From Mariprofundus ferrooxydans PV-1 (GTDB lineage: Bacteria; Pseudomonadota; Zetaproteobacteria; Mariprofundales; Mariprofundaceae), in NCBI RefSeq assembly GCF_000153765.1, contig NZ_DS022294.1:620836-684835 (forward strand): a DNA stretch of 64,000 bases, given 5' to 3'. The position numbers were made by a program, and so were the translations under genes. The notes under the pieces were generated by a model, which worked only from the letters and a program-made list of their open reading frames with translations, ran no database searches and had not been told where the DNA came from. Every line of letters begins with the position of its first letter. Positions within the stretch are counted from its first letter, which is position 1. Below are positions 1-64,000 of the stretch, one piece after another.

Positions 1-385
1 TTAGGCCTCTGCTCTTCCTCAAACAAACGGGAGTGACTTAATGTCACCTCCCCTTTCGCGTTAGGCCTCTGCTCTTCCTCAAACAAACGGGAGTGACTTA
101 ATGTCACCTCCCCTTTCGCGTTAGGCCTCTGCTCTTCCTCAAACAAACGGGAGTGACTTAATGTCACCTCCCCTTTCGCGTTAGGCCTCTGCTCTTCCTC
201 AAACAAACGGGAGTGACTTAATGTCACGTCTCCCTTTCGCGTTAGGCCTCTGCTCTTCCTCAAACAAACCGTCGTGACTTAATGTCACCTCCCCTTTCGC
301 GTTAGGCTTCTGCTCTTCCTCAAACAAACCGTCGTGACTTAATGCTACTCCCCCTTTCACGTTAGGTCTCCGTCTCTATCTATCT
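1..385. repeat. 60-61 bp tandem repeat array, running off the left edge
   Basis: Six nearly consecutive copies of a 60-61 bp unit start at 1, 61, 121, 181, 242 and 302, and a decayed seventh starts at 362. Copies 1-3 are identical; copy 4 has a one-base insertion; copies 5 and 6 diverge, so decay increases to the right. Each unit begins TTAGGCCTCTGCTC and contains the inverted repeat GTGAC-TTAAT-GTCAC. In copies 1-3 this is extended by GGGA and TCCC arms into a longer hairpin. Copies 5-6 replace GGGA with CCGTC, which shortens the stem. There are no variable spacers, so this is not CRISPR. The stretch from 386 to 588 shows no gene; it is the leader of the kinase gene, with a strong ribosome site (GGAGGT) just before 589. 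Confidence 0.95.
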
Positions 386-588
386 CATTCCTGCAGTCCT
401 AAACATAACTGTTACCTGCCTGCGCTAATGTCCAAATGATTGTGACCTGAATCCAGCTTCATCGGCGTAGATCGCATGAAGAAAATGAACAGAAGGAGGG
501 GGCAACCGCCCGGCTAACCTTGTTTATATTGAGGCTATTCTGTGTAGTGGCTATAATTATCAATCAGGGTTCACCCGTGGAGGTATAG

Positions 589-3132
589 ATGCAAGGAGAG
601 GCCGACAGGGTAGAGACTGGAGAATCCACACTCGACTCTCTGCATTTTTTCGAGGGCCTGGACCGGATAAACAGAGCCATCCAGGGAACTAGTGACCTGA
701 ATGAAATGATGCGCAATGTGCTCGAAGAGGTGCGTTCCATCTTCGATTGCGACCGCGCTTACCTCCTCTACCCATGCAATCCTGACTCAGATTCGTGGAC
801 AGTGCCGATGGAGTCTACCTCTCTGGAATATCCCGGTGCAGGCATCATGAATGTCGATACCCCCATGGACCCGGAAGTCGCGGAGAAAATGCGCCTTCTG
901 CTGGCATGTGACGGAGCCTTAAAGTTCGGCCTCGGTCCTGAACACCCTCTTCCCTCCAATATTTCTCAACGATTCGGAATCAAATCCTTCATCGCAACCG
1001 CCCTGCATCCGAAAAGCGGTGACACATGGGAATTCGGCATTCATCAATGCTCCCACAGCCGTATCTGGACAGCCGGAGAGGAGCGACTGTTCTTGGAGAT
1101 CGGCCGACGACTGACCGACGCTCTGACCAGTCTGCTGGTCAGGCATGAACTGCAAGAGAGCGAGGCCAAGTATCGCCGTTTTGTCGAGACCTCCAGTGAG
1201 GGAATCGTAGGCCTGAACAGCAATCACATAATTACGTTCATCAATGCACGGATGGTCGGAATGATTGGCTATAGCACTGATGAACTTATCGGACATCAAC
1301 TCAGCGATTTCATATTTGAGGAAGATATCGCTGATCACGAGCGGCATATGACGCTGCGTCGCCAAGGGACTTCAGAGCAGTACGAACGCCGGTTACGCTG
1401 CAAAGATGGCAGCGAATTGTGGACACAGGTCTCGGCAAGCGTCATCAATGGTGATAGCGGAGAGTTTCAGGGCTCCTTTGCGATGCTCACCGATATCACC
1501 GAACGTAAACGCATAGAGCAGGATATTATCGCCCGCGAATGCGACTTCCGCACGCTGGTTGAGAACAGCTCTGATCCTATCCTGCGCTATGACCGCGACT
1601 GCCGGCGTACCTATGTCAATCCGGTGATTAATCAGATCAGCGGCAAGCCTATCGATTCACTGCTCGGCTACACACCTGAAGACACCCAGCTACTGAGTGA
1701 CAGCGAAGCGAGAAACCTGACGACAGCCATCCGCCAGACGTTCGACAGTGATCAGGCATGCCATGTCGATTTCAATTTTATTGATCTGAATGACGAGATC
1801 CACGGCTACGATATGCTGTTAGTACCGGAACATGACGCCGATGGCCAGGTAATGACCGTGCTCGGTGTTGCCCACGACATTACCGAACGCAAACAGGCAG
1901 AGCGAAAAATTGCTGAATCCGAACAGAAGTTCCGCAGTCTGGCAGAAAGTTTGCCAGACAACATCATCCTCTATGATCGGCAAGGATTAGCCATATACAT
2001 CAACCCATCTCTTGAAAAAATGCTAGGCGAAAATGCTGTAAAACTGATCGGAAAAAGCGTCCGTGAACGTCACCCAGACGGCAGTTATGAAGCCTACGCA
2101 CAGGCCATTGACAATGCACTCACCAGCGGTGAGGACGATGAAATTGAATTTGTTGTCCCCAATCTGGGAACGGCGACGAATCCTGTTATTCATCAGATTC
2201 GCATTGTCGTCGAGCATGACGAACAGGGTGAAGTGACTGGTGTGCTTGCCATTGGCCGCGACATCAGCGAACAGAAAAAGGCCGAAAGAGAGTTAAATGA
2301 GAAGCAACGCCTGTTGCTGGAGGCACAACAGATTGCCCATGTTGGGAACTGGCACCACGATCTGGTAACCGACGAGATGTACTGGTCGGAGGAGTTTTTC
2401 AACATTCTCGGCATCCCTCCTCAAGAACCCTCTCTCGAATTGGGCCTCTCGTTTATCCATCCCGATGATAAGCAGAAGCTGTTCAACGATATTGAGCTAC
2501 CTGTCAACAAGGATGGCGATTTTGAACAGGAGTTCCGCATCATCAGGCCGGATGGAGAGATTCGCTGGATTCATAGCCGCTGGGTACGCATCAACGGTGA
2601 GAATGGAAACGAGATCAAGCGTGTCGGTACGCATCAGGACATCACCGAACGCAAACAGGCGGAGCAGGAAATGGCGCTGCTTGAGACAGCTGTAAACCGA
2701 TCCTCCGATGCCATCTATCTCATGGACGATCAGACCACACTCTTCCACTACGTCAACGATGCCGCCTGCCGTGCTCTGGGCTATAGCCGGGAGGAGCTTC
2801 AGACCATGAGCCCGCCTGATATCGATCCGGATATCACTGACCGTAAAAACAAGGAGCTGACAAAAGAGGTGGTAGAAGGTACCCCCATCGCCTTTGAGAC
2901 CCACCATAAGACGAAAGATGGGCGAATATTCCCCGTCGAAATCCATGCCTCCTCCTTCGAATATGGCGACAAGACCTTCAGTCTCGCAGTAGCGCGCGAC
3001 ATCACCGAGCGCAAACAGGCCGAGGAGCAACTGCAGCAGGCCCAAAAAATGGAGGCACTCGGCACGCTTGTTGGCGGCATCGCTCACGACTTCAAACAAT
3101 TCGGCTACATTAGCGCAAGCGCCTGCCGATAG
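589..3132 (+). pseudogene. 5' part of a hybrid sensor histidine kinase, cut in its H-box by a mobile element
   Basis: This is the first 835 codons of a large sensor kinase, followed by 12 residues read from the inserted element. It starts at ATG 589 after GGAGGT. A GAF-type domain (about residues 20-185) is followed by five PAS modules (about 190-815), most ending in the typical DITERKQAE linker. The kinase core then begins with GGIAHDF and stops making sense. The missing part (N-box, ATPase, receiver) resumes in frame at 14354, and joining the two gives a 1202-residue GAF-PAS5-HisKA-HATPase-REC protein. As it stands, the product keeps the phospho-accepting His but lacks the catalytic ATP-binding domain, so it cannot autophosphorylate. 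No membrane segment is seen, so it is probably cytosolic. Confidence 0.95.
3094..3111. other. attL, left junction of the integrated element
   Basis: The kinase reading frame is intact through TTC at 3091-3093. The AA at 3094-3095 is common to both junctions, and element sequence begins at 3096. Element positions 3103-3111 read GGCTACATT, seven bases from the AA. This is the right arm of a reconstructed attP whose left arm AATGTAGCC lies at the other end of the element (14338-14346). Confidence 0.93.
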
Positions 3133-3141
3133 ATAGTAGGC

Positions 3142-4782
3142 TTGCCAATAAGGAGCTTATTATATGCAAAGAAAGCCTATTCCTATATCAGATTTTCCAC
3201 GCCACAACAGTTGAAAGGTGACAGCTTACGCCGCCAACTTGAAGCAAGCCGTACCTATGCGGAAAAGCATGACCTAATTCTAGACGATAGCCTACGTGAC
3301 ATTGGAATGAGTGCGTATAAAGGAAAGAACGCTACTGAAGGGGCACTGAAGGACTTTATCAAACTGGTTGAAGATGGCCATGTCGACAAGGGTTCTATTT
3401 TGATTCTGGAGAGTTTGGATAGGTTATCCCGCCAGCAGGTTTTCACGGCCTTGGGGTTATTTTCCTCTCTCCTGTCAGCAGGTGTTGAAATCGTTACTTT
3501 GGCGGATGGACAGCATTACACTTCAGAAAGCATCAACGATGTGGGTCAACTTATGTTTAGTTTGATTTCTATGAGTCGCAGCCATGAAGAATCCGCCGTA
3601 AAATCCAAACGCATATCAGCGAGTTGGGAGAACAAGCGTAAACTAGCGGTGGAGTTCAAACGACCTATGACCAATCAATGTCCAAAATGGTTGCGTATAT
3701 CAAAGGACAGAAGCTGTTTTAAAGTGATTGAAGCTCGTGCAAAGGTCATTAGATGTATCTTTGATCAGAGCATCGCAGGGACAGGACAACGGAAGATTGC
3801 AGCGGGATTGAATGAGCGTGGAGTTTCTACTTTTAATGGTGGTGATATGTGGCACTCGTCATACATTGCTAAGATCATCCGTAGTAAATCAGTTATAGGT
3901 GAATATCAGCCCAAGCAGAAAGGTGAGCCAATTGGTGAATCTATTCCTGGTTACTATCCGGCTATTGTAAGCGAGGGTATTTTTGATAAAGCACAGGCAG
4001 CCCGCGTCAGTAGAATAAATCCTTCATCAGCAGGTAGGAAGGGAGAAAAGTTTTCCAACTTATTTTCAGGTATGTGTAAATGTTTGGAGTGCCATTCGAC
4101 CTTTCGTATGATCAAGAATGGTCGTTCTCATTTATTTCGCTGCAATAGTAACTATATGGGAAATGGTTGTAAGTGCGTCAAACGCTGGCGCCATCGTGAT
4201 GTTGAAAATGCAGCATTGCTTGTAATAAGTGAGAAAATTGATTGGTTCAGTGCTTTAGGCGGCCATACAAGCAGCAAGCAAAAACTGGAATCTGAAGTAG
4301 CGATACTGAATGCAAAGCTATTGGATGTTGAAAAGCAGGTTAGTCGCTTTGCCGATCTTTTTAGCTTAGCTGAAGGTTCGATGATGACAGATGCTCGGAA
4401 AAGGTATGTGAAAGCCATGCAGAGCGCTGATGGGGTTCGCCATGATATTGAGGTAAAAGAGGCAGAGCTTCGCACCTTCACGCCAGTTCAGCATAACCTA
4501 GATAGGCTGAACCGTATTATCTTCGAACTTAGGTCAGAGACTGATGTGCACAAGCTGTATGAACTGCGTGCACAGATTAATGGGATGTTCCGTGATGTAG
4601 GGTTAAAGCTCTATTTCAATGAACATGGTGTATTTTATTACCTCAAGAAAACGAATCAAAAAGGTATTGTTTTGATTGATGAACATAAGGAAGTTCTTTC
4701 CATGGGGGCTGATCTTGAAATGCTCCAACGCTCTTTTTCTGGAATGAATGAATGTATTGAAGAGGTAAGAAATTTAGCCTGA
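3142..4782 (+). CDS. large serine recombinase (site-specific integrase of the element)
   Basis: It catalyses integration and excision of the element. The N-terminal resolvase domain (about residues 10-160) has the catalytic serine S19 in YIRFSTPQQ. A Recombinase domain follows (about 170-290, RKIAAGLNERGVST). A zinc-ribbon region (about 315-355) has Cys pairs in CKCLEC and later CNSNYMGNGCKC, then a coiled-coil segment and a C-terminal tail. The 546-residue length fits this family. TTG at 3142 is the best in-frame start because a stop lies just upstream; an AAGGAG sits inside the gene start, so initiation is uncertain. It lies 31 bases from the AA crossover, the usual place for an integrase next to its own att site. 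Confidence 0.95.
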   Translation: MPIRSLLYAKKAYSYIRFSTPQQLKGDSLRRQLEASRTYAEKHDLILDDSLRDIGMSAYKGKNATEGALKDFIKLVEDGHVDKGSILILESLDRLSRQQVFTALGLFSSLLSAGVEIVTLADGQHYTSESINDVGQLMFSLISMSRSHEESAVKSKRISASWENKRKLAVEFKRPMTNQCPKWLRISKDRSCFKVIEARAKVIRCIFDQSIAGTGQRKIAAGLNERGVSTFNGGDMWHSSYIAKIIRSKSVIGEYQPKQKGEPIGESIPGYYPAIVSEGIFDKAQAARVSRINPSSAGRKGEKFSNLFSGMCKCLECHSTFRMIKNGRSHLFRCNSNYMGNGCKCVKRWRHRDVENAALLVISEKIDWFSALGGHTSSKQKLESEVAILNAKLLDVEKQVSRFADLFSLAEGSMMTDARKRYVKAMQSADGVRHDIEVKEAELRTFTPVQHNLDRLNRIIFELRSETDVHKLYELRAQINGMFRDVGLKLYFNEHGVFYYLKKTNQKGIVLIDEHKEVLSMGADLEMLQRSFSGMNECIEEVRNLA

Positions 4783-4870
4783 AGTTCTTTGTGCACAAGG
4801 CGTGCACAAGAAATAGCTAAAGTGGGGATAAGTTCAGTCGATAGGCTGTAAAATACTATTGGAGGTGCTT

Positions 4871-5125
4871 ATGCCAAAACCATCAACGAAATCATCAGGA
4901 ATCAGAATGCCCACAGAGCTTTATAACTGGATAGATCAGTATGCTGCTAAAAAGAGAGTGTCTCGCAGTCAGTGCGTTTGCGACTTAGTTAAAAAAGCCA
5001 GAGGAAGTCTTTCCCGAAGAGTTGAAACTAAACAGCCATGGACGATCCATGCTGCCAAAGCAGGTGAATATGTTTCGGTTGGCATCATTCTGGTGGACAT
5101 TCAATGTATGGCCGGTTTGCTGTAG
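4871..5125 (+). CDS. small ribbon-helix-helix DNA-binding protein
   Basis: An 84-residue protein starting at ATG 4871, five bases after GGAGG. The N-terminal half has the pattern of a ribbon-helix-helix fold: a short strand (SSGIRMPTELYNWIDQYA) followed by two helices (KKRVSRSQCVCDLVKKA). The C-terminal 40 residues match nothing I recognise. It follows the recombinase by 88 bases on the same strand. In mobilizable elements such proteins act as excision factors, relaxosome accessory proteins or repressors of the recombinase or mob genes; which applies here is not visible. No toxin partner is adjacent, so an antitoxin role is less likely. Confidence 0.65.
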   Translation: MPKPSTKSSGIRMPTELYNWIDQYAAKKRVSRSQCVCDLVKKARGSLSRRVETKQPWTIHAAKAGEYVSVGIILVDIQCMAGLL

Positions 5126-5272
5126 CTAATATAAGTGTAGTTTCTCTATAAAAAGATAACTGGCATTTCAAGTGGAAGCTTACCCATTGCAAGAGTATTT
5201 AAGTTTAAATAGATAAGCTTGTCCTTAGAAATGGTAGTGAAAGCACATGATTTTGATGGAGTTGTTTTAGTT

Positions 5273-5471
5273 AGTCGACTTTTTTTTGTCATGTCAGATG
5301 CGTTGAAAACTAATGACAATAAAAAGTTGACTTTAGGCTCACAGGATTGAAGTGGTTTTTTTTATAATCTATCAGTCGATTTTTTGTTGTTATGACATAT
5401 CATAAAAAAGTAGAATCCGCTTGTTCTTTCTACTTTTTTTTGCATATACAATAACAATCCAAAAAGTGACT
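5273..5471. repeat. two-hairpin repeat, copy 1 (modules A and B)
   Basis: Module A (5273-5332) opens with AGTCGACTTTTT and closes with AAAAAGTTGACT, making a long imperfect hairpin whose arms also pair over TGTCAT and ATGACA. Module B (5374-5471) opens with AGTCGATTTTTTG and closes with AAAAAGTGACT, and holds an inner stem AAAAAAGTAGAA / TTCTACTTTTTT. The 41 bp between the modules is unrelated to the matching spacer in copy 2. A second A+B pair occurs at 8925-9127, so the two copies bracket the four cassette genes as direct repeats. The rest of 5126-5846 is AT-rich and holds only the cassette promoter and leader. Confidence 0.92.
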
Positions 5472-5646
5472 CCTAGCTACGTTGTTTTACAGCTTAGAGT
5501 TCATACCGATGCGTGATTAGTATGAATCCTTAAATTGAGAATATGTTTTATTAAAAGAACGAGCCTTGATTATTGATATAAAGAACCAATTCCTAAAAGT
5601 CAAGTTAAAAATTTATGTAAATGATTGTAAAATAACGACATTTAGC

Positions 5647-5674
5647 TTGACAAAGCCGAAATATTTGATATATT
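5647..5674 (+). promoter_or_regulatory. sigma70-type promoter of the AAA ATPase cassette
   Basis: TTGACA at 5647-5652 is a consensus -35 box. TATATT at 5669-5674 is a good -10 box, 16 bases away. The first supported start codon downstream is ATG 5847, leaving an untranslated leader of about 165 bases. That leader contains a short open frame starting ATGCCTACA at 5773, mirrored by the same bases at the true start of the ATPase. Confidence 0.6.
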
Positions 5675-5846
5675 AAATCACCACTTATGCATTTTTAACT
5701 TTGTGATAACTATGAATCTTTGAGGTGGTACTTCCCATGCAGATTAAAAACTAACCCTTTTTAGAATTACCTATGCCTACAATTTATTGATATTTTTTTA
5801 CCGCTATTTCGCGGATGGATTGCTATTGCCCAATGGAGAGTTACTG

Positions 5847-6965
5847 ATGCCTACAAAAGAAGAGTTAGACCAGATATTTGCATCACCTAAGAAGCGTGAA
5901 AGGAAATCAGAAGGTTTCGCAAAGCGAGGTTCATTTAAAAATTTAAACAGTACTGAGGATATTCACGAGCCTGCATATTCGATGTGTCTATTTGATAGGA
6001 TGGAAGTACTGCAAAAGTTAAAAACAGTTGGACAGCAAAAAGATTCCCAAGAGATTCAAGCTTGTCTTAGAAAGATGCAAATAAATGGAGGACAATCGTT
6101 TCTTGCTCCCCTGCCAGCAGGTTATGAAGCATTGCTTGATAACTTGCTGAATATGTACCCTCATTTTCACAACGTTGTTAACTTTATTAAGCAGCGAATG
6201 CGGTTAAATGCGCTAAAAGAACACCCCGCCCTAGAGTTTGGAGCATCTATTCTTTTGGATGGTCCTGCAGGCTGTGGAAAGACTTCTTTTCTGATGAAAT
6301 TGAGCAGAATCTTTGAAACGGAATTTGCTTCGATTTCATGTGCAGCAGCCACAAATAATTTTGATTTAACTGGCTTGTCAGCAGGCTGGGGAAATGGTCG
6401 TCCGGGTAAAATATATGATTTATTGATTAATTCTAGATGTCCTAATCCAGTGATACTTCTCGATGAAATTGATAAAACCAATAGCCAAGCTGAAAAACAG
6501 AATTTCACAGGAGCCTTATATGGACTACTAGAAAAAAATAACGCCAAATCATTCCAAGATGAGTTTATAGGAATAGCGATGGATGCGAGTAAGATTAATT
6601 GGTTTGCCACAAGTAATGATACTACCTGCTTAGATGAGCCTATTCGTGATCGGTTTGAGGTTATCTCGGTTAGTGCTCCAAGCGAACAGCATTTGGAACA
6701 AATTATTCCCCAGTTATTTCAATCTACTGTATTGGAAATTGGTCTTCAAAGTTCTTTTGCAATAGAGCTGAATGAGAGTGTGGTTAGAAAGGTGCTGTCA
6801 TACCGCAATATTTCAATTCGTCGCATCCAGTCTGTTCTAAAATCTGGCTTAGCAAATGCGGCATGTCGTGTGAAAAGAGGAGAAAAAAAGGTGTCATTAT
6901 TAGCATTAGATATTCCTGAATATCACTCGATTGAGACAAAACAAAAAATAGGATTTATTCACTGA
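5847..6965 (+). CDS. AAA+ ATPase, Lon-like ATPase module without a protease domain
   Basis: A 372-residue single-module AAA+ protein. Walker A is GPAGCGKT (residues 139-146), Walker B is ILLDEID (about 203-209), a sensor-1 Asn lies in FATSND, and an arginine-finger-like RDRFE follows. The stretch after Walker B (ALYGLLEKNN, then FATSND) follows the order seen in Lon ATPase domains, but the chain ends after the small AAA subdomain with no Ser/Lys protease. The N-terminal 130 residues are not recognised. ATG 5847 follows GGAG at good spacing; an earlier in-frame TTG at 5787 is weaker. Its stop overlaps the next gene's start by one base, so the two are translationally coupled. The substrate is unknown. 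Confidence 0.88.
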   Translation: MPTKEELDQIFASPKKRERKSEGFAKRGSFKNLNSTEDIHEPAYSMCLFDRMEVLQKLKTVGQQKDSQEIQACLRKMQINGGQSFLAPLPAGYEALLDNLLNMYPHFHNVVNFIKQRMRLNALKEHPALEFGASILLDGPAGCGKTSFLMKLSRIFETEFASISCAAATNNFDLTGLSAGWGNGRPGKIYDLLINSRCPNPVILLDEIDKTNSQAEKQNFTGALYGLLEKNNAKSFQDEFIGIAMDASKINWFATSNDTTCLDEPIRDRFEVISVSAPSEQHLEQIIPQLFQSTVLEIGLQSSFAIELNESVVRKVLSYRNISIRRIQSVLKSGLANAACRVKRGEKKVSLLALDIPEYHSIETKQKIGFIH

Positions 6966-7714
6966 TGAAGATACATATCCTTTCTGACTTGCATCTTGAA
7001 TGTGCTTCATTTGAGCCTGCTGTAACTTCTGCTGATCTGATAGTCCTAGCTGGAGACATTGGTGTTGGTGTGACTGGTATTAACTGGGCGAAAGAGTGTT
7101 TTCAAGTTCCTGTACTGTATGTACCAGGCAATCATGAGTTCCATGATCCATCGATGTTGATGGATGAGCATATAGCTTTGATGCAACAGGCATGTTCGGG
7201 ATCAAATGTGATGCTTATGGATAACAAAACTACAGTAATCAATGGAGTACGGTTTATTGGGTCTACTCTATGGACTGACTTGCAAAAATTTAAATCGATA
7301 CTGTTTTGTGATGCTGACAGAATTATATCGGAGTATGAGATCAACCAACATGCTGGAGGTTTGAAGCATTTTGATTGGGTGTATGCACAAACACTGTTTG
7401 AAAGAAACAAGCTGTGGCTTCAATCTGAATTGGCGCGATCATTTAATGGAAAAACAGTTGTGGCAACTCATCATGCACCTTCGAGGAAAAGCATAGCTCC
7501 TCAATATAAGGGGAATGATTGGAATCCATGCTTTGCATCTGATCTAGAGTCATTAATTCTTGATGTGGACTTGTGGATTCATGGCCATACGCACAGTAGC
7601 TTGGATTATGTATTAAATGGCGCTCGCGTGGTCTGTAATCCTCGGGGATACCCTAACCCTTTAGGTGGGTGGGAGAATGGATTTTTTACCCCGTCGATGG
7701 TGGTAGAGATATGA
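6965..7714 (+). CDS. calcineurin-like metallophosphoesterase
   Basis: A 249-residue metallophosphoesterase with the full set of metal ligands in order: DLHLE near the N-terminus, GDIG, GNHEFHD, a THHAPS block, and HGHTH near the C-terminus. The family hydrolyses phosphomonoesters or phosphodiesters, including nucleic acid ends and cyclic nucleotides; sequence alone does not choose. There is no signal peptide, so it is cytosolic. The start overlaps the ATPase stop, so the two are probably co-expressed and may work together. A hairpin with stem CCCTGA/TCAGGG lies just after the stop (about 7734-7753). Confidence 0.9.
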   Translation: MKIHILSDLHLECASFEPAVTSADLIVLAGDIGVGVTGINWAKECFQVPVLYVPGNHEFHDPSMLMDEHIALMQQACSGSNVMLMDNKTTVINGVRFIGSTLWTDLQKFKSILFCDADRIISEYEINQHAGGLKHFDWVYAQTLFERNKLWLQSELARSFNGKTVVATHHAPSRKSIAPQYKGNDWNPCFASDLESLILDVDLWIHGHTHSSLDYVLNGARVVCNPRGYPNPLGGWENGFFTPSMVVEI

Positions 7715-7912
7715 AAGCATTCAACTTTCATGCCCTGATGGCTGTTTCAGGGTCATGCTTCCTATATGGATAGTGATAGTGATTGACCTTGGATATGTCG
7801 ATAGTCGAATGCTTCCAAACATGATGATTTCAACTGTGTGGGATTTGAGCCTTCAGAATGATGTGGTTGAACCGATAAATAATGAGTTAACAAGATATTG
7901 AGGGATTAGGGC

Positions 7913-8458
7913 ATGAATAACAAAAAACTACTGATACTGGATATTGATGAAACATTAATCCATGGCTCCCAGCATCGTTTGGATACTGAACCTGATGCTA
8001 TATCGGATTGGTGTTATCTTTATAAGCGGCCACATGTTGATTCGTTTATGAAGTTTTGCCGTGAGCATTATAAGGTAGCTATTTGGACTACTGCATCGCC
8101 TGAGCATGCCAAGTTGGCTTTGGGGGCGATATGCAGCCCTGACTATCCCTTTGAGTTCATATGGACGGGCAATCGTTGCACTCAAGTTGTTGACTCAATC
8201 GGCATGTGTGATTTTGGTGGTGGTTATCATTGGGTTAAAAACTTAAAGAAGGTTAAGCGCATTGGTTTCCGTCTGGAACAAACAATCATGGTTGATGATA
8301 CGCCATCGATGCTTGAGAAGAACTACGGAAACCTGATCCAAATTGAAAAATTCTTAGGTGCTCAGGATGACCATGAACTTCAGCGGTTAATGCCATATTT
8401 GCTTCAATTAAAGGATGCGGACAATATTCGAAAAATTGAAAAGCGATGTTGGCGATAG
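7913..8458 (+). CDS. HAD phosphatase of the FCP1/NLI-interacting-factor type
   Basis: A 181-residue protein with the HAD nucleophile motif DIDETL (Asp10, Asp12), the threonine motif in VAIWTTAS, and a late acidic VDDTP motif. The KRPHVDSFMKFC block after the nucleophile is typical of FCP1/SCP-like phosphatases, best known for dephosphorylating the RNA polymerase II tail in eukaryotes. Bacterial members are mostly uncharacterised and common on mobile DNA. It starts at ATG 7913 after a GAGGGATTAGGG stretch, 198 bases after the metallophosphoesterase on the same strand. A protein, nucleotide or nucleic-acid 3'-phosphate could be the substrate; I cannot tell which. Confidence 0.82.
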   Translation: MNNKKLLILDIDETLIHGSQHRLDTEPDAISDWCYLYKRPHVDSFMKFCREHYKVAIWTTASPEHAKLALGAICSPDYPFEFIWTGNRCTQVVDSIGMCDFGGGYHWVKNLKKVKRIGFRLEQTIMVDDTPSMLEKNYGNLIQIEKFLGAQDDHELQRLMPYLLQLKDADNIRKIEKRCWR

Positions 8459-8553
8459 AATTTCATATATATAGTACTGATGACTGTATTGAGGCATATG
8501 GTTCAGTTCGATATATTGAATGCCATGATACTAAAATAAAAGAGGTTGAAAAT

Positions 8554-8904
8554 ATGAATCCATGTTTGGAAGATGTATTATATGAATTATTTGAAAGATT
8601 GCCACATATTGATAATGATCAAAGAATGGATCTTTATACTGAGTTAGAAAATAGTGATCAAAATATTGATACTTTTTTGCGTATTACTGTTCGAATAAAA
8701 AAAGACCTTCAGGATTTTCAAAAGTCTCTTGATGCTGACAAGATAAGAGAGGCACTTGAAAATGATGAAGACTTAATTGATATTGAACTTGATAACACTG
8801 CAGGAGAGTTAATTGAAGCGATTGATAAAACCTATGAAATTCTTGGAGAGTCATGGAAAGATATTCCTGTTGATATTTTTGAGGAATGTATAAGTTTAGA
8901 TTGA
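8554..8904 (+). CDS. small acidic protein of unknown function
   Basis: I do not recognise this 116-residue protein. It is strongly acidic and predicted mostly helical, rich in Asp, Glu and Ile (for example DLIDIELDNTAGELIEA). ATG 8554 follows AGAGGT at good spacing. An in-frame ATG at 8446, overlapping the phosphatase gene, would give 152 residues but has a poor ribosome site. As the last gene of the cassette it could be an inhibitor, a DNA mimic or an adaptor of the upstream enzymes. That is only a guess from charge and position. Confidence 0.6.
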   Translation: MNPCLEDVLYELFERLPHIDNDQRMDLYTELENSDQNIDTFLRITVRIKKDLQDFQKSLDADKIREALENDEDLIDIELDNTAGELIEAIDKTYEILGESWKDIPVDIFEECISLD

Positions 8905-8924
8905 TGTTTAAGTGTAAAAATATG

Positions 8925-9127
8925 AGTCGACTTTTTTTTGTCATGTCAGATACGTTGAAAGCTATGACAATAAAAAGTTGACTCCCTATACACCCTCTGA
9001 ATATAGGCATATTGTGAGATCAAATTAATTAGTCGATTTTTTGTTGTTATGACATATCACAAAAAAGTAGAATTCGTTTGTCCTTTCTACTTTTTTTTGA
9101 TATACAATAACAATCCAAAAGTTGACT
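8925..9127. repeat. two-hairpin repeat, copy 2 (modules A and B)
   Basis: Module A (8925-8983) and module B (9031-9127) repeat those at 5273-5332 and 5374-5471 with few changes, in the same orientation and order. The 47 bp between them is unrelated to the copy-1 spacer. This copy lies between the end of the acidic gene (+) and the end of the relaxase gene (-), where a bidirectional terminator would be useful. The AAAAAAGTAGAA / TTCTACTTTTTT stem in module B could serve that role. Confidence 0.92.
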
Positions 9128-9145
9128 CCTAAACGCCCCTGCTTA

Positions 9146-10573
9146 TTAACTGACTGAACCTGTGGATGATAATGCGAGGGTAGACTTTGGCATATCGATA
9201 TTTGGATGTTTCTGCTGTAGTAACTTCAAAGACTGGTGCGTACTACGTAAATTATCTGAAATTTGGGAGAGCCTGTTCTTCATTGTGTGAAGTTCATCCT
9301 TCCTTTGTTGACTCTTTGTTTGTTCAAACTCAAGCATAGAGGCTGCTTTATCAATTAATTTTGGATGGGCATATGCCGTGTCTAGCAGTTTATTATATTG
9401 ATGTTGGGTTTCTCTGAGTGCACGGTCGGCTTGCTTCATATACTGAGTTTCAGTACTCCTGAATCCATGATTCCACCAGCAGGATAATTTTGCCCTGATA
9501 TTTGACAATTTTATCGGAGCATTCTTGATTAGAATGTAGGCATCATAGCGTTTTTTTGCTTTTGCATGTTCTATGCTCGCGTGGTTCATGGCAAGGTGAT
9601 AAACGCTGCCTGACTTGGTGTTGGAAAGGTATGCTTGAATAGCTTGCTGCAATGTTTGAATCATAGGTTTGGCAGAATTCAATTGATTAAGTTCTTTGCG
9701 AATAATCTGTTTGTCACCAATCAATTTTTCATAATGATGAAGCAATGTATCACGTTGAACCTTTGCCATATCAGATAGAAGATATTGGTTTTTCTGAATA
9801 ACTTTTTCCCATCGCTGGTAGCGTTCATTCTTGATGATATCTGGTTTAATATCTTCCTTGGACTCATCAGCCTGTTTTTTTGTTCTTCTGTGTAGGTTCC
9901 AGGATTCTGCGCCGACCTTAGGCTGTGGAATCAGATCAATACCTTGATCTGCATAACTTCTACAATCAATGCGTGCAGGTACATCAAAATCAGCCAAGGT
10001 CTGGTTACACAGAACTTCCCATAATTGACGAATTTCCAGTAGCTTATCACTGGATTTAGCAGGTTGTATTCCACGACCTCGTGTTTTTGCCTGCCATGAA
10101 CGATCTTTGCGGCACCCTCCACTTTCTGGTCTCTTGTTATTTACGCGTTTGAAATAATGTTTTTGATCGCGCTCATGACCATCATCAATACGCTCAGAGA
10201 ATTGAAGGTGCACATGAGGATTCATAGCACCATCACTGGCTTTCGTATTGTGAATGGCAAAGCTGAATGCATGGTTATTTCCGCATGCTTCTTCAGCAAG
10301 CTGTTTTGCCAAATCTATTTGCTGAGCAAGCGGCAGCTCCCTTGGCAATGACACTTCCAATTCTCGATAGACAGTGCCATTGGCACGCTCAAATTCATCC
10401 GATGCCTGCCAGAACAAGACTGGCTTGTCGGCAGCCCATTTGGGCATGTTTCCATGCTCAATATGAACTACGCCTCGCTTATGTGCATACTTTTCAATTG
10501 CACAAATATAAGTGAAGTGACGGGCAGCATTACCCTTCTCTCCGATCTTCAATGTTAAATGATACGTTGCCAT
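9146..10573 (-). CDS. mobA: MobA/MobL-family relaxase
   Basis: The relaxase nicks the element's oriT and leads the strand into a recipient through a helper transfer system. The 475-residue protein starts at ATG 10573 after AGGTG. The relaxase domain fills roughly the first 200 residues and contains the metal-binding histidine motif NPHVHLQFSER. A long helical, probably coiled-coil tail follows. No primase domain is fused, unlike RSF1010 MobA. It reads away from a putative IncQ-type oriT about 100 bases upstream and converges on the cassette. No coupling protein or mating-pair genes are present. Confidence 0.93.
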   Translation of the reverse strand: MATYHLTLKIGEKGNAARHFTYICAIEKYAHKRGVVHIEHGNMPKWAADKPVLFWQASDEFERANGTVYRELEVSLPRELPLAQQIDLAKQLAEEACGNNHAFSFAIHNTKASDGAMNPHVHLQFSERIDDGHERDQKHYFKRVNNKRPESGGCRKDRSWQAKTRGRGIQPAKSSDKLLEIRQLWEVLCNQTLADFDVPARIDCRSYADQGIDLIPQPKVGAESWNLHRRTKKQADESKEDIKPDIIKNERYQRWEKVIQKNQYLLSDMAKVQRDTLLHHYEKLIGDKQIIRKELNQLNSAKPMIQTLQQAIQAYLSNTKSGSVYHLAMNHASIEHAKAKKRYDAYILIKNAPIKLSNIRAKLSCWWNHGFRSTETQYMKQADRALRETQHQYNKLLDTAYAHPKLIDKAASMLEFEQTKSQQRKDELHTMKNRLSQISDNLRSTHQSLKLLQQKHPNIDMPKSTLALSSTGSVS

Positions 10574-10659
10574 CAGGGCGCACCTATTCCTTATAAAATT
10601 GAAATAGGTAACGTAAAAAACAGAACTCAAATAAATTAAATATGCATGGGATTTTAAGG

Positions 10660-10712
10660 GCTTGCCCTTAACGCGCCGTTTCTCGCTAGAGAAACGCCTA
10701 AGCGCGCTCTTT
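10660..10712. other. putative oriT, RSF1010/IncQ-like
   Basis: The inverted repeat GTTTCTC-GCTA-GAGAAAC (10678-10695) is followed by GCCTAAGCGCGCTCT. RSF1010 oriT, as I recall it, has GTTTCTC-GAA-GAGAAAC followed by CGGTAAATGCGCCCT, so the hairpin arms are identical and the nic side is similar. A second small inverted repeat AAGGGC/GCCCTT lies just before it, and GGCC-AGAG-GGCC just after. It sits directly upstream of the relaxase gene, the normal location. The rest of 10574-10837 is an AT-rich divergent promoter region. Confidence 0.8.
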
Positions 10713-10783
10713 AGGCCAGAGGGGCCTGTTGCGTAAATCTATTTATCGGGAGATAATTAGAAAACTTGAGAAATTAAAATTCT

Positions 10784-10802
10784 CTTGCCCCCCCCCTGCA
10801 AG
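10784..10802. repeat. run of nine C bases inside a small inverted repeat
   Basis: CTTGC (10784-10788) and GCAAG (10798-10802) form a stem whose loop is almost all C; the uninterrupted C run covers 10788-10796. It lies about 40 bases before the start of the element's kinase gene, in the promoter or leader. Homopolymers of this length slip readily, so expression could vary between cells; this is not demonstrated. Confidence 0.8.
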
Positions 10803-10837
10803 TTTCATACCATATCGGGTGAGGAGATAGGAGGGCT

Positions 10838-13474
10838 ATGTTGAAAAAACGGACACTAGAATTTCCCGTAGCCGTAGCCGTAGCCGTAGCCGTAGCCGTA
10901 GCCGTAGCCCTTTCTCAACTTAAAAGCCATCTGAACGAAGAAGCAATAACCAACCTTACCACTGTCAACAATAGTATTCAAATCTCATTACATCGGCAAA
11001 TTCGAGAAATATCCCTATCATCCCAACAAATCCTGAAGAATGAGTTGGTATATCAAAATATATACAAGTTGCTTCAGAAACCAGACATATCCAAAGGTGA
11101 ACGATTCAATTTAAGAGAATTACTTGCTAAACATATATTCCCTCAAGGGTATAAAGGATTTTATTTGATTGGCAAGAACCACAAGATTCTTATTTCGATG
11201 AAGGAGCATGATACTCACAAACCCCCACCTTCTGTCGTGTTGAACGCAATTGAACGATTAAACCAAGGAGAGCCTTTTATTGTAACACATGCTTTTGTGT
11301 TTGATGGAAAAACCTCAATGTGGGGAATCGCAAGCGTAATGAACGATACGGGAAAAGTGTTCGGTTATTTTGCGCTTTCTCTAGGTGCTGATTTTCGTTT
11401 CTCATCAACAACTTTAACATCAGGTATCAGTTACGAAACAGGAGAAACCTATCTTGTCGATGAGAATGGCCTGATGCTTTCAGAGTCACGATTCAAGGAA
11501 CATCTGGTGATGACTGGGTTGCTCGCTGAAGGTGAGCCGAGCACAAAACATCTGAGAGTAGCCGACCCAGGTGTTAACCTGCTTGAAGCAAATAATGAAG
11601 TGGAGTTACCAAAAGATAAGTGGCCATTAACATTCGGGGTTCAACAAGCCCTGACAACCCACCGCATGGGGTGGAGCACCACTGGTTATAGAGACTATCG
11701 CGGCGTACCCGTAATTGGTGTGTGGCGCTGGGATGTTCCATTACAGGCGGCAATTATTACTGAAATCGATGAGGATGAAGCGCTAGATAAGTATGTATAT
11801 GTGCGCAATGTCATGCTGGCTTTGTTGTTGGTTGTCGTAATAGGAAGCGTAGTTGCTGTGATGGCGTATAGTCGCCTGCGAGTCCGCTCTGAACGGGAAG
11901 CCAACTATCACCGGAATTTATTGCTTGAATCCACAGCAGGAGCGATTTACGGCATCGATATGGAGGGACGCTGTACATTTGTTAACCGGGAGTTTCTTAG
12001 CTTGCTTGGATATGAGGAGCAGGAAGTTCTTGGCCAAACAATCCACAGCCTGATTCACCACTCTTACCCTGATGGTCGTCCCTATCCAGTAGAAGAGTGC
12101 AATATTTATAAGGCGCATCAAAACCAAAGCAGAATCCACAGAGACGATGAATCTTTCTGGACGAAAGACGGTGAAGAAATCAAGGTGGAATACTGGGCCC
12201 AACCATTGCTCGAAGATGGTAAGGCTGTAGGAAGTGTTGTTACTTTTGTCGATATCACTGAGAAAAGAATGCTTGAGTGTGAGAAGGAGCAATTAGAAAA
12301 ACAGGTTCATCACTCACAGCGACTTGAAAGCCTAGGAATCCTAGCCGGTGGAATTGCACATGATTTCAATAACATTCTCGCAGCAATTCTTGGAAATGCG
12401 TCTTTGATATCATCATATGTTATGAAAGACCCTCTTCGCGCAAAAGAGAGGGCTGATAGAATTGTTCAATCTGCAGAAACAGCCGGTGTACTATGCAAAC
12501 AAATGTTGGCTTATTCAGGCAAGGGGCAATTTATATTGAAATCAATTTCACTGTCCCCTCTGGTGGAGGAAATGACTCACCTGCTGGAAGTGTCTATTGA
12601 TAAGTCAGTTGTTATTAAATATTACTTGGCTGACAGGCTGCCCAAGGTCATGGTTGATGAGGCACAAATACAGCAAGTTGTAATGAACCTCGTAACCAAT
12701 GCCAATGAGGCAATTGAAGGTAAAAGCGGCGTTATTTCAATCACAACTGGAGTTATGTATGCTGATGAGCAATATCTTTCAGATTGCCATGCTGGAGAGC
12801 ACACATCAGCAGGAAGATTTGTCTATGTTGAAGTAAGTGATAACGGCTGCGGCATGGATAAGGAAACAGTGCAAAAAATCTTCGACCCCTTCTTTACAAC
12901 AAAAGTGACTGGCCGGGGACTTGGAATGAGCGCGACTTTGGGAATCGTGCGCGGCCACCATGGGGCTTTAAAAGTGTACTCCGAGAAGGGGCGAGGCACG
13001 ACCTTTAAGTTATTGCTGCCAATTAGCAAAGAAGAGCACATTCATACCGACACAGCCACCAAGCAAAGCAATATTTTACCTCCAAGGTTTTTGGAAAAAG
13101 CTGTGTTAGTCGTTGATGATGAAGAAACAGTTCGTGAAATGGCCTGCATGATGCTGGAAGAACTAGGATTTAAAACCATCCCTGCATCTGATGGTGAGGA
13201 GGCGCTATCCTTGTATCGACGCCATCAAGGTGACATATGCCTTGTCTTAACAGACTTAACCATGCCTCACATGGATGGTAGGGACTTATTTATTCGACTG
13301 AAGCAACTAAATTCGGATTGTCACATTATTCTAAGCAGTGGCTATAACTCTCAGGAAGCGATTCAGCAGTTTTCGGGTAAGGGGCTGGCAGGATTTATCC
13401 AAAAGCCTTATACAGAGGACACTCTAAGGCAGGAAATCATTAAGGTGCTTGGAGAAGAAAGTGATAATGCCTAA
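10838..13474 (+). CDS. element-borne membrane hybrid histidine kinase (Cache-like sensor, PAS, HisKA, HATPase, REC)
   Basis: An 878-residue sensor kinase. The first membrane segment is almost wholly (Val-Ala)7. A periplasmic sensor of about 300 residues (Cache-like from its position and helical start) is followed by a second membrane segment near residues 325-348 and a PAS domain (about 365-480). The H-box is GGIAHDFNN (near residue 507). The ATPase has DNGCGM and an FDPFFTTK block. The C-terminal receiver has its Asp in LTDLTMPHMDG and a KPY lysine motif. ATG 10838 follows GGAGGG closely. The next gene, a PstS-like protein, overlaps its end, suggesting the periplasmic protein may feed this sensor. 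The H-box DNA resembles the site where the element integrated. Confidence 0.92.
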   Translation: MLKKRTLEFPVAVAVAVAVAVAVALSQLKSHLNEEAITNLTTVNNSIQISLHRQIREISLSSQQILKNELVYQNIYKLLQKPDISKGERFNLRELLAKHIFPQGYKGFYLIGKNHKILISMKEHDTHKPPPSVVLNAIERLNQGEPFIVTHAFVFDGKTSMWGIASVMNDTGKVFGYFALSLGADFRFSSTTLTSGISYETGETYLVDENGLMLSESRFKEHLVMTGLLAEGEPSTKHLRVADPGVNLLEANNEVELPKDKWPLTFGVQQALTTHRMGWSTTGYRDYRGVPVIGVWRWDVPLQAAIITEIDEDEALDKYVYVRNVMLALLLVVVIGSVVAVMAYSRLRVRSEREANYHRNLLLESTAGAIYGIDMEGRCTFVNREFLSLLGYEEQEVLGQTIHSLIHHSYPDGRPYPVEECNIYKAHQNQSRIHRDDESFWTKDGEEIKVEYWAQPLLEDGKAVGSVVTFVDITEKRMLECEKEQLEKQVHHSQRLESLGILAGGIAHDFNNILAAILGNASLISSYVMKDPLRAKERADRIVQSAETAGVLCKQMLAYSGKGQFILKSISLSPLVEEMTHLLEVSIDKSVVIKYYLADRLPKVMVDEAQIQQVVMNLVTNANEAIEGKSGVISITTGVMYADEQYLSDCHAGEHTSAGRFVYVEVSDNGCGMDKETVQKIFDPFFTTKVTGRGLGMSATLGIVRGHHGALKVYSEKGRGTTFKLLLPISKEEHIHTDTATKQSNILPPRFLEKAVLVVDDEETVREMACMMLEELGFKTIPASDGEEALSLYRRHQGDICLVLTDLTMPHMDGRDLFIRLKQLNSDCHIILSSGYNSQEAIQQFSGKGLAGFIQKPYTEDTLRQEIIKVLGEESDNA
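10868..10909 (+). repeat. hexanucleotide microsatellite (GTAGCC)7 inside the kinase gene
   Basis: Seven perfect copies of GTAGCC encode (Val-Ala)7, residues 11-24 of the element kinase. The unit is six bases, so gain or loss of copies keeps the frame but lengthens or shortens the only hydrophobic stretch of the first membrane segment by two residues per unit. Confidence 0.97.
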
Positions 13475-14297
13475 GTCTATATACCTCACGCTCATAGCTA
13501 TTTGTTTTTCCTGTATGTTATTGCAGCAGGCTCAGGCAGAAGTCATCACAATAGCTGGTTCATCAACCATTCAGAAATTCATCAAGCTGGCTGCGAATGT
13601 TTACTCATCTCGCCACCCAGATATCCAATTCATTATTGGCAGTGGCGGTTCTACTGCGGGTTTCGCAAAAGTAATCGATGGGCGTATTCAAATAGGAATG
13701 ATGAGTCGGGAATTAACTGACGATGAAAAAAAGAAACTTGGTTCAATCCAGCATCTTGTGGTGGGTTTGGACGCAGTCGTTCCGGTTGTTTCACGGGAAG
13801 TATTTCAAGCAGGAATCAAACTAGTCGATTTACCTACGCTTGCTCGGATATATCAAGGGAAGATAGTAAGCTGGAACCAATTAGGGGGGGCAAATCGAAA
13901 AATTTTAGTTGCTGACAAAGAGGTGCACAGGGGAACTCGCTTTGTCTTTGCCATGGCCGTGTTTGGCGACCCGAAAGCACGAGCAACTAAGAGAGCAATT
14001 ATTCTTGGCGATAATCAGGAAGTGCTCAATTTGGTGTCATCGAGCGACCAGGCAATCGGTTATGTCAGCTTCGCTTATGCCAGCGGAGATGTGAAGGCTC
14101 TTTCCTTGAAAGTTGACGATAAAGTCATTTCTCCTACACTCAGTAACATCAGGAATGGTTCTTTTCCTATGGCACGGAAACTTTATCTATTAGTTCCCAA
14201 GAATGTCCCCGGTTACGTTGCTGATTTCGTCCGGTTTGTTCAATCTGAAGAAGCCATGGCTCTTGTGAAGAAGGCGGGTTACATCCCTGTAAATTGA
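13467..14297 (+). CDS. PstS-like periplasmic phosphate/oxyanion-binding protein
   Basis: A 276-residue secreted binding protein. A signal peptide ends near AQA (about residue 25), then the mature protein opens with ITIAGSSTIQKF, the typical PstS-family start where the GSST loop contacts phosphate. IGSGGSTAGF and IGMMSREL fit the same fold. ATG 13467 overlaps the end of the kinase gene, so the two are translationally coupled. No PstC, PstA or PstB transporter genes are nearby, so it probably serves sensing, or is a stand-alone scavenger, rather than import. It ends 54 bases before the element's right junction. Confidence 0.88.
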   Translation: MPKSIYLTLIAICFSCMLLQQAQAEVITIAGSSTIQKFIKLAANVYSSRHPDIQFIIGSGGSTAGFAKVIDGRIQIGMMSRELTDDEKKKLGSIQHLVVGLDAVVPVVSREVFQAGIKLVDLPTLARIYQGKIVSWNQLGGANRKILVADKEVHRGTRFVFAMAVFGDPKARATKRAIILGDNQEVLNLVSSSDQAIGYVSFAYASGDVKALSLKVDDKVISPTLSNIRNGSFPMARKLYLLVPKNVPGYVADFVRFVQSEEAMALVKKAGYIPVN

Positions 14298-14337
14298 TAC
14301 TTCCCCTTTGTGAAGTCGAATCTCTAAGAGATTGACC

Positions 14338-14355
14338 AATGTAGCCTAACATGAA
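14338..14355. other. attR, right junction of the integrated element
   Basis: AATGTAGCC at 14338-14346 is the left arm of the reconstructed attP, followed by seven bases and the shared AA at 14354-14355. Kinase coding sequence resumes at 14356. The last three element bases, 14351-14353, are ATG in frame with the downstream kinase fragment, so the element supplies a start codon right at the crossover. Confidence 0.93.
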
Positions 14356-15457
14356 CAACAAGCTGGCAGCCATCACCGGCAACCTCTATCTGGCCCGGAG
14401 CGGTATCGACTCTCGCTCCGAGACAGCAGCACGCCTGCAATCGGTGGAGACATTGAGCTTCGAAGCAGCCAGCATGGTACAGCAACTGCTTACCTTCGCT
14501 CGCAAAGGCAAGGTCGAGCAGAAGCCTCTGGCACTAGTCCCTTTCATCAAGGAGACGGCCAAACTCGACAGCGTCGCCATTCCGGAAAACATACAATTTT
14601 CCATGAGCTACTGCGAAAATTCCCTGCTGATAACAGGCGATATAACCCAGCTGCAACAGCTCTTCCTTAACCTGCTGACCAATGCGCGCGATGCACTGGA
14701 GGGAGTGGATCAGGCCCGCATCGACCTGTCGCTGCAATACTACGAACCCGACAGCGACTTTATCGAACGCCATCCGGAAGCAGAAAATAAGGATGCCTTT
14801 GCCTGTATGCGACTATCCGATAACGGCCATGGCATCGCGCCTGAGCACATGGAACAGGTGTTTAATCCGTTTTTTACCACCAAGGAGGTGGGAAAAGGCA
14901 CGGGGCTGGGACTTGCAATGGCATACGGCATAGTGACATCACATCACGGGGTCATTGAGGTTGAGAGTACACCCGAACAGGGTAGCTGCTTCTCAATTTA
15001 CCTGCCTCTTCAAAGCAATGCAAATACAGTGCTACCGATAGAACAACAGCAGGAGGTCATCAACGGAGATGGCGAAACTATTCTGCTTGCCGATGATGAT
15101 GAGAATGTACTGCAGACCTTCGCTAAGGTACTGACATCGATTAATTACCGTGTGCTGACCGCTCGTGATGGCCGCGCAGCGCTCGAAAGCTACAGGCAAC
15201 ACAGGGGTGAAATAGATCTGGTCATACTTGATATCATTATGCCCAAATTAACAGGCCCGGATGTGGCCCGGCAGATCAGGGAGATAGCTCCTGGTGCAAA
15301 ACTGCTTTTTGCGACCGGTTACGATAAAGAGTCGGATCATCATGGCATGACAGGCAATATCGAGGTTCTGGATAAACCATATGATCTGGCAAAGGTCAGC
15401 AAAAGCATTCGGCGCATACTGGAGCGGGAATCGACCCGAAAGGCCGATCGCCGCTAA
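14351..15457 (+). pseudogene. 3' part of the interrupted hybrid kinase (N-box, HATPase, receiver)
   Basis: This 368-codon frame continues the kinase from 589-3093. It opens MNNKLAAITGN, where NNKLAA is the second half of the H-box, then the dimerisation helix, an ATPase domain (DNGHGI, FNPFFTTKEVGKGTGLGL) and a receiver domain with Asp in LDIIMPK. It lacks the phospho-accepting His and all sensor domains. The ATG comes from the element and lies 54 bases after the PstS-like gene, so a truncated ATPase-receiver protein could be made from the element's transcript. No good ribosome site is visible. Precise excision would restore the full gene. Confidence 0.93.
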
Positions 15458-15522
15458 CGCTGCTGCCAGCACGATGACAAACCGGTAATTTCCGACCAGA
15501 ATCGGATAACAGGAGCAGATTG

Positions 15523-16125
15523 ATGAGCCATACGATTTTGGGACCAGACAGGCGGCCCCGCTGTAGCTGGTGCAATGCTGCACCGGAGTTTTTCGACTAT
15601 CACGATCGTGAGTGGGGCTTCCCGGTCGCAGATGACCGGCGACTCTTCGAAAAGCTCTGCCTGGAGTCGTTCCAGTCCGGCTTGAGCTGGCGCACAATAC
15701 TTGCCAAGCGCGAGCATTTCCGCGCCGCCTTCTGCGGCTTCGATTTCGAGCAGGTTGCACGCTTTACTGAAAGCGACGTGGCGCGCCTACTGGGCGATGC
15801 CGGCATCGTCCGCCATCGCGGCAAGATCGAGGCGACGATCAACAATGCGCAGAGGGCTTGTGAAATGGTTGAACGGGAAGGCTCCATCGCCTCCTTCGTC
15901 TGGCGCTATGAAGCAAGACACCCGGCAGAGCCGCAAACTGCCTCGACCTCGCCGGAATCGGTCGCCATGTCCAAAGAGCTGAAAAAACGCGGCTGGAAGT
16001 TCGTCGGCCCGACCACCGCCTTCGCCTTCATGCAGGCCATGGGGTTGGTCAATGATCATGTCGAAGGCTGCGTAATCAGAGATGAAGTGGGGCGCGCCCG
16101 CAAGGCGTTCAAACGCCCCTGCTGA
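15523..16125 (+). CDS. tag: DNA-3-methyladenine glycosylase I
   Basis: Removes 3-methyladenine from alkylated DNA as the first step of base-excision repair. The 200-residue protein has the family's opening RCSWCNAAPEFFDYHDREWG, with the zinc-binding Cys and the conserved YHDREWG, then SFQSGLSW and a HVEGC motif near the end. Its length matches E. coli Tag. ATG 15523 follows AGGAG by seven bases. It follows the kinase fragment by 65 bases on the same strand but has its own ribosome site, so it may be an independent gene. Confidence 0.95.
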   Translation: MSHTILGPDRRPRCSWCNAAPEFFDYHDREWGFPVADDRRLFEKLCLESFQSGLSWRTILAKREHFRAAFCGFDFEQVARFTESDVARLLGDAGIVRHRGKIEATINNAQRACEMVEREGSIASFVWRYEARHPAEPQTASTSPESVAMSKELKKRGWKFVGPTTAFAFMQAMGLVNDHVEGCVIRDEVGRARKAFKRPC

Positions 16126-16233
16126 TCGCAAACAACTAGCGGCTAGTGATTCAGGTTAGCTGGGGCATGGACATCCTGCCGCGGTAGTGAAACACTCGCC
16201 AGCTTACGGAAACCCAGAGGATGGAGGGGGCAA

Positions 16234-17421
16234 GTGTCCGAAGATAATTCCGGCAGGAATAAACAAGAGCAATCATCTAAACAGGCGGATGGCGATCAGG
16301 CAGCTTACCTCGACTCGCTCATTGCCCAGTTTAAGGATGACGTCGATGAGGATTTTGCAAACGATGCGGATGGGCCACAGCCATCAGCCGGCAGCGAGCC
16401 CGAACTGATCGAACCTCCCATATCCGAGCCGGATGAATCACCATCGCAGGCCACATTGCCTGCAGTGACCGAAAAAACCGACACAACAACAGACCCCACC
16501 ATCGTTCTGCTGGCTGGCTTTATTCTCGCAATCGTGCTCAGCATGGTTCTCTGGCTGGCTCTCAATGGTGACGATGATGACAAGCATGCCGCCACCGATA
16601 TCGGGCAACCAGTTTCACAGACAGCACCCGCACAAACTACAGTGCAACCGGTTACGCCTGCCGTCATGGATCAGCAAACGGCACCGGAAAACGACACAAC
16701 GCAACCCGTCGAGGCGGATCAGGTTGATGAGCATGCAGTCGCACCGGAGCAGAGCGCGGAACCTGCTGCTACTTCTGATCAGGTCGAGGAACCTGCTACC
16801 GCACCGGAGCAGAGCGAAGAGCCTGCTGCTACTTCTGATCAGGTCGAGGAACCTGCTACCGCACCGGAGCAGAGCGCGGAACCTGCTACTACTTCGGATC
16901 AGGTCGAGGAACCTGCAGCCACTCCGGATCATAGCGAGAAACCTGCAACTGCGCCGGAACAGAACGAAGAGCCTGCTACCGCACCGGATCAGGTCGAAGA
17001 GCCTGCTGCCGCGCCGGAGCAGAATGAGCCGTCAGCACCCACGATAGAGCAGAAACAATCACACACCCCGACGCAGGCAGCGTCGCCCCCTTCCACCATG
17101 CTGCACCTGTATATCGACCCGGTCTCGCGCAAGGTAATTGCGCCCAAGCCGGCCCATACCCGCATCTCCTGGGCTGTCAATTTAACATCGATTTCCAATC
17201 TCGCTATTGCCGAAAAAATAGAGCGAAGCCTCGATAACAGAGGCATTAAAACCGAACTGGTCTGGGTCACGATTGGCAACAAGTCGTTTTATCGCATACG
17301 CATCCCCGGCTTCGCCAGCAAACGGGCAGCCATACAGGCACTCCGGACATATAAAAAAGAGCGGGAGTTCAGTGATGCCTGGATAGAGAACTACCACCCG
17401 CTACCCCGCACATCGGAGTAA
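16234..17421 (+). CDS. single-pass membrane protein with Glu/Pro/Ala repeats and a C-terminal SPOR domain
   Basis: A 395-residue bitopic protein. An acidic cytoplasmic part (residues 1-88) is followed by a transmembrane segment (about 89-110). A long periplasmic linker rich in EEPAT and PEQ repeats (about 165-280) leads to a SPOR domain over the last 80 residues. SPOR domains bind denuded glycan strands at the division septum, so this is probably a divisome or cell-wall protein similar in layout to FtsN or DamX. The GTG start at 16234 follows GGAGGGGG. The linker contains an exact 20-residue coding repeat, listed separately. No operon partner is evident. Confidence 0.85.
   Translation: MSEDNSGRNKQEQSSKQADGDQAAYLDSLIAQFKDDVDEDFANDADGPQPSAGSEPELIEPPISEPDESPSQATLPAVTEKTDTTTDPTIVLLAGFILAIVLSMVLWLALNGDDDDKHAATDIGQPVSQTAPAQTTVQPVTPAVMDQQTAPENDTTQPVEADQVDEHAVAPEQSAEPAATSDQVEEPATAPEQSEEPAATSDQVEEPATAPEQSAEPATTSDQVEEPAATPDHSEKPATAPEQNEEPATAPDQVEEPAAAPEQNEPSAPTIEQKQSHTPTQAASPPSTMLHLYIDPVSRKVIAPKPAHTRISWAVNLTSISNLAIAEKIERSLDNRGIKTELVWVTIGNKSFYRIRIPGFASKRAAIQALRTYKKEREFSDAWIENYHPLPRTSE
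16741..16920 (+). repeat. three near-identical 60 bp coding repeats in the SPOR protein linker
   Basis: Positions 16741-16800, 16801-16860 and 16861-16920 are almost identical 60-mers, each encoding a 20-residue unit beginning APEQS and containing SDQVEEPAT. More diverged relatives follow to about 17030. The unit is in frame, so copy-number change would alter the reach of the periplasmic linker without breaking the protein. Confidence 0.95.
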
Positions 17422-17540
17422 GCCCGCAGTGTGCGACAACACTTATGCCTTCGCGATCCATGGGCTGATCAACAACGTACAAGGTGTCGTATCGCGGATA
17501 TATTGAGCGAATCAATACGGAAAAGAGAGAAACTTATCAG

Positions 17541-18467
17541 CTAGCCCTGCTGATATTCTGTAAGCGCTGTCCGAATATCTGTTGATGGCACATCCCTATG
17601 CAAAAAGGTGCGCAGCTTGGCATCTGAGAGAAGCAGCTCCTCGTTCCATAGGTAACGCATCTCAATCAGGCCACTACAAAGGGTCGAGAATGGCGATGCG
17701 AGCCTGATCGCCCACCATGGGAAGGGTTTGATGCGTACCCTCTTTCCATATACATCTTCCATCGCTTCCGCTATATCACGAATGCTTAGGCGCATTCCCT
17801 GAAAGTGGAACAGATTGAACGCCTCCAGTTCATCGACTCGTTGCAGTAGCCTGATGACCACTCTGGCAGCATCCGGGACGTAAGCCCAAGTTCGGCGCAA
17901 TGTTTCAGCGCAGGGAGACGCGAGGGTGATTCCCCTTCTACCCTCCCTGATCAAGACAGGCAGCCATGAAGTTCCTGAATCTTTAGCGATGAAGTCACCC
18001 ATTCGCAGAATAATGACCTTTGCTCCGTGCAGGGCTGCAGTTTGAAGGCGTTGTTCCATCGCCCTGCGTATCTCCCCCTTCTCCGTGCGCGGCCGCTGCA
18101 CGGCCTGCTCGTCGAACTCCGGTCCGTCAGCCGGGTCCAGGGCATAGACATTGCCGGGAAAAACAATAGTGAGGCATTTTCTTTCGGCCATATCGGCAAC
18201 CGGCTCAAGGCATGCTATCGCTTTTTCGCTCCAGTCGTAGTTGGGCGGATTCACCCCGTAGATAATAGTATCGACCTCTTCGCATGCATGAGCCAACGTT
18301 GATCTATCCAGCACATCACCCTGTATAACATGTACCCCTTCAAGGGCCGCGGGTAGTCTGGAAGGGTGACGCATCAGGGCTGAAACCTGAACACCGGCTG
18401 CTTTCAGGGCGATTCCCACCTCTCTGCCGAAGGTGCCGTTGATGCCGATAATCAGTACATGATCCAT
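17541..18467 (-). CDS. NAD(P)-binding Rossmann-fold epimerase/reductase-like protein
   Basis: A 308-residue protein of the atypical short-chain dehydrogenase / NAD-dependent epimerase type. The N-terminal nucleotide-binding motif is VLIIGINGTFGREV, with the expected glycine pattern, followed by IQGDVLD and IIYGVNPP. The catalytic Tyr-x3-Lys is not obvious, so it may be a non-enzymatic or NmrA-like reader. ATG 18467 follows GGAG at seven bases. It is transcribed away from the LysR regulator at 18558, which probably controls it. The substrate is not recognisable. Confidence 0.8.
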   Translation of the reverse strand: MDHVLIIGINGTFGREVGIALKAAGVQVSALMRHPSRLPAALEGVHVIQGDVLDRSTLAHACEEVDTIIYGVNPPNYDWSEKAIACLEPVADMAERKCLTIVFPGNVYALDPADGPEFDEQAVQRPRTEKGEIRRAMEQRLQTAALHGAKVIILRMGDFIAKDSGTSWLPVLIREGRRGITLASPCAETLRRTWAYVPDAARVVIRLLQRVDELEAFNLFHFQGMRLSIRDIAEAMEDVYGKRVRIKPFPWWAIRLASPFSTLCSGLIEMRYLWNEELLLSDAKLRTFLHRDVPSTDIRTALTEYQQG

Positions 18468-18557
18468 GTTACGCTCCTTGTCCGATCCGGACATCGCCAC
18501 TATGGTTATCCGTATTATGATATGGAATAGATATATATTGATGGTGGCCATACATAT

Positions 18558-19460
18558 ATGAATAGCATTCCCTGGGAGCTGATCCGTTCCTTTCTTGCTG
18601 TTGCCGATGCGGGAAGCCTGTCGGCAGCGGCAAGATCGCTCGAGCTTTCGCAGCCGACGCTGAGCCGCAATATCCAGACGCTGGAGAGTCATACCCGTCT
18701 AAATCTGTTCAAACGCACATCGCAAGGCCTGAACCTCACCGAGGAGGGCACGGCGCTGGTTGAAGCGGCACAACAAATGAACAACTCTGCCGAAACCTTT
18801 GCACGCCAGGTTTCCGGACTCTCCACCGAATTGAACGGAGAAATTCGTATCAGCGCCAACGAGATTGTCGGCATCTATCTGCTGCCTGCCGTTATCGCCG
18901 CATTCCGCAAGCAGCACCCGGCCGTACATATTGAGATCGTGATCAGCAATCGCGCCAGTAACCTGAACAAGCGCGAGGCTGATATTGCACTGCGAATGTT
19001 TCACCCCAAGCAACCCGACCTGGTCGCCCGACGACTGCCGGATATGCCGCTCGGCTTTTATGCCCATAAAAGCTATCTCGATCAACACGGCACACCTGAA
19101 AGTTTCAATGAACTCAGGGAACACGCGCTTATCGGCTTTGACCAGAATCGTGATTTTATTGATGGTGCCCGCGCCATGGGATTTACCTTCTCTAACAATG
19201 ATTTTGAGTTACGAACAGACAGCCTGATGCTGCAAATCCAGTTGGCATTGCAGGGCTGCGGAATCGTTGGCACTCATGTAGGAGTTGCCAGACAGTGGCC
19301 GGAAATGAAACGGATCCTTGAATGGGCCCCCATACCACCACTGGAATTCTGGGTTGTCTGCCACGCCGACACGCAGTACAACGCCCGCATTCGCGCCTTC
19401 AAAAGGCATCTGATTGCATGGTTCGCAGACGATCCCTATCGCGGGCTGAATTTCTCCTGA
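18558..19460 (+). CDS. LysR-family transcriptional regulator
   Basis: A 300-residue regulator with an N-terminal winged helix-turn-helix (SLSAAARSLELSQPTLSRNI region, residues 20-40) and a C-terminal effector-binding domain. It starts at ATG 18558, 90 bases from and divergent to the Rossmann-fold gene. That is the classic arrangement in which the LysR protein regulates its neighbour and itself from the shared intergenic region. The effector is unknown. Confidence 0.93.
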   Translation: MNSIPWELIRSFLAVADAGSLSAAARSLELSQPTLSRNIQTLESHTRLNLFKRTSQGLNLTEEGTALVEAAQQMNNSAETFARQVSGLSTELNGEIRISANEIVGIYLLPAVIAAFRKQHPAVHIEIVISNRASNLNKREADIALRMFHPKQPDLVARRLPDMPLGFYAHKSYLDQHGTPESFNELREHALIGFDQNRDFIDGARAMGFTFSNNDFELRTDSLMLQIQLALQGCGIVGTHVGVARQWPEMKRILEWAPIPPLEFWVVCHADTQYNARIRAFKRHLIAWFADDPYRGLNFS

Positions 19461-19615
19461 ACCGGCAATCCAGTTCAGCGAGGTGGAGGCGCGGTCCGAC
19501 AAATGAGGCCTGATACATATTACTGTCAGAAATGGACCCAAGAATGCATGATACATGCACACATGGATGCCCCCCGCAAGCACCGGGCCCATTCGAACTG
19601 CCGGAGGAGTAAGGC

Positions 19616-19958
19616 ATGGCTACATCACAAAACACCATTGATTTTCTGCTCGATCAGCTGGCCGAATTGCATTCCGCCTCAGCAAAAAAAGATGTTCGGC
19701 GAGTATTGCCTCTATCTGGACGGGAAGCCCGTGGGGCTGGTCTGCGATGACCTGCTGTTTCTCAAGCCTACCAAAGGTGGGCGAGCACTACTCTCAGATA
19801 TCGTAGAAGCTTCGCCCTATCCGAAGGCACGCCCACATCTGCAAATCGATCCCGATGCGTGGGAAGATAGCGATTGGTTGTGTGAACTGATTGTGGCAAC
19901 AGCGAAAGGGCTGCCGATACCAAAGCCGAAGAAAGCAAAGCAGCCACCCACGGCCTGA
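19616..19958 (+). pseudogene. TfoX N-terminal-domain protein with a frameshift in a seven-A run
   Basis: The open frame from ATG 19616 (after GGAGGAG) reads MATSQNTIDFLLDQLAELHSA and then leaves the family pattern at a run of seven A bases (19684-19690). The expected continuation, KKMFGEYCLYLDGKPVGLV, lies in a frame shifted by one base and runs to a stop at 19958. Together the two make a normal protein of about 113 residues with a TfoX N-terminal fold. Six A bases would restore the frame. It could be a true mutation, a sequencing error in the homopolymer, or slippage by polymerase or ribosome. Internal ATG 19692 could give an 88-residue fragment. Confidence 0.75.
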
Positions 19959-20209
19959 TCCGAAAGGCATGCGAGGCCCGTCGCAAGATCTTGATCCACT
20001 ACCGCGATATAAAAGAGCAGCAGACCACGCGCACCCTATGGCCACTCGGCATGGTCGGCTGAAGCGATCACTGGACACTGTGAGCCTGGTGCGGGCTGCG
20101 CGATGAATACCGCAACTTCCGCTTTGATCGCATCCGGAACATCGAGCTATTGTATGAGCATCACCCTCCGCATCCCGGATGCAATCTGGAGTACTATCTG
20201 ACCGAGTGA
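19955..20209 (+). pseudogene. remnant of a WYL-domain (YafY-type) regulator with two in-frame stops
   Basis: One continuous frame resembles the C-terminal part of WYL-domain regulators: LIRKACEARRKILIHYRD, then TRTLWPLGM, HWTL, AWCGLRDEYRNFRFDRI, and a C-terminal stop at 20207-20209. It is broken by TGA at 20060-20062 and 20081-20083. The N-terminal helix-turn-helix is missing. The remnant starts in a different frame at the end of the TfoX-like gene, so these may be two decayed genes brought together by deletion. It makes no functional regulator. Confidence 0.8.
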
Positions 20210-20224
20210 TCGGCATTGGTGATA

Positions 20225-20257
20225 AGCAGAAGCCGGCATGACCCGCCGGCTTCTGCT
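20225..20257. terminator. strong hairpin between convergent genes
   Basis: A perfect 13 bp stem, AGCAGAAGCCGGC and its complement, with a seven-base loop. It lies between the WYL remnant (+) and the AraC regulator (-), so it would act as a bidirectional terminator. No long T run follows. Confidence 0.7.
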
Positions 20258-20265
20258 GCTACAAG

Positions 20266-21132
20266 CTACTTCAACGGCAGGTAAATATCGGTGATCAGCT
20301 CATGTTCCTCCACTTCCGTGAGCAGGTTCAGGTAGTGGAAAAAGAGGTGAGCATCACGCAACGCCTCCCCACTCTCCGGCAACCAGTCCCGGTAGAGATA
20401 ATAAACCTTCTCGCCAAGCCCCTCGTGTGGACCGTGATGACGAATCACGGCGCAACGGCCGCCCGGAATCACCCCGCTCTTCACACCTTGCGGGTTTGCG
20501 GGCACATCCGAAGAAACCTCACCACAGATATCGAAACGGAACTGCTCCGCCTCCACCGTAGCCGGATCATCATAGACCAGACCCAGCGTGCGACTCGTTT
20601 TTACCGGTGATAACCCGCTCTGTTTGCGCCATTCGATAAATCGCATCACCGAATCGTTGACCCGCTCCGGCGCTCCGCGGTGCTCCAGCACCGCCACCCT
20701 GGTTTCTGCAAAATCGACTGTATTTACTTCCATTTTCTCGCTCCTTTGCCTTGGCGGCGGTTGGAACCGCTCGTTCCACGGCTGCCATAACGGCTTTTTT
20801 CTGAACCCGGAGGGCGATTGTCCGAACGATTGCTTAAAGGCACGCGAAAAGGATTCCGGGTTCTCGAAACCGGCATCCAGCGCAATATCGATGATCCGCT
20901 CCTCCTTACAGAACACCAGCCGGTACGAAGCCCGCCTGAGTCGCATCATGCGGATATAGGCGAAGACGCTGATACCGGCATATAGCGAAAACTGTCGATG
21001 GAAGTGGAACTTCGAAAAGTTGGCTACCCGGCTCAACTGTTCAACATCGAGCGGATCAGCCAGATGATGGTCGATATAGTCGAACACCTTTTCAAACCTT
21101 TTCGCATATGCCCTTGTCGTTATCTCATTCAC
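20266..21132 (-). CDS. AraC-family regulator with GyrI-like effector domain (Rob/SbmC type)
   Basis: A 288-residue regulator. Two helix-turn-helix units fill residues 1-110 (VEQLSRVANFSKFHFHRQF, then DIALDAGFENPESFSRAFK). A GyrI-like ligand-binding domain covers about residues 130-285. The same pairing occurs in Rob and related multidrug or stress regulators. The GTG at 21132 is preferred over GTG 21147 because AGGAGAG lies six bases before it. The gene stands alone on the minus strand, so its targets cannot be inferred. Confidence 0.9.
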   Translation of the reverse strand: MNEITTRAYAKRFEKVFDYIDHHLADPLDVEQLSRVANFSKFHFHRQFSLYAGISVFAYIRMMRLRRASYRLVFCKEERIIDIALDAGFENPESFSRAFKQSFGQSPSGFRKKPLWQPWNERFQPPPRQRSEKMEVNTVDFAETRVAVLEHRGAPERVNDSVMRFIEWRKQSGLSPVKTSRTLGLVYDDPATVEAEQFRFDICGEVSSDVPANPQGVKSGVIPGGRCAVIRHHGPHEGLGEKVYYLYRDWLPESGEALRDAHLFFHYLNLLTEVEEHELITDIYLPLK

Positions 21133-21390
21133 TGACACTCTCCTCACAGCCGCAATCCTGCCGCGTACCGTAATGCCAATCCTGACCGATCTTGCTCATT
21201 CGCCTGACAGGCACTTTTTTCCAGTTCCAGCAAAATTTGCCACACCGGGTTTGATATCCCGATCATAAAAAAACCTGTAACGCCTTGCTTATCAAGGAAA
21301 ATCTTAGAACAATCGAACACATGCTCAATCGGCTCAAAATATGCTTTATATTCAATTCTTCATATCCCTGACGATTCAAAGGAGAGGCCA

Positions 21391-21945
21391 ATGATTGGAG
21401 CAATCAACGCAACCACCCCCCACTATTTCACCCCTGCTTCTGCAAAAACCGATGAAAAAATAACAGCTCCTGCCAGGGCCGATGATTCAGTTACCCTTTC
21501 CCAGACATCGCAAACAACCTCGGGGTTACTTTCCAACCTATCGGGACTCAGCCTCGACCCAAATTGGCATATGGCAAATGCCAAGTCGGATTTACAGGCA
21601 CTCATGACAAAGCTCGGCATTCCCGCCTCAACGAAAGTCGACATTCAATCGAACAATGACGGCACATTCGTCGTCACCTCAGACGATCCGAAAGCTGCCG
21701 AGATCGAACGTATGCTCAACGATGGTAGTGCCCGGGCGCTACGCAACGACCTGATCGGTATGGAGAATGCCCTGAAGATCCAGCAAATCGCTCATGCAGT
21801 AACCAAAGCCCAGCAACAGGCCGATGCCAATCCGGCCATGACCGATGCGATTTACGCCCGTCTGCCGGCCATTGCCGCACAGATTACAGCACAGAGCTTT
21901 TCTCTGAGCTTCGCTAACCAGAAGCTGGATTACACACTGGCCTGA
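21391..21945 (+). CDS. hypothetical 184-residue protein
   Basis: Not recognised. It starts at ATG 21391 after AAAGGAGAG, so it is very likely translated. There is no signal peptide or membrane segment. The first 50 residues are low-complexity, rich in Thr, Ser and Ala, like a disordered leader. The remainder is predicted helical, with one short beta-like stretch (KVDIQSNNDGTFVVTSDD). Such a leader plus helical body occurs in secreted flagellar or type III substrates, but no flagellar gene is nearby. It converges on the GFA fusion gene eight bases later. Confidence 0.65.
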   Translation: MIGAINATTPHYFTPASAKTDEKITAPARADDSVTLSQTSQTTSGLLSNLSGLSLDPNWHMANAKSDLQALMTKLGIPASTKVDIQSNNDGTFVVTSDDPKAAEIERMLNDGSARALRNDLIGMENALKIQQIAHAVTKAQQQADANPAMTDAIYARLPAIAAQITAQSFSLSFANQKLDYTLA

Positions 21946-21952
21946 GCGGCCA

Positions 21953-22660
21953 CTATTCCGCAGTAGCGCAGCAGATAACCTCGGCAATCTCGACCGAATA
22001 GCTTTTGTACCACCTCTCGCGACCCTGCTGCTGTGCCACGCGATGTTCAGTATCAGCCTTCCATGCCCGCATGGTTTCGAGGTCGGGCCAGTGGGAGATT
22101 GAAACCTCCACACCATTTTCCATTGTAGAATCAAAACCGGTGCAGCCGTAGACCTGTATGGCGCGTTCGCGCATGCGTGCGGCGGTCACGCCATATTCGG
22201 CATCCATTTGAGCAACCTTGGCCTTGAAGATGACAACGTACCCCTTTGACTCCTGCTCCAGGCGATTGGAGCCAGGGCCGGCCTCAAATCGGGGCAGACC
22301 GTCGCCGATCATTTCCCACGGGGCTTTGGAGCCGGTAAAAATATGGAATGCCGGTTTCTGCGCCGGCACATCATCAAGAATACCAAGTCGCACATTGCAC
22401 TTGCCAGAATCCAGCTTGCGCGAAAACAGGCTGGAGCCGCAGTTGCGGCAGAAAGCGAGTTCGGTGCTTTCCGATTTGCGGTAAACCGAAATAAACGCCT
22501 CACCAGCAACAATACGCATCGCCGCACCATCGAGCCCGCCGGCCGTAGCGCAGGCTGCACCCGAAAATTTACGACACTCCGAGCAGTGGCAACTGCCGAT
22601 ATATTCGAAGTGGTCCGGCAGCTCGATGTTCACCTTGCCGCACAGACATGACCCTTTCAG
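21953..22660 (-). CDS. GFA-type zinc-domain protein fused to an ABM/YgiN-like monooxygenase domain, probable CTG start
   Basis: The first 115 residues form a GFA (glutathione-dependent formaldehyde-activating, CENP-V-like) domain with Cys pairs CHCSEC and CRNC. The last 95 residues form a dimeric alpha-beta-barrel antibiotic-biosynthesis-monooxygenase domain. The family also needs an N-terminal CxCG. Here it is encoded as KGSCLCGKV just upstream of the first conventional start (GTG 22633), with no ATG, GTG or TTG available before an in-frame stop. CTG at 22660, ten bases after a GAGG, is the best start that keeps this motif. The substrate is unknown; a role in aldehyde or oxidative stress is suggested by sodB next door. 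Confidence 0.75.
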   Translation of the reverse strand: MKGSCLCGKVNIELPDHFEYIGSCHCSECRKFSGAACATAGGLDGAAMRIVAGEAFISVYRKSESTELAFCRNCGSSLFSRKLDSGKCNVRLGILDDVPAQKPAFHIFTGSKAPWEMIGDGLPRFEAGPGSNRLEQESKGYVVIFKAKVAQMDAEYGVTAARMRERAIQVYGCTGFDSTMENGVEVSISHWPDLETMRAWKADTEHRVAQQQGRERWYKSYSVEIAEVICCATAE

Positions 22661-22843
22661 CCGCTTAACGCCTCACCTCCACTCTTATCCATGTTTACAG
22701 TAGTGAAATAGTGTCAGCTGCCGGCTGTGTCGGCAAACAGCCTCGCCCGCGACACCCGGCCAAGCCTATGTCGGCATTATTGCCTCAGCATGGCCGTCCC
22801 GGATGAGCCGGAGAGGATAGGTTGTCGTATTGAATGGAAGCGA

Positions 22844-23428
22844 TCAGGCCGCAAGATTTGCTGCAGCAAACTCCCAGTTGACCAGTTTCCAGAAGGCCTC
22901 GATATAGGCCGGCCGGGCATTGCGATAATCGATGTAATAGGCGTGTTCCCATACATCGCAGGTAAGCAGCGGTATGAGACCGTCCGTCATCGGGTTGCCT
23001 GCATTGGCGGTGTTGACGATAGCTAACGCGCCGTCTTTCTGTTTCACCAGCCAGGTCCAGCCGGAACCGAAGTTGCCGGCAGCAGAGGTAGAAAACTGCT
23101 GCTTGAATGCAGCAAAGGAGCCGAAAGCCGCTTCGATGGCCGCCAGCAACTCAGCAGCCGGTTCGCCGCCGCCATCCGGCGACAGACAGCGCCAGTAAAA
23201 GCTGTGATTCCATACCTGTGCTGCATTATTAAACAGTGGGCCGTCGGCCTGGAGAATAATATCTTCCAATCGCGAACCCTTTTCGAATTCGGTGCCGACA
23301 ACCAGATTATTCAGGTTGGTGACGTAGGCATTGTGGTGCTTGCCGTAGTGGTAATCCAACGTCTCCTGCGAGATCAGTGGCGCCAGTGCATCACGGGCAT
23401 AGGGAAGTGGGGGTAATTCAAATGGCAT
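22844..23428 (-). CDS. sodB: iron superoxide dismutase
   Basis: Converts superoxide to hydrogen peroxide and oxygen in the cytosol. The 194-residue protein has all four metal ligands in context: the His in YHYGKHHNAYV, the His in NHSFYW, and Asp and His in DVWEHAYY. FNNAAQVWNHSFYW with a Gln-containing AAGNFGSGW is typical of the Fe-dependent type rather than Mn. There is no signal peptide. It stands alone, with a GGAG-like ribosome site upstream of ATG 23428. In an iron-rich lifestyle this would be a main defence enzyme. Confidence 0.96.
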   Translation of the reverse strand: MPFELPPLPYARDALAPLISQETLDYHYGKHHNAYVTNLNNLVVGTEFEKGSRLEDIILQADGPLFNNAAQVWNHSFYWRCLSPDGGGEPAAELLAAIEAAFGSFAAFKQQFSTSAAGNFGSGWTWLVKQKDGALAIVNTANAGNPMTDGLIPLLTCDVWEHAYYIDYRNARPAYIEAFWKLVNWEFAAANLAA

Positions 23429-23646
23429 GACAGACTCCTGTTCCGGATGATATCTTCTTAACGCTTTAGTATAGACATAGTTTCAGCCTCATGCACAACC
23501 CCTCTCATAACCGCAGGGTAAAAAGTAACTCACCGCGTCAGCCCCACAATCCAGTATGTGCGGTAAACTTGAACAATCACCTGCTTTAATACCACATGCA
23601 TCGCCCCCCTTAAAGGGACTTGCCATGATTCAGCGCAAGGATCGTC

Positions 23647-23673
23647 CGGAGGCCGGAAACCTCCGTTTTTTTT
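23647..23673 (+). terminator. rho-independent terminator
   Basis: CGGAGG (23647-23652) pairs with CCTCCG (23660-23665) around a seven-base loop and is followed by eight T bases. No gene in front of it on the plus strand is recognised, so 23429-23646 may hold a small RNA or a decayed gene. I see no coding frame there. Confidence 0.8.
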
Positions 23674-23826
23674 GCCCCGTTCCAGCCGAGATAAATATAT
23701 GTTGTTCCATTTTCATGACAGCTCATTAGCATCCCCCGGCACGTATCATGAAGTTTTTTTCGTGGACACGCTGATTGATGTGTCAGCCATACTGATATGT
23801 GATACTTTGCAACCTATTTCCAATAT

Positions 23827-23866
23827 GCACCCTTAGCTCAGCTGGATAGAGCATCGGCCTCCGAAG
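23827..23866 (+). repeat. 5'-half copy of tRNA-Arg(CCG)
   Basis: Forty bases match positions 1-40 of the complete tRNA gene at 24044 with one change (GCACCCTT for GCACTCTT), ending just after the anticodon. The sequence then diverges completely, so no tRNA can fold. A partial tRNA next to a full one is the mark left by an integrase that recombines in the anticodon region. Confidence 0.9.
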
Positions 23867-23895
23867 ATAACGGTCATAGTGGGCATTTAAGAGGT

Positions 23896-24221
23896 GTGAC
23901 CACGAAGAGATGAGGCCCGCAAATGGTTTCATGCCTGCAGGGTCGAAGGTCAAAAAAAGGCGTGACCAGAATGTGACCACATCGTGACCAGCCTGTTTCA
24001 TTTGCTTAAAAATAACAGTAGATTACGCGTGGTCACGAAAACTGCACTCTTAGCTCAGCTGGATAGAGCATCGGCCTCCGAAGCCGAAGGCCAGTGGTTC
24101 GAATCCACTAGAGTGCACCACTTTCCCAAATAAAATCAAGCACTTAAACAATGCACGCAAGCCCAGCTTGGTCACATGATCTTGGTCACCATTTGGTCAC
24201 GGACTCGCAGATATGTGACCA
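23896..24221. repeat. arrays of GTGACCA / TGGTCAC heptamers around a tRNA gene
   Basis: GTGACCA occurs at 23896, 23962, 23973 and 23984 on the left and 24215 on the right. Its complement TGGTCAC occurs at 24030 on the left and 24169, 24183 and 24194 on the right. The near mirror-like clusters on both sides of the tRNA look like arm-type integrase binding sites. No integrase gene remains; the spacer from 23867 to 24043 has no coding frame of interest. Confidence 0.85.
24044..24120 (+). tRNA. tRNA-Arg, anticodon CCG
   Basis: A complete cloverleaf of 77 bases including encoded CCA. Acceptor GCACTCT pairs with AGAGTGC, the D arm is GCTC/GAGC, the anticodon stem is TCGGC/GCCGA with loop CTCCGAA giving anticodon CCG, and the T arm is AGTGG/CCACT with TTCGAAT. 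It reads the rare arginine codon CGG. Confidence 0.96.
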
Positions 24222-24404
24222 AATTCAACGCCAATTTACATCGTACAATTGGCACCATCATTGATCAATGCACTATTGCTAATCAATCCAAGCATATCGC
24301 GAAGGGCTGTCTTTAGGGCCTTCTCGTATTACTCCATCAGATGATGCAGTAAATGGCCCGCTTTCCGTAATTCAAAGCAGTAGGATGTGCTTCAACATTT
24401 AGTT

Positions 24405-24505
24405 AGGGATACTCTGAAAAACTCATCGCTTATGGTAGCCTGAGGCCGCGGAGGTTTTCCATGGATCAGATGAGCTTTGCTGAAGCGGAATATGAGAACA
24501 AGTGA
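24405..24505 (+). mobile_element. 5' fragment of an IS5-family element
   Basis: A terminal-repeat-like GGATACTCTGAAAAACTC is followed at 24461 by the start of an IS5-type transposase, MDQMSFAEAEYENK, after GGAGG. The frame hits TGA at 24503-24505 after 14 codons and nothing of the transposase follows. The rest of 24121-24606 shows no gene. Confidence 0.7.
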
Positions 24506-24606
24506 GCTGGTTCCCATCCTTTGGACAGGTTCCTGTAGTTTAGTAATGTGCAAGAAGAGGTTAGACAACAGTATCTAATGTATTTAGCTGGAGTTAAAAT
24601 TTTGCG

Positions 24607-24939
24607 ATGTTGAAGCAACTAAAGATTTGAGCAAAATCAATCAAGCGGGACATCATGGCTCTATACTTGGCAGCAAAGGATGCGCGGGTGCCTTGGTATG
24701 CAAAAGCCTTGGCGGCATTTATCGCCACTTATGCGCTAAGTCCAATTGACCTCATTCCTGATTTCATTCCTGTGATTGGATATCTCGATGATTTAATAAT
24801 CCTTCCGTTAGGGATTGCATTGGTGATTCGGATGATTCCTGAAAATGTCATGGAAGATTTGCGGAAACAAGCAGAGGAAGCATTAATCGAACGTCCCGAA
24901 GTATTCTTGGTGCAGTTTTTGTTATATGCGTTTGGTTAG
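24607..24939 (+). pseudogene. broken DUF1232 (YkvA-like) membrane protein gene
   Basis: A decayed copy of the intact gene at 33825-34205. The start MLKQLK matches, then TGA at 24628-24630 stands where the intact copy has a Trp codon. From 24655 the frame is open and nearly identical (VPWYAKALAAF, YALSPIDLIPDF, GYLDDLII). Near the end a one-base deletion shifts the frame, so the last membrane segment is lost. An internal ATG at 24655 could still give a 94-residue protein containing the DUF1232 core. The family's function is unknown. Confidence 0.85.
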
Positions 24940-25212
24940 TATGCGTTGCTTTGGTTGGGTAGATGATTTGGAAAGAATAAGCTCACTGATGTATTGGAAT
25001 GTGGTGAGTTGCTTTGCCACCCTCACCTGCGGTTTTCATTTATAAACTTAGTGACCGAGTTTTGCCGACTATTGCCTGTGGCGTGATCGGCAAGGTGCGG
25101 CCAAAATAGCCACTCAGGATTCAATATTCTGCCCCAGAATTACGCGGAATTGCCAAACAATCAATGCCACCAAAAATGCACAATCAGAACAATTCTTGTT
25201 GACTCGAAATGC

Positions 25213-25545
25213 ATGGCTTACTACCTTGACGCCATGCGAATGCTGGCGTGGATAGCTGTTTTTTCTCTGCAACTGGGCATGTTTGTCTGCGGAGCAGGCA
25301 TTGATGTGTGCCAGGCAGCGGATGCTCCTGCGCATATGACATCGTCACAGACAGATCATAACCATGACAGTAGTCCTATTGACCAGACATGTGCAGCCCA
25401 TGCCGCGCATGTGTTTCTGGGGCAGGCGATCAATAACCAGGGCACATATGATGTGCCGCTTAAACTGGTCAATATTCCGACCTCGCTCAATCTCCCCGAG
25501 ATTGCACACTTCATAGACCAACCTCCCAAGTTACTGCACAGCTGA
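25213..25545 (+). CDS. small periplasmic His-containing protein, CzcI-like
   Basis: About 110 residues with an N-terminal hydrophobic segment (MLAWIAVFSLQLGMFVCG), probably a signal peptide, then a short periplasmic part with TDHNHD and CAAHAAHV that could bind metal. A protein of this size and type in front of an RND efflux operon is usually called CzcI or a DUF2946-like protein. Starts at ATG 25213 and ATG 25234 are both possible. It leads the operon that continues with the outer-membrane factor 104 bases later. Confidence 0.6.
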   Translation: MAYYLDAMRMLAWIAVFSLQLGMFVCGAGIDVCQAADAPAHMTSSQTDHNHDSSPIDQTCAAHAAHVFLGQAINNQGTYDVPLKLVNIPTSLNLPEIAHFIDQPPKLLHS

Positions 25546-25649
25546 ATCCTGAGTGAAGCATCCGGGGGGCGCATCTGCGCGCTCGTCCGATGCCTTGTGC
25601 CCAGTGTTTCAGCATCCCCGTTTTGCAATACATATCACAGGGGGAAACT

Positions 25650-26876
25650 GTGCGTACAACGTTCATCATCTCAGGCATGCTGGCATGCCTGTACCCATGG
25701 GCAGCCATGGCAACCACGCTCCAACAGGCTATGGATATAGCTAGCGGCAAACACCCGCAACTGCGCATGGCCGAGCAAGCGCTTGAGGCAGCACGCGCTG
25801 ATCTGACCGAGCAAAGCGCCTATGCCTATAATCCACAGCTGTCACTGGAGCCACAACGCCGCAAACGCAATGGCGGCGGCACCAGCAATGATTATTACAT
25901 CACCCTGTCGCAAGGCGTTGAGTTGGGCGGCAAACAGGGTTACCGGCAACAAAGTGCACAGGCAAATGTCGATGCCGTGGGTCAGCGCGCGAAAGCAACG
26001 TACCTGCGTTTGCAAACCGAAGCAGCCCGTGCATTTGTCGACCTGTATTATGCCCAAAAAACCTTACTATTGCGTCAGCAGCAGCGGGATGTGCTGCATC
26101 AGGTCAGTCAGGCAGTCAAACAACAACTTGTCGTCGGGGAATCCAGCCAACTGGATGCGAACCTGGCCAGTTCAGCCTATACCGCAGCCCTGAATGCAGC
26201 GGTTGTGGCGCAACAGGCGCTGACGCAAGCCCGCATGACTTATGCATCCGCTCTGGGGCAGGCGCAGTCGTCATCAGAGCTTGTGTTGCCACAGCTTGCT
26301 ACCGACTGGCAGGCGCCACCTGATGCATACGAGGTGGCGTTAGCATCCCGTCCGGATCTGGCATCGATGCGAGCGCAACGGGTCGTCTCGAATGCACAGG
26401 CCGAACTGGCCGGAGCCCAGCAAATTCCGGATATCACTATCAGCGCCATGTCCGGACGGGAGGCCGGCGACCAATTAGTCAAGTTGGGTGTCAGCGTACC
26501 CTTCCCTGTATTTAACAATCACAAAGGAGCATATCGGGCAGCTCTGGCGCGGGCAGATCAGGTCAAAACAGGGCTGGCATGGGCAGAGCAGCAACTACGA
26601 ATGTCCGTCAAGGCCGCATTGACAAACCATCATGAAGCCATGCAGGCGCTGGCCGGCATGACGAATGCCGATGAAGCAGCGAGAAGCACGCTGACGCTGG
26701 CTCGTCAGGCCTACGATGCCGGGGAGCTGGATCTGGAAGAACTGGTCGTACATATCCGTCAAAGCCTGGACGCCCGCTTGACCGTGGTGGAAATCATGCA
26801 ACAGGCATGGCTGGCCCGCATCGGGCTCGCCGAAGTGCTCGGTCACCCGGAATATATCCTACAAGGAAGCAAATAA
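25650..26876 (+). CDS. TolC-family outer-membrane factor of a metal efflux pump (CzcC/CusC-like)
   Basis: The outer-membrane channel of the tripartite pump encoded here. The 408-residue protein has a signal peptide ending near AMA and the internal repeat typical of TolC-type helical barrels (LQQAMDIASGKHPQLRMAEQ near the start of the mature chain). The GTG start at 25650 follows GGGGGAAA and gives a proper signal peptide. Its stop codon overlaps the start of the membrane fusion protein by one base. Confidence 0.9.
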   Translation: MRTTFIISGMLACLYPWAAMATTLQQAMDIASGKHPQLRMAEQALEAARADLTEQSAYAYNPQLSLEPQRRKRNGGGTSNDYYITLSQGVELGGKQGYRQQSAQANVDAVGQRAKATYLRLQTEAARAFVDLYYAQKTLLLRQQQRDVLHQVSQAVKQQLVVGESSQLDANLASSAYTAALNAAVVAQQALTQARMTYASALGQAQSSSELVLPQLATDWQAPPDAYEVALASRPDLASMRAQRVVSNAQAELAGAQQIPDITISAMSGREAGDQLVKLGVSVPFPVFNNHKGAYRAALARADQVKTGLAWAEQQLRMSVKAALTNHHEAMQALAGMTNADEAARSTLTLARQAYDAGELDLEELVVHIRQSLDARLTVVEIMQQAWLARIGLAEVLGHPEYILQGSK

Positions 26877-28027
26877 TGAAGACACCGATGAACTTTATAT
26901 TAACACTTGCACTGCTACTCTGTCCTGCAACTGCAACGACGGCGGAACAAGGCGATCAGGGTGAGGCTCAAACACAGACTTCCAGCGTCACGTTAAGCCC
27001 GCAACAAATGCGACAGATCGGGTTGAAAGTAGAAATAGCTGCGCTAAAGCCCCTGCCGAAAACCATTCAGGCTCCGGGTACCGTGCGCTTTAATGGCTAT
27101 CATCTGGCCGATGTTACCAGCCTGGTTGATGCCGTTGTCAGTCAGCGCCATGTGCGTCTGGGAGATCAGGTAAGCAAGGGGAAGAAGCTTGTGACATTGA
27201 CCAGCTCTGCTCTGGCGCAGGCAGAGGCTGTGTTTCTGCAAGCTCAGGCCGAGCATCGGAAAAGCAGGCAGGAATGGATACGTATCAAGGCACTGGCCAA
27301 ACAAAAAATCGTATCGCAATCGCGTCTGCAGCAGGTGGAAACGACCTTCCAGTCGGCACAGGTATCACTGGCCGCCTCCCGGGCCTCACTGGCCTCCTAT
27401 GGTTTACGCCAACAGGATATTGCGGCATTGCAAAAACAGACGGACTACGGCGCACTGACGCTGCATGCTCCTATCGCCGGCACCGTCATTCAGGATGACT
27501 TTCGTATCGGCCAGCAGGTAGCCGCCGGCACATTATTGATGACAGTTGTGGATGAAACAACGGTATGGGTGGAAGCCAAAGTACCTGAATCACAACTGTT
27601 CGATATTCGTGCGGGGCAAGCGGCCATCATCCGCAGCAAAACCCATGCAGATATCTTTTATGGCAAGGTAGCCAATATACATCACCAACTGGACCCGATA
27701 ACCCGCACCGGGGGGGTACGTCTGGAAGTGAAAAACCCCGACGACAGCTTGCAGCCGGGCATGTTTGTGCAGGTGGAAATTAACGCTGGCAGCGGAAAAA
27801 AAATGCTGCTGTTGCCGGTAGAGGCCGTTCAACGACTGGGGGGTAAACTGGTTGTCTTTATTGAAAAAGGATCCGGACGTTTTGAACGCAGGGAGGTCCG
27901 TGTCGGCAAGGCCAATATGGGGCTTATGCCTGTTATCGAGGGTGTAAAGACAGGGGAATCCGTGGTCGTCAAGGGTGCTTTTGTTCTTGCTTCAGAGCTG
28001 GCCAAGTCCAGCTTTGAAGCAGATTGA
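26876..28027 (+). CDS. periplasmic membrane fusion protein of the pump (CzcB/CusB-like)
   Basis: A 383-residue adaptor. A signal peptide (about residues 1-22) is followed by a beta-barrel/lipoyl half (APGTVRFNGYHLADVTS), an alpha-hairpin (about 110-190), the second lipoyl half (LTLHAPIAGTVI) and a membrane-proximal domain. It bridges the RND pump and the outer-membrane factor. ATG 26876 overlaps the upstream stop, and the RND gene starts ten bases downstream, so the genes form one tight operon. There is no C-terminal Cys/His-rich metal domain. Confidence 0.92.
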   Translation: MKTPMNFILTLALLLCPATATTAEQGDQGEAQTQTSSVTLSPQQMRQIGLKVEIAALKPLPKTIQAPGTVRFNGYHLADVTSLVDAVVSQRHVRLGDQVSKGKKLVTLTSSALAQAEAVFLQAQAEHRKSRQEWIRIKALAKQKIVSQSRLQQVETTFQSAQVSLAASRASLASYGLRQQDIAALQKQTDYGALTLHAPIAGTVIQDDFRIGQQVAAGTLLMTVVDETTVWVEAKVPESQLFDIRAGQAAIIRSKTHADIFYGKVANIHHQLDPITRTGGVRLEVKNPDDSLQPGMFVQVEINAGSGKKMLLLPVEAVQRLGGKLVVFIEKGSGRFERREVRVGKANMGLMPVIEGVKTGESVVVKGAFVLASELAKSSFEAD

Positions 28028-28037
28028 GGCTACCAAT

Positions 28038-31000
28038 ATGTTTTCAAAATTAATTGATGCGGCTGTCAATAATCGCCTGCTGGTTCTGTTGCTACTACTG
28101 GGCTCGATGGCTTATGCGCTGTTCATCGTGCCCAAGTTGAATCTGGATGCCTTTCCCGATGTCACCAATGTGCAGGTGACGATTAATACTGAAGCCCAGG
28201 GGATGGCCTCGGAAGAGGTGGAGCAACTGATCACCTACCCGATTGAGGCAGTCATGTATGCACTGCCGGATGTGGAGGAGGTACGTTCGATCTCCAAGAC
28301 AGGGCTTTCCGCAATTACCGTGGTGTTCAAGGAAGGGACGGACATCTATTTTGCCCGCCAACTGGTATTTCAAAAGCTGCAGGATGCGCGTCAAAACGTC
28401 CCGGCATGGGCCGGTACGCCCAAAATCGGGCCTAATACCTCCGGTCTCGGGCAGGTATTCCAGTATATTATCAAGTCCGATCCGGCAGCAGAGTTCGATG
28501 CACTGACACTCAGGGCGCTGAACGACTGGGTGGTGAAGCTGATGCTGATGCCGGTTGAGGGCGTAACCGATATTCTCTCCTATGGCGGCGAGGTGCGCCA
28601 ATATCAGGTACAACTCAATCCGGAACAACTGCTTTCCTATAAACTGCATCCAAATGACGTAGCCAAAGCCATTGAAGCCAATAATCGTAATGCCGGAGGC
28701 TGGTATCTGCCCCAGGGTGACGAGCAACTGGTGATTCGCGGCGTCGGCTGGATTCCCAGTGGGGAAGATGGCTTAAAAGCGATTGCAGCTATCCCGGTCA
28801 AAACAGTGAACGGCGTATCGGTCCGTGTGCGCGATGTCGCAAGTGTGGCGTTTGGCGGCGAGATTCGTCAGGGCGCGGTCACGATGACCGAGCGTGCAGA
28901 CGACGGGGGTGTCAAATCACTCGGCGAGGTTGTTGTCGGCATCGTGCTCAAACGCTTTGGTGCCAATACTAAACATACCATTGATGACGTAAAAGCGCGG
29001 CTGAAAATAGTACAGAAGGCGCTACCCAGGGGCGTGACCATTCAGCCGTTTTACGATCAGTCCGAGCTGATTAACAAGGCCGTGTGGACGGTGGAAAAAG
29101 CACTGCTGGAAGCATTTGTACTGATCATTATCGTGCTGTTTCTGTTTCTGATGAATCTGCGGGCAGCCACACTGGTGCTGCTATCGGTGCCGATCTCGGT
29201 TCTGGCGGCGCTGGCTGTGATGCAATATTACGGCATATCGGCCAATTTGATGAGCTTGGGCGGACTGGCCATTGCCATCGGTATGATGGTGGATGGCTCC
29301 GTGGTCATGGTCGAGAATATCTTCAAACACCTGGAGAAAACGCCGGCAGGAGATCACGGCATTGCGCTGCGTATCACCGAGGCGGCAAAAGAGGTGGCGC
29401 GCCCGGTGCTGTTTGCCGTGCTCATCATCCTGCTGGTATTCACTCCGCTGTTTTCTCTCGAAGGCGTGGAGGGGAAGATGTTTACGCCGATGGCGCTGTC
29501 TATCTGCTTTGCCATGTTCGCATCCCTGCTGGCGGCGGTCTTTGTAATGCCTGTGCTGGCAACCTATGTGTTTACCAAAGGCGTGGTGCACAGGGAAAGT
29601 CCTGTGCTGGCGCCGATTGCCCGCGCCTATCACTGGTTACTGGATAAAGCCCTGAATGCGCGCAAGACCGTGGTGGGCGGGGCGGCACTGGCATTTGTGC
29701 TGACCCTTTGCATCGTGCCGTTTCTCGGCACTGAGTTTGTACCGGAACTGGAAGAAGGAACGCTAACCATTCGCGTAACGCTGGCGCCATCTTCTTCCCT
29801 TGAGTATGCCAAGGGCGTGGGCCAAGAGCTTGAGCAGACACTGATGCAAAACTTCCCTGAAATCACCTACGTCTCAGCCCGAACAGGGCGTGCGGAAATC
29901 GGTGGCGACCCCGAACCGGTCTCCAATGTGGAAATATTCGTTGGACTGAAGCCGGCCTCTGAATGGACCAGCGCGAGCAACCGGATGCAACTGCAAAAGC
30001 TGATGTACGAAAAGATGCAAGTGATGCCGGGCATCCTGATCTCGTTCACTCAGCCGATTGCCATGCGGGTGGATGAACTGATATCGGGCGTCAAGGCGGC
30101 GCTGGCGATTAAATTGTTCGGCCCGGATCTGAAGATTCTGGCGGAAAAGGGCAAAGAGATCGAAACCTTGACCAGAAGTGTTGAAGGCACGCGTGATGTG
30201 GCGATGGAACAGATCGAGGGCGAGGCGCAACTGGTGATCCGCCCTGATCGCGCCAAACTCGATCGTTACGGCATCCCGGTGGATGATGTGATGACACTGG
30301 TTGCTGATGCCATTGGCGGAGTATCTGCCGGACAAGTGATTCAGGGTAATGAGCGCTATAATATCTATGTACGGCTGGCCAAGACGTATCGCGACAACAG
30401 CGAGGTGATCGGGAATCTGATTCTGCAAGCGCCGGATGGCGCATGGGTTCGGCTTCAGGATGTGGCCTCGATTGGCGTGGAACAGGGGCCGCCGATGATC
30501 AGGCGCGATGACGTGCAGCGGCGCGTCGTGATCCAGAGCAATGTGGAAGGTCGCGATATGGGCTCTCTGGTGGCCGAACTGGATAAGCGTATTCAAAACG
30601 AGATCAAACTGCCGCCGGGTTATACCGTGGTGTTTGGTGGTCAATTTGAGAACCAGCAACGGGCACAGGCCAGATTGATGATTGTGGTGCCGTTATCGTT
30701 GCTGATGATCTTCCTGCTGCTTTATTTCATGTTCCATTCGTTGGGTCAGGCGACGCTAATCATGCTCAATGTACCGATGGCGCTGATTGGCGGGATTCTG
30801 GCGCTGTTTATCTCGGGCCAATATCTCTCCGTGCCATCCAGCATCGGCTTTATCGCCCTGTTCGGCCTGGCCGTGCTCAATGGCGTTGTGCTAGTCGATG
30901 CGATCAACCGGCACCTGGATGAGCATGATCTGAATGACGCTGTTCGTCATGGCGCAGAGAGCCGTTTGAGGCCTGTATTGATGACCGCCATGATTGCGGC

Positions 31001-31163
31001 ACTTGGCCTGATTCCCTTGCTTCTGGCGACAGGTATCGGTTCGGAAATTCAGAAGCCACTGGCAACTGTGGTTGTGGGCGGCCTTGTTTCTTCCACCCTG
31101 CTGACGCTGTTTGTTTTACCGTGCCTGTATGAACGATTTAGCCGGAGAAAACTCAATGAATGA
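28038..31163 (+). CDS. heavy-metal RND efflux pump (CzcA/CusA family, HME type)
   Basis: A proton-driven inner-membrane trimer exporting metal ions through the adaptor and outer-membrane channel. The 1041 residues include the family opening (NLDAFPDVTNVQV), two large periplasmic loops and 12 membrane helices. The TM4 signature AIGMMVDGSVVMVEN corresponds best to the HME5-like group (AIG-x3-D-x-S) rather than classic Co/Zn/Cd (DFG) or Cu/Ag (A-x-G with D-x-A) pumps, so nickel or another divalent ion is a fair guess. ATG 28038 lies ten bases after the adaptor. A P1B-type ATPase gene overlaps its end. Confidence 0.93.
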   Translation: MFSKLIDAAVNNRLLVLLLLLGSMAYALFIVPKLNLDAFPDVTNVQVTINTEAQGMASEEVEQLITYPIEAVMYALPDVEEVRSISKTGLSAITVVFKEGTDIYFARQLVFQKLQDARQNVPAWAGTPKIGPNTSGLGQVFQYIIKSDPAAEFDALTLRALNDWVVKLMLMPVEGVTDILSYGGEVRQYQVQLNPEQLLSYKLHPNDVAKAIEANNRNAGGWYLPQGDEQLVIRGVGWIPSGEDGLKAIAAIPVKTVNGVSVRVRDVASVAFGGEIRQGAVTMTERADDGGVKSLGEVVVGIVLKRFGANTKHTIDDVKARLKIVQKALPRGVTIQPFYDQSELINKAVWTVEKALLEAFVLIIIVLFLFLMNLRAATLVLLSVPISVLAALAVMQYYGISANLMSLGGLAIAIGMMVDGSVVMVENIFKHLEKTPAGDHGIALRITEAAKEVARPVLFAVLIILLVFTPLFSLEGVEGKMFTPMALSICFAMFASLLAAVFVMPVLATYVFTKGVVHRESPVLAPIARAYHWLLDKALNARKTVVGGAALAFVLTLCIVPFLGTEFVPELEEGTLTIRVTLAPSSSLEYAKGVGQELEQTLMQNFPEITYVSARTGRAEIGGDPEPVSNVEIFVGLKPASEWTSASNRMQLQKLMYEKMQVMPGILISFTQPIAMRVDELISGVKAALAIKLFGPDLKILAEKGKEIETLTRSVEGTRDVAMEQIEGEAQLVIRPDRAKLDRYGIPVDDVMTLVADAIGGVSAGQVIQGNERYNIYVRLAKTYRDNSEVIGNLILQAPDGAWVRLQDVASIGVEQGPPMIRRDDVQRRVVIQSNVEGRDMGSLVAELDKRIQNEIKLPPGYTVVFGGQFENQQRAQARLMIVVPLSLLMIFLLLYFMFHSLGQATLIMLNVPMALIGGILALFISGQYLSVPSSIGFIALFGLAVLNGVVLVDAINRHLDEHDLNDAVRHGAESRLRPVLMTAMIAALGLIPLLLATGIGSEIQKPLATVVVGGLVSSTLLTLFVLPCLYERFSRRKLNE

Positions 31164-33498
31164 ACGATCAAGTCTCCGTATTCAAGGTATGGATTGCCCT
31201 GACTGTGCCGCCAGGATCGAAAAAGCGGTGGTGCGGTTACCGGGAGTGGCCAATGTACGCGTGAATTTCATCGGTGAAACGCTGAGTGCAGAGGTAAACT
31301 CTGAGGAATCAATGCAACGCATGCGCAAGGCAATATGTTCACTCGGCTACAGTGTTGAGGAGGATGGGGAAAAACGGGTGACCTCCGTGCTTCAGGTTAA
31401 GGGTATGGATTGCTCCGAAGAGAAAGTGCTGGTTGAAAAAGTGTTGACGGGGATACCCGGACTGGAGCGCTTTGATGTCAATCTGATGAGCCAGCGCCTG
31501 CGTGTCATCCATGATCCGAATATTTTACCTCTCTCCGGGATTATCAGGGTGTTGGAAAATGCAGGTCTTTCGGCCGCCCCCTTTGGGGCAGCGCAGCCGA
31601 CTGAAGGCCGCTGGAGCCGTTACGGCCGCGAAATTTCCACCGGCACGGCCGGCATACTTACGGGCGTGGGCCTCCTGTTGCACTTCATGGATGCTGGAAA
31701 TGTCTGGGAAATCACGGCGTACAGTCTCGCTATCGCCAGCGGCGGCTGGTTCATCGCCCGCAAGGGTCTGGCCGCCGCCCGTCACCGTTCTCTGGATATG
31801 AATTTCCTGATGATGGTGGCAGTCATCGGGGCTATGGGCATTGGCGCCTGGGATGAGGGCGCCATGGTGGTATTCCTGTTTGCTCTGGCTCAAATGCTGG
31901 AAGGTCGCGCAATGGATCGGGCCAGAAGCGCCGTGCGTACGTTGATGGATTTAGCGCCACCAACGGCCCGGTTAATACGGGAGGGCAAAGAGCTAAGCGT
32001 ATCGGTCGATGAAATAAAGGAGGGCGATGTTTTCCGCCTGCGTCCGGGTGAAAAAGTACCTTTGGACGGTGAAATCATCGACGGCAGCTCCGCCGTGAAT
32101 CAGGCGCCCATCACCGGCGAGTCGGTGCCTGTGGACAAGGAATCGGGCGACATTGTCTATGCCGGTTCCATCAACAGTCAGGGTAGTCTTGATGTGCGAG
32201 TCACCCACAAGGCGAGCGATACCACCCTCGCCCATATCATCCACCTGATTGAGGAGGCGCAGGCGGCGCGCGCACCATCTCAAAGCTTCATCGATCGCTT
32301 CGCGCGCATTTACACCCCGGCAGTGCTGGTTCTGGCGGTACTGATCGCCGTGCTCCCGGCTTTATTGATGGGACAGAGCTTTGGCGAGTGGTTTTACCGG
32401 GCACTGGTGCTGCTGGTCATTGCCTGCCCCTGCGCGCTGGTTATTTCCACGCCGGTGGCTATTGTTTCCGGATTGGCGCGCGGCGCGCGCGATGGCATCC
32501 TGATCAAAGGCGGTGCGCATCTGGAGAATGCCGGGCATATCAAGGCGCTTGCTCTGGACAAGACCGGAACGCTCACTGAAGGGCTGCCCCGTGTACAGGA
32601 TATTGAACCGCTTAACGAGACACCCAAGGATGAATTGATCCGCATCGCAGCCAGTCTGGAGGCGCGCTCAGAACATCCTCTGGCTCAAGCTATCCGCGAT
32701 TATGCAAGCGCTTGCGGTATCGAATCCGAACAGGTCAGCGAATTTAAGGCTCTGACCGGGCTCGGCGTTCAGGGGCGGGTGCAAGGGCAAGACTTTCTGC
32801 TGGGTAACCACCGCTTATTCGAGGAGCGCGGGTTGTGCACGCCCGAGGTGGAGGCCGTACTGAAGCGGCATGAAGCGGCAGGCAAAACCGTGATGATTCT
32901 GGGTAACAGCAAACACGTTATGGGACTCATTGCCGTTGCTGACAACCTGAGGCCCGAAGCACGAGCCACAATCGAGGCGTTGCGAAGCCTGGGGATCCGG
33001 CAGATCACCATGCTTACCGGGGATAACCGGCGCACCGCTCAGACTATTGCCCGCGACCTGGGCCTTGACGACATTCAGGCAGAGCTGATGCCGGTCGATA
33101 AGGTCGCGGCAGTGAAGAAACTCGTCGAGCAACATCACAAGGTTGGCATGGTGGGTGACGGCGTCAATGATGCCCCGGCCATGGCCGCAGCCACGACGGG
33201 GATTGCCATGGGGGCGGCGGGCAGCGATGCGGCACTGGAAACCGCTGATGTGATCCTCATGAGCGATGACCTGACCAAGCTGCCTCTTGCCATACGTCTG
33301 TCGCGCGCCACCCTGGCAATCATTCGCCAGAACATCTTTCTTTCTCTGCTGATTAAAGCTGTGTTTCTAGCGCTCGCCCTGACGGGTCATGCTACGCTAT
33401 GGATGGCCGTATTTGCAGATATGGGCGCCAGCCTTATCGTTATTGCCAACGGCCTGCGCCTGCTGCGAATCAAGCATGCAGCCGTTGATATCCGATGA
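31156..33498 (+). CDS. zntA: P1B-2-type heavy-metal ATPase (ZntA/CadA-like)
   Basis: An ATP-driven exporter moving Zn, Cd or Pb from the cytosol. The 780 residues contain a first HMA domain with GMDCPDC, a second HMA-like domain where the motif is GMDCSEE (one Cys, acidic instead), then the transport core with CPCALV in TM6, [18 protein letters not shown] and GDGVNDAP. After the last cytosolic domain come N-x7-K (NIFLSLLIK) and DMG, the marks of the divalent P1B-2 subgroup. ATG 31156 overlaps the RND stop, so the two exporters are co-expressed. Confidence 0.94.
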   Translation: MNERSSLRIQGMDCPDCAARIEKAVVRLPGVANVRVNFIGETLSAEVNSEESMQRMRKAICSLGYSVEEDGEKRVTSVLQVKGMDCSEEKVLVEKVLTGIPGLERFDVNLMSQRLRVIHDPNILPLSGIIRVLENAGLSAAPFGAAQPTEGRWSRYGREISTGTAGILTGVGLLLHFMDAGNVWEITAYSLAIASGGWFIARKGLAAARHRSLDMNFLMMVAVIGAMGIGAWDEGAMVVFLFALAQMLEGRAMDRARSAVRTLMDLAPPTARLIREGKELSVSVDEIKEGDVFRLRPGEKVPLDGEIIDGSSAVNQAPITGESVPVDKESGDIVYAGSINSQGSLDVRVTHKASDTTLAHIIHLIEEAQAARAPSQSFIDRFARIYTPAVLVLAVLIAVLPALLMGQSFGEWFYRALVLLVIACPCALVISTPVAIVSGLARGARDGILIKGGAHLENAGHIKALALDKTGTLTEGLPRVQDIEPLNETPKDELIRIAASLEARSEHPLAQAIRDYASACGIESEQVSEFKALTGLGVQGRVQGQDFLLGNHRLFEERGLCTPEVEAVLKRHEAAGKTVMILGNSKHVMGLIAVADNLRPEARATIEALRSLGIRQITMLTGDNRRTAQTIARDLGLDDIQAELMPVDKVAAVKKLVEQHHKVGMVGDGVNDAPAMAAATTGIAMGAAGSDAALETADVILMSDDLTKLPLAIRLSRATLAIIRQNIFLSLLIKAVFLALALTGHATLWMAVFADMGASLIVIANGLRLLRIKHAAVDIR

Positions 33499-33507
33499 TT
33501 TGCTACG

Positions 33508-33607
33508 GAAAGCCAACGTCGACTGGCCACCGTTATCGTAGATGGACTGGTATCTTCCACCCTGCCGACCCTGTTTGTTTTACCCCGACTATATCCGTTT
33601 TCAGCCA
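33508..33607 (+). pseudogene. 3' remnant of a second RND pump gene
   Basis: The frame RRLATVIVDGLVSSTLPTLF continuing to VLPRLYP closely matches the last helix of the intact RND pump (PLATVVVGGLVSSTLLTLF). Nothing upstream belongs to it, since the ATPase gene ends at 33498. The frame then runs on without similarity to about 33828. It suggests recombination between RND gene copies. The rest of 33608-33824 shows nothing I can name. Confidence 0.8.
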
Positions 33608-33824
33608 TCAAAAAAAACTTAAGGAAGAGTGAAGAAGCTTTATCTTGTTGTCTGTACATTGATGTTCGGTTTATCGCCGCTTGCAGGGTGGCACCATGCA
33701 AAAATCCAGAAGTTTGCCTGATGCCGACAAAGATAAGTGTTGAACGCTATATCGGGGCACACCTGTACCGGAGTGGCCGACAGATACACCACCATCCGGA
33801 GTGGCATCGAAGCGCTGAGGGTGG

Positions 33825-34205
33825 TTAGCCCTTCTTCCATATTATCCAGCCTGCCCAAGTAAGGCAAACGAGCCAAATTAAAACAACAAACACCGCTCCA
33901 ATAATACTTCGGGGTCGTTCAGTTAACATTTCATCACCACGTTTGCGCAAGTCATTCATAACGCCTGCTGGAATCATTCGAATCACCAACATGATTCCTA
34001 ACGGAACAATTATCAGGTCATCGAGATACCCGATCACAGGAATAAAATCAGGAATTAAATCAATTGGACTTAGCGCATAAGCTGCAACGAATGCAGCTAA
34101 TGCTTTTGCATACCACGGCACCCGCGAGTCCCGCGCTGCTAGGTAAAGCGCCATGATGTCGCGCTCGATTGATTTTGCCCAATTTTTTAGTTGTTTCAAC
34201 ATCAT
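33825..34205 (-). CDS. DUF1232 (YkvA-like) small membrane protein, intact copy
   Basis: A 126-residue protein with the conserved DUF1232 core (PWYAKALAAF, YALSPIDLIPDFIPVIGYLDD), a hydrophobic stretch, and a C-terminal membrane helix ending WIIWKKG. GGAG lies about 11 bases before ATG 34205; ATG 34202 is equally possible. It is the intact counterpart of the broken gene at 24607-24939, in opposite orientation, with the metal efflux operon between them. The family's biochemical role is unknown. Confidence 0.82.
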   Translation of the reverse strand: MMLKQLKNWAKSIERDIMALYLAARDSRVPWYAKALAAFVAAYALSPIDLIPDFIPVIGYLDDLIIVPLGIMLVIRMIPAGVMNDLRKRGDEMLTERPRSIIGAVFVVLIWLVCLTWAGWIIWKKG

Positions 34206-34273
34206 AAAAATTTTAACTCCAGTCACCTTCCCTGGCTCATCGAGCCCTTGGTTTGGTGATCAAATGGTTGCTT

Positions 34274-34990
34274 CTACCCATGTACCAGCATATAGGTAGC
34301 AATGGCAACTAACGATATGGACACAAACCGTTGAAACTTATCGCGCGATAAGCGCTCTACAATTCGCTTCGCTGTCCACGTTCCAATAATCATCGCAGCA
34401 CTCATTAGTCCAGCAAGAAACCAGAAAGATTTGTCCAAGACAACGAAATGTTGATAAACAAGCATCTTTGTACTATGCATCGCAATCGCTGTCATCGCTT
34501 CGCTGGCAATGTACGAAACTGGTGGTAATCCGAGCGAAAGAAAAATAGCTGCGGCAAGCGGGCCTGCACTGCCAACCAGTCCGGACAGGAATCCGGCTAT
34601 GCTTCCGCCAATAATCAATAATAAAGGACTGCCCGTGAGGTTTAATAAATTGAAATATTTTAATGCAACGAATATCAAGATGACTGCTCCAATGATGCGT
34701 GCAGCCGATTCATTCGGAAGCTCTACGAATGATAGTGCCCCCAAAACACTGAACGGAATAGCTGTCACCAAAAACAGTCCGACCGGTTTCCAGTGAATTT
34801 GATTGAAGCCAAAGCCAGCCCTTGAGAGGTTGCCTACAAGTTGAGCAATGGTTAATAATGGAACTGCCTGAGCCGCCCCTACTTTTATTACCAGTAGAGG
34901 CATAAGTAATAGAGCGCCGCCAAAACCTGCCGCACCTGAAATTGCAGCGGCGACAAATGCCCCTATAAAGAGAACAAAAGAATCTAACAA
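34274..34990 (-). CDS. TauE/SafE-family membrane transporter
   Basis: A 238-residue protein with about seven hydrophobic helices and the conserved family opening GAAGFGGALLLMPLL, plus a second half-repeat with GLVGSAGPLAAAIF. Members export sulfite, sulfoacetate or related organic anions, but most are unassigned. It starts at ATG 34990 and lies between the DUF1232 gene and the nickel/cobalt exporter, all on the minus strand but with gaps over 60 bases, so they are not clearly one operon. Confidence 0.9.
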   Translation of the reverse strand: MLDSFVLFIGAFVAAAISGAAGFGGALLLMPLLVIKVGAAQAVPLLTIAQLVGNLSRAGFGFNQIHWKPVGLFLVTAIPFSVLGALSFVELPNESAARIIGAVILIFVALKYFNLLNLTGSPLLLIIGGSIAGFLSGLVGSAGPLAAAIFLSLGLPPVSYIASEAMTAIAMHSTKMLVYQHFVVLDKSFWFLAGLMSAAMIIGTWTAKRIVERLSRDKFQRFVSISLVAIATYMLVHG

Positions 34991-35125
34991 CTGTCCATCC
35001 TTTTTAGCTAGAAATGTAGTATATGAAGTGACTTGTCAGGCATATCTTGGGCCGAACATGATAATTGCCAGATCAAGTAAACAAACACCAACGCATGAAC
35101 AAGGTTTCGATTCGGTATATAACAG

Positions 35126-36247
35126 TCAAACCAAGGCGCGTAAACCTTGGTAGCCGATGTATAAACCGACAAGCAGAATCAAGCCCCCGGAAAAATACGG
35201 TGCTTTGCGGGCGAATTCACCGAATCCACTCCAACGACTGGATACCTGTTTGACGCTCAGGGCTGCAAGCAAGCCGGATGTCACCAGAGTGAGCGCCAGG
35301 CCGACGCTGAAACTCAAAACCAGCGTTGCGCCGAGCGCGATCTGCTTTAATTGCAAGCACAGCAGCAGCACGGTGATGGAGGCCGGACAGGGAATGAGTC
35401 CGCCCGTGAGGCCGAACATCACGATCTGCCCGGTTGTTACTTCCCGATTGGCAAAGCGGTGGCGGATGTCGTTGGCATGAGCCAGTTCGTGCGGATCCTG
35501 GTAGCCAGGCGCTATCACATCCAGCCCTTCATAATCCTTGATAGCGTGGTGATGGTGGTCGTGCTCGACGAATTCAACATCATAATCGTGGCCATGGTGA
35601 TCATGCCCTAAGCGCAGGCGGGCAATAAACTCATGCGGCTCGGGGATCTCCTGAGCCGACTCCATGAAGCCATCCTGCTGAACGAAGGCAAACGATTGGA
35701 AGCTGCCGTCCGCTCGCTCTGTCTCAATGGTCACCTGATCGGCTGTCCATATCTGGTCGCCCTTCTCGGGATATAACCGGAAGCGCGGCGGAACGCCATC
35801 TTCGAACACTGTCAGGCGCACGATGCCATGGCCGGTGTCGATCAGCCTGGGTTCATCATGATGGTCGTGGTTATGTTCGTGTTCGTGATCATCTTCAGCG
35901 AACTGCTGCTGCCATGTTCGCCATATCATCCATGCAGCAACGCCAACGATTAGCACGGCGGAAGCGACTTGCAGGTAAGGCTCGCTGGTTTCCGCATTCC
36001 ATTGTTGTCCGAAATACATGCCGCCAAGTGCGATGATCCACACTACGGATGTATGAGAAATTGTGGCAGACAAACCCAGCAGGATTGCCTGTGTCCGCGT
36101 ACCGCGTATCGCAACGATGAATGCGGCCATCATGGTCTTGGAATGCCCCGGCTCCAGACCATGCAGGGCACCCAGCAGGATTGCGCTGGGGATAAACAAC
36201 CAGGCATTGCCTGCCCCCTGCTGTAACAGCGTGGCAAAATCAGTCAT
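35126..36247 (-). CDS. rcnA: NicO/RcnA-family nickel/cobalt exporter with His-rich loop
   Basis: Exports Ni and Co across the inner membrane. The 373-residue protein has the family motif LHGLEPGHSKT in its first helix, a second conserved HTSVVW block, and a cytosolic loop with His clusters (DDHEHEHNHDHHDE and EFVEHDHHHH) likely to bind metal. The loop between helices is longer than in E. coli RcnA. It begins nine bases after the RcnR-like repressor gene, so the two form an operon under the palindromic operator at 36548-36565. Confidence 0.92.
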   Translation of the reverse strand: MTDFATLLQQGAGNAWLFIPSAILLGALHGLEPGHSKTMMAAFIVAIRGTRTQAILLGLSATISHTSVVWIIALGGMYFGQQWNAETSEPYLQVASAVLIVGVAAWMIWRTWQQQFAEDDHEHEHNHDHHDEPRLIDTGHGIVRLTVFEDGVPPRFRLYPEKGDQIWTADQVTIETERADGSFQSFAFVQQDGFMESAQEIPEPHEFIARLRLGHDHHGHDYDVEFVEHDHHHHAIKDYEGLDVIAPGYQDPHELAHANDIRHRFANREVTTGQIVMFGLTGGLIPCPASITVLLLCLQLKQIALGATLVLSFSVGLALTLVTSGLLAALSVKQVSSRWSGFGEFARKAPYFSGGLILLVGLYIGYQGLRALV

Positions 36248-36256
36248 GCGATGTCC

Positions 36257-36526
36257 TCACAGGTATTTGGTAATGGCTTTGAACTCTTGTATGGTGTTAT
36301 CCGCACTCTGCGTGCCTTCTCGCACTGCATGCTCAAGGCAATGGTCGATGTGATCATGCACCAGGGTTTTCTTGGCCTTATTGATGGCACTTTCGACAGC
36401 TTGCAATTGTTGAGCAATATCCAGACAGCCACGCCCATCCTCAATCATGGCAATAACACCTTTAAGGTGGCCCTCGGCCCGTTTGAGCCGTTTGATGATT
36501 TCGGGGTGAGATGTATGTGTTGTCAT
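36257..36526 (-). CDS. rcnR: RcnR/CsoR-family metal-sensing repressor
   Basis: An 89-residue all-helical repressor of the RcnR/FrmR/CsoR family, starting MTTHTSHPEIIKRLKRAEGH, with the conserved helix containing RGCLDIAQQLQAVESA. The Cys in GRGCLDI and the N-terminal His residues, together with His in VHDHIDHC, fit a nickel/cobalt sensor. Metal binding releases it from DNA, turning on the exporter encoded just downstream. Confidence 0.93.
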   Translation of the reverse strand: MTTHTSHPEIIKRLKRAEGHLKGVIAMIEDGRGCLDIAQQLQAVESAINKAKKTLVHDHIDHCLEHAVREGTQSADNTIQEFKAITKYL

Positions 36527-36547
36527 GTCTATATCCTCGGCTTCATC

Positions 36548-36565
36548 CTATACTGGGGGATAGGT
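36548..36565. promoter_or_regulatory. RcnR-type operator
   Basis: CCTAT-ACTGGGGG-ATAGG is an inverted repeat with a central G tract, placed 21 bases upstream of the repressor start. RcnR-family sites have this TACT-G-tract-AT(A/G) design. It is expected to repress the rcnR-rcnA pair. Confidence 0.75.
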
Positions 36566-36791
36566 TAATAAGCGCATCAACAACCGTCAATTGGCGGTTT
36601 CGACAGAAACAATTGTTCAAGCACTAATGACAATCAGGTATTGTGTGACGATTACACTGGTAGCAGACTGTCGCAGCGTGGGTTCCCAGTTTAGGGTATG
36701 CAGAAGTGTTTATTACAGCTTGAAAATGCGGTCATTAATGCATTCATCCGAACACGTCAAAATCGGATATGTACATTTAGTAGAGGGATAT

Positions 36792-37445
36792 ATGACTTCG
36801 CCGAATCAACATTGGAACAAGATATTCTCCACCAAGACCGACCCCGAACTCGGTTGGTATGAAAGCGATGCCTCGCAGACGGTAAAATTTCTCGACCTGA
36901 TTCCGCAGCGCGAAATCTCTGCGGTTTTCCTCGCCGGTGCAGGAACATCCATGCTTGTCGATGAACTTCTGGACAGGGAGCATAAGCTCATACTGAATGA
37001 TATTAGCGACGAAGCCCTGAATAAGCTGCGAAATAGAATAGGAGTGCATGACAGATTGACATGGCTTCACCATGACATCTCCAAGCCTCTGCCTGATAAC
37101 ACTCCTCAGTCCGACATCTGGATTGATCGAGCCGTTCTTCACTTCCTGCTCGAAGAAGCAGACATTCAGGGGTATTTCTCCAACTTACATTCAGCGATAC
37201 GCCCTGGAGGATACGCATTGCTGGCAGAGTTCTCGACCACGGGTGCGCCTAAGTGCGCAGGTCTCGAACTGCATCGCTACTCCGTCGAAGAAATGTCAGA
37301 ACGCATGGGCGCAGGATTTGAACTCGTCAAACATGAAGCCTACACATTCATCAACCCGTTTGGAGACCAACGCCCTTATATCTACGCGCTTTACAAAAAA
37401 ACATTGCTCGACAAGTTACCCCACTCAGAACATCGGACCGATTAA
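36792..37445 (+). CDS. class I SAM-dependent methyltransferase
   Basis: A 217-residue methyltransferase starting at ATG 36792 (MTSPNQHWNKIF), a common opening for small SAM enzymes with HWN. The SAM-binding loop is VFLAGAGTSMLVDEL, the second strand LILNDISDEAL, and the catalytic-site strand IWIDRAVLHFL. The earlier in-frame start at 36591 would add 67 residues unlike the family and has no ribosome site. The substrate cannot be predicted; close relatives are often annotated as thiopurine or tellurite-type methyltransferases. It reads divergently from rcnR, 226 bases from the operator. Confidence 0.85.
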   Translation: MTSPNQHWNKIFSTKTDPELGWYESDASQTVKFLDLIPQREISAVFLAGAGTSMLVDELLDREHKLILNDISDEALNKLRNRIGVHDRLTWLHHDISKPLPDNTPQSDIWIDRAVLHFLLEEADIQGYFSNLHSAIRPGGYALLAEFSTTGAPKCAGLELHRYSVEEMSERMGAGFELVKHEAYTFINPFGDQRPYIYALYKKTLLDKLPHSEHRTD

Positions 37446-37576
37446 GTCAGCTTAGCAGTTCAACTGCTTGTCGAAAAACATCACACTTCCACATAATCCA
37501 ACACTAGCAATTTATTGACAGGTAATGGGGATGCCTACGTATAGTTCGTATCTCATAGAAAGCATTGGGGGAACAC

Positions 37577-37885
37577 ATGAATAAAACAAATTTGATTAAT
37601 CACGTGGCTTCATCAGCAGGCCTTAGCAAATCAGCAGCAGGCGATGCTGTTGAAGCGGCCATTGGCGGCATTATCAATGTGCTGAGCGATGGCGGAACAG
37701 TTAGCCTTGTAGGGTTTGGTAGATTTTCTGTGATTGCTCGTGCCGCACGTACAGCACGTAACCCACGCACTGGTGAAACCATTGAAGTAGCTGCATCTAA
37801 TGCACCAATATTCAAGCCTAGCAAAGCACTGAAAGACGCAGTTAAGCAAGGGCGGGTACGCACGCAAGGATTTTCAGTTTTGTAA
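37577..37885 (+). CDS. hup: HU-family histone-like DNA-binding protein
   Basis: A 102-residue nucleoid protein with a GGGGGA ribosome site before ATG 37577. It has the HU pattern: MNKTNLINHVASSAGLSKSA, VSLVGFGRFSV, and the DNA-bending arm ARTARNPRTGETI with its conserved proline. It is slightly longer than typical HU (about 90), with a C-terminal tail KQGRVRTQGFSVL. It binds DNA without strong sequence preference. No operon partner. Confidence 0.93.
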   Translation: MNKTNLINHVASSAGLSKSAAGDAVEAAIGGIINVLSDGGTVSLVGFGRFSVIARAARTARNPRTGETIEVAASNAPIFKPSKALKDAVKQGRVRTQGFSVL

Positions 37886-37967
37886 CAAATCAGGGACATC
37901 GACATACATGAATGTAAACTTGGCAACACTCAGGACATGTTCTGTTCCAGCGCCTGCTGGTCCAACT

Positions 37968-38453
37968 TCAGGGGGAAGAGATAAAAAATTCAGGATATTG
38001 AATACTGGATACATAATGCTTACCTGATACATCGAACGCAATTGTGATAAAGTGCCGGCCCGGTTCGTGACTGAGATTATACTGAGTCATATACCAGTCT
38101 CCCATCCGCATCATGGGTAAGCGTGGTTCATAACTACCATCGGGGTGTTTTACGTCGGAATAAACCGTCAGGTTCGTGAGCGGTTTGCTGTCCTGAAGGA
38201 TGCTTACCATCAGGTGATAATTTTTACGGCTATACCCCAGTCCTTCCGGTGCCGGCATGATATGAAAAATGATTTCGTAGCCATCGCGGATACCTTTGCG
38301 TGCGGCAAAGAAATCCTTCTTGTGATCCATATGCAGTGTTGTCGCGCTCGATGGCTGAGCTGTTTTCACCGATTCTTCGGTCAGCACGGCACAACCTGTT
38401 AGTAATACAGCCGCGCTTAACAGCATAGCATAGATCATTGATCGAATGCCCAT
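37968..38453 (-). CDS. hypothetical lipoprotein
   Basis: A 161-residue predicted lipoprotein. Its signal segment ends in the lipobox LLTGCAV, so Cys is acylated and the protein anchored in the envelope. The mature part is beta-rich with no motif I recognise; it contains HIMPAPEGLGYSRKNYHLMV and a final KHYVSSIQYPEFF. It overlaps the start region of nothing on its own strand but follows the His-rich membrane protein, sharing 19 bases with its end. They are probably one operon with the cytochrome-porin gene upstream. Confidence 0.75.
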   Translation of the reverse strand: MGIRSMIYAMLLSAAVLLTGCAVLTEESVKTAQPSSATTLHMDHKKDFFAARKGIRDGYEIIFHIMPAPEGLGYSRKNYHLMVSILQDSKPLTNLTVYSDVKHPDGSYEPRLPMMRMGDWYMTQYNLSHEPGRHFITIAFDVSGKHYVSSIQYPEFFISSP

Positions 38454-39094
38454 GAAAACAATCTCCTTTTTTTAAGACCTATGCACTCTACGGCCATCAC
38501 AGCAAACAACGCAATAAGTGAGCCTAGCAAGAGAGCAACTGCCGGGCCAAACAGCCACAGCACACTTTCTTCAGCAGCCTGTGGCCCCAACTCCACGGTG
38601 CGAAAGCCCATCAGAATCCAGGCAGGTGGATACATCAATGCACCCAGACCGAAGGTCCAACCGAATACTTTTTGCCAACATGATTTCAGAGCCGTAGAGG
38701 CCACCAGTATGAGCATGACGATGGCCATGATACCCACCCCCATGAAGTGAATATGACCGCGCAGCAGCCGCTGCATCGCATCCATGGCCAGACTACCGGA
38801 ATGGCTGTGCTGATGAGCATCAGACGCATGCGATAATTCGTTGTGACTATCCGATGTGGCAGAGTGGGCATGTGGGCTCGCACTTTCCGCATGAGTGTGA
38901 TCCATATCCAGCTCCTGCATGTGGTGCTGCACTTCAACTGTTTTGATGCTGGCTTCCTGTGCTTCAAAAGCGCCATGCAGCTGCTCATGATGGGTGGCAA
39001 TGTAAGCCGCCCATAACGTGCCCATAATCAGCGCCAGCACAGCCATGCCCAGACCATGATGCACATGCTGCATGGATTCTCTTAAACCATTCAT
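38435..39094 (-). CDS. multi-pass membrane protein with a His-rich periplasmic loop
   Basis: About 219 residues from ATG 39094 (AAGGGG upstream). One helix (about residues 14-34) is followed by a hydrophilic loop with many His and Asp (DMDHTHAESASPHAHSA, ASDAHQHSHSG), then three further helices. The His-rich loop could bind Ni, Co, Cu or Zn. I recognise no family. Its place between a lipoprotein and a heme-porin gene, close to the RcnA locus, suggests metal handling at the envelope. Confidence 0.75.
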   Translation of the reverse strand: MNGLRESMQHVHHGLGMAVLALIMGTLWAAYIATHHEQLHGAFEAQEASIKTVEVQHHMQELDMDHTHAESASPHAHSATSDSHNELSHASDAHQHSHSGSLAMDAMQRLLRGHIHFMGVGIMAIVMLILVASTALKSCWQKVFGWTFGLGALMYPPAWILMGFRTVELGPQAAEESVLWLFGPAVALLLGSLIALFAVMAVECIGLKKRRLFSWAFDQ

Positions 39095-39152
39095 TCCCAT
39101 CCCCTTGAATGTTAATAATAGGGGAGGACATAAAGCCCTCCCCCTTCTTGTT

Positions 39153-40604
39153 CTATAGTGCCAAATCAATACCGGCGATGATTGTATTCAGGGTGCTTTG
39201 CTGTCTGACAATGGTTGATCCTGCCATCATATTCATCCCCATCGAGGTCACCAGGTTTTTGCTGTTCGTATAGGTTAGAAATCCTTGTACGTTCTGGGCC
39301 ACCTGATACAAACCATATACAGTGAAATTCTGGGTTGCTTTTGGCGTGACCGAAGTCAGCGCATTGGCCTGCAACTCGGCCCGGCTATAGTCCCACTTGG
39401 CGCCGAGCATTATTCCGTCTTTAACCAGCCACTCACTGGCAACAGTAAAGCCGCGCACATCTAACTTCTGGCCAGTTGCCGCACTTGTATTGCTACCGAA
39501 TGTGAATGCGCCATACAGCTGCATTGGCTCGCCATAGTTAATCGCAAAGTCCATGCCATAACGGGTAACATCTGTGAACTGCATGGAATTCGCACTGGCC
39601 AGACCTGTAACAGGATCCAACGTGCCCATAGCCATATACATCGCAGCGTCTCCGCCCATGGTATCACTTACCCAATTCTTCGCCTTGTAGCCATAGACGC
39701 CGATGATGTGGTTATCCATGATCTCCTGTGCGACACGCCCGTAATAAGCGGATCCCCGCTTACCTGCCACTTTAGCATTAATGGCGTTGCCCAGAGCATC
39801 GGTAGTACCGTTTTTACCATAGGTGAAGGCCGAAAAATTATACAATGTACCTACGCCGGAATCGCCATTGGTTGTGCCGTGAATACTGATGCCTTCACCC
39901 ATCATCAACATGGTGCCGCCAGCCATCTGGGCCGCATCTACAGCACCGAACCCGAGTGGACGACGGGACATCATTGTCATGCCGTAGCCGACATCATTCT
40001 GCACACGTCCAACACGCACTTTGAACAGATCATTGACGTAGTAGCCCCCCTCCAGCATGCCGATGCCATTCTGGTTGGCATCCATCCACCAGAAAGCGTT
40101 GTCATACGACCCAGATGAAATCAAGCCTAACTCACCAAAGCCCACTTTGTTATTGGTCGACCATTCACCAGCCTGGAGGCCATTCTGAACGCCTTTGGTG
40201 AAGCGGGTCGCCTGATCCAGCATACCGAAGCGGTGCCCTGGCATAACAGGCTGACCGGCTGCATCTGTTATTGGCCCGGCACCGGAGAACAGAATCTGCG
40301 AACGTACGGTGAACGGGAAGTTGCTGGCGAATACCGCCGCCGGAGATTCAGCTCCTGTATCCACATTCTTGCCCGGGCCACCCTGCATATCCAAGTCTTC
40401 TTTCCCCTCCGCAAAGCGGAAGCCGCGCTCACGGAAGGCAACACCCATCTTGCTCAGTTTGGGGAACATCGTATGGCAAGAATTGCAGGACAGGCCGTAT
40501 TTACGTGCAAATACGGGGATGGCATCAGCATCTTTCGCAAAGAATGCGAGCGAACCCACAAGGGTGAAAGCGCCGACGACCGTAGTCATCATTATTTTTT
40601 TCAT
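39153..40604 (-). CDS. fused single-heme cytochrome c and outer-membrane porin (Cyc2-like superfamily)
   Basis: A 483-residue secreted protein. The signal peptide ends near ADA (about residue 28). Then a single heme-binding motif CNSCH appears at about residues 40-44 in the context FARKYGLSCNSCHTMFPKL, followed by FRERGFRF. The remaining 400 residues are alternating-pattern strands with the Gly-, Asn- and aromatic-rich make-up of a beta-barrel, ending in IIAGIDLAL. Fused cytochrome-porins of this layout include Cyc2, the outer-membrane iron oxidase of iron-oxidising bacteria. This one lacks a diagnostic match I can confirm and could be a relative with another electron donor. Confidence 0.72.
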   Translation of the reverse strand: MKKIMMTTVVGAFTLVGSLAFFAKDADAIPVFARKYGLSCNSCHTMFPKLSKMGVAFRERGFRFAEGKEDLDMQGGPGKNVDTGAESPAAVFASNFPFTVRSQILFSGAGPITDAAGQPVMPGHRFGMLDQATRFTKGVQNGLQAGEWSTNNKVGFGELGLISSGSYDNAFWWMDANQNGIGMLEGGYYVNDLFKVRVGRVQNDVGYGMTMMSRRPLGFGAVDAAQMAGGTMLMMGEGISIHGTTNGDSGVGTLYNFSAFTYGKNGTTDALGNAINAKVAGKRGSAYYGRVAQEIMDNHIIGVYGYKAKNWVSDTMGGDAAMYMAMGTLDPVTGLASANSMQFTDVTRYGMDFAINYGEPMQLYGAFTFGSNTSAATGQKLDVRGFTVASEWLVKDGIMLGAKWDYSRAELQANALTSVTPKATQNFTVYGLYQVAQNVQGFLTYTNSKNLVTSMGMNMMAGSTIVRQQSTLNTIIAGIDLAL

Positions 40605-40944
40605 TGATAATACCCTCCATTGTTTTATCTACTCGCACAAAAAGAGCGAACAACGTTTAAAGAGAAAGTTTGCTGCCAGCTCTAAAACCACTTGCGAAAA
40701 AACATGAAAGACCTGTTTTTTTTATAGATAACAGCATGTTATGATGATAATTTCCGACACGGCGGCATCCGGCCATTCCCATATTCGAGAATCTGACGAA
40801 TAGCCATTCCTGAAAACGGGAGATGCGGGAGCACATTTTCGGTTGCCCTGTAGTCGGCTGCCGGAGCCGGGGAAAAACTAAGGCAGCAGATGGTGGCACC
40901 ATGGAAACGGGAATTTATTTAGGCTCCGGACTAGCAGGCACGCG
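40605..40944. other. intergenic region, no gene seen
   Basis: 340 bases between two minus-strand outer-membrane protein genes. No plausible reading frame with a ribosome site. The part next to 40604 is AT-rich and should hold the promoter of the cytochrome-porin gene; the GC-rich part near 40780-40870 shows no hairpin with a T run. Confidence 0.7.
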
Positions 40945-41745
40945 CTAGAATTCGTACCCCAGCGCCAGACGGACTATATCCTGACTGACATTGGTGAGGC
41001 CTATTGCGCCGCCGAACTTCACCGAAATATCATTGCCAACATCCAGCATTATATTAGGTGCCAGATAGTGCTGGGTGACGCTGGGATCGAGCGTGAATCC
41101 CTTGTCGCTGTCACCGGTACCGCCGAACAGTTCGAGCCCGAACATCACCCGCGGATCGAACCTGTAATTCAAGCCGAGTGCGTATCCGAACGCCGTCACA
41201 CCGGTATCGAGATCGCTTTCGTTCAGCCAGTTGAAGGAGAGGTCCAAGCCATCGACCAACTCGCCGCCCAAGATCAGGCGGCTTTCGAACACCCTTTCGC
41301 GCGGTCTGGCCTTGACCCGTGGCGTCGCATCCTCGCGGCCGGACATCTCCATCACATAGCGGGTGTCCGACGAAAGATCCTCATACTCCAGATAAATCAC
41401 CGGATTGAGAAATGTGCCGTAGTCGAAAAGCCGATACCGATTCTCCCACCTGAAGCCGGTGAAGCGATAGGCGTTTGCACCGGTCTTCTGCCCCTCGACC
41501 ATGAATGCGGTGGCGAGCCGGTCGGTGATGCCGAGTTCTAATTCCACCATCTGCGCCGCATAACGCTTGCCGTCCGGGTTCTGTGCGATATCATTCATGA
41601 GCATAAGCTCCCTTTCTCCGGCCTCAGGGGTATGGTGGGTGTATAATACGAAGTTAGCGCCGTCCCCGGCTCGTGCACAGAAAGGGAACATCGATATTAC
41701 GACGAGAAATGCAATCAAACTGTAAAGTGATCTTGAATAATACAT
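40945..41745 (-). CDS. predicted outer-membrane beta-barrel protein, probably Fur-regulated
   Basis: A 266-residue secreted protein starting at ATG 41745, eight bases after AGGAGG. The signal peptide ends near ARA (about residue 25). The mature part alternates short amphipathic strands and ends in RLALGYEF, a terminal aromatic residue as in barrels inserted by the BAM machinery. No family assigned; the size suggests about 12 strands. A Fur-box-like palindrome lies 20 bases upstream of the start, so the gene is expected to respond to iron. It is alone on its transcript. Confidence 0.75.
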   Translation of the reverse strand: MYYSRSLYSLIAFLVVISMFPFCARAGDGANFVLYTHHTPEAGERELMLMNDIAQNPDGKRYAAQMVELELGITDRLATAFMVEGQKTGANAYRFTGFRWENRYRLFDYGTFLNPVIYLEYEDLSSDTRYVMEMSGREDATPRVKARPRERVFESRLILGGELVDGLDLSFNWLNESDLDTGVTAFGYALGLNYRFDPRVMFGLELFGGTGDSDKGFTLDPSVTQHYLAPNIMLDVGNDISVKFGGAIGLTNVSQDIVRLALGYEF

Positions 41746-41765
41746 GAGTAAATCCTCCTGGTTTA

Positions 41766-41780
41766 TGATAATGATTATCA
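41766..41780. promoter_or_regulatory. Fur-box-like palindrome
   Basis: TGATAATGATTATCA is a perfect or near-perfect palindrome matching most of the core of the Fur consensus (GATAATGATAATCATTATC). It sits just upstream of the outer-membrane protein gene starting at 41745 and would repress it when iron is plentiful. Confidence 0.75.
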
Positions 41781-41949
41781 CTATCTGCACCACAGGAAAA
41801 GCAAATGTTATACCAAGCAGGAATTGGCTTTATATCGAGGAAAATAGGCCGTTTCCTCCCCAATTCCGGGAATAAATGGTAGCGGCGCTCCCGTGCGTGG
41901 GAATTAGGGTTTGTCCTGCACAGCGTGCAGTTAGACAGGAACGGACGTC

Positions 41950-41968
41950 ATCTTGCGATTTGCAAGAT
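41950..41968. promoter_or_regulatory. inverted repeat, possible operator
   Basis: ATCTTGC-GATTT-GCAAGAT is a perfect seven-base-arm inverted repeat in the gene-free region 41781-42197, between the Fur-regulated gene and the end of the NtrC-type regulator gene. The element it serves is unknown. Nothing else is seen in this gap. Confidence 0.5.
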
Positions 41969-42197
41969 TAGTAAGATAGATAGTATACCGAAGCTCGTAG
42001 AGCGTCGTTGAATGATGCTCGATGCATCTATCCCAGCCACTTCGACTGTTGCTTGGTTTTGTCGTTTTTTCACACCTGTTACGGAAGACTCGTCAACATC
42101 AGTACTGATACCAAAAATATTTGGCAGTCCATCTCAACCTCCTGTCTCCCTCCGCAGGAACAAAAGTGATGTCAACATAGTACTGAACTTCGGGAGT

Positions 42198-43478
42198 TTA
42201 CTCCTCCAGTTTGCGATACAAGGTAGACAAGCCAATGCCTAACCGGCTTGCGGCCATGATTTTATCGCCTTCGCAGTCATTGATCACTCGCTCTGCCCAC
42301 GAGCGCTCGAAACGGCGTATGGCTTCGGCCAGTGTCAGGTCCAAATCATCTTCCAACGATTCATCACCGAATATGAGGACTCGCTCCAGATAGTTTTTCA
42401 GCTCCCGGACATTACCCGACCACATCCGTTGCTGAACCTGTTCAGCAACACTCAGGGGCATGTTGTTTACCTGTCGCCCCATTTCAATGGCCAGATCCCT
42501 GTAAATGCTTTCAGCCAGCGGCATCAGGTCATCAGGCCGGCTGCGCAGCGGAGGCACTTCAATGGACAGTACTGAAAGGCGATAATAGAGGTCCTGGCGG
42601 AATGTCCGGTTTTCGAGCATGTCTTCCAGGGCCACGTTCGTGGCGGCAACAATTCGGCCCTTGAAATGCAAATCACGGGTGCTGCCCAAGGGTCGAAATG
42701 TACCATCGTCCAGTACATGCAGTAGTTTGGCCTGTAGATGGAGCGGCATTTCACCTATTTCATCCAGAAACAGCGTGCCTTCGCCCACTTCGTTAAACAG
42801 CCCTTTTTTGTTCCCGTCAGCACCGGTAAATGCGCCCTTGTGGTAACCAAACAGTTCGGATTCCAGCAGGTTTTCCGGAATAGAGGCGCAATTAATGCTG
42901 ACAAAGGGGAGATTGCTGCGCTGACTGCTGGTATGTATCAGCTTGGCCAGCAGCCCCTTGCCGACACCGGTTTCCCCGGTAATCAGCAAAGGAGCATTGG
43001 AGCCCGCTGCCTTGGCAGCCAGCTTCCGGATTCGCTGCATCGGTGCGGAATCACCCAGTACCGCCAGCCTGCTTTCAGCAAGCTTCCGCTCCGACTTGCG
43101 TTTGACCTGCCCTTTGAGGCTTTGCATCTCTTCCAGGCGCCTCAAGCGGGCAAACAACTCATCGAAACGCAGTGGTTTGGAAACATAATCATAGGCCCCT
43201 TCCTGAATAGCCTGAATAGCCACATCACGGCTGCCGAAAGCCGTCATGAAGATAAAGGATGTATCAATTCCGTTGTGCTGGCAGTAACGCAGAATCGTGA
43301 AACCGTCGCCATCCGGCAGATTGATGTCGGATAGCACCACCGGTGGCTCTTCAGCCTCAATCATCGCGATACCCTGCTCCACGCTTTCTGCTTCCAGTAC
43401 ATCATAGCCATCACCCGCGAGCATCTGGACAATACCTTCGCGTATACGCCGCTCATCCTCAATAACCAGAATCAGCAT
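42198..43478 (-). CDS. NtrC-family sigma54-dependent response regulator
   Basis: A 426-residue activator: receiver domain (phospho-acceptor Asp in LSDINLPDGDG), AAA+ domain with Walker A GETGVGKG and the sigma54-contacting loop GAFTGA, and a Fis-type helix-turn-helix at the end (ASRLGIGLSTLYRKL). ATG 43478 is eight bases from GGAAGG; ATG 43484 is an alternative. The gene overlaps the end of the histidine kinase gene, so the two form a pair at the end of the redox operon starting with ccdA. No clear -24/-12 promoter was found in its vicinity, so its targets may be elsewhere. Confidence 0.94.
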   Translation of the reverse strand: MLILVIEDERRIREGIVQMLAGDGYDVLEAESVEQGIAMIEAEEPPVVLSDINLPDGDGFTILRYCQHNGIDTSFIFMTAFGSRDVAIQAIQEGAYDYVSKPLRFDELFARLRRLEEMQSLKGQVKRKSERKLAESRLAVLGDSAPMQRIRKLAAKAAGSNAPLLITGETGVGKGLLAKLIHTSSQRSNLPFVSINCASIPENLLESELFGYHKGAFTGADGNKKGLFNEVGEGTLFLDEIGEMPLHLQAKLLHVLDDGTFRPLGSTRDLHFKGRIVAATNVALEDMLENRTFRQDLYYRLSVLSIEVPPLRSRPDDLMPLAESIYRDLAIEMGRQVNNMPLSVAEQVQQRMWSGNVRELKNYLERVLIFGDESLEDDLDLTLAEAIRRFERSWAERVINDCEGDKIMAASRLGIGLSTLYRKLEE

Positions 43479-44949
43479 GTTCATCACCTTCCTTTGCTAC
43501 GGGTAGTGTTATTCTGAACGTACAGCCTTCAGGGCTATTGGCGAACAACACCAGATCGCCATCCATCTGTCGAATCAGGTCCCGACTTATAGACAAGCCC
43601 AACCCGGTACCATCACCCCTTTGCTTGGTGGAAAACATCGGTGAAAAAACCGCCTCCACGTGGTCCGAATCAATTCCCCTGCCCTGATCGGATACATCCA
43701 GCCATATCATTCCGTCCTGACTCTTCGCATTGATACGAACAAGTGCTCCTTCGGGGGATGCATCAATTGCATTGAGCAGCAGGTTTACCAGCACCTGCCT
43801 CAGCATATCCTCACTACCAGACACCGAACCAATACCGGGCTGCGGCCTGTACTCCAGATTCACATGCCGGGCTTTTCTGACCAGCCCGACCAGTTGGATC
43901 GAGCTACCAACCACGCTTGTCAGGTCGATAGCCTCCAGTACGGCCTGAGACGGCCTGCCGAACTCCAGTATATTGCGGATAATTGCCTCGGTACGCCGCA
44001 ACTCATCGGAGACAATCTGCAGGTCTGCTTCCGCCTCGCTTGATTTTCCGTTCTTGAGTTTGCGACCGGCCACATCCAGCGACACGGATGCAGCGGCAAG
44101 TGGATTGCCGACTTCATGGGCAATATTTGCTGCCATCAAGCCCAGCGCCTGCATCTTTTCCTGATGCGACTGCAGGCTGCGGGCACGAACCAGCGCATTC
44201 TGATGTTCCCTGATAGATTCACCCATAGCATTGAGCGCCCGTGACAGGTCTCCCAGTTCATTATTCCCGAATTCAGGGCAATGAACAGTTAGTTCGCCTT
44301 CACCTATTTTGGCCACGCTGGAGCGCAACAGGAGCAACGGCCGAATCATGCGTGTATACATATAGACAGTCAGCCCGGCCAGCAGGGCAAACAGCACAAG
44401 CAGAGATACGGCAAAGTCCTCACGCAAATCCAGATGCAAACCTTCCACAAGCCGCATGGCATCATTCACGGAATCATCCATATCATGATGTTGCTGCACC
44501 AATAAACTGGAAAGATCAGCCAGCTTTTTATCCAGTTCCTGCATCAGGATAGGACCTTCCATATTGCCGGTCGCAAAAGGCAGAGAAAAAATCTTTTCGG
44601 CCTGCTCATCGACACCGTGCACAGCACTACGAATATGTGAGACCTCAATCCCCTGGCTGGCAGCATCATCTATTTCCTTGCCTAAATACTGCTGTGATGC
44701 CCGGTAAAGATTGCTATATTGATCAGAACCGTTGATCAGAAAATCATGTACAAATGCCGCCTGTTTACGAATGCTCATCTCCAGTTCGTGCAATATATGG
44801 CTCTTGTGGTTGACTGATTCCAGGTGCAGTGCCCGGTCATGAATGGTCGAGATATCCCTGAGTTGATGCCAGCCCACAAAAGCCATCATGAAAAACACGG
44901 CGAGTAGCCATAATGCCACCACACCGGAGAGACCGCGCAAAAAGTTCAT
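43459..44949 (-). CDS. membrane sensor histidine kinase
   Basis: A 496-residue partner of the NtrC-type regulator. An N-terminal membrane segment (about residues 5-25), a mostly helical periplasmic sensor of about 150 residues (four-helix-bundle type), a second membrane segment (near 180-200), a HAMP linker, the phospho-acceptor motif HEVGNPLAAAS, and an ATPase domain (DQGRGID, FSPMFSTK). ATG 44949 is chosen; a GTG at 44964 overlapping the upstream stop is possible. The periplasmic signal is unknown, but the operon context suggests redox or thiol stress. Confidence 0.92.
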   Translation of the reverse strand: MNFLRGLSGVVALWLLAVFFMMAFVGWHQLRDISTIHDRALHLESVNHKSHILHELEMSIRKQAAFVHDFLINGSDQYSNLYRASQQYLGKEIDDAASQGIEVSHIRSAVHGVDEQAEKIFSLPFATGNMEGPILMQELDKKLADLSSLLVQQHHDMDDSVNDAMRLVEGLHLDLREDFAVSLLVLFALLAGLTVYMYTRMIRPLLLLRSSVAKIGEGELTVHCPEFGNNELGDLSRALNAMGESIREHQNALVRARSLQSHQEKMQALGLMAANIAHEVGNPLAAASVSLDVAGRKLKNGKSSEAEADLQIVSDELRRTEAIIRNILEFGRPSQAVLEAIDLTSVVGSSIQLVGLVRKARHVNLEYRPQPGIGSVSGSEDMLRQVLVNLLLNAIDASPEGALVRINAKSQDGMIWLDVSDQGRGIDSDHVEAVFSPMFSTKQRGDGTGLGLSISRDLIRQMDGDLVLFANSPEGCTFRITLPVAKEGDEHADSGY

Positions 44950-44963
44950 GACTCTATAGCTCA

Positions 44964-45410
44964 CTAGCTCGGACGACTGAGGCGTTCATCTTCACGTGCA
45001 TCCGCCCGATGTTTCAGCGGACGCCCTTTATCCGGTGTCGGATCCTTGACCTCACCATACGTCTCCCGGCCTTCATGATATGAAGGCAAATACTCTGTGA
45101 TGGGCAAGCCCTGCTCCGTGAAAAATAACAGGCAGTGGCAATATTTGTAGACCTGCATATCATCACAGGGGCAAATCCATGTGCGGTGCGTCACCTCTTC
45201 CCCCTTGTCAGGATAGAAGCGACAGGGGCAGAGCAGTTTGTTCAACTTATCCTTATGCTCAGCCAGTCCCAACTTTACCGACTCGGTCACGGTCGGACCC
45301 GGATGGGTGCATGTGCCGGACTTCAGTGTGTAACTGGCGACCAGTCGATCAACTGCATCCAGGCTTTTTTCACTGGGTAACTGCCTCATATCGTTTCTAC
45401 TCAAACCCAT
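44964..45410 (-). CDS. ftrC: ferredoxin:thioredoxin reductase catalytic (beta) subunit
   Basis: The catalytic subunit holds a 4Fe-4S cluster and an active-site disulfide and passes electrons from ferredoxin to thioredoxin. The 148-residue protein has the full signature CPC-x16-CPC-x8-CHC, exact in spacing, plus the first Cys in SGTCTHPGP. There is no variable (alpha) subunit, as in many non-photosynthetic relatives. Its start overlaps the end of the CBS gene and its stop the start of the kinase gene. Within this operon it would connect cytosolic ferredoxin to thiol control, with CcdA carrying electrons to the periplasm. Confidence 0.93.
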   Translation of the reverse strand: MGLSRNDMRQLPSEKSLDAVDRLVASYTLKSGTCTHPGPTVTESVKLGLAEHKDKLNKLLCPCRFYPDKGEEVTHRTWICPCDDMQVYKYCHCLLFFTEQGLPITEYLPSYHEGRETYGEVKDPTPDKGRPLKHRADAREDERLSRPS

Positions 45411-46039
45411 AATTCCAGCGCAAAGTGGTGCATCACCGCTTGCAGGATATCACTGCGTGAAATAATTCCGGCCAGAGTTTTCCCATCCATGATAGGAATC
45501 GCTCCGATTTTCTGCTCGACAAAAAGGCGGGCAATATGGCGGGCATCAGTATCAATGGTCGTTGTCAGCACCGGCGCTTTCATGATGGTATGAACCGGAA
45601 CGACCTGTTTGTCGGTGGAACAATGCATACACACGGAACCGGAGCCACACAGGCAGCGAATGAGATCCCTGTCAGAGAGCAGGCCGACCAGTTGATGATC
45701 GTGGTTCAGGACCGGGATATGTCGAAAAGCGCCGTTTTCCAGCATGCTTATTGCATCAGCCACGCTGGAGCCCGCCTGAATCGAGATAACCGGCGAAGTC
45801 ATGATTTGCCCGGCGCGAAGCAACGGGCTCTCTTTCTCTCCATACGCCAAAGTCTGGTAATGTTGATTCGCAGCGCCGCTGGTACGCTCCCTGTGCTGCT
45901 GCTCAGATTGCGTTGTATGCTGTTTGGCGTCGATTGCCAGCTCGGGAGATATAGCAACTGTTTTTGTCACCTTGCCCTGAGCAAAGAGTTTTTCCAGATG
46001 GATGGGGTCAGTGATGCCCGGGCCGTATACCGTAAACAT
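45401..46039 (-). CDS. tandem CBS-domain protein
   Basis: A 212-residue cytosolic protein with an N-terminal linker and two CBS domains (SPVISIQAGSSVADAISM and VTTTID-like APVLTTTIDTDARHIARL). CBS pairs bind adenosine nucleotides and act as energy sensors. It follows a GGAG ribosome site at ATG 46039 and its end overlaps the FTR gene. A Cys pair, CGSGSVCMHC, lies between the domains and is unusual; it could make the sensor redox-responsive. Confidence 0.88.
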   Translation of the reverse strand: MFTVYGPGITDPIHLEKLFAQGKVTKTVAISPELAIDAKQHTTQSEQQHRERTSGAANQHYQTLAYGEKESPLLRAGQIMTSPVISIQAGSSVADAISMLENGAFRHIPVLNHDHQLVGLLSDRDLIRCLCGSGSVCMHCSTDKQVVPVHTIMKAPVLTTTIDTDARHIARLFVEQKIGAIPIMDGKTLAGIISRSDILQAVMHHFALELWV

Positions 46040-46132
46040 AATCTTATCTCCTCAACCATTCTTTTCTAGACAGGCTCTCCGGAAGCATGGTGAATGCCCG
46101 CTTTATTTCGGCTTCCAGCGTTCTGCCGTACT

Positions 46133-46834
46133 TCACTTTCTCCACGTAAAATGCTCATAAACGCCGGACCAGTACATGCCGAAACCAATGGCAAACAACA
46201 ACTCCTCGACCGGCATAGAAGCCATACTTATACCGGAAAGCGAAGCCAAATTCCATACTCGCTCAATATAACCGGGCGCACTCCACTCCAGGCCGGCAAG
46301 AAAGAGCGCGTAATAAAGCAAAAACAACAAGCCGCCAATCCAGCTTTTTCGTTTGATATCAGGACGGCATAGCATGTTGGCCAACGCACCGATAAACATA
46401 GCAACAATTGACGGATAGATCGGATTCCACGGCAAAAGATAAAGTATCGGGAAAGAGACAAATGGTGCGGCAAGAGCCGTATAGTGATGCTTGTGAAGTG
46501 GTCTGCTCTTCTCAGCCTGTGAAACGGGTTGAGGCGCCTGCTGAGTGATCAGGTTGTAAGCAACAGAAGCAATGCCTCCAATGCCAAAACAAAAAATCAA
46601 GCTCTCGATATCAAACCCTGTGCTTGCAGCCAGGTTAAACAAACTGGGAGGGTGCCAGTACTCCGGCACAAACAAAGGCTCACTGAGCCCGAACGGCATG
46701 GTAAACAGGCTGGCCCATAACATCGCCCGACGATGCCTTGGAAATAACAGATACACGATCGCCCATGGCACAAGAAACGCACTTGACCACAACAGCCATA
46801 CATAATGATCTGAAGCGAGATGCCATCCCATCAT
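46133..46834 (-). CDS. membrane protein with lycopene-cyclase-like domain
   Basis: A 233-residue protein with about seven hydrophobic helices. Two repeated motifs of the lycopene cyclase (CrtYcd/CarR-like) domain are visible: PEYWHPPSLF and, near the end, MPVEELLFAIGFG, with ESLIFCFGIGG in between. Such domains also occur in proteins of unknown role outside carotenoid pathways, and no crt genes are nearby. It lies between ccdA and the CBS gene in the same direction, so a role in the redox operon is possible; the reaction is unknown. Confidence 0.65.
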   Translation of the reverse strand: MMGWHLASDHYVWLLWSSAFLVPWAIVYLLFPRHRRAMLWASLFTMPFGLSEPLFVPEYWHPPSLFNLAASTGFDIESLIFCFGIGGIASVAYNLITQQAPQPVSQAEKSRPLHKHHYTALAAPFVSFPILYLLPWNPIYPSIVAMFIGALANMLCRPDIKRKSWIGGLLFLLYYALFLAGLEWSAPGYIERVWNLASLSGISMASMPVEELLFAIGFGMYWSGVYEHFTWRK

Positions 46835-46855
46835 TGGCTCATCATGGATAACATG

Positions 46856-47620
46856 CTATTTAGGCACCGAGGCAAAGGCCCCCTCAATGTCAGCAAGTGC
46901 AGGAAACCAGTCAATGATCCAGCCGGATACGATGTTAAAGCTGCCGAAGAAGATAAGCAGTCCGACAATGATCAAGAGGACTCCGGAAACCTTCTCAACC
47001 ATTGCAAGATGATGCTTAAAACGTTGCGACCAGCGCAGGAAAGAATCCGTGGCTAAAGCCGCCAATAAAAACGGGATTGCCAAGCCCAGCGAATAAACTG
47101 CCAGCAGGGCAATACCACGTGTCATCTCAGACTGTGCGCCGGCAACGGCCAGAATGGCACCAAGGATAGGGCCAATGCAGGGCGTCCAACCAAAGGCAAA
47201 AGCGGCTCCCAGAATCAGAGCGCCCATACCATGCCTGGCATTTACACCGCCTGCCTCAAAACGAGCCTCCATCATCAGCAGCGGGATGCGAATCAAGCCC
47301 GCGTAGTGAAGTCCGAATATCACGATGATAGAGCCGGCAATCTTTCCTAGCATCTCCATATGGGCCATCATCCATTGGCCAAGGAGAGTTGCAGATGCGC
47401 CAAGAGCGATGAAAATCAGGCTGAAGCCGCCTACAAACCATAAGGACTGCGCCAAAGCATGCCGCCGGACACTTGCAGCCTCATCATCCTGCTGGCGAAG
47501 CTCGTTCACGGACACGCCGGAAATATAAGACAAATACGCTGGCACCAGCGGCAACACGCACGGTGATAAAAAAGATAATAATCCGGCTATCAAGGCTCCG
47601 GCGAGCGTCACTTCAATCAT
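46856..47620 (-). CDS. ccdA: CcdA-type thiol-disulfide electron carrier
   Basis: A 254-residue membrane protein with six helices and the conserved GLLSFLSPCVLPLVP at the N-terminus and FGWTPCIGPILGA later, the two Cys that carry reducing power from cytosolic thioredoxin to the periplasm. Used for cytochrome c maturation or periplasmic reduction. GGAG lies six bases before ATG 47620. It opens the operon; an IS element begins 42 bases upstream and may have displaced or replaced the promoter. Confidence 0.93.
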   Translation of the reverse strand: MIEVTLAGALIAGLLSFLSPCVLPLVPAYLSYISGVSVNELRQQDDEAASVRRHALAQSLWFVGGFSLIFIALGASATLLGQWMMAHMEMLGKIAGSIIVIFGLHYAGLIRIPLLMMEARFEAGGVNARHGMGALILGAAFAFGWTPCIGPILGAILAVAGAQSEMTRGIALLAVYSLGLAIPFLLAALATDSFLRWSQRFKHHLAMVEKVSGVLLIIVGLLIFFGSFNIVSGWIIDWFPALADIEGAFASVPK

Positions 47621-47661
47621 TCAATCTCCATTTGTTTCGAGTATTATTTAACATAAAATCA

Positions 47662-48940
47662 CACTGTTGTCCGGTTAAGCATTGATGAGGCACATTTGTC
47701 GCTGATTTATGGCGAATCGTCGCTTTGGCGGCGGTGGGGAATCAGCCAGCAATTCGAGCAAGTTTCGTCGCTGCATGAGGTTGACGGAAACGAGTCTCGC
47801 CAGTTGTTGCATGGATCGGCTTGCAGGCAGGATCCTTCTTGCCATGTGCAGCAGCAGATAGGCGATCATGGCAATGATAATCTGGATTTTGACAGCGTTC
47901 TCGGATGTGCCGATGAAGCGTTTGATCTTCAGGTTCTGTTTAATCCACCTGAAGAACAGTTCAATTTGCCAGCGCTGTTTGTACAGGGCTGCGATGGCTC
48001 CGGCGGAGCGCTTCAGGTCATTGGTGATAAAGACAAGCTTCTTGCCATCTTCCTCATGCACGAAGCAGATGCGGCGCAGGATGGTCGGACATTCCTTCCT
48101 GCCTTTGGCCGATGACAGACGGATATGCTGGTCTTCCAATACACCGTCATCTGATACAGGGAGCGTTGCCACTACCTCGAATTCCGCGTTGCGCTTCATG
48201 CGGCTGACGAAGCGGATATCCCTTTGTGTCAGGTCATGGAACCATGCGTAATCGTTGTAGGCCCTGTCGAACACATAAGTGGCGCCGGGCAACAGGGGCA
48301 TGTGCTCCGCAGCCTTCTTGTCATGCTTTTTGGCTGCGGTGATGGAAAAGAAGGTGGGAACCTGCGCATCAGGGTCATACACCGTATGCACCTTCACGCC
48401 CGATTTGCCGGTGCGGAAGCTCGCCCATTCAAACTGATGCTTGCACAGGTCAATCGTCGTGGAGTCAATCAGCCGAACGGCATCCTTGCGGTGGATGCCC
48501 TTGCCGCGAAACTGATGCAAAAGCCAGTAAAACAGCTCCAGATACATGCCCGCAGAGCGCTTCACATTGGCATCAGCAAGCGTGGAACGCCTCACCGAGC
48601 CTGCTCCCAGGTGATAGTGCCTGCTGGCGTGACTTTCCCATGCCGAAACCACATCCCGCAGAGACTGCCGGGAGCAAAGCTGCGCATAGAGCATGACGCA
48701 AAACTGCGTCCAGCAGGACAAACTGCGGATACGCCTGTCACCATCATAACGCCTGACAACCTCCTCAAAACGGTGACGCGGAATCACTCTGAGCAATTGA
48801 TGAAAAACCGTGTTAGCATGCTTCATGGTCTGAATTCTCCGGGGCGTAGATTTGCTGTCTCAATCACAATAAATCTACCATATCCCTTGGGAATTCAGAC
48901 CTTTTTTTATCCCTCCGGATTCCTTAACCGGACAGCCGTG
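47662..48940. mobile_element. IS4-family insertion sequence, 1279 bp, with 9 bp target duplication
   Basis: The ends are CACTGTTGTCCGGTTAAG and, read inward from the right, CACGGCTGTCCGGTTAAG (16 of 18 match). Both sides are followed by the direct repeat ATAAAATCA (47653-47661 and 48941-48949), a perfect 9 bp target duplication, so the copy is complete and its insertion recent enough to be undamaged. It carries one transposase gene on the minus strand. It sits between the nuclease gene end (48956) and the ccdA start (47620). Confidence 0.95.
47675..48826 (-). CDS. IS4-family DDE transposase
   Basis: A 383-residue transposase that cuts and joins IS ends. It has the N-terminal domain common to this subgroup (HQLLRVIPRHRFEEVVRRY) and the catalytic Asp residues in LIDSTTIDLC and YVFDRAYNDY. 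The final Glu lies in the IS4 signature Y-x2-R-x3-E-x6-K (YKQRWQIELFFRWIK). The reading frame is intact and lies wholly inside the IS ends. Confidence 0.94.
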   Translation of the reverse strand: MKHANTVFHQLLRVIPRHRFEEVVRRYDGDRRIRSLSCWTQFCVMLYAQLCSRQSLRDVVSAWESHASRHYHLGAGSVRRSTLADANVKRSAGMYLELFYWLLHQFRGKGIHRKDAVRLIDSTTIDLCKHQFEWASFRTGKSGVKVHTVYDPDAQVPTFFSITAAKKHDKKAAEHMPLLPGATYVFDRAYNDYAWFHDLTQRDIRFVSRMKRNAEFEVVATLPVSDDGVLEDQHIRLSSAKGRKECPTILRRICFVHEEDGKKLVFITNDLKRSAGAIAALYKQRWQIELFFRWIKQNLKIKRFIGTSENAVKIQIIIAMIAYLLLHMARRILPASRSMQQLARLVSVNLMQRRNLLELLADSPPPPKRRFAINQRQMCLINA

Positions 48941-48955
48941 ATAAAATCAGTTAGC

Positions 48956-50212
48956 TCACTCTGCTTTTTTGGCGATTTTCTTCAGGATATCTTTGGAATC
49001 GCCAAACGTGCACATGGCATCGCAGTGCTTCCGAAGATCGGAAAATAATATGTAATGCATATCCACATCCGTATGGGTTGCGCGCACAGATGGTCTCGCC
49101 ATTAATAGCTGCAGCTCTTTTTCGCGCTTGTCCGGGATAACGATATATAGGGATGAGGCTGATGCCGGGAAAGAATGGTGCAAATCTATCATTCGCCCAA
49201 TGCCTGAAGTGATGGTTGTGCATTTCTCCACCTCAAACGCAGCAGCCACGCGGTGGCTGTCCTTTTCAAACCAGAGCACATCAATCAGTCGAATAGTCTT
49301 AGCTGTCGCTTCGTTCACTGGCAATCTGGGAAAGACATGCATACTCATTGAACCCAACGTTATCCCTGCGTGACACCGGGAACGGTCATTGCTGGCGCAG
49401 ATCACATCATAACCCAGCGCACTACCGATTTTGAGTAGATGGGCCTGCATCTCCGAATGCAGATTTCCCTGTTCGCCATCTTCTTCGACCTCTTTGCGCC
49501 GCTTACGAAGACTCTTTTCAACCTTTTCACGCTCAGCGTCAGTCAATGTATGCTCATTCCCGACCAACAGCTTATTGCTTCCGATATCGAACAACAGCCC
49601 GGCTATGGCTCCGAGATCGGAAGAAAGCAGGCTGCGATGCTGCTGATTCACCTCAAGCATCACTGCACGCATGGCGAGGTATTCAGACCATGAACCCAGC
49701 TTCCTCTTTTCGCCGAACAGGCGGTTAAACCCATTCACAATAGCTGTGTTGAATGGAGGCAACAGGGTCGGGTGCAGAAAATAGAGAATATTTGCTACAG
49801 CTGGTCCGAGCCCCTTAATATTCAGACCATCCAGCCGAATAATCTCCTTGAGCAGCTTTTCTTCATTTGTAGCCTTTAAACACCAGTCTAAAAAGGCTCC
49901 GAATGCACGCTTGTTCTGTTCGTTTTCATAAATATCGGGAATCCGGAGTTTTGGTTTCCAGTAAAATGGATGCGATGCCCCGGCAAATACCTGTTTCTGC
50001 TCGCTGATACAGGTGATGACAAATTCAAGCGATGATCCTTTGAAATCGTTCGGGAACGAATCATCGCGGATGTCGTCAACGACTTGTTGAACGCCCTTGC
50101 GAATGGAACGAAACGCCTTCAACCGCTCGTCATTATTTACAAACCATGTGTTGTAAACGGACTCGCCATCACGTTTATATCGTTCGATTACTGTTTTTAT
50201 TGGCTGATTCAT
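48956..50212 (-). CDS. probable PD-(D/E)XK-type restriction endonuclease-like protein
   Basis: A 418-residue protein. The N-terminal half is helical ([20 protein letters not shown] resembles a helix-hairpin-helix glycosylase-like fold). The C-terminal half contains the nuclease-like core IDVLWFEKD...VAAAFEVEK, an Asp followed by a Glu-x-Glu pattern, then [11 protein letters not shown]. No methyltransferase is adjacent, so it is not an ordinary restriction pair; it may be a modification-dependent nuclease or an orphan defence protein. It starts six bases after copA, and ended about 40 bases before ccdA prior to the IS insertion. Confidence 0.62.
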
Positions 50213-50218
50213 CAGAAC

Positions 50219-52750
50219 CTACAACTTAGCATTTCGCAGCCTGAGGGCATTGGTAATCACCGACACCGATGAAAAACTCATCGCTGCAGCAGCGATGACT
50301 GGCGACAACAGCAGCCCGAACACCGGGTAGAGAACCCCCGCGGCGACCGGCACTCCGGCAGCATTGTAGATGAAAGCGAAAAACAGGTTCTGGCGGATGT
50401 TTCGCATCGTAGATCGAGAAAGTCGAACCGCGCGAACGATACCGCGAAGATCGCCCTTGATCAGGGTCACCCCTGCCGACTCCATCGCCACATCGGTGCC
50501 TGTACCCATAGCGATACCAACGTGGGCTTGCGCCAGCGCCGGCGCATCGTTGATGCCGTCACCGGCCATGGCCACGATCTTTCCCTCATCCTGTAGTTTT
50601 TTGACCACTGCCGCTTTCTGATCCGGCAACACATCAGCTTCAAAGCGATCAATGCCGAGTTTCTTCGCTACCGCCGCCGCCGTATTGCGATTATCTCCCG
50701 TCAGCATCACCACCTCAATGCCCTCGTCATGCAATTCCTTGATTGCATCCGGTGTAGAAGCCTTGATCGGGTCGGAAACGCCCAGCAGCCCTGCAAGTTC
50801 TCCGCCCACGGCAAGATACATGACCGTCTCACCGTCACGCTGGTGCTCCTCAACCTGCGCCTCTGCGGTAGCAGTATCAATGCCGCTATCCTGCATCAGT
50901 TTGGCATTGCCCAGCAGCACGGCTTTTCCTCCAAGCGTGGCGCTTACTCCTTTGCCCGTCACTGCCGCAAACCCTTTAACTGCTTTCGGTTCCAGTTTGC
51001 GCTCTTTCGCTCCGGCAACAATCGCCTCGGCCAACGGATGTTCGCTGGCCTTTTCCAGACTGGCCGCCATCTGCAACACCTGATCCTCGCTCAGTTTCCC
51101 CACAGCCTTGACGGTCGTCAGGGAAGGCCGGCCTTCGGTCAGCGTGCCGGTCTTGTCCACCACGACCGTATTCACCTTTTCCACGATCTCCAGCGACTCG
51201 GCATTCTTGATCAGCACGCCGGCGGTTGCGCCGCGACCTGTGCCGACCATGATTGAGATTGGCGTAGCCAGCCCAAGTGCACAGGGGCAGGCGATAATCA
51301 GCACGGCCACGGCATTGATAATTGCATGCGCCAGCCTCGGCTCGGGGCCGACAAAGAACCACACGGCAAAGGCGACCAGCGCTACACCGACCACGGCAGG
51401 CACAAAATAGCCGGCTACGGTATCGGCCATCTTCTGAATGGGCGCGCGTGAGCGCTGCGCCTCGGCCACCATGTTGACGATCTGGGCCAGCAAGGTTTCA
51501 GCGCCCACCTTCTCTGCCCGCATCAAGAGCGAGCCATTGCCATTGACGGTCGCCCCGATCAGCTTTTCTCCGGCAAACTTCTCTACCGGAACCGGTTCCC
51601 CCGAAACCATCGACTCATCGACATTGCTCTCGCCCTCGGTCACCACGCCATCCACGGGCACCTTTTCTCCGGGACGAATGCGCAGTACATCCCCCGGCTG
51701 CACATCCTCCAGCGGCACATCGGTCTCGCTTCCATCCTTCCCAACACGCCGCGCGGTTTTCGGCGACATGCCAAGCAGCAGCTTGATGGCTTCATTGGTG
51801 CGCGAACGGGCGCGCAACTCCAATACCTGCCCGAGCAGCACCAGTGCTGTGATCACGGCCGCCGCCTCGAAATAGACATCAACCAGCCCGCCCTCCATTT
51901 GCATAACTGGCGGGAACAGGCCTGGGGCAAGCAACGCAACCATGCTGTAAACCCATGCCACGCCGACACCCAAACCGATCAGCGTGAACATATTCAGATT
52001 CCAGGTAAGCACTGACTGCCAACCGCGCACAAAAAAGGGCCAGCCACCCCACAGAACCACGGGGGTAGCCAAGGCAAATTCTATCCACTGTACCGTACCC
52101 ATGCTCAGACCGGAAGGCAGCCATGCCGGTGCCAGATCGGCGACCATGGCCAACAGAAAAACCGGCACCGCCAGCAGTACGCTGACCTTGAATCGACGGC
52201 TCATATCATCGAGTTCCGGATTCTCTTCATCGAGCGTCACCGTACGCGCCTCCAGCGCCATACCGCATTTAGGGCATGACCCCGGTTCATCGCTGACCAC
52301 TTCCGGATGCATCGGGCATATATATTCGATTTTTCCACTGCTTACGGGAACACCCATCGGCTCAAGCGCCATACCGCATTTGGGACAACTGCCGGGGCCA
52401 TCCTGTTCAATCTCAGGGTGCATCGGGCAGGTGTAGCGACCAGCACCTGTTTCGGTCGTCGCTTCGACAGCATGCCTCTCCTTGTTAATGTATTGAGACG
52501 GATCGTCAGAAAATTTTTGTAGGCACTTCTCGCTACAGAAACGATAGCTGTGATCAACATGTTTGGCTCGATGCGGTGATTCGGGTTTGACATGCATGCC
52601 ACAGACAGGATCAATGGTGAACTGATCCGGCCCGGCATTGAATTTACCCTTACAACCGGCGCTGCAAAAATGCCATGTATGGCCGTCATATTCAGCTCTA
52701 TGGGGAGAATTATCTTTGACGTTCATGCCACAAACCGGATCAATATTCAT
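50219..52750 (-). CDS. copA: copper-translocating P1B-1 ATPase with tandem YHS and heavy-metal-binding domains
   Basis: Exports Cu(I), possibly Ag(I). The 843 residues open with two YHS domains ([10 protein letters not shown]..., [12 protein letters not shown]...) and two Cys-His heavy-metal domains ([19 protein letters not shown] and [18 protein letters not shown]). The pump core follows with CPCALG in TM6, [18 protein letters not shown] and [13 protein letters not shown] in TM7 and MSFSS in TM8 mark the copper subgroup. There is no classic HMA domain; YHS replaces it. GGAG precedes ATG 52750. It lies between the HD-GYP gene and the nuclease gene in one direction. Confidence 0.95.
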
Positions 52751-52774
52751 TGCTTGTCTCCTTGATCTTCATAG

Positions 52775-53548
52775 TTACTCTTCATTACAACATCTGCAGA
52801 TGGCAAGGTAGTCGGAAAAATTATCCAGGAACAATGCCGCAAGTGTTGGGTCAAAATGTTTTCCTGTTTGTTCGGAAATATAGTTTTTTATTTTATCAAT
52901 GGGCCAGACAGGTTTATATGGGCGCTTGGATATTAACGCATCAAAAACATCACAAAGACCCACAATGCGTCCTTCAATCGGTATTGAGTTACCATTTAAC
53001 CCCTTCGGATAACCAGTACCATCCCACTTTTCGTGATGGGTTAATGAAATGGAACAGGCCATATTCATCAATTCAGATTGCAGGTTTCTGCCAATAATGT
53101 CGGCGCCAATTTCCGGATGTTGCTGCATTATGCGTCGTTCATTGGCATCCAGCGGTCCTTCTTTTAATAAAATATATTCGGGGATACCAATTTTCCCTAT
53201 ATCATGCATGGGTGAGGCCATTTCAATCAGCTGCGCATGCCTCATATCAAGCCCGGAAACCATCGCCAGACGTTTACAATAACTCGCCATTCTGGAGATA
53301 TGTCCACCTGTCTCATTATCCTTGTACTCAGCAGCTCTGGACAAACATTGAATGGTTTCGCTTCGGATCAGTTCCAATTCTTTATTGCGTTCCTGAATGC
53401 GCGATAGTTGCATATCAATGTAGGTATCAGCATGTTGCAGAAAGCTCTGTTTGCACAGGTCTGAGCAAAATGCGTAAAGTACATTCTGGTGCTTGGTCGA
53501 ATAATCTGAACCGGAAACTTCCATACCACACACAGGGTCAATCATCAT
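52775..53548 (-). CDS. YHS domain fused to an HD-GYP phosphodiesterase
   Basis: A 257-residue protein with an N-terminal YHS domain (MMIDPVCGMEVSG, residues 1-45) and an HD-GYP domain (about 75-245). Key motifs are HDIGKIGIPEYIL, then THHEKWDGTGYPKGL (the GYP motif) and DVFDALIS. HD-GYP enzymes break down cyclic di-GMP. The fusion to a metal-binding YHS domain is unusual and suggests that copper or another thiol-reactive metal regulates c-di-GMP. It overlaps the end of the receiver-like gene by four bases and precedes copA by 24 bases. Confidence 0.88.
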   Translation of the reverse strand: MMIDPVCGMEVSGSDYSTKHQNVLYAFCSDLCKQSFLQHADTYIDMQLSRIQERNKELELIRSETIQCLSRAAEYKDNETGGHISRMASYCKRLAMVSGLDMRHAQLIEMASPMHDIGKIGIPEYILLKEGPLDANERRIMQQHPEIGADIIGRNLQSELMNMACSISLTHHEKWDGTGYPKGLNGNSIPIEGRIVGLCDVFDALISKRPYKPVWPIDKIKNYISEQTGKHFDPTLAALFLDNFSDYLAICRCCNEE

Positions 53549-54024
53549 GGTTTTCCATTCAGCCGTTTTGCGTTATAAAACGGGCAATCGTGATCCATGC
53601 CGAAATCACAGCGCTGAAAGTATTTGCTTCTGCCTTCAGATATGTGGGCATTTTCACAGGCTGCCAGTGAAGACAATAGTGATATTAATTTTTCAGGTTG
53701 AAACTGCTCAGTCAGCGAGTAACACAGTTGACTGGCAGCGAAGATGTGGTACTCATCATCGGATTTGCCGGTAATAATGGCAATTTTGAGCAATGGGTAT
53801 GTTCTTCGGATTTCAATGGCCAGGTCATAACCGGACATCCCGGGCAGATTGACCTCACTCAATACAGCAATTGGTTGTGCAAACTCGGGATCCTTGAGGA
53901 ACTGAAGATAGTGTTCGGCAAAGTCAAAACAACGAACATCATAACCGGCATCAGATATGATGGTTTCAAGAAGATCGCGCAGGCTTTTATCATCATGGAT
54001 AAGGTGAAACATGTTATTCGCCAT
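53545..54024 (-). CDS. degenerate receiver-domain protein
   Basis: A 159-residue protein with a receiver fold. The acidic pair is kept in LIHDDKSL, but the phospho-acceptor Asp is replaced by Glu in VLSEVNLPGMSG, and the lysine of the usual KP motif is absent (SLTEQFQP). It therefore cannot be phosphorylated normally; Glu may mimic the active state. The C-terminal 40 residues carry Cys at CENAH, RCDFG and DCPFY, which could bind metal or respond to oxidation. It overlaps the cytochrome gene and the HD-GYP gene, so it may act as an adaptor or regulator of the latter. Confidence 0.82.
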   Translation of the reverse strand: MANNMFHLIHDDKSLRDLLETIISDAGYDVRCFDFAEHYLQFLKDPEFAQPIAVLSEVNLPGMSGYDLAIEIRRTYPLLKIAIITGKSDDEYHIFAASQLCYSLTEQFQPEKLISLLSSLAACENAHISEGRSKYFQRCDFGMDHDCPFYNAKRLNGKP

Positions 54025-54502
54025 CAGTGTTTGTCTCCTTGCCGGTCATCGGTACAGGGGCAAACGGTATATCGGAGGATTTGCGATCCGCCGCCCATAA
54101 GCGGTAGATCTCATCGCTCCATAAACTCTGGAACCATGCGATGGCCGCCCGCTGCTCGGCTTCACTCAGGCTGCTCTTGAAACCCGGCATCTTGCCATCA
54201 TACAGCGCACCACCCTGCTGTATGATCTCTACTAACAGTGGCAGCCGGTGATGCCAGGCATGGGCGCTGCCATTCAACGGCGGCGGCGGATAAGAACCAT
54301 CAGGCAGACGCTGTTTCCAGTCTTTCACCAAACCCTGCGCCTGCAGTCCATGACACTGCGCGCAATTGTCGGCAAACACCCTGGCACCGAGTTCAACCTG
54401 CTCCGGCGAATACCAGCGCACCGCTTTATCCGACGACGACGCATTGCAGGCCGGCAGCGCGACCATGCACAGACACATAATCAGCAAATTCGTTCTAGAC
54501 AT
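54014..54502 (-). CDS. mono-heme cytochrome c lipoprotein
   Basis: A 162-residue secreted cytochrome. The signal sequence ends in LPAC, a lipobox, so it is probably lipid-anchored in the periplasm. The single heme motif is CAQCH (about residues 47-51), with the Met ligand probably in GKMPGF. A long Pro-rich stretch (GSYPPPPLN) separates them. ATG 54502 is chosen because it gives a clean lipoprotein signal. It overlaps the FAD oxidoreductase end and the receiver gene start. It could pass electrons for the periplasmic part of this copper operon. Confidence 0.9.
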   Translation of the reverse strand: MSRTNLLIMCLCMVALPACNASSSDKAVRWYSPEQVELGARVFADNCAQCHGLQAQGLVKDWKQRLPDGSYPPPPLNGSAHAWHHRLPLLVEIIQQGGALYDGKMPGFKSSLSEAEQRAAIAWFQSLWSDEIYRLWAADRKSSDIPFAPVPMTGKETNTDGE

Positions 54503-55658
54503 CGGCCTGCCCCCTGGCGCAACGACACCAGGTACAGGTGCAGCCGGGATGAGTACAGTTTTCATTCTTGCGCTTGCTGGGCAGCATCCGGTCGGCCCAT
54601 GGAAACAGCAGGCGCGTAAACCACTGTTCCCTATGCTGCTGGCCAAGCCAGCCGCGAACATCACGGCATTTGGTAAGATGCTCCAGAAACCGGACATAGC
54701 CTTTGTCTCCCAGCCGGGAAAACATATAACGATTGACGATGCCGGCCCGCATCCGTCCGCCCAGCACCTGCCGCCACATCTGATCATAGGCCAATGGTTG
54801 ATCCCGTAGCCATGCTTGCGCAGCCAGATGACCCGAGATCATGGCATAGCGCATACCGAAACCCCACAGCGCATCCTGAAACCCGGCAGCCTCCCCGGCA
54901 TAAAGAATCTTGCCCTTAATAGCAGATTTCGGATAACTGACATTGCCCAGCCCGCCGAAGCGTTTGGCATGCTCGCCCATTGAGAAGCCGAGGCGTTGCT
55001 GAAAGAACGCTACAGTTTTTTCAAGGTGAATATGTTCCCGGTGAAAATCATCATACATGCAACTGGCAAGGGTCGCATGGCCCTGATGAATCAGCAGATA
55101 TGCATACCCTTTGGGTGCCAGATCATCCGAAAGCGCCGCGTAGGCTCCATCCTGCATATCGGTGTCAAACTGGTAGTCGGCGGCAATCACGTCTCCCGCC
55201 TTCGGACCTTCGGCGCAAATGCCGCCGTCTGGCAGCTTGCTGATACGGTCGCCAAACCTGATCTCAACGCCCAATTCCAGCGCCTGCCTTAGCAGGGCAG
55301 TGTCCAGGGAATCTGGCCCGCTGCCGCGATGTACCAGATAAAACAGCGGCACATCGCTGCTAAGATGGAACTCCCGCCCATCCGGCGAATAGGCGATCAG
55401 TTCGCGAAATGCAGTATGGGGAAAGTCCGGTTGAATGCCCATACTGGCCAGTTCGCCGAGGATGTCGGTACGGCTAGTCCAGTTTTCCTGACCCTGAAAG
55501 TCGCCATGGAAGCGGGATCCGACTGATGTTTTTCGCTCATGCACAATAGCTTGGCCGCCAGCCTTGGCGTACGTGATGGCTGCGGCAAGACCTGCCGGAC
55601 CGGCGCCGGAAATATGCAGTACCGACCGTCTACCTGCTGTTTGTTTGACATTCAACAA
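54495..55658 (-). CDS. FAD-dependent oxidoreductase (geranylgeranyl reductase-like)
   Basis: A 387-residue flavoprotein. The FAD-binding motif HISGAGPAGLAAAITYAKAGG is near the N-terminus, and a second nucleotide motif, GKILYAGEAAGFQDALWGFG, lies near residue 260, as in geranylgeranyl reductase-type enzymes. A C-terminal Cys-rich tail, CTHPGCTCTWCRC, is unusual and could bind metal. The TTG at 55658, placed after GGAGG and overlapping the patatin stop, is the best start. The substrate is unknown. Confidence 0.82.
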   Translation of the reverse strand: MLNVKQTAGRRSVLHISGAGPAGLAAAITYAKAGGQAIVHERKTSVGSRFHGDFQGQENWTSRTDILGELASMGIQPDFPHTAFRELIAYSPDGREFHLSSDVPLFYLVHRGSGPDSLDTALLRQALELGVEIRFGDRISKLPDGGICAEGPKAGDVIAADYQFDTDMQDGAYAALSDDLAPKGYAYLLIHQGHATLASCMYDDFHREHIHLEKTVAFFQQRLGFSMGEHAKRFGGLGNVSYPKSAIKGKILYAGEAAGFQDALWGFGMRYAMISGHLAAQAWLRDQPLAYDQMWRQVLGGRMRAGIVNRYMFSRLGDKGYVRFLEHLTKCRDVRGWLGQQHREQWFTRLLFPWADRMLPSKRKNENCTHPGCTCTWCRCARGQADV

Positions 55659-56596
55659 TGGCAGCCTCCACCCATACCAGGCGTAGCAGGAGGTAATACC
55701 TCTCCAAACAACGCTGATGGATTCAGCCGCAACGTTTCCAGATATGGCGCGAGCAGCTCCTCCGTCTGGCTTTTCGCTGCAGCCTGGACATCCGGACCAT
55801 GCTCTGTTTGTGGCCATGGCAGTTCCGGCAGCGATGGTTCAAGCACCACAATCAACGCCTTGCAGCCGCAAGGGCAACGACGGAAGGTCAGCGGCAGGTC
55901 GGAGAGATACCACGGCCGGTTGCGGAACAATAGCGTGTCAATAATCTCCAGGATCGGCCAGCCATCCTGCTCGGTTGCATCGATGCCACGGAACCCCCTG
56001 GTGCGCGTCGCGACATGGTGCACGATCAACACATCCAGTTCATGGCGACAACATATTGCATCCGTCGGCCCCAGGTCTATGACGCCGCCATCGCAATAGA
56101 AGATCCCTTCGATCTCAACCGGCTGGTAGAGCAGCGGGACCGTAGAGCTGGCTGCAATACCCAGCGCCAGATCCCCTGCTGAAAACATCTGCTTTTCGCC
56201 GGTCGTCAGGCTGGTGGCTATCGTATGGAAAGGGATGCGGCATGCCTCGAACGAGTCAACCGCGATGTTGCGGCGACAGAAATCCAGGGCGTCATCCGTT
56301 GTCGCTATGCCGGTGAATGTTCTACCCCTGTGTAGCATCAGTTCCATAAGCGCGCGTCGCCATGAGCCCGGGCGCCAGAAGTGTTTCCGTTCCATATGCG
56401 CCAGTGCTTCCAGCCACTGCTCCAGCGGCGTGCCGCTGGCATGAATGCCGCCGACGAGCGCGCCCGCGCTGCATCCGGCTACCGCCGAAAGCTGGATATC
56501 CATGCCCGCCAGCGCCTGCATAAAACCGCTATGGGCATAGACGCCGCGCACGCCGCCAGCGCTCAATACAAGGCCTGTACGAATTGACTCCCCCAT
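55652..56596 (-). CDS. patatin-like phospholipase
   Basis: A 314-residue lipid acyl hydrolase. The oxyanion Gly-rich motif is SAGGVRGVYAHSGF, the nucleophile elbow GCSAG (GxSxG), and the catalytic Asp lies in FYCDGGVID. A C-terminal Cys/His-rich end (GMGGGCHC) and CPCGCKA in the middle are uncommon for the family and could bind metal. It starts at ATG 56596 and overlaps both the upstream and downstream genes, so it belongs to the same transcript. A role in membrane lipid turnover under metal stress is an inference. Confidence 0.9.
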   Translation of the reverse strand: MGESIRTGLVLSAGGVRGVYAHSGFMQALAGMDIQLSAVAGCSAGALVGGIHASGTPLEQWLEALAHMERKHFWRPGSWRRALMELMLHRGRTFTGIATTDDALDFCRRNIAVDSFEACRIPFHTIATSLTTGEKQMFSAGDLALGIAASSTVPLLYQPVEIEGIFYCDGGVIDLGPTDAICCRHELDVLIVHHVATRTRGFRGIDATEQDGWPILEIIDTLLFRNRPWYLSDLPLTFRRCPCGCKALIVVLEPSLPELPWPQTEHGPDVQAAAKSQTEELLAPYLETLRLNPSALFGEVLPPATPGMGGGCHC

Positions 56597-56600
56597 CAAT

Positions 56601-57341
56601 CTAGCCTGCCGCGTCCATCTGCTCGTCGCAGAAACAGGACGGCCGCCTGAACTGATGCGTTTCGTAGTAGGTCAGCAGGAGGGAAACCAGCGTAACCGGA
56701 TCGGCATCATAAATGATATGCGAACCGGTATCCTTGCCGAAGCTTGCAACAATAGCCGGCAGCTGACTGGTGATGCCTCCGGATCCTCGCAGGACGCCAA
56801 TGAGTTTGCCTTCATCAAAGGCAATGGCAAATTCGCCTAGCGTGCCGGAACGTCCGCCGACTATGATCACCATGTCGCTGGAACGGATGTTTGTTACTTC
56901 GCGCCCCATCAGCCCGCTGCCCGTATAGATCAGCACATCATAGGCGTCGGCAGGAGAGTAATATTTATGCACATGCTCATCCAGGCTCAGGGCGGGCGAA
57001 ATCCCTACGGATGTGCCGCCGGCTTCCCTAACCCCTTCAGCGCAAGCGTATGGCAGGCCGGGGCAGGCGCCGGTGATCAGGACAAGACCACGCTCGGCAA
57101 TCGCCACACCCAACTGATACACCTGATCCTTGATATCATCATCCTGATTCGAATCCGCAGACCCCATCACGCCGACTGTCAGTCGCATGCCGGGCGCCTT
57201 GTTGAGAAATGCCTGAGGCCGTTCCCGGAATTTGTCACGGCACTCTTCGGAGCAGAAGTAATAACTGCGGCCGCCGAATTCGCTCATCGCTACGGCATGG
57301 CTGGGGGTGATCGTCATCAGGCAAACCGGGTCACGTATCAT
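56601..57341 (-). CDS. YHS domain fused to a LOG-like (TIGR00725-type) Rossmann protein
   Basis: A 246-residue protein. The YHS domain is at residues 1-48 (MIRDPVCLMTITP, then YYFCSEECRDKF). The rest is a nucleotide-binding Rossmann domain of the LOG/lysine-decarboxylase-like type with GVMGSAD, LITGACPGLPY and GGRSGTLGEFAIA, the last being the conserved phosphate-binding PGGxGT-like loop with a Ser and Gly variant. GGAGG lies six bases before ATG 57341. A Cys-rich end, CFCDE, is present. Members often hydrolyse nucleotide monophosphates; the actual substrate is unknown. Confidence 0.88.
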   Translation of the reverse strand: MIRDPVCLMTITPSHAVAMSEFGGRSYYFCSEECRDKFRERPQAFLNKAPGMRLTVGVMGSADSNQDDDIKDQVYQLGVAIAERGLVLITGACPGLPYACAEGVREAGGTSVGISPALSLDEHVHKYYSPADAYDVLIYTGSGLMGREVTNIRSSDMVIIVGGRSGTLGEFAIAFDEGKLIGVLRGSGGITSQLPAIVASFGKDTGSHIIYDADPVTLVSLLLTYYETHQFRRPSCFCDEQMDAAG

Positions 57342-57377
57342 CAACACCTCCATTTAGCATGATGTTGTTCATGCGAA

Positions 57378-57851
57378 TCAATGTCCTTTCATATCAACAG
57401 GCATATCCATCATCATGGACTGCTGATCCATCATCTGTTTCATCATCTGCCGCATCATGCCCATGCCTGCTTGCATTTTGTCCATGCGCTTTTCCATGGG
57501 CATCGAGGCTCCGCTGCTGCCTTTACCGCCCATCATACCCATATTGCCCATCATGCCCTGCATTTTATCCATGGCCTTGCGCATTTCCCGCATATGCTCT
57601 TGCATGAGACTGCGGCGCTGCTTAGCGCTCTTTGCCTGTGAATACTGTTGCGCTGTTGCATGCATCTTATCCATGTGAGGCTGCATTCCCTGCATTTGCA
57701 TCATGCCCATGCCATTATTACATGGCTGTGCAGCAACGGCAGCACCGGATTTCCCTGCCGCTGAATCAGACGAATGATGTGCTTGCTCGGCAAATGCCGG
57801 TGCTGCGGCGATGCTCAGGGCGAATATACTAACGATCAGACTATGTTTCAT
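57378..57851 (-). CDS. Met-rich periplasmic protein, probable copper or silver binding
   Basis: A 157-residue secreted protein with a signal peptide ending AFA (about residue 21). About a fifth of the mature chain is Met, in clusters such as GMGMMQMQGMQPHM and GMMRQMMKQMMDQQSMMM, as in proteins that bind Cu(I) or Ag(I) through thioethers. It is predicted helical, like CopG/Spy-type chaperones, but not confidently assigned. GGAG is upstream of ATG 57851. It heads the segment that leads to the YHS/LOG gene 37 bases later. Confidence 0.85.
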   Translation of the reverse strand: MKHSLIVSIFALSIAAAPAFAEQAHHSSDSAAGKSGAAVAAQPCNNGMGMMQMQGMQPHMDKMHATAQQYSQAKSAKQRRSLMQEHMREMRKAMDKMQGMMGNMGMMGGKGSSGASMPMEKRMDKMQAGMGMMRQMMKQMMDQQSMMMDMPVDMKGH

Positions 57852-57971
57852 GGTTTGCTCCTTTGTAATAAATTACGGCTGTTGGCTTATCCATCCTCCA
57901 GTCCGATGACAATCAGGCGCGTCAGTGCCTGATTCATATGTGCGGGGCTCCATGCCATCCACATTGCAGAA

Positions 57972-58286
57972 TCACTGCCCTTGCTCTGCGTGTTCATCAC
58001 TCTTTTCGTTTTTGCAACTGCATGGCCGGGATGCGCGGACGGCAAACACATTATACAGTGGCACCCAAATCAGGGCCGCATACCAGCCGTAGCCATAGGA
58101 TTCGATCAGTCCGATGAAAAAGCTGCTCCAGTTGATACCGGTAAATCCCGGCAGCAGCTTTTGCCAAACTGTAAACATCGCATGCTCGGGCAACAGCACA
58201 TCAAACGCGACGCATAGCGCAAAGGTGATGGCCAGAAACAGGCTGGTGGCGTGGCCGAATGCGGCAAGAGCAATTTTAGTATTCAT
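57972..58286 (-). CDS. small two-to-three-helix membrane protein (DUF5676-like)
   Basis: A 104-residue membrane protein. Two hydrophobic segments (LFLAITFALCVAFDVLLP and a later GWYAALIWVPLYNVF) with the conserved GINWSSFFIGLIESYGYG in between. The layout and sequence resemble DUF5676 membrane proteins commonly found in copper-resistance islands. It ends with a Cys and charged tail. It starts at ATG 58286, overlapping the methyltransferase end by four bases, so the two are coupled. Confidence 0.78.
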   Translation of the reverse strand: MNTKIALAAFGHATSLFLAITFALCVAFDVLLPEHAMFTVWQKLLPGFTGINWSSFFIGLIESYGYGWYAALIWVPLYNVFAVRASRPCSCKNEKSDEHAEQGQ

Positions 58287-58945
58287 ACATCCTCCTCATT
58301 TACGTTGGAACGCTCCACGAGCTGACGCCATTGGCCCATACGTGGAAAAAACATCGGCACCTGCCGTTGATAAGCGCGGTATTCCTTACCGAACTGTTCG
58401 ACCACCCGTTTCTCTTCGCTGCGCGCTAACAAAAAGTAGACCAGCACGATGACGGGAAACAGGCCCACCGAAAACAGTGTCGGCCAATGCACCACGCCCT
58501 CGCCGAAGAGTCCGATAAACAGTCCTGTATACTGAGGGTGCCGCACCAGGGCATACAAACCTGTTGTTGCCAGCCTGCCCTGCCGGTGCGCACGATAGAG
58601 TTCTCGCCAACCTTGAATGAACAGGCCGATACCAACAAACAGGAACGCATAGCCCAGCAGCATCGAAATCATCATGCCTGTCTCTCCAATGCCGAGCAGC
58701 GAGGACCAGAGGTTGGCGTTGAGATTGTGTTTATCCAGACCGAAAAAACGCACCAGCAGGTAAATGGTGAGCGGAAATCCATACATCTCCGCATACAGCG
58801 CAATAATGAATGCCTGCACCACCCCCGCACTCGCCCACTCACGCCAGGTTTTCGGAGCCAAATAACGATAAAGCACCCATGACGCCAGAACGATCATGAT
58901 TGCGGCAATGCCCCAGGCTCCGGAATGCGCAATACCTTCAGTCAT
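58283..58945 (-). CDS. membrane methyltransferase of the isoprenylcysteine methyltransferase (ICMT)/NnrU type
   Basis: A 220-residue protein with five hydrophobic helices and the ICMT signature GLYALVRHPQYTGLF followed by a conserved Arg-rich end (EEKRVVEQFGKEYRAYQRQV). These enzymes methylate small thiols or carboxyls, or protein termini, using SAM. It stands in the metal island upstream of the DUF5676 gene. A 47-codon fragment at 62855-62998 contains a decayed version of the same signature. Confidence 0.88.
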   Translation of the reverse strand: MTEGIAHSGAWGIAAIMIVLASWVLYRYLAPKTWREWASAGVVQAFIIALYAEMYGFPLTIYLLVRFFGLDKHNLNANLWSSLLGIGETGMMISMLLGYAFLFVGIGLFIQGWRELYRAHRQGRLATTGLYALVRHPQYTGLFIGLFGEGVVHWPTLFSVGLFPVIVLVYFLLARSEEKRVVEQFGKEYRAYQRQVPMFFPRMGQWRQLVERSNVNEEDV

Positions 58946-59002
58946 AGTAAACTCCTCTTTTATTTCGCTCTTTGGCTGTCACCGGCCCGCTCTTGTGCAG
59001 GC

Positions 59003-59200
59003 TTAAGACTGCTTAATCCCGTGCTGGCGGTGATGCCGAATGTACTTTTCAGGCTCCGACTCGAACGCCTCCCGACAGCTCGTGGCGCAGAAATAGTAGA
59101 TCTTCCCCTGATATTCGAGTTCATCACTGGCGGTTATGCGGCTGACCTCCATGCCGCAAACCGGATCCTTGAAGTTTCGTTCGTTGCTTTGATGTTTCAT
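59003..59200 (-). CDS. small YHS-domain protein
   Basis: A 65-residue protein that is essentially one YHS domain: FKDPVCGMEVSRITASDELEY, then YYFCATSCREAFESEPEKY. The Cys pair probably binds metal. There is no signal peptide. It is one of six YHS domains in this window's right end. It lies 58 bases upstream of nothing on its own strand except the ICMT-like gene and may be transcribed with it. Confidence 0.9.
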   Translation of the reverse strand: MKHQSNERNFKDPVCGMEVSRITASDELEYQGKIYYFCATSCREAFESEPEKYIRHHRQHGIKQS

Positions 59201-59270
59201 CGCTGCCTCCTTAGAGATTTAGAAATATCTTGTCATGGCTCAACCCGCGCACAGATCGAGAGTGGCGACA

Positions 59271-59480
59271 TCAATCGCCGGATCTCTGTTTATTGGCCAG
59301 CGCAAAGCACTCTTCTTGCCACATACAACCCTCCTGATCGCAGATGCCGTCAAAAGCTGTGGCGAAACAGTCAAAGTTGCCTTCGGCGCGCTGAATGTTG
59401 TGCACCAGATCAATCTTGCCGATGCGACCGGTTTTTAAACCCATATCTTTGGCTTTGCTTCGGATGATGTTGATATGCAT
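59271..59480 (-). CDS. small SAP-domain-like protein
   Basis: A 69-residue protein starting at ATG 59480 after GAGGAC. The first 35 residues follow a SAP-like pattern (IRSKAKDMGLKTGRIGKIDLVHNIQ), then a conserved C-terminal part: EGNFDCFATAFDGICDQEGCMWQEECF. Cys at four places suggests metal binding. Small proteins of this type occur beside YHS genes in metal islands. Function unknown; the SAP part suggests nucleic-acid binding. Confidence 0.72.
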   Translation of the reverse strand: MHINIIRSKAKDMGLKTGRIGKIDLVHNIQRAEGNFDCFATAFDGICDQEGCMWQEECFALANKQRSGD

Positions 59481-59535
59481 TGTCGTCCTCCTTGATTATG
59501 CCGGTTTGCTACCGGTGTAGTGATAGTGAAACTTG

Positions 59536-61266
59536 TCAACGGATATACGCATCGGATGCATAACGGCGCATCATGCGGTGGCTGTTGAAAATGGACGCAT
59601 TCTTGCTGATAGCCCTTTGCATAACGGAAATCCAGCCGTCTCTGTCTTCGTGATATAGAGGCAACACCACCTCATCAAGCTTGCGGTAGAGGGAGATCGC
59701 ATCCTCACCATTGTCCGACTCATCATTGTTACCCACAGCCCAGCCGGTTACCCCCTCGATACAGCCCTCGACCCACCAGCCATCCAGCACGGAGAGATTC
59801 GGCACCCCGTTAAACGCGGCTTTCATGCCGCTGGTACCGGAGGCCTCGAAAGGTCTGAGCGGCGTGTTCAACCAGACATCGGAGCCCGATACCAACTTGA
59901 AGGCAATGTCCATGTCGTAGTTGGGCAAAAACACGATCGGGATGGCATCCGCCAGCTCCCGTATATGCTCGTGCAGCAGCTGGATCATCTGCTTACCCGC
60001 CTCATCCCGTGGATGGGCCTTGCCGGCAAGCACTATCTGGAACGGCCGACGCCGGGCAATCTCACGCAGGCGGGCAAGATCATGAAACAGCAGATCTGGG
60101 CGCTTGTAGGCAGCCATGCGGCGGGCAAATCCGAGTATGGGCAGTTCCGCATCGAGTGTGATGCCGCACCGCTCCTGGATCAGGGCGATAAGCGCTTTCT
60201 TGGCCTCAACATGCGCTTGCCAAAGATCATCCTTGGGGATACAGCAATCGGCACGTACCAGCTGCTCCGACTCATGGCACCAGCCGGGAAAATGTGCATC
60301 GTACAGCTTGCGCAACGGGATGGACGCCCATGTGTGCGGATGGACACCGTTGGTGATGGCGCGCACGCGATAACCGGGAAACATCCTGCGTGACACCTCG
60401 GCATGGCGCTTGGCCACGCCATTGACATAATCACTCATATTCATCGCCAGACTGGTCATATTGAGTTGATCCCGGCCGGCCAGGCCTTTCAGGGTTTCAC
60501 TGTCAACGAAATCATCCAAAATACGGGAGACAAGATCATAGGGGAATTTATCCTGCCCGGCTTCAACCGGCGTATGGGTGGTGAAATTGCACAGCTCGCG
60601 CACACTGGGCACATCATACGGCGATTCCCCCTGCCGCAGATCAGCAGCAGGGTAGGCATGGCGGCGCAGCAATTCGAGAACGAGCAGGGCGGAGTGTCCT
60701 TCATTCAAATGATACTGCCGTACATTGAAATCGAGAGCATTCAATAATCTTACGCCGCCGATGCCAAGTACGATCTCCTGTTTGAGGCGGTAGCACGCAT
60801 CGCCGCCATAGAGGCGGTCGGTGATTTGACGATCTTCCGCCGTGTTTTCATCCAGATCAGTATCAAGCAGGAGAACCGGTTGCCGACCGCCCATGTGACC
60901 TTCCAGGATGTATAGCCATCCGCCCACCCATACATCGCGGTTTTCAATGGTCACCGCAACTTTCGCGGGCAGCGGGGCCGCATATTTTTCCGGCGCCCAT
61001 GGATCAGCTTGTTCCTGCTGCCCGCCATGATCGTCTATCGACTGGCGGAAATAGCCGAGCCGGTGTACCAGCGTGATCGCCACCATGGGCATCTCCAGAT
61101 CGGCGGCCGAGCGCAACGTGTCGCCGGACAATACGCCAAGACCGCCACTGTAGGTGGGAATGTCATTCTGCAGCGCAATCTCCATCGAGAAATAGGCGAT
61201 GCGCTCGTTGCGGATGAACTCTTTCAGCATGGCTTGGGTCTCCTTTGCGCAGGCATGTTCACACAT
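59536..61266 (-). CDS. glgP: alpha-glucan phosphorylase
   Basis: Breaks down glycogen-like glucans by phosphorolysis, using pyridoxal phosphate. The 576-residue protein begins shortly before YFSMEIALQNDIPTYSGGLGV and includes the cofactor lysine region EASGTSGMKAAFNGV. It is the short type without the extra N-terminal domain of larger bacterial enzymes. GGAGG lies six bases before ATG 61266, which overlaps the end of the CFA synthase gene. Its presence inside a metal island is common but unexplained. Confidence 0.92.
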   Translation of the reverse strand: MCEHACAKETQAMLKEFIRNERIAYFSMEIALQNDIPTYSGGLGVLSGDTLRSAADLEMPMVAITLVHRLGYFRQSIDDHGGQQEQADPWAPEKYAAPLPAKVAVTIENRDVWVGGWLYILEGHMGGRQPVLLLDTDLDENTAEDRQITDRLYGGDACYRLKQEIVLGIGGVRLLNALDFNVRQYHLNEGHSALLVLELLRRHAYPAADLRQGESPYDVPSVRELCNFTTHTPVEAGQDKFPYDLVSRILDDFVDSETLKGLAGRDQLNMTSLAMNMSDYVNGVAKRHAEVSRRMFPGYRVRAITNGVHPHTWASIPLRKLYDAHFPGWCHESEQLVRADCCIPKDDLWQAHVEAKKALIALIQERCGITLDAELPILGFARRMAAYKRPDLLFHDLARLREIARRRPFQIVLAGKAHPRDEAGKQMIQLLHEHIRELADAIPIVFLPNYDMDIAFKLVSGSDVWLNTPLRPFEASGTSGMKAAFNGVPNLSVLDGWWVEGCIEGVTGWAVGNNDESDNGEDAISLYRKLDEVVLPLYHEDRDGWISVMQRAISKNASIFNSHRMMRRYASDAYIR

Positions 61267-62581
61267 CATTGACCTCCTTGGCTTGATAGATGTCCTCTCG
61301 GCGCAGCGGTATGGACAACGGCTGCTGTGCATGTCCTGCCAGCACCTGAAACAGGCCGGAACTGCCCAGTTCGAAATAATAAGCGCTCCCGGCCATGTAG
61401 AGCTCCCATACCCGAAAGCTTGGCTCACCCACAATCGCCACAGCCTGCGCCCGCCGGTTCTTCAGCGTCTGAACCCAGCGGCGCAAGGTCAATACGTAGT
61501 GACGCCGCAGGCCCTCTACGTCAATAATCTCGAAGCCGGCGTCCTCCATCGCGGTAATCACCTGACTGATGCGCGCCAGTTCGGCATCCGGAAATACGTA
61601 ACAGTTCATAAATCGGGTAACAGGTGTATTGCGCCAACCGGTATCATTGGTAATACCGTGATTGAGAAACAGCCCTCCGGGCTTGAGCAGCTGTTTGACC
61701 GTTCCAAAATAGCCGGGGAAGTTCTTGACCCCGATGTGTTCGAACATACCCACGCTTACGATCCGGTCATAGCCGATATCACCCGGGAGATCCCTGTAAT
61801 CGCGCAATTCGATCGTCACGCTTTCTTGCAGCCCCTCCTTTTTAACCCGCTCCACGGCAAAGTCATATTGCTGCTCGCTCAGCGTAATGCCATACACATG
61901 GACATCGTAGTTGCGCGCAGCCCAGCAGGCGAGCGCGCCCCAGCCACAGCCGATATCCAACATGGATTGACCCGGAACCAGTCGCAGCTTGCGGCAGATA
62001 TAATCCAGTTTGTTTTGCTGCGCCGAGCACAGATCCTGATCGGGATCATCGAAATAGGCGCAGGAATAGACCATCTCCGGATCCAGCCACAAGCGGTAAA
62101 ATTCATTTGAAACATCGTAATGGTGGGCGATACTGCTCTGGCAGTTGCGCTGCCTCTTTTCTGCAGCGCGCACAGCAGAAGCTTCCTTTTCTATCGTTGC
62201 AACCGGAATACGCAGCGCTTCCCGCATCAATCGGAAACGCAATGACAACGACAGTTCGAGCTCCTGCAGGTAATCGCTAATGCCGAGCAGCAGCTCCATA
62301 TCGCCTTCCACGTCAACATATCCGCCCAGATACGCCTCAGCCAGGCGGATCACATCCTGATGCAAAACAAGATCCCGCAACGGTGCCGACCGTCTGAAGA
62401 TAACGCGGCATGGGCTGGCTTCATCGCCGATCACCGTTTCACCGGTCCATAAAGCCGCTGCCACCGGCCCGCTGTAAGCATCCAGCAGCGTATGAAGAAT
62501 AACTCTGGCAGCCACCGTTGCTGCCAGCGGCTCGGTTGCTGTCATGGCCGCACTTGCAGGCAGATCATGACTGGTGCTCAT
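61259..62581 (-). CDS. cfa: cyclopropane-fatty-acid synthase (CFA synthase)
   Basis: Transfers a methylene from SAM to unsaturated membrane phospholipid chains, stiffening the membrane against acid and oxidative stress. The 440-residue protein has the SAM motif MLDIGCGWGALACWAAR and the conserved YSCAYFDDPDQDL opening of the catalytic part, plus GMFEHIGVKNF. The N-terminal 150 residues form the family's lipid-binding part. It starts at ATG 62581, overlapping the YHS gene end, and overlaps glgP at its own end. Confidence 0.93.
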   Translation of the reverse strand: MSTSHDLPASAAMTATEPLAATVAARVILHTLLDAYSGPVAAALWTGETVIGDEASPCRVIFRRSAPLRDLVLHQDVIRLAEAYLGGYVDVEGDMELLLGISDYLQELELSLSLRFRLMREALRIPVATIEKEASAVRAAEKRQRNCQSSIAHHYDVSNEFYRLWLDPEMVYSCAYFDDPDQDLCSAQQNKLDYICRKLRLVPGQSMLDIGCGWGALACWAARNYDVHVYGITLSEQQYDFAVERVKKEGLQESVTIELRDYRDLPGDIGYDRIVSVGMFEHIGVKNFPGYFGTVKQLLKPGGLFLNHGITNDTGWRNTPVTRFMNCYVFPDAELARISQVITAMEDAGFEIIDVEGLRRHYVLTLRRWVQTLKNRRAQAVAIVGEPSFRVWELYMAGSAYYFELGSSGLFQVLAGHAQQPLSIPLRREDIYQAKEVNDV

Positions 62582-62867
62582 GATCCGCCTGACTTATGTG
62601 CTTGTTGATAAACAGCGTCGGTTGGCCGTCAAACTGATCCAGGCATTTTCGCGAACAGAAGCGGTAAAGGTTGCCCTCGTGCATCACCCCATAGCCTTTT
62701 TTCGGATCAACCTCCCTGCCGCACACCGGGTCGATGAATTTGCCCTGAGCCGTATCGTTTTTTACTGCATGGTCACCGTGACCATGCACCATATGAGCAC
62801 CGCAGCCAAAACGCATCATCACATAAAACAGCAATGCGAAGACGATAAGCGAGCCTAATCCTTCCAT
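62565..62867 (-). CDS. membrane-anchored YHS-domain protein
   Basis: A 100-residue protein with an N-terminal membrane helix (LIVFALLFYVMMRFGCG), a His-rich linker (HMVHGHGDH) and a C-terminal YHS domain (KFIDPVCGREVDPKKGYG, then YRFCSRKCLDQF). It starts at ATG 62867 after GGAGGT. The His cluster near the membrane may pass metal to the YHS Cys residues. It is the first gene of the CFA-GlgP group. Confidence 0.9.
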   Translation of the reverse strand: MEGLGSLIVFALLFYVMMRFGCGAHMVHGHGDHAVKNDTAQGKFIDPVCGREVDPKKGYGVMHEGNLYRFCSRKCLDQFDGQPTLFINKHISQADHEHQS

Positions 62868-62998
62868 ATTCTACCTCCTTGGCTGGTCATGATAATAAAG
62901 GCCAGATACTGGGGATGACAGATGAGGGCATAGATGCCGGAATTGACCAGCAGCAGCGTCCACAGGCCATAATCATAGGAAACGGCAGGTGCGGTCAT
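62855..62998 (-). CDS. 47-residue membrane peptide, possible ICMT remnant
   Basis: A short frame from ATG 62998 to TAG 62855-62857, overlapping the start of the YHS gene. It has one hydrophobic helix and the stretch GIYALICHPQYLAF, which resembles the ICMT signature (GLYALVRHPQYTGLF) with the conserved Arg replaced by Cys. It could be a decayed piece of an ICMT gene or a small leader peptide. No good ribosome site is seen. Confidence 0.4.
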   Translation of the reverse strand: MTAPAVSYDYGLWTLLLVNSGIYALICHPQYLAFIIMTSQGGRIWKD

Positions 62999-63133
62999 CA
63001 GCCTATCGCCTCGCTATCCAGCAGGAAGCAGGAAGCAGGTCATGTCATCATGAGAGATATTCAGGCATCGCACAATAACCTCCGGTCTGTGTCTGTCCGT
63101 GGGGTAGTATAGAGGGTTGGTGTAACACACAGG

Positions 63134-63541
63134 TCAAGTATCCATCGCATCAATGAGTCGACAAATCGAGCCCTCGTCCGGCATGCCATCTTCCATGCTC
63201 TGCCACTGACTGTCTGCCAGCTCCATCCGATCCTGTAATGCCAGCAGTTCATCTATGCGCTGACGGTTTTCTTCGATGCGTCGCCGGATGATTGCCCTCA
63301 CCCGTGGGCAGGGGGAATCCCCGGCCTCCGCATCGGCGAATACATCGGTGATTTCAGCCAGCGTAAAGCCGAGCGACTTGGCGCGGCAAATAAATCGCAA
63401 GCGGTCGACATCCAGCATAGAAAACCGGCGATAACCATTCACCGGATCGCGAACAGGGCGTAGCAACCCGGTTCGTACATAATAACGTACCGTATCCGGT
63501 GTGACGTTGACTGCCGTAGCCAAACCCTTGACCGTCATCAT
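63134..63541 (-). CDS. MerR-family metal-responsive regulator
   Basis: A 135-residue regulator. The winged helix-turn-helix (VKGLATAVNVTPDTVRYYV) leads to the family's long dimerisation helix. Cys residues in GDSPCPRV and in GSICRLID near the C-terminus suggest a ZntR/CadR-like metal pocket; the paired Cys of CueR is not seen. Members activate promoters with 19-20 base spacers. Such a promoter was not identified with confidence nearby, so targets are unknown. It starts at ATG 63541 or 63538. Confidence 0.88.
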   Translation of the reverse strand: MMTVKGLATAVNVTPDTVRYYVRTGLLRPVRDPVNGYRRFSMLDVDRLRFICRAKSLGFTLAEITDVFADAEAGDSPCPRVRAIIRRRIEENRQRIDELLALQDRMELADSQWQSMEDGMPDEGSICRLIDAMDT

Positions 63542-63550
63542 ACCCAGACC

Positions 63551-63880
63551 TCAGTCAGCACTATCGACACACGGTTCGGATCGGGTGCGGATGTGATAGA
63601 ATTGTTCTACCGGCAGGATGCCTACGATGCCATCACCGGACATGCCGGTATGCGCCGCGTCCATAATACAGCGGGCAATCGCATTCGCCTCGGACGTCTG
63701 GCAGAAGATTTCGATGCGGGCATGACGGCATGTCATGTCATGCCGGTAAAAGTTATGATATTCACCGTAGCCGCGCACCTGAGTGACGCTGAGTCCGGAA
63801 ACGTGCATGGCATTCAGCGCTTTTTCTACCTCTTCCAGTTTCTCACTTATGATAATAGCCATCACTTTTTTGTATTTCAT
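63551..63880 (-). CDS. P-II-like signalling protein
   Basis: A 109-residue P-II-type protein starting at ATG 63880 after GGAGCAGG. It keeps the P-II ferredoxin-like strands and the end motif GDGIVGILPVEQFYHIRTR. The T-loop part (GYGEYHNFYRHDMTCRHAR) lacks the usual uridylylation Tyr context and carries His and Cys. P-II-like proteins of this type are common next to metal RND pumps and probably sense a metal or nucleotide rather than nitrogen. The next gene, upstream, runs off the window edge. Confidence 0.85.
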   Translation of the reverse strand: MKYKKVMAIIISEKLEEVEKALNAMHVSGLSVTQVRGYGEYHNFYRHDMTCRHARIEIFCQTSEANAIARCIMDAAHTGMSGDGIVGILPVEQFYHIRTRSEPCVDSAD

Positions 63881-63890
63881 GTCCTGCTCC

Positions 63891-64000
63891 CTATCCCTTT
63901 GCCGGTGGTTTATTGCAGCAGGCGGCATCGCCTGTTGCCAGATTATCAAGCTCATTTTCTTCGGTGTATTGAACCCAGCCGCGCTTGAGCCGTGCGGCCC
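63891..64000 (-). CDS. 3' end of an unidentified gene, cut by the right edge
   Basis: One frame on the minus strand reads RLKRGWVQYTEENELDNL and then GDAACCNKPPAKG to a stop at 63891-63893. The Cys-Cys near the end could bind metal. It ends ten bases before the P-II gene start, so they are likely one operon. By context it may be an RND pump subunit, but too little is visible to name it. Confidence 0.6.
   Translation of the reverse strand, partial: AARLKRGWVQYTEENELDNLATGDAACCNKPPAKG

Follow-up and report, generated by a model that had tools for sequence, protein, structure and literature searches.

A putative mobilizable element whose large serine integrase appears to target the H-box codons of sensor kinase genes

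We analyzed a window of 64,000 nucleotides of Mariprofundus ferrooxydans PV-1 (the whole stretch of DNA under study) and found a hybrid sensor kinase gene split by an element of about 11.3 kb. Judged by sequence comparison, this is very probably (probability of roughly 0.88) an integrative and mobilizable element with a large serine integrase, variable cargo, and an attB formed by the DNA of the kinase H-box. Across 78 genomes of the class, 14 element-kinase insertions were identified in 11 genomes, a count that includes two reverse insertions and takes in insertions with both junctions or one only, several being one-sided. All 14 occupy the identical two bases of the first Asn codon.

Junctions, attachment sites, and the restored kinase

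The initial annotation had described both junctions as readable to the base, and they can indeed be read in the window sequence, the left as CACGACTTC-AA-ACAATTCGGCTACATTAG and the right as AATGTAGCCTAACATG-AA-CAACAAGCTGG, with the core AA at 3094–3095 equal to the AA at 14354–14355. The features of the split gene and of the element ends are as follows.

589..3093, + strand: 5′ part of the interrupted hybrid sensor kinase, with GAF, several PAS, and the start of the DHp domain up to HDF (ORF, Pfam, joined frame)
3094..3095, + strand: attL crossover dinucleotide AA (bases 1–2 of the first Asn codon of HDFNN)
3103..3111, + strand: integrase-side attP arm GGCTACATT, conserved in relatives
14338..14346, + strand: far-side attP arm AATGTAGCC
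14351..14353, + strand: ATG at the element's right end, sharing the reading frame of the 3′ kinase half
14354..14355, + strand: attR crossover dinucleotide AA
14354..15457, + strand: 3′ part of the interrupted kinase, with the rest of DHp, HATPase, and receiver (ORF, joined frame, homology to the uninterrupted kinase of genome G051)

As it stands, the 5′ kinase part continues into the element and stops at 3132, but joining 589–3093 to 14354–15457 yields a single open frame through GGIAHDFNNKLAAITGN that encodes a hybrid kinase of 1202 aa, as predicted from the first reading of the sequence. The perfect, equidistant 9-bp attP arms proposed in that reading were likewise found, AATGTAGCC and GGCTACATT being inverted, matching at 9 of 9 positions, and each lying 7 nt from the AA, so that the element has the 2-bp crossover and dyad-symmetric attP of large serine integrases. 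Among relatives with both ends, 7–9 of the 9 arm positions match. The element end sequence was found again beside homologous integrases in other genomes, a recurrence that is not due to chance because a reversed control pattern gave zero matches in that search. The AA is the only sequence common to both junctions, and the attB must reach beyond it into both flanks.

Mechanistically, we propose that the large serine integrase would recombine this attP (9-bp inverted arms, 7-nt spacers, AA core) with the attB codons around HDF-NN, cutting at bases 1–2 of the first Asn codon in the hybrid sensor-kinase H-box. The H-box is conserved in a large paralogous family, so a single integrase could reach many loci and still be sequence-specific. 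The core dinucleotide would set orientation, with AA placing the integrase first in the kinase sense and TT giving the reverse. Insertion would split the kinase, and precise excision would rebuild it. Catalysis would be carried out by the window integrase and mobilization by the relaxase.

Integrase, relaxase, and cargo genes

Between its ends, the element encodes the following genes.

3142..4782, + strand: large serine integrase with Resolvase, Recombinase, and Zn-ribbon domains (Pfam, start comparison)
4859..5125, + strand: 88-aa ORF directly downstream of the integrase; three other H-box elements have it too (the second copy in G000, G052, and G019)
5787..6965, + strand: AAA ATPase, cargo (Pfam), also in the reverse-oriented G046 element
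6965..7714, + strand: calcineurin-like phosphoesterase, cargo (Pfam), also in the G046 element
7913..8458, + strand: NIF/HAD-type phosphatase, cargo (Pfam)
8446..8904, + strand: 152-aa protein of unknown function, cargo (ORF, Pfam scan)
9146..10630, − strand: MobA/MobL relaxase (Pfam), conserved in sister elements at 45–55%
10838..13474, + strand: hybrid histidine kinase as cargo, with PAS, HisKA, HATPase, and receiver domains and its own HDFNN intact (Pfam)
13449..14297, + strand: PstS-like substrate-binding protein, cargo (Pfam)

The integrase has the domains of a large serine recombinase, PF00239, PF07508, and PF13408 all scoring above cut-off in Pfam, and gave no Pfam match to DUF4368. Its start differs from that of relatives, which read ATGCAAAAGAAAGCC where the window reads ATGCAAAGAAAGCC, by a 1-nt deletion (A4 to A3) within window 3164–3175. 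The relatives' normal ATG corresponds to 3164–3166 and is out of frame here, and the frame opens only at a TTG, position 3142, which is upstream of the usual ribosome site. The window copy may use this TTG as its start or may have lost activity, and the A-run deletion could conceivably be a sequencing error. By position, the 88-aa protein is a candidate directionality factor or regulator, and it has just one weak, sub-threshold NCBIfam match.

The MobA/MobL relaxase is common to five elements, which by gene content are integrative and mobilizable elements because they share it. The window element pairs its own integrase with this relaxase, and no conjugation-pore family, as would mark type IV secretion genes, was found among those of its proteins that were scanned by Pfam. 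Cargo differs between elements: that of G057 includes an MmeI-type restriction-modification enzyme, that of G052 polysaccharide genes and a hybrid kinase, and that of G046 two kinases and an EAL protein. A histidine kinase is carried by three of the four readable H-box elements, in host genomes that are themselves kinase-rich. More generally, the elements often carry a histidine kinase of their own as cargo, at window 10838–13474, L033 8852–11740, L026 12280–14607, and L024 8669–10351, and at least three of these kinases themselves have an HDFNN-type site. No Rfam families were detected in the first 20 kb of the window.

Recurrent insertion in kinase genes and empty sites

The window's genome holds a second integrase, 71% identical, directly after the HDF of another kinase; both ends of this second element were found, the right one ~31.5 kb from the integrase, and ~17 kb of it reads N. 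The closest integrases (G013, G019, G057, G052, this second copy, and a partial one in G012) share the same position in kinase genes. Each of the seven loci whose integrase is at least 71% identical along its full length, or 84% along the half available for G012, directly follows a kinase HDF. Junction pattern searches added left-side insertions in G015 and G063 and right-side insertions in G042, on contig G051:C95, and at a second G019 site. Right-end pattern matches in G007, G024, G058, and G064 did not continue into kinases and were taken as chance matches or other elements. The target kinase halves are mostly 28–60% identical to each other, with the exception of G012/G019 (69–74%), and the idea that the element may target many kinase genes is thus borne out by 14 insertions in kinases mostly unrelated beyond the domain. 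Two G019 contigs carry an identical 55-nt junction, including the right element end, followed by two different kinases, a pattern compatible with a single element at two loci or with two states coexisting in the population sampled.

Empty sites complement these insertions. The initial annotation had held that related genomes free of the element and without an uninterrupted kinase would speak against insertion; in G051, of the same genus, the window kinase is instead intact, a single 2646-bp alignment at 81.6% identity spanning the junction, similarity continuing downstream of it, and the H-box reading CACGACTTCAACAACAAGCTGGCAGCC. At the second element of the window's genome, a G051 homologue, rather than an established orthologue, crosses the junction unbroken at 79%.

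It had also been suggested that excision acts as a developmental switch, i.e., that this is a regulated gene-interrupting element whose programmed excision turns the kinase back on, as in the sigK skin or fdxN element. We consider this highly unlikely. Wherever both ends of an element are known, the two kinase halves are in frame, and the weak NCBIfam matches of the integrase include XisF, the fdxN excision recombinase, albeit far under cut-off; however, intact halves are equally expected from recent insertion. Developmental elements have a fixed target gene needed in a cell type, whereas the gene interrupted here varies among genomes and between the two copies in one genome. The normal start of the window integrase is frameshifted, the G063 integrase is reduced to its first codons while its kinase is still split, and in G052 the 5′ half of the kinase has been displaced, just 45 aa staying open; the G063 and G052 insertions look permanent. 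The relaxase, found in an element whose sisters carry cargo as varied as restriction-modification enzymes, fits transfer rather than a host switch. Taken together, these observations leave the proposed switch without support and agree better with an integrative and mobilizable element.

Sequence of the target site

For such an element, the occupied sites indicate what the integrase may recognize. In the left halves of nine of them, most variation around GG-I-A-H-D-F is at third codon positions, and we infer that tolerance of third-base variation would be the basis of multi-kinase targeting. On the right, 11 of 11 occupied sites read NN-x-L-A, whereas L-A follows NN-x in 10 of the 15 intact HDFNN sites left in the window's genome, so that attB probably exceeds the Asn-Asn codons, in a comparison confounded by kinase-family conservation, any two such genes agreeing at the protein level. 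The earlier equation of attB with the Asn-Asn codon pair therefore holds for the position of the crossover, in the first Asn codon, and probably fails for its extent. A preference for WWG as the third codon after NN was also considered and dropped, being broken by two sites found without that constraint.

An integrase of relaxed specificity, of the multi-targeting or transposon-like kind, might meet kinases merely through their abundance, given the kinase-rich genomes, the 15 intact HDFNN sites in the window's genome, and the other targets of some related integrases; but insertions of all close relatives share one codon and, within it, the same two bases, which strongly disfavors this explanation and makes it extremely improbable. 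Equally hard to credit is vertical descent, in which insertions would have been inherited with a few kinase genes rather than arising independently: G012 and G019 do have an orthologous kinase (69% and 73.5%) broken at the same place, but elsewhere the targeted genes are different paralogues, the window kinase is whole in G051, whose element end sits in another kinase, the same element end is joined to two kinases in G019, and orientation varies between groups.

Orientation, core dinucleotide, and distant relatives

The reverse insertions, in G046 and G057, involve two integrases, 62–64% identical, that lie in the H-box in the opposite orientation, with both ends known for G046 (17.6 kb) and one for G057. 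Their core, when read from the integrase side, is TT and not AA. For Bxb1 and phiC31, the passage of PMC3783163 that cites its references 43 and 44 gives the dependence of orientation on the central dinucleotide as established. A further relative in G046, with 65% integrase identity, has a core of AC and a non-kinase target resembling an intergenic repeat, suggesting another sub-lineage aimed at a dispersed repeat. At its locus (L026; G046:C1, about 2365 kb), this core-AC element lies between copies of a GAATGNCCGCTTTGGGT-like sequence. The series (AA forward, TT reverse, and AC at a different target) amounts to a natural experiment on the core-orientation rule.

Relatives at 51–59% have still other target sites; the 51–54% relatives at L035 and L036 occupy the same place of apparently one gene in two genomes. 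An N-terminal integrase fragment in G041, 74% identical, lies outside any kinase. Homologues at unrelated sequences with other cores had been named in advance as evidence against H-box targeting, and they do exist among the 51–65% relatives, one with core AC, but the closest loci are in kinases in seven of seven cases. Only part of this integrase family thus targets kinases, since the 51–65% integrases sit at unrelated sequences, and these related integrases with changing targets offer material for studying how attB specificity evolves. The integrase tree supports several pairs (window and G013; G057a and G052a; the two TT elements; and the second G000 copy with the TT pair) and does not resolve the kinase-targeting integrases as one clade.

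Beyond the class, a phylum sample of 398 genomes yielded nothing above 43%, and some of the six distant integrases in that sample seemingly lie, by eye, in a comM/YifB-type gene. A phage origin was set aside, with zero relatives among IMG/VR viral contigs, while those in phages and plasmids were all distant (under 60%).

Comparison to known integrase systems

Descriptions of serine integrases usually fall into two kinds, those faithful to a single gene and those with loose specificity. The group described here appears instead to recognize a protein-family signature at the DNA level, with many exact sites per genome and no loss of precision. Within the open-access literature that was searched, we found no description of kinase H-boxes as targets of serine integrases.

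The nearest site-specific counterparts are the large serine recombinases of integrative mobilizable and conjugative elements, with sites such as rumA, snf2, and traG (review, PMC5704250); magnesium-chelatase-type targets of large serine recombinases have also been described (Durrant et al. 2022, PMC10083194). The H-box element resembles the former in having an integrase at one end, a 2-bp core, a split conserved coding gene, and a relaxase, but where those are confined to one gene, its motif spans paralogous kinases and provides many legal loci per genome. Durrant et al. separate site-specific from multi-targeting recombinases, the latter having either relaxed specificity or a target sequence present at several sites, and the H-box group fits this second multi-targeting type, with a complex coding motif. 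As in TndX/Tn4451-like and Cp36 recombinases (PMC10083194), close integrases lie in different genes; unlike these, which use a short AT-rich consensus, H-box elements use a defined coding motif at the same base each time, and the relaxed specificity and DUF4368 of the multi-targeting clade are absent. IME_oriT elements, which insert in the conserved nic site of different ICEs (PMC5704250), are similarly specific for a motif that recurs in different replicons, several copies per cell, but they use tyrosine integrases and an oriT sequence rather than a serine integrase and protein-coding DNA. Finally, the sigK skin, nif, and fdxN elements also encode a recombinase and split a gene that excision can restore, whereas the H-box elements give no sign of a fixed target gene, programmed excision, or domestication.

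Right end of the element and flanking sequence

Each of the nine forward right junctions (the window and eight others) has an ATG directly preceding the core, in frame with the 3′ kinase half, and TT and AC elements are without it. This conserved ATG may be part of what the integrase recognizes or may provide a start codon. Inspection by eye showed no obvious ribosome site at the ATG, and no convincing promoter for the 3′ kinase half was found near the right end. An unlikely though conceivable extension is that the elements rewire signaling, disabling a host hybrid kinase, bringing their own, and supplying the ATG so that the HATPase-receiver half would be translated separately.

Outside the element, window 1–360, upstream of the kinase, consists of a tandem repeat with a unit of ~60 bp, and window 16700–17000 is a Glu/Pro/Ala-rich repetitive coding stretch inside the ORF at 16234–17421.

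What the first reader, a model, noticed from the sequence alone, without database searches (positions are those of the whole stretch)
5273..9127. Undescribed four-gene cassette bracketed by direct copies of a two-hairpin repeat
AAA ATPase, metallophosphoesterase, FCP1-like HAD phosphatase and acidic protein lie between two copies of an A+B hairpin pair. Module arms share AGTCGA...TTTTT and AAAAAGT.GACT termini, while the short spacers between A and B differ. This is the layout expected of an exchangeable cargo slot: recombination between the repeats would remove all four genes and leave one A+B pair. A coupled AAA ATPase and two different phosphatases on a mobile element suggest a phage-defence or nucleic-acid-end-processing system not matching a named type that I know.
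Basis: partly seen in the sequence, partly recalled or inferred. Interest (0 to 1): 0.8.

Follow-up and report, generated by a model that had tools for sequence, protein, structure and literature searches.

The report
Mobile AAA-phosphoesterase module with paired hairpins
A small mobile element in this bacterium carries a motor protein and a phosphoesterase that recur together next to restriction and toxin genes in related bacteria, and in two genomes they always travel with a conserved pair of DNA hairpins, which suggests an undescribed defence-like module.

Summary
Two direct copies of a two-hairpin unit (A 57/60 and B 91/98 identical; spacers and flanks at chance) bracket four genes.

The unit lies in an ~11.3-kb mobilizable element with a large serine recombinase (LSR) and a MobL relaxase, inserted in a histidine-kinase gene. 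Sister elements show the slot between LSR and MobL: empty in three, filled in the window and in one sister (AAA, MPE, acidic ORF, then a single A+B).

The conserved core is AAA+MPE. Eight of ten non-Lon AAA loci in the class have the phosphoesterase adjacent, often beside restriction-modification, AbiE, HipA or TIR genes. HAD and the acidic ORF are optional.

A and B are covariation-supported hairpins. Covariance searches of 78 class genomes find them in two only, in the same four AAA-MPE regions; three empty sisters lack them. A+B therefore tracks the AAA-MPE cargo. The second, bracketing copy is peculiar to the window.

Best reading: a mobile, defence-like AAA+/phosphoesterase module with a linked cis hairpin pair. 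What the hairpins do is unresolved.

The parts
3092..14352 (.). integrative mobilizable element (approximate ends) splitting a PAS histidine-kinase gene
   Evidence: host kinase frame broken after GGIAHDF (~3091) and resumed at ..NNKLAAITGN (~14351); low GC inside; ends inferred, not proven
3142..4782 (+). large serine recombinase (Resolvase + Recombinase + Zn ribbon)
   Evidence: Pfam; homologs in 12 of 78 class genomes
4871..5125 (+). small ribbon-helix-helix-like ORF following the LSR
   Evidence: weak PHROG repressor hits; similar DNA in L237, L238, L241
5273..5332 (+). hairpin A, copy 1
5374..5471 (+). hairpin B, copy 1 (similarity runs on to CCTA, 5475)
5647..5674 (+). promoter of the AAA operon (TTGACA-16-TATATT, TG before it)
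   Evidence: stretch shared with L072 and L036 upstream regions
5847..6965 (+). Lon-type AAA+ ATPase without a protease domain
   Evidence: PF00004; TIGR00763 E 1.8e-27 over residues 131-348 only
6965..7714 (+). calcineurin-like metallophosphoesterase (MPE)
   Evidence: PF00149, phrog_1649; metal-site residues invariant in 11 of 11
7913..8458 (+). NIF/FCP1-like HAD phosphatase (accessory)
   Evidence: PF03031 E 1.6e-32; PDB CTD small phosphatase 3pgl E 2e-10
8554..8904 (+). acidic ORF (net charge -22); ORF call may start at 8446
   Evidence: no convincing family match
8925..8983 (+). hairpin A, copy 2, 20 nt after the acidic ORF
9031..9127 (+). hairpin B, copy 2, between convergent acidic ORF and MobL
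9146..10630 (-). MobA/MobL relaxase
   Evidence: PF03389 E 2.8e-29; homologs in 5 of 78 class genomes

Best explanation
A Lon-type AAA+ ATPase and a calcineurin-like phosphoesterase form a recurrent two-gene module, with optional HAD phosphatase and acidic ORF. It rides as cargo in the LSR-MobL slot of an integrative mobilizable element and in other mobile regions. In this genus it travels with a cis-acting pair of conserved hairpins (A and B). Shown: anatomy, recurrence of the AAA-MPE pair, neighbouring defence genes, filled and empty slots, conserved hairpin structure, and hairpins only in AAA-MPE regions. Inferred: the ATPase remodels or senses a target and gates the phosphoesterase, which cleaves phosphodiester or phosphomonoester bonds of invading (or hairpin) nucleic acid; the HAD trims the products; A+B marks the end of the module and may be its own cognate site. 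The second A+B copy of the window probably arose when a module landed in, or recombined with, an element that already had an A+B pair, because the two spacers are unrelated.
For: 8 of 10 non-Lon AAA loci of the class have MPE adjacent, with a clear score gap to the Lon proteases (contexts). Neighbours include HsdM/HsdS/TIR (L027), type III Mod/Res (L036), N6-methylase/AbiEii/HipA (L192), HsdS (L193) and HipA/SLOG (L189). Sister elements: L072 filled; L235, L236 and L237 empty. Hairpin models find B and A in 2 of 78 class genomes only, in four regions that also carry AAA-MPE (one further weak row looks like an ordinary terminator), and B in 2 of 398 phylum genomes, the same two. Covariation: B 7 of 35 pairs and A 4 of 17 pairs with changes on both sides, above shuffles and slid controls. 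The three empty sisters have no such palindromes.
Against: AAA-MPE in four other genomes (G022, G030, G081, G083) has no A+B, so the hairpins are not needed by the pair in general; G022's contig is only 5.8 kb. The 4-of-4 versus 0-of-3 contrast is small (p 0.029), comes from related elements and mostly from two genomes. In two of the four regions the hairpins lie 20-30 kb from AAA-MPE and element ends were not determined. MPE without AAA is common (6 of 14 class loci; 11 of 11 regions examined outside the class). No activity or phage data.
Confidence: 0.5

Rival explanations
1. A+B is a transcription terminator or insulator at convergent gene ends and has nothing to do with the function of AAA-MPE.
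For: B2, the sister B' and the C3 B-like site lie between convergent genes; the inner hairpin of B has an A-tract, stem and T-tract; A starts 7-24 nt after an ORF stop in three regions.
Against: The terminator scan calls none of the window's A/B sites. A and the outer arms of B have T-runs on the 5' side and A-runs on the 3' side, the wrong way round. Copy 1 lies between tandem genes. LSR-MobL sisters with convergent ends lack it.
Confidence: 0.3
2. A+B is a recombination or exchange site that lets cargo be swapped.
For: Direct copies exactly bracket the cargo; hairpins near identical while spacers and flanks are unrelated; slot filled or empty among sisters.
Against: The filled sister has a single pair and the empty ones none; no other cargo found between copies; no dedicated recombinase seen beyond the LSR, whose junctions lie elsewhere.
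Confidence: 0.15
3. A+B is a single-strand DNA signal (Frpo/ssi-like promoter or primer site) used when the element enters a recipient as single strand.
For: Conserved as structure with covariation; on mobilizable elements near relaxase genes; Frpo elements adopt secondary structure that mimics duplex and carry promoter boxes (PMC11541004, passages); a TTGTTA-18-TAGAAT match lies in the B arm in both copies.
Against: Promoter-like matches in the region are at chance (22 found, 18.2 expected). Genes beyond A2-B2 are antisense. Empty sister elements with MobL lack it.
Confidence: 0.15
4. AAA-MPE is not defence but a maintenance or conflict module of mobile elements (for example copy control or post-transfer repair).
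For: All four hairpin-bearing copies are on integrated regions with integrase and relaxase; no phage data.
Against: Neighbourhoods rich in R-M, AbiE, TIR and HipA genes.
Confidence: 0.3

Closest known systems
IetAS defence system (AAA ATPase + protease)
   Same: AAA protein weakly matches IetA models (PADLOC E 2.5e-6; NCBIfam IteA E 0.0011); ATPase plus hydrolase pair on mobile DNA
   Different: partner is a metallophosphoesterase, not a subtilase-type protease (that partner is recalled); score far below the NCBIfam cut-off (18.2 vs 510)
PADLOC candidate PDC-S10
   Same: all 11 MPEs match weakly (best E 2.3e-12)
   Different: a candidate model only; no AAA partner or hairpin is given in the library output
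SbcCD / Mre11-Rad50
   Same: ATPase with a calcineurin-like phosphoesterase; SbcCD acts on hairpins and palindromes (PMC6265447, PMC3315005: search listing only)
   Different: ATPase is Lon-type AAA+, not an SMC-like coiled-coil protein; no sequence match of the MPE to Mre11 in PDB searches
Lon protease
   Same: AAA+ module (7ksl E 2.8e-37)
   Different: no protease domain; 372 aa
Integrative mobilizable elements with serine recombinase
   Same: LSR plus MobL relaxase, split target gene
   Different: targets the H-box of histidine-kinase genes; carries this cargo
Phage metallophosphoesterase Gp48 (PMC12287305, abstract)
   Same: MPE acting in phage-host conflict, harming host DNA integrity
   Different: phage-encoded counter-defence of a mycobacteriophage; no AAA partner mentioned in the abstract; homology not tested

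Membership tests
Integrative mobilizable element | site-specific integrase and relaxase, no own mating apparatus | tested here: met
   LSR and MobL by Pfam; no secretion genes recognised among ORFs of 3.1-14.3 kb
Integrative mobilizable element | split target gene restored on excision | tested here: inconclusive
   host kinase frame interrupted and resumed; sisters show the same junction motif; excision not testable
IetAS | IetA-type ATPase above the family cut-off | tested here: not met
   NF042959 18.2 bits against cut-off 510
IetAS | adjacent protease gene | tested here: not met
   adjacent gene is a metallophosphoesterase
Lon protease | C-terminal protease domain | tested here: not met
   Pfam, NCBIfam and PDB matches cover only the AAA part
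SbcCD / Mre11-Rad50 | SMC-type ATPase with coiled coil | tested here: not met
   ATPase is PF00004 AAA
SbcCD / Mre11-Rad50 | MPE with conserved metal-site motifs | tested here: met
   DxH, GD, GNHE, HH and HGHTH invariant in 11 of 11; the role of these motifs is recalled
SbcCD / Mre11-Rad50 | hairpin cleavage | not testable with these tools
   needs biochemistry
Integron cassette (attC) | attC-type hairpin with tyrosine integron integrase | tested here: not met
   element integrase is a serine recombinase; hairpin ends AGTCGAC..GTTGACT do not fit RYYYAAC..GTTRRRY (recalled consensus, compared by eye)
Intrinsic terminator | GC-rich stem followed by T-run | tested here: not met
   scan finds none at A or B in the window
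Frpo/ssi single-strand promoter | hairpin with -35/-10 boxes upstream of leading genes | tested here: inconclusive
   weak boxes in B arm, overall count at chance
Rfam RNA families | match above gathering score | tested here: not met
   window 3000-15000

The most novel reading that the evidence does not exclude
A+B is a functional fifth component of the AAA-MPE(-HAD-acidic) system: the AAA+ motor and phosphoesterase act on their own conserved DNA (or RNA) hairpins, for example as cognate substrate, self-mark or licensing site. This would be an ATPase/phosphoesterase module addressed by a palindrome pair and spreading as cargo among mobile elements, with copying or conversion of the hairpins producing the bracket seen in the window.
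Probability: 0.22. Interest if true: 0.85.

Novelty: new variant of a known kind. Interest (0 to 1): 0.58.

Why it matters
If right, it adds an AAA+/phosphoesterase pair to the systems that mobile elements carry, and links it to a conserved structured DNA or RNA element, which none of the libraries searched here describes. The family of kinase-targeting elements with filled and empty slots gives a natural experiment in which both the pair and the hairpins can be tested.

Tried and rejected
A+B as oriT: rejected as less likely, because a MOBQ-like nick motif (motif recalled) lies upstream of MobL at about 10650-10740, and MobL-bearing sisters lack A+B. A+B as LSR attachment sites: rejected, the junctions are at ~3091 and ~14351. 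Plasmid AAA relatives looked at by annotation: five regions without an annotated MPE; two with AAA next to MPE (L039, whose AAA aligns with ours; L040, whose AAA looks FtsH-like and is probably another family). Acidic ORFs of three regions: homology not shown (z 1.6, 2.1 and -0.2). Literature: metallophosphoesterase + AAA ATPase + defense system + phage, and calcineurin-like phosphoesterase + antiphage + AAA, gave 0 papers; metallophosphoesterase + anti-phage gave 5, none listed as an AAA-MPE system; integrative mobilizable element + serine recombinase + histidine kinase gave 0. These searches cover open-licence PMC only.

Full report
Observation. The window holds two direct copies of a two-hairpin unit: A 5273-5332 and 8925-8983, B 5374-5471 and 9031-9127. 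They are not chance: patterns from the arms occur only there, A is 57/60 and B 91/98 identical, yet the spacers between A and B and the outer flanks are no more alike than shuffled sequence. Each folds much better than shuffles. Between them lie AAA, metallophosphoesterase (MPE), HAD and an acidic ORF.

The carrier. The region is an element of about 11.3 kb that splits a PAS histidine-kinase gene inside the GGIAHDF|NN motif (~3091 and ~14351), with lower GC than its flanks. It carries a large serine recombinase, a small RHH-like ORF, the four genes, a MobL relaxase on the other strand, and its own histidine kinase and phosphate-binding-like protein. The recombinase has relatives in 12 of 78 and MobL in 5 of 78.

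Filled and empty slots. Four other elements have LSR and MobL convergent. Three are empty: L235 (461 bp between them), L236 (3 bp) and L237 in the same genome (420 bp, holding only the RHH-like ORF). One, L072 in genome G011, is filled with AAA, MPE and an acidic ORF, then a single A'+B' pair next to MobL, and has no HAD and no second pair. So there is a cargo slot, but the A+B bracket does not define it.

The core of the cargo. A class-wide search with the AAA protein gives ten loci at E <= 3.8e-50 and then a gap to matches at E >= 1.6e-20, whose long open frames and scores fit Lon proteases. Eight of the ten have MPE beside AAA: two in G000, two in G011, and one each in G022, G030, G081 and G083 (in G022 a 163-aa ORF lies between). 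The two in G001 do not, since G001's only MPE hit is on another contig. Counted from MPE, 8 of 14 class loci have AAA (11 of 78 genomes have MPE). Outside the class I looked at 11 regions, the best-scoring part of a draw in which 51 of 398 genomes (class members included) had MPE: none has AAA, and one has HAD beside MPE. HAD is found in 12 of 78 genomes at E <= 0.001, partial hits included, mostly without AAA or MPE in the stretches held; HAD beside MPE is seen in the window, L028, L207, a divergent copy in L027, and by annotation in L041. The AAA is a Lon-type module without protease. The MPE keeps every metal-site residue in 11 of 11 relatives.

Neighbourhood. Beside AAA-MPE lie HsdM, HsdS and a TIR protein (L027), type III Mod and Res (L036), an N6-methylase, AbiEii and HipA (L192), HsdS (L193), and HipA and a SLOG protein (L189). 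In L191, of three neighbours scanned, one is a second phosphoesterase, one matches DUF948 below its cut-off and one has no family. No control set of random loci was counted, so enrichment is an impression.

The hairpins. A first model of B from three copies (R1) found two further sites in the class, one in G000 (E 5.0e-7) and one in G011 (E 1.9e-6), besides A sites and reverse-strand reads of known sites; one further weak row in G011 (E 0.0075) looks like an ordinary terminator. A second model (R2) finds the G000 site again at E 1.5e-9 although it was not in the model, and finds nothing outside G000 and G011 in 398 phylum genomes. The A hairpin was aligned from five places, one of them a perfect 21-bp palindrome in the G000 contig-C3 region. 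Its model (R3), built from all five, finds no others in 78 genomes beyond one weak match to B2. Pair counts exceed shuffled and slid controls for A (4 of 17 pairs changed on both sides) and B (7 of 35) on most measures. A palindrome scan of 13 stretches (about 128 kb) gave nine strong palindromes; six are A or B, three are others (L027, L072 downstream of LSR, L189), and the imperfect L053 pair and B1 were missed. The rest of the window has only two weak overlapping ones.

Link between hairpins and cargo. A and B sites fall in four regions: the window element, L072, the tyrosine-integrase region of G011 (A+B at ~677.0 kb, AAA-MPE at ~699.5-701.3 kb) and that of G000 contig C3 (B at ~1169.3 kb, A at ~1172.4 kb, AAA-MPE-HAD at ~1196.3-1198.9 kb). 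All four carry AAA-MPE. The three empty LSR-MobL sisters have neither (Fisher p 0.029; small, related sample). AAA-MPE in four other genomes lacks A+B. In three regions A begins 7-24 nt after the stop of an acidic ORF, but these ORFs are not shown to be related. I saw no such ORF beside the hairpins of the C3 region.

Reading. The unit is best described as a mobile AAA+/phosphoesterase module with optional parts and a linked hairpin pair. The bracket in the window most simply reflects a second A+B pair from another lineage, since the spacers are unrelated. Mechanism beyond this is inference: an ATPase gating a phosphoesterase is the logic of SbcCD, whose substrates include hairpins (search listing), but the ATPase here is of another family. 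Terminator, single-strand signal and recombination-site readings remain open. A terminator scan does not call these sites, and Rfam has no match above a gathering score.

Known relatives. Closest library entries: PADLOC PDC-S10 for the MPE (11 of 11, best E 2.3e-12) and IetA for the AAA (far below cut-off). I found no paper on an AAA-MPE system in the searches named under Tried and rejected.

Noticed in passing
window ~3091 and ~14351; L237, L235, L240, L241, L072: A family of large-serine-recombinase elements sits in the H-box (GGIAHDF|NN) of PAS histidine-kinase genes; left junctions read K-(Q/Y)-FGYI in several of them.
   Followed up: partly
window 10838-14297: The element carries its own histidine kinase, with an intact copy of the target motif, and a phosphate-binding-like protein.
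   Followed up: no
window 5230-5275: Just before A1 an open frame reads MVVKAHDFDGVVLVS, like the start of a HAD phosphatase cut off by hairpin A; may be chance.
   Followed up: no
window 5647-5800; L072 and L036 upstream of AAA: Conserved promoter (TTGACA ... TATA) and a leader with GAGGTGG shared by three AAA-MPE operons.
   Followed up: partly
window ~10650-10740: Inverted repeats and a CCTAAGCGCGCTCTT stretch upstream of MobL resemble a MOBQ-type oriT (motif recalled).
   Followed up: no
L070 1255-1420 (G000 contig C3): B-like site between convergent integrase and relaxase genes lies inside a larger palindrome (CGGTTCGCA ... TGCGAACCG).
   Followed up: partly
window 10860-10910: Tandem GTAGCC repeats give an AVAVAVAV stretch at the start of the element's kinase; possible phase-variable tract.
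   Followed up: no
L191, L192: In L192 the AAA is part of a longer protein; small ORFs of 61-63 aa follow MPE directly in L192 and L191; possible further component.
   Followed up: no
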